Assembly (NCBI GenBank): GCA_012727515.1
Contig: JAAYGZ010000077.1
Coordinates: 1-13,651, forward strand
From: Desulfovibrionales bacterium
GTDB lineage: Bacteria; Desulfobacterota; Desulfovibrionia; Desulfovibrionales; Desulfomicrobiaceae
Reading direction: 5' to 3'
Length of the DNA stretch: 13,651 nucleotides
How positions within the stretch are numbered: position 1 is the first letter of the stretch; each line of letters starts with the position of its first letter. This document shows positions 1 to 13,651 of this stretch, one piece after another. The notes beneath the pieces were generated by a model. That model did no database searches and was not told the DNA's origin. It worked only from the letters and a program-made list of their open reading frames with translations. A program made the translations under genes and the position numbers.

Positions 1-996
1 ATGACCCGCCAGGATGATTGGCGCCGCATGGACATTTACAAGGTCATCAAAGAAGGCAAGGCTGTTTTTTTGCTTATTCAGCTCATGCTGCAAGGCTTTT
101 ATCGTCGCATTGGGGATAAACTCGGGGTGCAGCCAGGGGCAGAGATGATGGAAGGCGTGCGCCTGGCACAAGAAACAGGGGCACAGCTTGTTTTAGCGGA
201 CCGGGATGTGCAGATTACCCTGAAACGGGTGTGGGGATTTCTGGGTTTTTGGAAAAAAGTGCAGCTTTTGAGCCAGTTATTGGCGAGTGTTTTTGTGGAC
301 GACGATGTGGATGAGGCCATGATTGAGTCCATGAAGCATAAAGATCAATTGGCCTCAATCATGGGTAATTTTGCCGAAGCATTTCCCCAGGTTAAAGAGC
401 GCCTCATTGATGAGCGAGATATTTATCTGGCGCAGAAAATTCGCACAGCCCCTGGCTCGCGGGTGGTGGCCGTGGTTGGCGCTGGCCATGTGCAAGGTAT
501 GCAGCAGTACCTGGGGCAGGAAATTGACCTGGCTCCGCTGGAAGAACTGCCTCCGCCTTCGCGCTGGAAAGGGGTATGGACCTGGGGGCTGCCTGGCTTT
601 TTTGTGGCCTTGCTCATTATTGGCTTTTTTCGTGGCGGGGCTGCCACGTCCATAGATGCCGTTTCTATCTGGGTGCTGACAACGGGCCTTGGGGCTGCGG
701 CTGGCTCTGCAGTTGCCCTGGGGCATCCACTGACCATTGTTTCAAGTTTTCTGGCCGCACCCGTGACCACTCTGCATCCGCTCATTGCTGCGGGCTGGGT
801 CGCCGGGCTGGTGCAAGCCTGGGTGAAAAAGCCAACGGTCTCTGACCTGGAGCAATTGCCCACCAGCATTCTCAGTATAAAAGGTTTCTGGACCAATCCG
901 GTCAGCCGCATTCTGCTGGTGGTTATTTTCGCCAACCTGGGTGCAACTATTGGAGTTTTTATTTCTGGAAGCTGGATAGCGGCTACGGTGTTCTGA
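1..996 (+). CDS. TraB/PrgY family membrane protein (5'-truncated)
   Basis: The frame is open from the first base and ends at TGA 994-996. The visible 331 residues match the TraB/PrgY (pheromone shutdown-related) family: ADRDVQITLKR near residues 66-76, VVAVVGAGHVQGM near 156-168, and a hydrophobic C-terminal half with several predicted membrane segments (about 193-215, 220-275 and 300-331). Family members are usually near 400 residues and begin with a GTAHVS-type motif. That motif is absent here, so the ATG at base 1 is probably an internal methionine and roughly 60-70 N-terminal residues lie outside the window. The protein is expected in the inner membrane. PrgY acts in pheromone control in enterococci, but the role of bacterial homologues elsewhere is unclear. 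The gene converges on the flagellin-like gene. Confidence 0.85.
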   Translation: MTRQDDWRRMDIYKVIKEGKAVFLLIQLMLQGFYRRIGDKLGVQPGAEMMEGVRLAQETGAQLVLADRDVQITLKRVWGFLGFWKKVQLLSQLLASVFVDDDVDEAMIESMKHKDQLASIMGNFAEAFPQVKERLIDERDIYLAQKIRTAPGSRVVAVVGAGHVQGMQQYLGQEIDLAPLEELPPPSRWKGVWTWGLPGFFVALLIIGFFRGGAATSIDAVSIWVLTTGLGAAAGSAVALGHPLTIVSSFLAAPVTTLHPLIAAGWVAGLVQAWVKKPTVSDLEQLPTSILSIKGFWTNPVSRILLVVIFANLGATIGVFISGSWIAATVF

Positions 997-1001
997 TTTT
1001 T

Positions 1002-1023
1002 GCAGGCTCTGCCAAGAGTCTGC
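1002..1023 (+). terminator. hairpin between convergent stops (possible terminator)
   Basis: A 9-bp stem (GCAGGCTCT with AGAGTCTGC, including one G-T wobble) closes a GCCA loop. It fits exactly between the traB-like stop at 996 and the flagellin-like stop at 1024. The + strand tail after the stem is only moderately T-rich (TTATCCTTGTT), and the minus-strand tail is A-rich. It is therefore a plausible but weak terminator, most likely for the + strand gene. Confidence 0.45.
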
Positions 1024-1845
1024 TTATCCTTGTTCATTAACGATGGTGCCGGACGTGCGAGTGAGCATGTCCAGAACAATATCCTCAATAGATTTTGTTG
1101 GTTCCTGTCGTCTGACCTGTACAGCCTGCTCCAGAAATTTTGCCTGTGATTCCAGCGATGTGGCCAGGTGTTTGAGGCCGTCAGCTCGATTGGTATAGCG
1201 TTTGGACAGGGCCTCCATAACACTGATAAAGCCGGACAAGGTGCTCAGTTCTGTTTGCCGGTTTCCGGCATCAGCCAGGTTAGCGCCGGACAGATTGGCC
1301 AGACCGTCTTTGTCCAGCTCCTGAAATACGACATCAAATCCACCGTCCACCAGCCCCTGCACATAGACTGCGCCATCTGCATCAATCTGTCCTGTGCCCC
1401 AGGCATCCGCGTCGAGCATTTTAATGCCATTAAACTGAGTGCGCTTGATGATGTTTGTTATTGTATCGCGCAAGGCATTATAGTCTCCGGCAGCGGTCCC
1501 GGCACTCAGTTCGCCGTTATCAACAGCAATGGCCAGGTCCTGCATTTCCTCCAGCGCAGATCTGATTGTATTTACTGCACTGGCTGCGGTGCTCATCATG
1601 GCACTGGCTTGCCGCACATTCCGTGCATTCTGCATGAGAGAGCGGCTGTCTGCGCGTAAACGGCCTGTTATGGCTTCATCAAAAGGATTGGTCAGGGGTT
1701 TAACTGGCTGGCGAGCTAAAACCATGTCGCGCAGGTTTTTGCCTGCTGCAGAACCGTGGGTGTAGTGGTTCAGAATCCAGTCCTGGGTCCAGAGTTGCGT
1801 GGCCATGGAAAAGACCAGGTATCTGCCCCAATCACTTAACGCCAT
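1024..1845 (-). CDS. short flagellin-like protein
   Basis: The product is 273 residues. Residues about 53-145 resemble the flagellin N-terminal helical region: a GRLRADSRSLMQNARN stretch, a helix ending QDLAIAVDNGELSAG, then a RTQFNGIKMLD block that parallels the TTFNGKKLLD of flagellins. Residues about 200-250 resemble the C-terminal helix. The first 50 residues do not match the usual flagellin D0 start, and the C terminus ends in NEQG rather than the usual hydrophobic end. The start at 1845 is chosen because GGGAGG lies 7 nt upstream; the longer frame to 1881 has no such site. It overlaps the truA stop by 10 nt and is the last gene of the fliJ operon. It may be an accessory or hook-associated flagellar protein rather than the filament subunit; this is inference. 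Confidence 0.7.
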   Translation of the reverse strand: MALSDWGRYLVFSMATQLWTQDWILNHYTHGSAAGKNLRDMVLARQPVKPLTNPFDEAITGRLRADSRSLMQNARNVRQASAMMSTAASAVNTIRSALEEMQDLAIAVDNGELSAGTAAGDYNALRDTITNIIKRTQFNGIKMLDADAWGTGQIDADGAVYVQGLVDGGFDVVFQELDKDGLANLSGANLADAGNRQTELSTLSGFISVMEALSKRYTNRADGLKHLATSLESQAKFLEQAVQVRRQEPTKSIEDIVLDMLTRTSGTIVNEQG

Positions 1846-2597
1846 GGTAATCCTCCCGGGTAATGGACTTCTTCCAGGCACAAGCCCTGGGCCGGGGCTG
1901 TGGGCGGAGCCTGGGTGCGGTCGCAGGCTGCGCGAATGCGGAGTGCATCGTTAGCAGCTAGTCTGCCCTGGCCAACGCGGAGTAACAAGCCCATAATATT
2001 GCGGACCATCTGTTTCAGAAAACCATCTGCAATAAAAGAAAAAATCCACTCCCCCGGGTATTGGCCTGGTGTGCGCGTAATGGACATCAGGGTGCGCACA
2101 GTTTGGCGCACATCTGTGCCTGCATTCTGGAAACTGCTGAAATCATGCCGACCGCAAAGCAGGCTGGCTGCTGCGTCCATCTGCTCCAGATCAATGCTGC
2201 GCACAGGCCAGACAAATGGGGCGCGTTGCGGCAGCACATAGTCTGGCTCGGTCCAGAGGGTATAGCTGTAGCGCTTGCTGGTAGCGGAGAAGCGCGCATG
2301 AAAATTTTCCCCCACAGGGCAGGTGCGCACAATGGCAATATCTGCTGGCAGCAGGCTGTTGAGCGCTTTGTGCCAGGGAATGGAGGCCATGCGTTCTGGG
2401 ACATCAAAATGTGCGACCTGGCCCACTGCGTGTACCCCTGCATCTGTGCGTCCGGACCCATGCACCCGGATCGGCTGTGTGCAAATGCGGGCTACTTGTT
2501 TTTCTAAAACTTCCTGGATTGTCGTGCCATTTTTCTGCACCTGCCATCCATGATAGCGTGTACCCACATACGCTACGGTCATGCAGATGCGCGGCAT
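1836..2597 (-). CDS. truA: tRNA pseudouridine(38-40) synthase TruA
   Basis: TruA converts uridines 38-40 in the anticodon arm of tRNAs to pseudouridine in the cytoplasm. The 253-residue product has the family length. It begins with the typical YVGTRYHGWQVQ block and carries the catalytic aspartate in GSGRTDAGVHA (Asp52), followed by FHARFSATSKRYSY near 100 and the GFLKQMVRNIMG motif near 190-205 that TruA proteins share. The ATG at 2597 directly abuts the stop of the MotE-like gene. An AGGAG lies about 9 nt upstream, inside that gene. The position inside a flagellar operon suggests co-transcription rather than a shared function. Confidence in the function is high. Confidence 0.97.
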   Translation of the reverse strand: MPRICMTVAYVGTRYHGWQVQKNGTTIQEVLEKQVARICTQPIRVHGSGRTDAGVHAVGQVAHFDVPERMASIPWHKALNSLLPADIAIVRTCPVGENFHARFSATSKRYSYTLWTEPDYVLPQRAPFVWPVRSIDLEQMDAAASLLCGRHDFSSFQNAGTDVRQTVRTLMSITRTPGQYPGEWIFSFIADGFLKQMVRNIMGLLLRVGQGRLAANDALRIRAACDRTQAPPTAPAQGLCLEEVHYPGGLPWR

Positions 2598-3221
2598 TTA
2601 TTTTTGCTCCTGTCCGGTCTGAAACCTGGTCAGGGCCTCAGAAAGAGTAGCGGCTTTCGCCGGAGTAACCGTGGACAGAATTTCCCCTGCCTTGCGGCCG
2701 CTCATGCCAGCCAGAATATTGACAGCAATGGTTTCGTCCAGGGTTTCTAAAACCTGCCCGGCCTGCTTGGGCTTCATATTGGAATACACATCCACCAGGT
2801 GAAGCATTTTTTCATCCTGAATGACTGTGGCTGAGTCCAGGAGTTTCTGGATTTTCGTTTCCATGGCTTTGAGTTCTTTAAGTTTGGCATCAACCTCGTG
2901 TTCCAGGGTGCGCAGGTCTGCTTCGCGCTTGTCAAGCTCTGCGGCCCGATTGCGGTTGTCAGTGGCATTTGCAGGCACGTCATTGGTTGTCGCGTTTTCT
3001 GGCCCAGAAGCAGTTTGGTTTGCTTCGGGGTCAGCGGCATGGGCCACAGATGTTTCCAGGGCCTGGCGCACCATTACCGAGCTGCCTGTACCAGCCTGAA
3101 TCGCTGGAGCAGGCGTGGTCCATAACCAGCCAAGGGCCGAGAGTTTGATTACGGCCAACACAGCTACGCACTGGACAAGCCTAGTAAGGCGAACGCCCGT
3201 AGCGAAGGGTCGCTGATTCAT
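2598..3221 (-). CDS. MotE-like protein (MgtE-N-type domain, membrane anchored)
   Basis: The 207-residue product has a single hydrophobic segment at about 11-34, a low-complexity Ala/Asn/Thr-rich spacer and a charged coiled coil at about 92-128. It ends in a helical domain at about 135-200 (VDVYSNMKPKQAGQVLETLD, then MSGRKAGEILS) of the MgtE N-terminal type found in MotE proteins. Family knowledge places MotE-like proteins in the periplasm with the flagellar motor, for example as a chaperone of MotC. That role is inferred here from the domain order and from the fliJ neighbour. The chosen ATG at 3221 lies inside fliJ (41-nt overlap) and has no strong Shine-Dalgarno. An ATG at 3260 and a GTG near 3161 are alternatives, so the start is uncertain. 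Confidence 0.75.
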   Translation of the reverse strand: MNQRPFATGVRLTRLVQCVAVLAVIKLSALGWLWTTPAPAIQAGTGSSVMVRQALETSVAHAADPEANQTASGPENATTNDVPANATDNRNRAAELDKREADLRTLEHEVDAKLKELKAMETKIQKLLDSATVIQDEKMLHLVDVYSNMKPKQAGQVLETLDETIAVNILAGMSGRKAGEILSTVTPAKAATLSEALTRFQTGQEQK

Positions 3222-3624
3222 CAAATTCGGCTTGTTCTTTGTGTTGTTCGCGTTGTGCATGATGGGCTGCCTGTTTGGCTCGAAATTTTTCGAGCAGTTT
3301 GCGCTCTGTGGCCTTGGCAACAAGTTCCTGGCGTCTTGTTTCCACCTGTGCTTCCAAGGTGCGCAGAGCAGTTTCTGCATGTTTTTTGTCAACAATCAAG
3401 CGTTCTCGATACGTGCTCCACAGCCAGAGTTCGCCCTGGGTCATCTGTTTTTTTGCGCTGATTTCATGCAGGCATTGTTCCAGATCCTGGTGCAACTCCA
3501 TAAGGATTGTCTGTTGACGGTCCCGCCTGGTCTGGGCCTGAGCCAGGGCCAGTTTGGCCTGGTCCTCGGCCTGGCGGCGGTATTCAAGAATTTTTTCCAG
3601 CTTAAAACGAAATGGACGGGCCAT
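3181..3624 (-). CDS. fliJ: flagellar export protein FliJ
   Basis: FliJ is a small soluble coiled-coil protein. It links the FliI ATPase ring to the FlhA export gate of the flagellar type III secretion system. The 147-residue product starts MARPFRFKLEKILEYRRQAED, the usual FliJ opening (basic/aromatic start, then LxxLLxYR-like). It continues as one long charged helix rich in Glu, Gln, Lys and Arg, and is of normal family length. The ATG at 3624 is preceded by GGAG at 7 nt, which favours it over the frame extending to 3663. It is the first gene of the minus-strand operon, and no fliI is adjacent on the promoter side, unlike the common fliI-fliJ arrangement. The family has low sequence conservation, so the call rests on length, opening and context. 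Confidence 0.85.
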   Translation of the reverse strand: MARPFRFKLEKILEYRRQAEDQAKLALAQAQTRRDRQQTILMELHQDLEQCLHEISAKKQMTQGELWLWSTYRERLIVDKKHAETALRTLEAQVETRRQELVAKATERKLLEKFRAKQAAHHAQREQHKEQAEFDESATLRYGRSPY

Positions 3625-3658
3625 GTCTTTCTCCGGGGCGATCTCTTGGCAAGCACTA

Positions 3659-3675
3659 AGCAAAAACTGTGCACA
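3659..3675 (-). promoter_or_regulatory. candidate sigma-54-type promoter for the fliJ operon
   Basis: On the minus strand the 17-mer TGTGCACAGTTTTTGCT aligns without gaps to the sigma-54 consensus YTGGCACGRNNNTTGCW. The -12 TTGC and the 10-nt spacing are kept, but the first G of the -24 GG is T. Transcription would start roughly 25 nt before the fliJ ATG, just ahead of its ribosome binding site. Flagellar operons often use sigma-54. The weakened -24 element makes this tentative. Confidence 0.3.
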
Positions 3676-3680
3676 GCATG

Positions 3681-3713
3681 AAAAAGCCCTGGCAGTTACT
3701 GGCTGCCAGGGCT
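3681..3713 (-). terminator. intrinsic terminator of the nitronate monooxygenase-like gene
   Basis: A perfect 11-bp stem (AGCCCTGGCAG with CTGCCAGGGCT, 3685-3695 with 3703-3713) closes a 7-nt loop. On the minus strand it is followed at once by a run of Ts. It starts about 24 nt after the stop at 3738, the classic layout of a Rho-independent terminator. It separates this gene from the fliJ operon. Confidence 0.88.
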
Positions 3714-3737
3714 TGGAGAGCCAGGAGAGTGAGAAGC

Positions 3738-4820
3738 CTAGGTTGCGCTGGAAGCGAGAATATATTCCTGGCGCAATGAATTGATCAATTCTTTGACAGA
3801 GATGATTTTGTCAATCCGGTAGGCATTTTTGCCCGCAAATGCAAAGCCGTGCTTAAGAAGACCCTTTTTGGCATTTACCAGGGCCATGCCAATGCAATAC
3901 GGGCTTTTGGTATAATCGCAGGAACTGATGCAATGAAATGGACAGGTAAATGGTTTGCGCAGGCCATTTTTGACATCCTGTAAAAAAGAACTGATAATGG
4001 CCCGACCAGGAAGACCAACCGGACTTTGAATGATCTGGATATCTTCTTCTGTGGCCTGCACAAAGGTTTCTTTGAATCTTTCATCAGCATCGCATTCATG
4101 GGTGGCCACAAAGCGAGTGCCCATCTGCACGCCAGCAGCGCCCATGTCCAGAAATTGACGAATATCTGCTCCGCTGTAGATACCACCGGCAGCAATAACA
4201 GGAATGCGCTTGCCTGTTTTTTCTTCAAATTCCCGTACCGCCTCAATAACCTGGGGCACAGTGGCCTCCAGAGAAAAGGCCGGGTCATCAATCTGCTCTG
4301 GCTTAAAGCCCAAATGCCCGCCAGCCTTGGGGCCTTCCACAACAAAGGCGTCTGGCAGGTAATCAAACTTGGAAAGCCATTTTTTACAGATAATCGAAGC
4401 CGCGCGTGCGGATGAAATAATGGGCACCAGTTTGGTCTTCGCTCCATCCTTAATATAGGACGGCAAGTCCAAAGGCAGACCAGCCCCGGCAAAAATAATA
4501 TCAGCGCCTTCTTTGATGGATGTTTTCACCATGTCGCTGAAGTTAGTTAAGGCTACCATGATGTTTACGCCCAGGATACCATCTACTTTTTCTCTGGCTG
4601 CCCGCAGTTCACGCTGCAAGGCGCGGATATTTGCTTCATGGTAATTGGAGCCGATATCTGGCTCGCCCATGCCAATCATGGCCGCAGCAATAACGCCAAT
4701 ACCGCCTTCCTTGGCCACAGCAGAGGCCAGACCTGAAAGGGAAATGCCAACACCCATGCCGCCTTGGATGACAGGAATTTTGGCTACAAGATCGCCGATT
4801 TTAAGTTGTGGGAAGTCCAT
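3738..4820 (-). CDS. nitronate monooxygenase-like FMN protein with Cys-rich C-terminal segment
   Basis: The 360-residue product has the FMN-binding TIM barrel of the nitronate monooxygenase (2-nitropropane dioxygenase) family. It shows IPVIQGGMGVGIS at 15-27, GPKAGGHLGF with the likely active-site His169, PVIAAGGIYSGADI near 207-220 and a phosphate-binding GAAGVQMGTRF. Near the C terminus sits a cluster C-x3-C-x3-C-x7-C (Cys293, 297, 301, 309) that classical nitronate monooxygenases lack. It could bind a metal or an iron-sulfur cluster (inference). The start at 4820 is set by AAGGAG 6 nt upstream; the open frame continues to 4952 but does not look coding there. Family members oxidise nitronates or act as related NAD(P)H-linked flavin reductases, and the substrate cannot be told from sequence. 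The gene is transcribed alone and ends in a strong terminator. Confidence 0.85.
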   Translation of the reverse strand: MDFPQLKIGDLVAKIPVIQGGMGVGISLSGLASAVAKEGGIGVIAAAMIGMGEPDIGSNYHEANIRALQRELRAAREKVDGILGVNIMVALTNFSDMVKTSIKEGADIIFAGAGLPLDLPSYIKDGAKTKLVPIISSARAASIICKKWLSKFDYLPDAFVVEGPKAGGHLGFKPEQIDDPAFSLEATVPQVIEAVREFEEKTGKRIPVIAAGGIYSGADIRQFLDMGAAGVQMGTRFVATHECDADERFKETFVQATEEDIQIIQSPVGLPGRAIISSFLQDVKNGLRKPFTCPFHCISSCDYTKSPYCIGMALVNAKKGLLKHGFAFAGKNAYRIDKIISVKELINSLRQEYILASSAT

Positions 4821-4914
4821 ACGCTTCTCCTTGGTGTTCGCCATATGGCGAGGTAGTAGGGAAATGTGGTTTTTGAGTGCCCGCTTAAACGGATAGGCGA
4901 GGCAGGTACGCCAA

Positions 4915-4942
4915 TTCATATTGATGGTCAACGCATTGTCGA
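4915..4942 (-). promoter_or_regulatory. candidate sigma-70 promoter, nitronate monooxygenase-like gene
   Basis: On the minus strand TCGACA (-35, one mismatch) is followed after 16 nt by TATGAA (-10, two mismatches). The implied leader to the ATG at 4820 is about 90 nt. Judged by eye only. Confidence 0.3.
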
Positions 4943-4988
4943 TTGGGCACACAAGAGGCCAGAACCTGGGAACGCGCTTAGGTTTTCC

Positions 4989-5017
4989 TTGCTAAGGATA
5001 AAGTGAGGGGCTATCAG
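4989..5017 (+). promoter_or_regulatory. candidate sigma-70 promoter, RNase E/G operon
   Basis: TTGCTA (-35) and TATCAG (-10) are separated by exactly 17 nt, each with two mismatches to consensus. Transcription would start near 5024, giving a leader of about 150 nt before the RNase ATG at 5176. This is a weak match. Confidence 0.25.
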
Positions 5018-5046
5018 TGCCCACTGATTCGTGGCAAGGCATGCGC

Positions 5047-5067
5047 CCGGCAAGGACCGGTTTTTTT
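5047..5067 (+). terminator. short hairpin with T7 tract in the RNase leader
   Basis: CCGG, a 6-nt loop (CAAGGA), CCGG and then seven Ts. The stem has only 4 bp, so it is at best a weak terminator or attenuator. It lies in the presumed leader of the RNase E/G gene, between the promoter candidate and the start codon. Confidence 0.25.
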
Positions 5068-5175
5068 GTGCGCAGCTTGCCTGGGGAATCACAGAATTTT
5101 CATGTCCAGCGCATTGTCTGTTTTGGCAGGCCAGGCCTGGGATACACTTTTCACCTTGAGGATTATTTTTTAAGT

Positions 5176-5688
5176 ATGAGCGAAAAAGAAAAGCGCAAAA
5201 TGTTTATCAGCGTACTGCCTGGTGAACAGGTAGAGGTCGCTATCATGGAAGATGGCGTGGTTGTGGAGTACTATGTTGAGATGCTTCACCAAACAAAGAC
5301 AAAGGGCAATATCTACAAAGGTAAAATTCATAATGTTGACCAGGCCCTGCAAGCGGCTTTTATCAACTATGGCGCAGAAAAGAATGGTTTTTTACAGGTA
5401 GATGAAGTCCACCCAGAGTATTACCTCTCAGAAGTGCCAGCCAGAGGCAAATACCCCCCACTGCAAAAAGTACTTAAGGCCGGACAAGATGTCCTGGTTC
5501 AGGTGGTTAAGGAGCCTACAGGATCTAAAGGCGCGTTTTTAACCACGTATTTATCTATTCCCGGGCGTTATTTTGTCTTAACCCCTGGCCGGGAGCAGCT
5601 TGGTATTTCCCGCAAAATTGAAGATGACAAAGAGCGCGAACGCCTGCGCGGCATTGTCGAGGAATTTAAGCTGGATGAAGGTCTGTGA
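5176..5688 (+). CDS. rng: RNase E/G, N-terminal part before an in-frame TGA
   Basis: RNase E/G cuts single-stranded RNA in mRNA decay and rRNA processing. This 170-codon part opens MSEKEKRKMFISVLPGEQVE, then YYVEMLHQTKTKGNIYKGKI and the S1 RNA-binding domain (about 35-125). It continues through PGRYFVLTP, which matches part of the 5'-monophosphate sensor pocket of E. coli RNase E. It ends LDEGL followed by TGA at 5686-5688, and the same frame then continues without a shift as VIVRTVSEG. E. coli RNase E has PEGMGLIVRT at this place, so the TGA occupies a glycine position and is one base from GGA. The start at 5176 follows family openings; a GAGG lies 14 nt upstream, rather far. ATG 5200 is an alternative. 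Read through, the protein would be 490 residues, the normal RNase G length. It may be a nonsense mutation, sequencing error or readthrough. Confidence 0.8.
   Translation: MSEKEKRKMFISVLPGEQVEVAIMEDGVVVEYYVEMLHQTKTKGNIYKGKIHNVDQALQAAFINYGAEKNGFLQVDEVHPEYYLSEVPARGKYPPLQKVLKAGQDVLVQVVKEPTGSKGAFLTTYLSIPGRYFVLTPGREQLGISRKIEDDKERERLRGIVEEFKLDEGL
5686..5688 (+). other. in-frame TGA interrupting RNase E/G (codon 171)
   Basis: This single stop lies inside an otherwise continuous RNase E/G frame from 5176 to 6648. Homology is unbroken on both sides in the same frame, so it is not a frameshift. TGA is used as an ordinary stop by other genes here (for example at 994-996 and 7207-7209), so a changed genetic code is unlikely. 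I could not see a convincing selenocysteine insertion hairpin downstream. A 5-bp stem CAAGC/GCTTG with a bulge lies about 30 nt on, but its loop lacks the expected GGU-type signature. Confidence 0.85.
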
Positions 5689-5694
5689 GTTATT

Positions 5695-6648
5695 GTGCGC
5701 ACTGTGAGCGAAGGGCAAAGCAAAAGCAGCTTGTCGCGGGACCTGCAATTTTTGAAACGCCTGTGGAAGGATATTCGTAAGCGTGGCATTGGTTCTGAAT
5801 CTCCGTGTGTTATCTACGAAGAAAAGGATTTGGCTTTTCGGGCCATTCGCGACTACCTGACGCATGATATTGCTGAGTGCTGGGTGGATGATGAAGAAAC
5901 ATCTGCGCAGCTTATTGAATTTTCTGCACTTATTTTTCCTCGCCGCAAAACATTTATTAAAGTCCATACAGAAACAGAGCGAACTCTTTTTGAACGCTTC
6001 AGGATTGAAGCTCAGTTGCAGAAAATCTTCAGCCGCCATGTGACTTTGCCCAGTGGTGGGCAACTGGTTATTGACCATACTGAAGCATTGACCGCCATTG
6101 ATATCAATTCCGGAAAAATAGGCGGAGAAAAAAATTTCAAGGAAATGGCCTTGCGCACCAATATTGAGGCTGCCCAGGAAATTCCCCATCAGCTTATGTT
6201 GCGGGATATTGGCGGGCAGATTGTGGTGGACTTCATTGAGATGAAGGACGGCAAGCATATCCGCGACGTGGAAAAGGTATTGCGTCAGGCCCTTAAGGTG
6301 GACCGGGCGCGTACAGATATCGGGCGTATTTCCAAGTTTGGCTTGTTAGAAATTGTGCGCCAGCGTCTTGGCACCTCGGCCTTGTCCAACAGCCTGGAGC
6401 CATGTCCGCATTGCGCTGGAGCAGGGACGCGCCGTAACCTGGAATGGCGTTCCATGCAGGCACTCAAAGATATGTACCGTGAATTACGCAAAGATCGGAG
6501 CACAGAGCCGTTTACCTATCAGACCGATGCGGATTTGATGCAGTATCTGCTCAATCGCAAACGCGAAAAGCTCATGCACTATGAGCAACTCTTTATGCGC
6601 AAGATCTTTATTGCACCGTCAGCCATAGCTAGTTGCGCGTTCTGTTAG
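5695..6648 (+). CDS. rng: RNase E/G, C-terminal catalytic part after the TGA
   Basis: This part continues the RNase E/G frame in the same phase. Its codons 2-3 (Arg-Thr) correspond to R169-T170 of the E. coli RNase E 5' sensor. Counted on the joined protein, the DNase I-like catalytic core carries AIDINS (Asp309) and VVDFIEM (Asp352), equivalent to the metal-binding Asp303 and Asp346. CPHC (Cys410, Cys413) is the Zn-link motif. The protein ends about 50 residues after the core, like RNase G and without the long RNase E scaffold. If translated separately, GTG 5695 lies 6 nt after the stop, so coupled restart is possible, but no well-placed Shine-Dalgarno is seen. Such a fragment would lack the S1 domain. 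Its stop TAG overlaps the ribosome binding site of queH. Confidence 0.82.
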   Translation: MRTVSEGQSKSSLSRDLQFLKRLWKDIRKRGIGSESPCVIYEEKDLAFRAIRDYLTHDIAECWVDDEETSAQLIEFSALIFPRRKTFIKVHTETERTLFERFRIEAQLQKIFSRHVTLPSGGQLVIDHTEALTAIDINSGKIGGEKNFKEMALRTNIEAAQEIPHQLMLRDIGGQIVVDFIEMKDGKHIRDVEKVLRQALKVDRARTDIGRISKFGLLEIVRQRLGTSALSNSLEPCPHCAGAGTRRNLEWRSMQALKDMYRELRKDRSTEPFTYQTDADLMQYLLNRKREKLMHYEQLFMRKIFIAPSAIASCAFC

Positions 6649-6657
6649 GACCGGGGT

Positions 6658-7209
6658 ATGAAAGTTCTGGTTCATCTTTGTTGTGGACCGTGTGCCATTG
6701 CTCCTGTGCAGGCCCTGCACGATGCCGGGATGGATGTTGTGGGTTTATACTACAATCCCAACATTCATCCGCTTCAAGAATATCTGCGCCGTCGTGAAGG
6801 TGTGACTGATGTTGCACACCGTCTTGGATTTCCAGTTATTTACAAGGATGATGAATACGATCCAGCGCTGTTTTTCCGGGCAGTAAGCTTTCGGGAAACC
6901 CAGCGCTGTGTGCCGTGTTATTCTTTGCGCCTGGAGCGCACTCTCTCCATTGCTCGCCGAGGGCAGTTTGATGCCTTTACCACAACACTTTTGTACAGCA
7001 AATTTCAAAAACATGAGATGATTCGCGAAGTTGGAGAAAACCTGGCCCAAGGCTCTGGCTTGAGTTTTGTATATCAGGATTTCCGTGAAGGATGGTCAGC
7101 AGGCATTGCCCAGTCCAAAGCCTGGGGAGTGTATCGGCAACAGTATTGCGGGTGCCTGTACAGCGAAGGAGAGCGCTATGCGAGAGACTTGCGCAAGCTG
7201 TACGCCTGA
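6658..7209 (+). CDS. queH: epoxyqueuosine reductase QueH
   Basis: QueH reduces epoxyqueuosine to queuosine in the wobble position of GUN-anticodon tRNAs. It replaces the unrelated QueG in many bacteria. The 183-residue product has the family signatures in order: HLCCGPC (Cys8, Cys9, Cys12), CVPC (Cys84, Cys87) with YSLRLERT behind it, TTLLYSKFQKHE near 108-120, and YCGC (Cys164, Cys166). The cysteines serve as metal and iron-sulfur ligands or redox residues in this family. The ATG at 6658 is preceded by AGGA at 7 nt, inside the RNase stop region, and the gap is 9 nt. The 3' end overlaps hemW by 32 nt, so translation is likely coupled. Confidence is very high. Confidence 0.96.
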   Translation: MKVLVHLCCGPCAIAPVQALHDAGMDVVGLYYNPNIHPLQEYLRRREGVTDVAHRLGFPVIYKDDEYDPALFFRAVSFRETQRCVPCYSLRLERTLSIARRGQFDAFTTTLLYSKFQKHEMIREVGENLAQGSGLSFVYQDFREGWSAGIAQSKAWGVYRQQYCGCLYSEGERYARDLRKLYA

Positions 7210-8374
7210 GTCTGTGCTTGTCTATGTGCATGTTCCGTTTTGCGTGCGTAAATGCCGTTATTGCGCGTTTGTGTCTCAGACCTATTCCGTGGAGGCAGTC
7301 CAAACGTACATGGCCCTTCTTGAGCAGGAAATGGCGTGGTGGGCCGGGCAGTATGGACGTTTGCGCGCCACGACCGTGTATATAGGGGGTGGTACGCCTT
7401 CCTTGTTGACTCCGGCGCAGGTTGCGCGCTTGTTTGATGCTTTGGAGCGGTTTTTTGATCTGGGTCAGGTCCGGGAAATTACCTTAGAGGCCAACCCTGA
7501 ATCTGTAATGGCCCCTGGTTTTTTAGACACGGCCCGCGAGCGGGGAGTGTCTCGCATAAGTTTAGGTGTACAGAGTTTTCATGACCATGCCTTGCGTATG
7601 CTTGGACGGCCCCATGATCGACAAAAAGCACTCCAGGCTGCTCATGCTGTTCGCACAGCAGGAATTGCTGCCCTGAGTCTTGACCTGATGTGGGGCTTGC
7701 CAGGCCAGAGCCTTGAAATGTGGCATGATGATCTGCAGCAGGCTATTTTTTTGGAACCAGAACATCTTTCCTGCTACTGCTTAAGCCTGGAACAGGGGAC
7801 AGAGTTGGCGGGCTGCGTGCTGGACAACACATTGACTCTGCCAACAGAGGAGTGCGCGGTCCAGATGTTTGAGCATGGGTGTCTGGCCCTGGATCAGGCT
7901 GGCTATGAACAGTATGAAATTGCAAATTTTGCCCAACCCGGACACATATGCCAACATAATTGGGGATATTGGACCGGGCGGTCATACCTGGGCCTAGGGC
8001 CGGCAGCTGTTTCAACCATGCATGGGAAGCGCTGGACCAATGCTTTTTCCCTTGATGCCTATGCACATGCACTTGCTGCTGGCATACTGGGCAAGGATGC
8101 AGAGGAACTGGACGCACACACACAGCTGCATGAGATGGTCATGCTTTCTTTGCGCACCAGTGCCGGGCTTGATCTGAGCCATTTTCAGGCCAGGGCAGGA
8201 TGGGATTTTTTGCACTGCACAAGCAGTATTGTCGAGCAGCTCTGCACCAGTGGTCTGGCCAGAATCTGCTCCAACCATTTTTCTTTAACCCGAGAGGGTA
8301 TGCTGGTCAGCAACACTATTCTTGCCACGGTGCTTGAATGTATGGACCATTATGCCTCAGCGGGCAATATGTAG
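7178..8374 (+). CDS. hemW: HemW, radical SAM heme chaperone / coproporphyrinogen oxidase-like
   Basis: HemW is a radical SAM protein related to HemN that binds heme and is thought to deliver it to target proteins. The 398-residue product has the cluster motif CVRKCRYC (Cys22, Cys26, Cys29) after YVHVPF. It lacks the extra cysteine of true HemN, which argues for HemW. GGGTPS at 70-75, ISLGVQSF, DLMWGLPGQ and the HNWGYW-YLGLGPAA block follow in family order, with a C-terminal HemN_C-type domain. The start at 7178 is set by AAGGAG 7 nt upstream; the frame is open back to 7067, but that part lies inside queH. It overlaps queH by 32 nt and is followed after 6 nt by the helicase gene. Confidence 0.93.
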   Translation: MRETCASCTPESVLVYVHVPFCVRKCRYCAFVSQTYSVEAVQTYMALLEQEMAWWAGQYGRLRATTVYIGGGTPSLLTPAQVARLFDALERFFDLGQVREITLEANPESVMAPGFLDTARERGVSRISLGVQSFHDHALRMLGRPHDRQKALQAAHAVRTAGIAALSLDLMWGLPGQSLEMWHDDLQQAIFLEPEHLSCYCLSLEQGTELAGCVLDNTLTLPTEECAVQMFEHGCLALDQAGYEQYEIANFAQPGHICQHNWGYWTGRSYLGLGPAAVSTMHGKRWTNAFSLDAYAHALAAGILGKDAEELDAHTQLHEMVMLSLRTSAGLDLSHFQARAGWDFLHCTSSIVEQLCTSGLARICSNHFSLTREGMLVSNTILATVLECMDHYASAGNM

Positions 8375-8380
8375 GACGTT

Positions 8381-10507
8381 ATGAGAGATCAAAAGAGTAA
8401 TGGGCATCCAGCACTGGATGCATCCACACACAGCAAAACAAACAATGAATTTTCGCTGCACGACTTGCCGCAGGCCCTGCAGGAAGCCATAGCGCGTATG
8501 CACTGGGCAGAACTCATGCCTGTGCAGCGTCAGACCTTGCCGCCCATGCTGGATGGTCAGGATGTGATGGTGCAATCCCAAACAGGCAGTGGAAAAACAG
8601 GCGCATTTTTATTGCCAATGATGCATAGGATTGATGCATCGTTAGGTGTGCCGCAAGCCCTGATTTTAGTGCCAACCCGCGAGTTGGCTGTGCAGGTGTG
8701 CCGGGAGGCTGAGGGCTTGGTGCAGGGCACTGGACTGCGCGTTTTATCTATTTATGGCGGAGTTGGTTACAAAGGGCAGATTGATGGGCTTGCGCAGGGA
8801 GCGCAGCTTATTGTCGGCACTCCTGGCCGAATTTTAGATCATTTGCTCAAAGGAACCTTGAATCTTGATCAGTTGCGCATGCTTGTTTTTGATGAGGCAG
8901 ATCGCATGCTGTCCATGGGTTTTTATCCTGACATGAAACAATTGCAGCGCTACCTGCCTCGTGGGCTGCAATCAGCTATGTTTTCCGCCACATATCCTGG
9001 TCATGTGCAGCGTCTGGCCCAGCAGTTTTTGCAAGATCCGATTTTGTTGTCTTTAAGTCAGGATCATGTTCATGCTACTGATGTGTTGCATGTGGTTTAT
9101 AAAGTTCCGGCCATGCAAAAAAGTCGCATTCTGGTTAAAGTTATAGAACAGGAAAATCCAGCATCGGGCATAATTTTTTGCAATACAAAGGCAGATGTGC
9201 ATTTTGTGTCCACGGTACTACAGCGTTTTGGCTATGATGTTGGGGAATTAAGCGCGGACTTAACCCAGGCGGCCCGAGAAGCTGTGCTGGAAAAATTACG
9301 ACACAATAAGCTCAAGTTTCTGGTGGCCACGGATGTGGCTGCTCGGGGCATTGATATTCATGAATTATCGCATGTTTTTCAGTATCAGCCACCCCAGGAT
9401 CATGAAGCCTACATTCACCGGACAGGGCGAACCGGACGGGCAGGGGCAGCAGGCGTGGCTATTTCTTTTGTGTCCGGCATGGAAGAAATTGAGCTAGATC
9501 AGATCGCCAAGAAATTTTCCATCACCATGCATGAACGCAGCCTGCCGGCAGATGAAGAGCTGGAAGTGCTGATTTCTCAACGAGCAGTGGCCTTGTTGGA
9601 AGCCAAATTGCGCGACGCAGACAATATCTGCAAGGAACGAATGGGCCGTTTTATGCGCACAGTAGCTGATCTGGCCACAAATGAGGATTCTTGCACGCTT
9701 TTGGCCATGCTGATTGATGATTTTTATCAGAAAACATTTCACGCACCTTTGGAACAGCCTTCAGAAAAGTTAGTACGTGCTGTGCGCCCGGAGCCTGCCA
9801 CGCAATCACGAGGAGGCAATGCGGTCAGCACTGGCGAGAGTCAGGAGAAAAAACGGCGCAAACGCGGGCGGAAAAAAACAGCCTCAGAGACAGTGCCTGC
9901 AGATACAGCGGTGACTGCGGAGCAGGTTAGTTTGTCCAGACCAGAGGAGATATCTGGCCCGCGCGGGCAAAGTATCCTTGAACATGCTATCCCTGCGCAT
10001 GACCCAGAGCCAGCGCCACTACCTGCTGCGACACAGCCCCAGGGGCAGGAGGCTGCGGATTTTGACTTTGGTCTGGACTCTATCTGGGATCAGCCAGAGT
10101 CTGCTGCAGAAAATGGGAATGCTGCAAAAAAACGCCGTCGCCGCCGGCCACGCAAGCCTGCTGGATCAAAAAATGGAACCAATGGCATACAGGCAAGCGC
10201 AGAACGATCTGTTGTACCTGCCCTTCAGGAAGAAGCGCGTCAGCCAGGAGAATCAGGGCAGGAGCCTAAAAAAGGACAAACCAAAAATAATGCATCAAAC
10301 GGTGCGGTAAATGGAGCTCCAGGCGGAGCATCAAATGGAGCACCAAGCGGAGCAACTGAGAAACAGCAAAACCCGCAGCGCAAGGAGCGCTCAGATACGC
10401 ATGCTCATGGTCAAACACGCGAGCCCCAACGTTCTGGCAAACAGGCTACACAGCATGTGCCGACCAAAGCTCCGGCCAAACCGAAGAAAAAAATATTTCT
10501 TGAGTAA
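8381..10507 (+). CDS. DEAD-box ATP-dependent RNA helicase with long basic tail
   Basis: The 708-residue product has a complete helicase core: a Q-motif region MPVQ at 46-49, SQTGSGKT at 66-73, PTREL at 98-102, TPGR at 147-150, DEAD at 171-174, SAT at 202-204, IIFCNTK at 264-270, ATDVAARGID at 316-325 and HRTGRTGR at 346-353. A helical region follows to about 455. The last 250 residues look disordered and carry two basic patches, KKRRKRGRKK (490-499) and KKRRRRRPRK (583-592), plus an acidic/aromatic DFDFGLDSIWD (560-570) and a short tandem repeat. Such tails bind RNA or partner proteins. The core resembles the RhlE/CsdA type, but I cannot assign the subfamily. The gene lies 6 nt after hemW with GGA as ribosome binding site. 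Unwinding of structured RNA beside RNase E/G is the likely role. Confidence 0.93.
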   Translation: MRDQKSNGHPALDASTHSKTNNEFSLHDLPQALQEAIARMHWAELMPVQRQTLPPMLDGQDVMVQSQTGSGKTGAFLLPMMHRIDASLGVPQALILVPTRELAVQVCREAEGLVQGTGLRVLSIYGGVGYKGQIDGLAQGAQLIVGTPGRILDHLLKGTLNLDQLRMLVFDEADRMLSMGFYPDMKQLQRYLPRGLQSAMFSATYPGHVQRLAQQFLQDPILLSLSQDHVHATDVLHVVYKVPAMQKSRILVKVIEQENPASGIIFCNTKADVHFVSTVLQRFGYDVGELSADLTQAAREAVLEKLRHNKLKFLVATDVAARGIDIHELSHVFQYQPPQDHEAYIHRTGRTGRAGAAGVAISFVSGMEEIELDQIAKKFSITMHERSLPADEELEVLISQRAVALLEAKLRDADNICKERMGRFMRTVADLATNEDSCTLLAMLIDDFYQKTFHAPLEQPSEKLVRAVRPEPATQSRGGNAVSTGESQEKKRRKRGRKKTASETVPADTAVTAEQVSLSRPEEISGPRGQSILEHAIPAHDPEPAPLPAATQPQGQEAADFDFGLDSIWDQPESAAENGNAAKKRRRRRPRKPAGSKNGTNGIQASAERSVVPALQEEARQPGESGQEPKKGQTKNNASNGAVNGAPGGASNGAPSGATEKQQNPQRKERSDTHAHGQTREPQRSGKQATQHVPTKAPAKPKKKIFLE
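10307..10354 (+). repeat. 24-nt tandem repeat in the helicase tail
   Basis: Two adjacent 24-nt units encode VNGAPGGA and SNGAPSGA, in frame, with a third partial unit (SNGA) just before them. It is a small Ala/Gly/Asn-rich repeat within the low-complexity tail and may vary in copy number between strains. Confidence 0.7.
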
Positions 10508-10573
10508 AGCCTGAGATTGATCTTTGCGGTGCCTCATGCGAGAAATCCAGGACAAGGGCAGTCAGGAGGTGGC

Positions 10574-10948
10574 ATGAAAGAACTGGACGGTGAACGACGC
10601 AGAAGAAGTCGGGTACACTTAGAATTTCCACTGACCATCATGTATAATAACCTTTATGTGCGTGGAATTTTGCATGATTTGAGCCTGAAAGGGCTTTCCT
10701 GCGCCATGGAACAGGAAATTGCACGTGGCACAGAGTGCGAAGTAACCCTGGAGTTGGACTCTGGGCTGCGAATTCGGATTAAAGGCGTGGTTGTGCGCAG
10801 CGGAGAGGACGGAGCCATTGATTTTGTGAGTATGGATGAAATAAGTTTCAACCATTTGCGTAATCTGGTTCGACTCTATGCCGAGGACGCTGATGTGGTG
10901 GACGATGAACTGCGTATCCCTGCTTTTTCAGCAATGACTAAGGACTAA
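10574..10948 (+). CDS. PilZ domain protein (probable c-di-GMP receptor)
   Basis: The 124-residue product is essentially one PilZ domain. It has the arginine-rich RxxxR motif (RRRRSR, residues 8-13) and D-x-S-x-x-G as DLSLKG (35-40), the two elements that bind cyclic di-GMP. Alternating beta-strand segments follow (VTLEL, IRIKGVVVR, GAIDFVSMD) and then a C-terminal helix. The start at 10574 has AGGAGG about 4-5 nt upstream and is preferred to the frame extending to 10517. It lies 66 nt after the helicase and could be its last operon partner or separately transcribed; I see no clear promoter in the gap. As a free-standing PilZ protein it could act on motility or surface attachment, but its target is unknown. 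The 3' end overlaps the converging radical SAM gene by 11 nt. Confidence 0.9.
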   Translation: MKELDGERRRRSRVHLEFPLTIMYNNLYVRGILHDLSLKGLSCAMEQEIARGTECEVTLELDSGLRIRIKGVVVRSGEDGAIDFVSMDEISFNHLRNLVRLYAEDADVVDDELRIPAFSAMTKD

Positions 10949-11876
10949 AGTGTGGGGACAGCGGATAACCCAGGGCCTGGCCCTGCCAGGTATTGGTGCG
11001 CTGTAGCAGGGCCTCAATATCCCGCAGCAGGGCACGTTTGTCTCTGGCCCACTGGGGGGCAACAAGTTCATCACCGCTTGGATCTGCATTTAAACGATGA
11101 ATGACAATGTCCGGGCGCAGCAAGGCCAGGCCCTGGACTGTCCAGGCAATGGTTTCGTCGCGCTCAAGCAGGGTGAAAGAGCTGTTGCGCCACTGCTGTT
11201 CCATGGCTGATCCCTGGCAGATGAAAAGGTTATGGATTTTGATTCCTGATACAGGCAGGCAGTTGACAAAGGCTATAGTTTGTTTGAAGTCCGCCAGGGT
11301 TTCACCGGGCAGTCCGGTAATGACGTGTGCGCATACTTTCAGCCCATATCGTGCGGCCTGGGTGGTCCAATGGGCAAAACAATCTGCATCATGCCCGCGC
11401 TGAATGCGTTGCAATGTACGTTCATGGGCGCTTTGTAATCCCAGGTCCAGCCAGGTTTGTGGCCATGGCATACTGGCAATGAGGCGGAGTTTGTCCTCAT
11501 CCAGGCAATCAGGTCGGGTACCAATGGCCAGTCCAACGAGATCAGGCAGATCCTGTAAGGCGAGCAGAATTTTTTCCAGTCGTTTGACAGGTCCGTAGGT
11601 ATTGGAGAAAGACTGTAGGTAGGCCATGAAACGGGCTGTGGGCATGGACCGACGGTATTTGTCTCTCCACGCAGCATACTGCATTTCCAGTGTTAGCCCC
11701 TGTTCTGCCAGGCCAGTGCCTGAACCTCGCTGATTGCAAAACGTGCAGCCATGCCGGGAAAGAGAGCCATCACGGTTAGGGCAGGAACTGTTGGCATCAA
11801 GAGGTATTTTTTGCACCCGATGTCCGAAGATGGTTCGGAAGTAGGTGGAAAGCGCCAGGTATCGTTTGTGATTCAT
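10938..11876 (-). CDS. TIGR01212 family (YhcC-like) radical SAM protein
   Basis: The 312-residue product starts with RYLALSTYFRTIFGHRVQKI and has a spaced cluster motif C-x11-C-x2-C (Cys32, Cys44, Cys47; CPNRDG then GCTFC). This is characteristic of the TIGR01212/YhcC family rather than the standard CxxxCxxC. GTRPDCL near 119-125, DLGLQSAHERTL near 143-154 and HVITGLPGET near 183-192 follow as expected. The biochemical function of this family was not established to my knowledge. The start at 11876 fits the family opening, although no good Shine-Dalgarno precedes it. The gene is divergent from mreB (141 nt between starts) and ends tail to tail inside the pilZ 3' end. Confidence 0.9.
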   Translation of the reverse strand: MNHKRYLALSTYFRTIFGHRVQKIPLDANSSCPNRDGSLSRHGCTFCNQRGSGTGLAEQGLTLEMQYAAWRDKYRRSMPTARFMAYLQSFSNTYGPVKRLEKILLALQDLPDLVGLAIGTRPDCLDEDKLRLIASMPWPQTWLDLGLQSAHERTLQRIQRGHDADCFAHWTTQAARYGLKVCAHVITGLPGETLADFKQTIAFVNCLPVSGIKIHNLFICQGSAMEQQWRNSSFTLLERDETIAWTVQGLALLRPDIVIHRLNADPSGDELVAPQWARDKRALLRDIEALLQRTNTWQGQALGYPLSPHFSP

Positions 11877-12002
11877 GGTGAGTTGGTGATATTGCTTAAT
11901 TAAGGGTCTGCACGTTGCTGAAGCTGGTTTTTTTCCGCTGCAGGCGGGTGACTGAAAGAGTGAGCCAGGGATGGCTGAACTGTCCGGTCACACTGAACAT
12001 GA

Positions 12003-13058
<1,056 letters not shown>

Positions 13059-13062
13059 GCAT

Positions 13063-13651
13063 ATGTCTTCGCCGTTCAAGCGACTTTTTTATTTTTTTTT
13101 CCTCCCTCTTTTTCTCTATTTTTCCATGTACACATGGAACTGGAAAACCGGCCATCTGGATCAGGTTGCAACGTATTTTGGACTTGACGTCACCGGGTGG
13201 CTGTTGGCCCCTGGGCGCTGGCTCCAGGAAAATGCAGAAGAGTTCTGGTCCCGCTATATTTATCTCGTTGGCGTGCGCCAGGAAAACGAAGATCTTGTGG
13301 GGCGGGTGCATGACCTGGAGTTACGTGTTTTGCAGCTCCAGGAAAAGGCACTGAGCGCAGACCGCTTGGCAGCCTTGCTTCGTTTTCGCCCGGAACCGCA
13401 GTGGAACGCCCAGGGCTGCAGGGTTGTGGGGCAAAAATTAGGTCCAAACGCAGTGCTGGATACTCTTATCGTGGATATCGGCACAACCAGCGAAGTACGC
13501 GTCAATGATCCTGTCATTTCCCCGCGCGGCGTAGTGGGGCGTATTATCCGGCCAGGTGCTTTCTTTTCTTCTGTCCTCCTTTTGACAGATCCATCCAGTC
13601 ATATTCCGGTACTTACCCAAGAGGGCCGTGTTCCGGCCATTGTACAGGGGC
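13063..13651 (+). CDS. mreC: rod shape-determining protein MreC (3'-truncated by window)
   Basis: The frame begins at ATG 13063, 4 nt after the mreB stop, and is still open at the window end (196 codons visible). It encodes a short cytoplasmic start, one very aromatic membrane segment (about residues 8-27, Phe/Leu/Tyr rich) and a coiled coil with RQENEDLVGRVHDLELRVLQ. The beta-domain follows, with VDIGTTSEVRVNDPVISPRG and GVVGRI, typical of MreC. MreC anchors the elongation complex in the periplasm, linking MreB and MreD to PBP2. No separate strong ribosome binding site is seen, so translation is probably coupled to mreB. The membrane segment is encoded by long T runs, including nine Ts at 13092-13100. 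Confidence 0.93.
   Translation, partial: MSSPFKRLFYFFFLPLFLYFSMYTWNWKTGHLDQVATYFGLDVTGWLLAPGRWLQENAEEFWSRYIYLVGVRQENEDLVGRVHDLELRVLQLQEKALSADRLAALLRFRPEPQWNAQGCRVVGQKLGPNAVLDTLIVDIGTTSEVRVNDPVISPRGVVGRIIRPGAFFSSVLLLTDPSSHIPVLTQEGRVPAIVQG

What the first reader, a model, noticed from the sequence alone, without database searches (positions are those of the whole stretch)
5176..6648. RNase E/G gene interrupted by one in-frame TGA beside the 5'-sensor Arg-Thr
Homology to RNase E/G runs without a frameshift through TGA 5686-5688. The codon corresponds to the second glycine of PEGMG-IVRT in E. coli RNase E and lies four codons before the Arg-Thr that contacts the 5'-monophosphate. If it is real, the cell makes either a truncated S1-containing piece plus a restarted catalytic piece, or a full protein by readthrough. 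Splitting exactly at the 5' sensor would separate 5'-end recognition and S1 binding from the catalytic core. Alternatives are a recent GGA-to-TGA mutation, a sequencing error or an unusual recoding. The catalytic aspartates and Zn-link cysteines are all intact, which argues against long-standing decay.
Basis: partly seen in the sequence, partly recalled or inferred. Interest (0 to 1): 0.7.

Follow-up and report, generated by a model that had tools for sequence, protein, structure and literature searches.

The report
Stray stop codon in RNase E/G gene
An otherwise normal RNA-cutting enzyme gene carries one stray stop codon that its examined relatives lack, most likely a single-base error in a fragmented draft genome or a recent chance mutation, so it is ordinary.

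Summary
In detail: window 5176-6648 encodes a Rne/Rng-family RNase E/G, open in one frame except for TGA 5686-5688, which aligns with Gly165 of E. coli RNase E, four codons before the Arg-Thr pair of the 5' sensor. A split or recoded enzyme is not supported. Glycine stands there in 50 of 50 relative loci read (about 40 genomes; 15 of 15 same-genus). Otherwise the gene is as conserved as intact ones: of 220 columns invariant in 29 other loci it differs at two, this codon and one P-to-A. tRNA-Sec and SelB exist, but no locus read has Cys there and the RNA from the TGA on folds worse than 198 of 200 shuffles. Context: the assembly has 453 contigs, and a 0.39-Mb sample of its 2.32 Mb holds a second stray stop, a TAG in htpG where 14 of 14 aligned relatives have Gln. 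This is what base errors in a draft give; a real, recent nonsense allele is the main rival. Reads were not available. Interest is low.

The parts
5176..6648 (+). RNase E/G (Rne/Rng family) gene, 490 codons plus terminal TAG, one internal TGA
5176..5685 (+). piece before the TGA, 170 aa: S1 domain and start of the RNase_E_G domain (5' sensor)
   Evidence: PF00575 (23.1 bits, cut-off 22) and PF10150 positions 1-39
5686..5688 (+). in-frame TGA; aligns with Gly165 of E. coli RNase E; glycine in 50 of 50 relative loci read
5695..6648 (+). piece after the TGA if restarted at GTG 5695, 317 aa: Arg-Thr pair, catalytic part, CPHC motif, RNase_E_G_Thio domain

Best explanation
The TGA is an isolated single-base nonsense codon in an otherwise normal RNase E/G gene, most likely a base error in the consensus of a fragmented, probably thinly covered draft genome. 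The living cell then makes one ordinary 490-aa enzyme with a 5' sensor. Shown: one stop, glycine in the relatives read, otherwise normal conservation, a second isolated stop elsewhere in the assembly. Inferred: that the base is a read or consensus error, and that coverage is thin; neither reads nor coverage were available.
For: Gly at the site in 50 of 50 relative loci, about 40 distinct genomes. Of 220 columns invariant in the 29 other loci, the gene differs at 2 (this codon and P102A); in the same leave-one-out test the other loci differ at 0 to 4, save L025 (16, of which the 12 shown are unread residues), so there is no sign of decay. The assembly is in 453 contigs. A codon-model scan of 387,485 sampled bases, 275 coding segments, listed 17 same-frame pairs across a stop; I judged 15 to be gene boundaries by eye and two to be mid-gene stops: this TGA and a TAG in htpG. 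The TAG stands where 14 of 14 aligned same-genus copies have Gln (1 of 15 relatives searched had no match). Two nonsense codons imply about 54 substitutions, about 2 in 10,000 coding bases, a rough figure. PMC11017572 (abstract and passages seen) reports that low coverage and low-quality reads create spurious internal stops.
Against: No reads, coverage or second assembly of the species could be examined. Both hit genes may be dispensable, so true nonsense alleles remain possible. Two events is a small number, and the sample is about a sixth of the genome. The codon-model control on a relative was too noisy to use.
Confidence: 0.68

Rival explanations
1. A real and recent nonsense allele, fixed or in part of the population. 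The cell loses full-length RNase E/G, with RNase Y and other RNases carrying the load, or gets traces by near-cognate readthrough.
For: RNase Y is over the cut-off in 14 of 16 genomes of the genus searched, this one included; the two below it are this genome and G009. Here only its two ends are seen, at the ends of contigs C11 and C143, which fits an assembly gap. No decay elsewhere in the gene is also what a recent mutation would show.
Against: A second unrelated housekeeping gene is hit the same way in the sample, which points to a process acting on the assembly. 14 of 15 same-genus relatives have one full-length match without a stop; the fifteenth, G008, has two overlapping matches without a stop and some unread residues.
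Confidence: 0.27
2. A working split enzyme: a 170-aa S1 piece and a 317-aa catalytic piece restarted at GTG 5695 reassociate, uncoupling 5'-end sensing.
For: GTG lies six bases after the TGA, and both pieces are conserved.
Against: Not seen in the 50 relative loci read; the codon is Val in 47 of 50 of them; no clear ribosome-binding site at normal spacing by eye; the cut lies inside the 5'-sensor region.
Confidence: 0.02
3. UGA is recoded, as selenocysteine or by a suppressor tRNA.
For: tRNA-Sec (86 bits) and SelB (372 bits, cut-off 242) are in the genome.
Against: The position is glycine, not Cys, in 50 of 50 loci. The 60 bases from the TGA on fold at -11 kcal/mol against a mean of -16.4 for shuffles, 198 of 200 folding at least as well. 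In the 37 plus 2 loci scanned by ARAGORN, which hold all 33 tRNA matches and tRNA-Sec, only tRNA-Sec has the UCA anticodon; Phe, Cys and Ile tRNAs were not among them, so the list is incomplete. The htpG stop is TAG, which a UGA-reading tRNA would not explain.
Confidence: 0.02

Closest known systems
Rne/Rng family ribonuclease (TIGR00757; E. coli RNase E catalytic half, PDB 2bx2)
   Same: Same family profile along its length, catalytic Asp motifs, CPxC motif, Arg-Thr of the 5' sensor
   Different: One stop codon at the Gly165 position; 490 aa, so without a long C-terminal half; below the cut-offs of the RNase E and RNase G equivalog models
Spurious pseudogenes from assembly base errors (PMC11017572, abstract and passages seen)
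   Same: Isolated internal stops in otherwise intact conserved genes of an assembly
   Different: Read coverage of this assembly is unknown here, so the cause is not shown

Membership tests
Rne/Rng family (TIGR00757) | Whole-protein score over curated cut-off | tested here: met
   456.3 bits against 325.95, with X at the stop; neither piece alone reaches it (158.6 and 280.9)
Rne/Rng family (TIGR00757) | Catalytic Asp motifs and CPxC link | tested here: met
   AIDIN at residue 307, VVDFIEM at 350, CPHC at 410; aligned to 2bx2; their roles are recalled
Selenoprotein | UGA at a position with Cys or Sec in homologues | tested here: not met
   Gly in 50 of 50 loci
Selenoprotein | SECIS hairpin just after the UGA | tested here: not met
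   No stable fold, z = +1.97; Rfam gave only two sub-threshold matches elsewhere in the window
Selenoprotein | Sec machinery in the genome | tested here: met
   tRNA-Sec and SelB; selA and selD not tested
Assembly base error | Stop absent from reads or other assemblies of the species | not testable with these tools
   no reads; protein database off; metagenome scans capped at 0
Assembly base error | Further isolated stops in conserved genes of the same assembly | tested here: met
   one more found in the sample: htpG TAG on contig C125

The most novel reading that the evidence does not exclude
The TGA is real and fixed, and this Desulfomicrobium lineage makes a two-piece RNase E/G whose S1/5'-sensor piece and catalytic piece are separate polypeptides, or has dropped RNase E/G in favour of RNase Y.
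Probability: 0.04. Interest if true: 0.5.

Novelty: not a real feature. Interest (0 to 1): 0.07.

Why it matters
Mostly as a caution: a lone stop at a functionally striking site in a draft genome should be weighed against the rate of stray stops in the same assembly. If the stop were real, it would show that RNase E/G can be lost or split in a bacterium whose genus also has RNase Y.

Tried and rejected
Selenocysteine: rejected on glycine in the relatives read and no stem-loop. Suppressor tRNA: no UCA anticodon besides tRNA-Sec among the tRNAs scanned; list incomplete. Second RNase E/G copy: none found. Long-standing pseudogene: rejected on normal conservation.

Scans. The first codon model was too weak and found nothing, not even the test case; it was replaced by a fourth-order frame model. 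The same scan on the relative G015 (400 kb) listed several dozen pairs; I read most as antisense shadow frames of a codon-biased genome without checking each, so it is no clean control. In the own sample 17 pairs were listed; the 15 called gene boundaries were judged by eye from a Met within about 20 residues after the stop, and only the one before SelB was tested by family search. A first homology scan (G015 open frames against 403,274 own bases) gave 50 pairs and 18 rows with stops; only rng was taken as a real mid-gene stop, the others read as antisense or upstream frames, not checked one by one; no frame-change row was printed. A second kept 34 stretches (11,155 codons) in the own sample, 5 rows with stops: rng, htpG, one with a stop at position 10, and two with several stops as in antisense frames. 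With G015 as target it kept 35 stretches (10,840 codons), 7 rows with stops: five within the first 19 residues, one at 43 of 501, one at 76 of 90, the last two not resolved. That scan's references included loci fetched for rng and htpG, so its 2 of 34 is not an unbiased rate.

Papers. RNase E with in-frame stop codon and readthrough: one paper listed, on RNA structure, not opened. Metagenome-assembled genomes with premature stop codons, sequencing errors and pseudogenes: none. Desulfomicrobium with selenoprotein: 12 papers, 8 listed, none opened. RNase E R169 T170: 7 listed, passages of one seen. Internal stop codons in metagenome-assembled genomes: 4 listed, abstract and passages of one seen.

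Full report
What is there. Window 5176-6648 is one Rne/Rng-family gene. Read with X at TGA 5686-5688 it gives 490 aa, scores 456 bits on TIGR00757 (cut-off 326) and matches PF10150 and PF20833, and S1 near its cut-off. It is below the cut-offs of the RNase E and RNase G equivalog models, so I call it RNase E/G. It is the only PF10150 match of the genome held. The alignment to E. coli RNase E 2bx2 puts the X on the second glycine of PEGMGLIVRT, by my count Gly165, with residues 175-176 at Arg169-Thr170. PMC6202311 (passages seen) says that R169 and T170 take part in recognising the terminal phosphate.

Whose genome. The assembly has 2,323,168 bases in 453 contigs, 93.94% complete, 4.04% contaminated. 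That the assembly is a metagenome draft is also inference.

The site in relatives. The search covered 120 genomes, this one included; 118 of the 119 others have a match, a few of them partial. All 15 same-genus relatives have glycine. Five relatives were listed with one stop: in four it is the last or last-but-one residue of the matched stretch, and in the fifth (G035, L037) it lies seven residues before the end of the alignment, past the usual C-terminus. G062, a 43% complete draft, has frame changes in the gene but glycine at this site.

State of the gene. Over 30 loci (L010-L039), 220 columns are invariant in the other 29; the window's gene differs at two, the stop and P102A. Other loci differ at 0 to 4, save L025 with 16, of which the 12 shown are unread residues. 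Loci with a close sister differ at 0 almost by construction. Within the genus (15 loci, L025 dropped) the window's gene has 13 private changes at 383 columns, against 19 at 389 for L024, 6 at 376 for L023, 2 at 372 for L012 and 0 for the rest: it looks like a divergent but working copy.

Other stray stops in the assembly. A frame-specific codon model on 387,485 sampled bases (275 coding segments) listed 17 same-frame pairs with coding signal close to both sides of a stop. By eye 15 were gene boundaries with a Met soon after the stop; two were not: the rng TGA and a TAG on contig C125. The latter sits in htpG (579 bits on NF003555, cut-off 371); the locus had come in through a tRNA search, not through htpG. 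Of 15 same-genus relatives searched, 14 have a match, all 14 with Gln at that place. At 3.7% nonsense among random substitutions, reckoned on seven genes of the window, two nonsense codons imply about 54 substitutions, or 2 in 10,000 coding bases; this is a rough estimate from two events. PMC11017572 (abstract and passages) reports that low coverage and poor reads raise spurious internal stops. The control scans on a relative are told under Tried and rejected; they show no clear mid-gene stop in a long match but leave two rows unresolved.

Recoding and splitting. tRNA-Sec and SelB are present, but the site is glycine in the relatives read and the RNA from the UGA on is unusually unstructured. 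Among the tRNAs scanned, which include all 33 matches, only tRNA-Sec has anticodon UCA; Phe, Cys and Ile tRNAs were not seen, so the set is incomplete. A TAG in htpG would need another suppressor. A restart at GTG 5695 is possible, but that codon is Val in 47 and GTG in 32 of 50 relative loci, and none of them shows a split there.

If the stop were real. RNase Y passes the cut-off in 14 of 16 genomes of the genus, the misses being this genome and G009. In this genome only profile positions 3-70 and 477-514 are found, each at a contig end, which fits a gap. Loss of RNase E/G might thus be tolerated, so a real nonsense allele stays at about 0.27.

Verdict. Observation confirmed; explanation ordinary. 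Reads at this base would settle it.

Noticed in passing
L117 / L226 (G000:C125, about 8995-10413, minus strand): htpG is interrupted by one in-frame TAG where 14 of 14 aligned same-genus copies have Gln.
   Followed up: yes
G000:C11:3067-3180 and G000:C143:3-206: The two ends of an RNase Y gene lie at ends of two contigs; the middle was not found, which fits an assembly gap.
   Followed up: partly
L233 (G062:C39:3400-5100): The RNase E/G gene of a 43% complete relative is broken by several frame changes, as in a poor draft.
   Followed up: partly
L185 (G000:C325) 9818-11722 and L002 (G000:C254) 1501-1594: SelB and tRNA-Sec genes, so the organism can probably make selenoproteins.
   Followed up: partly
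window 7178-8374 and 12012-13058: HemW-like and MreB genes, both open and over their family cut-offs.
   Followed up: partly
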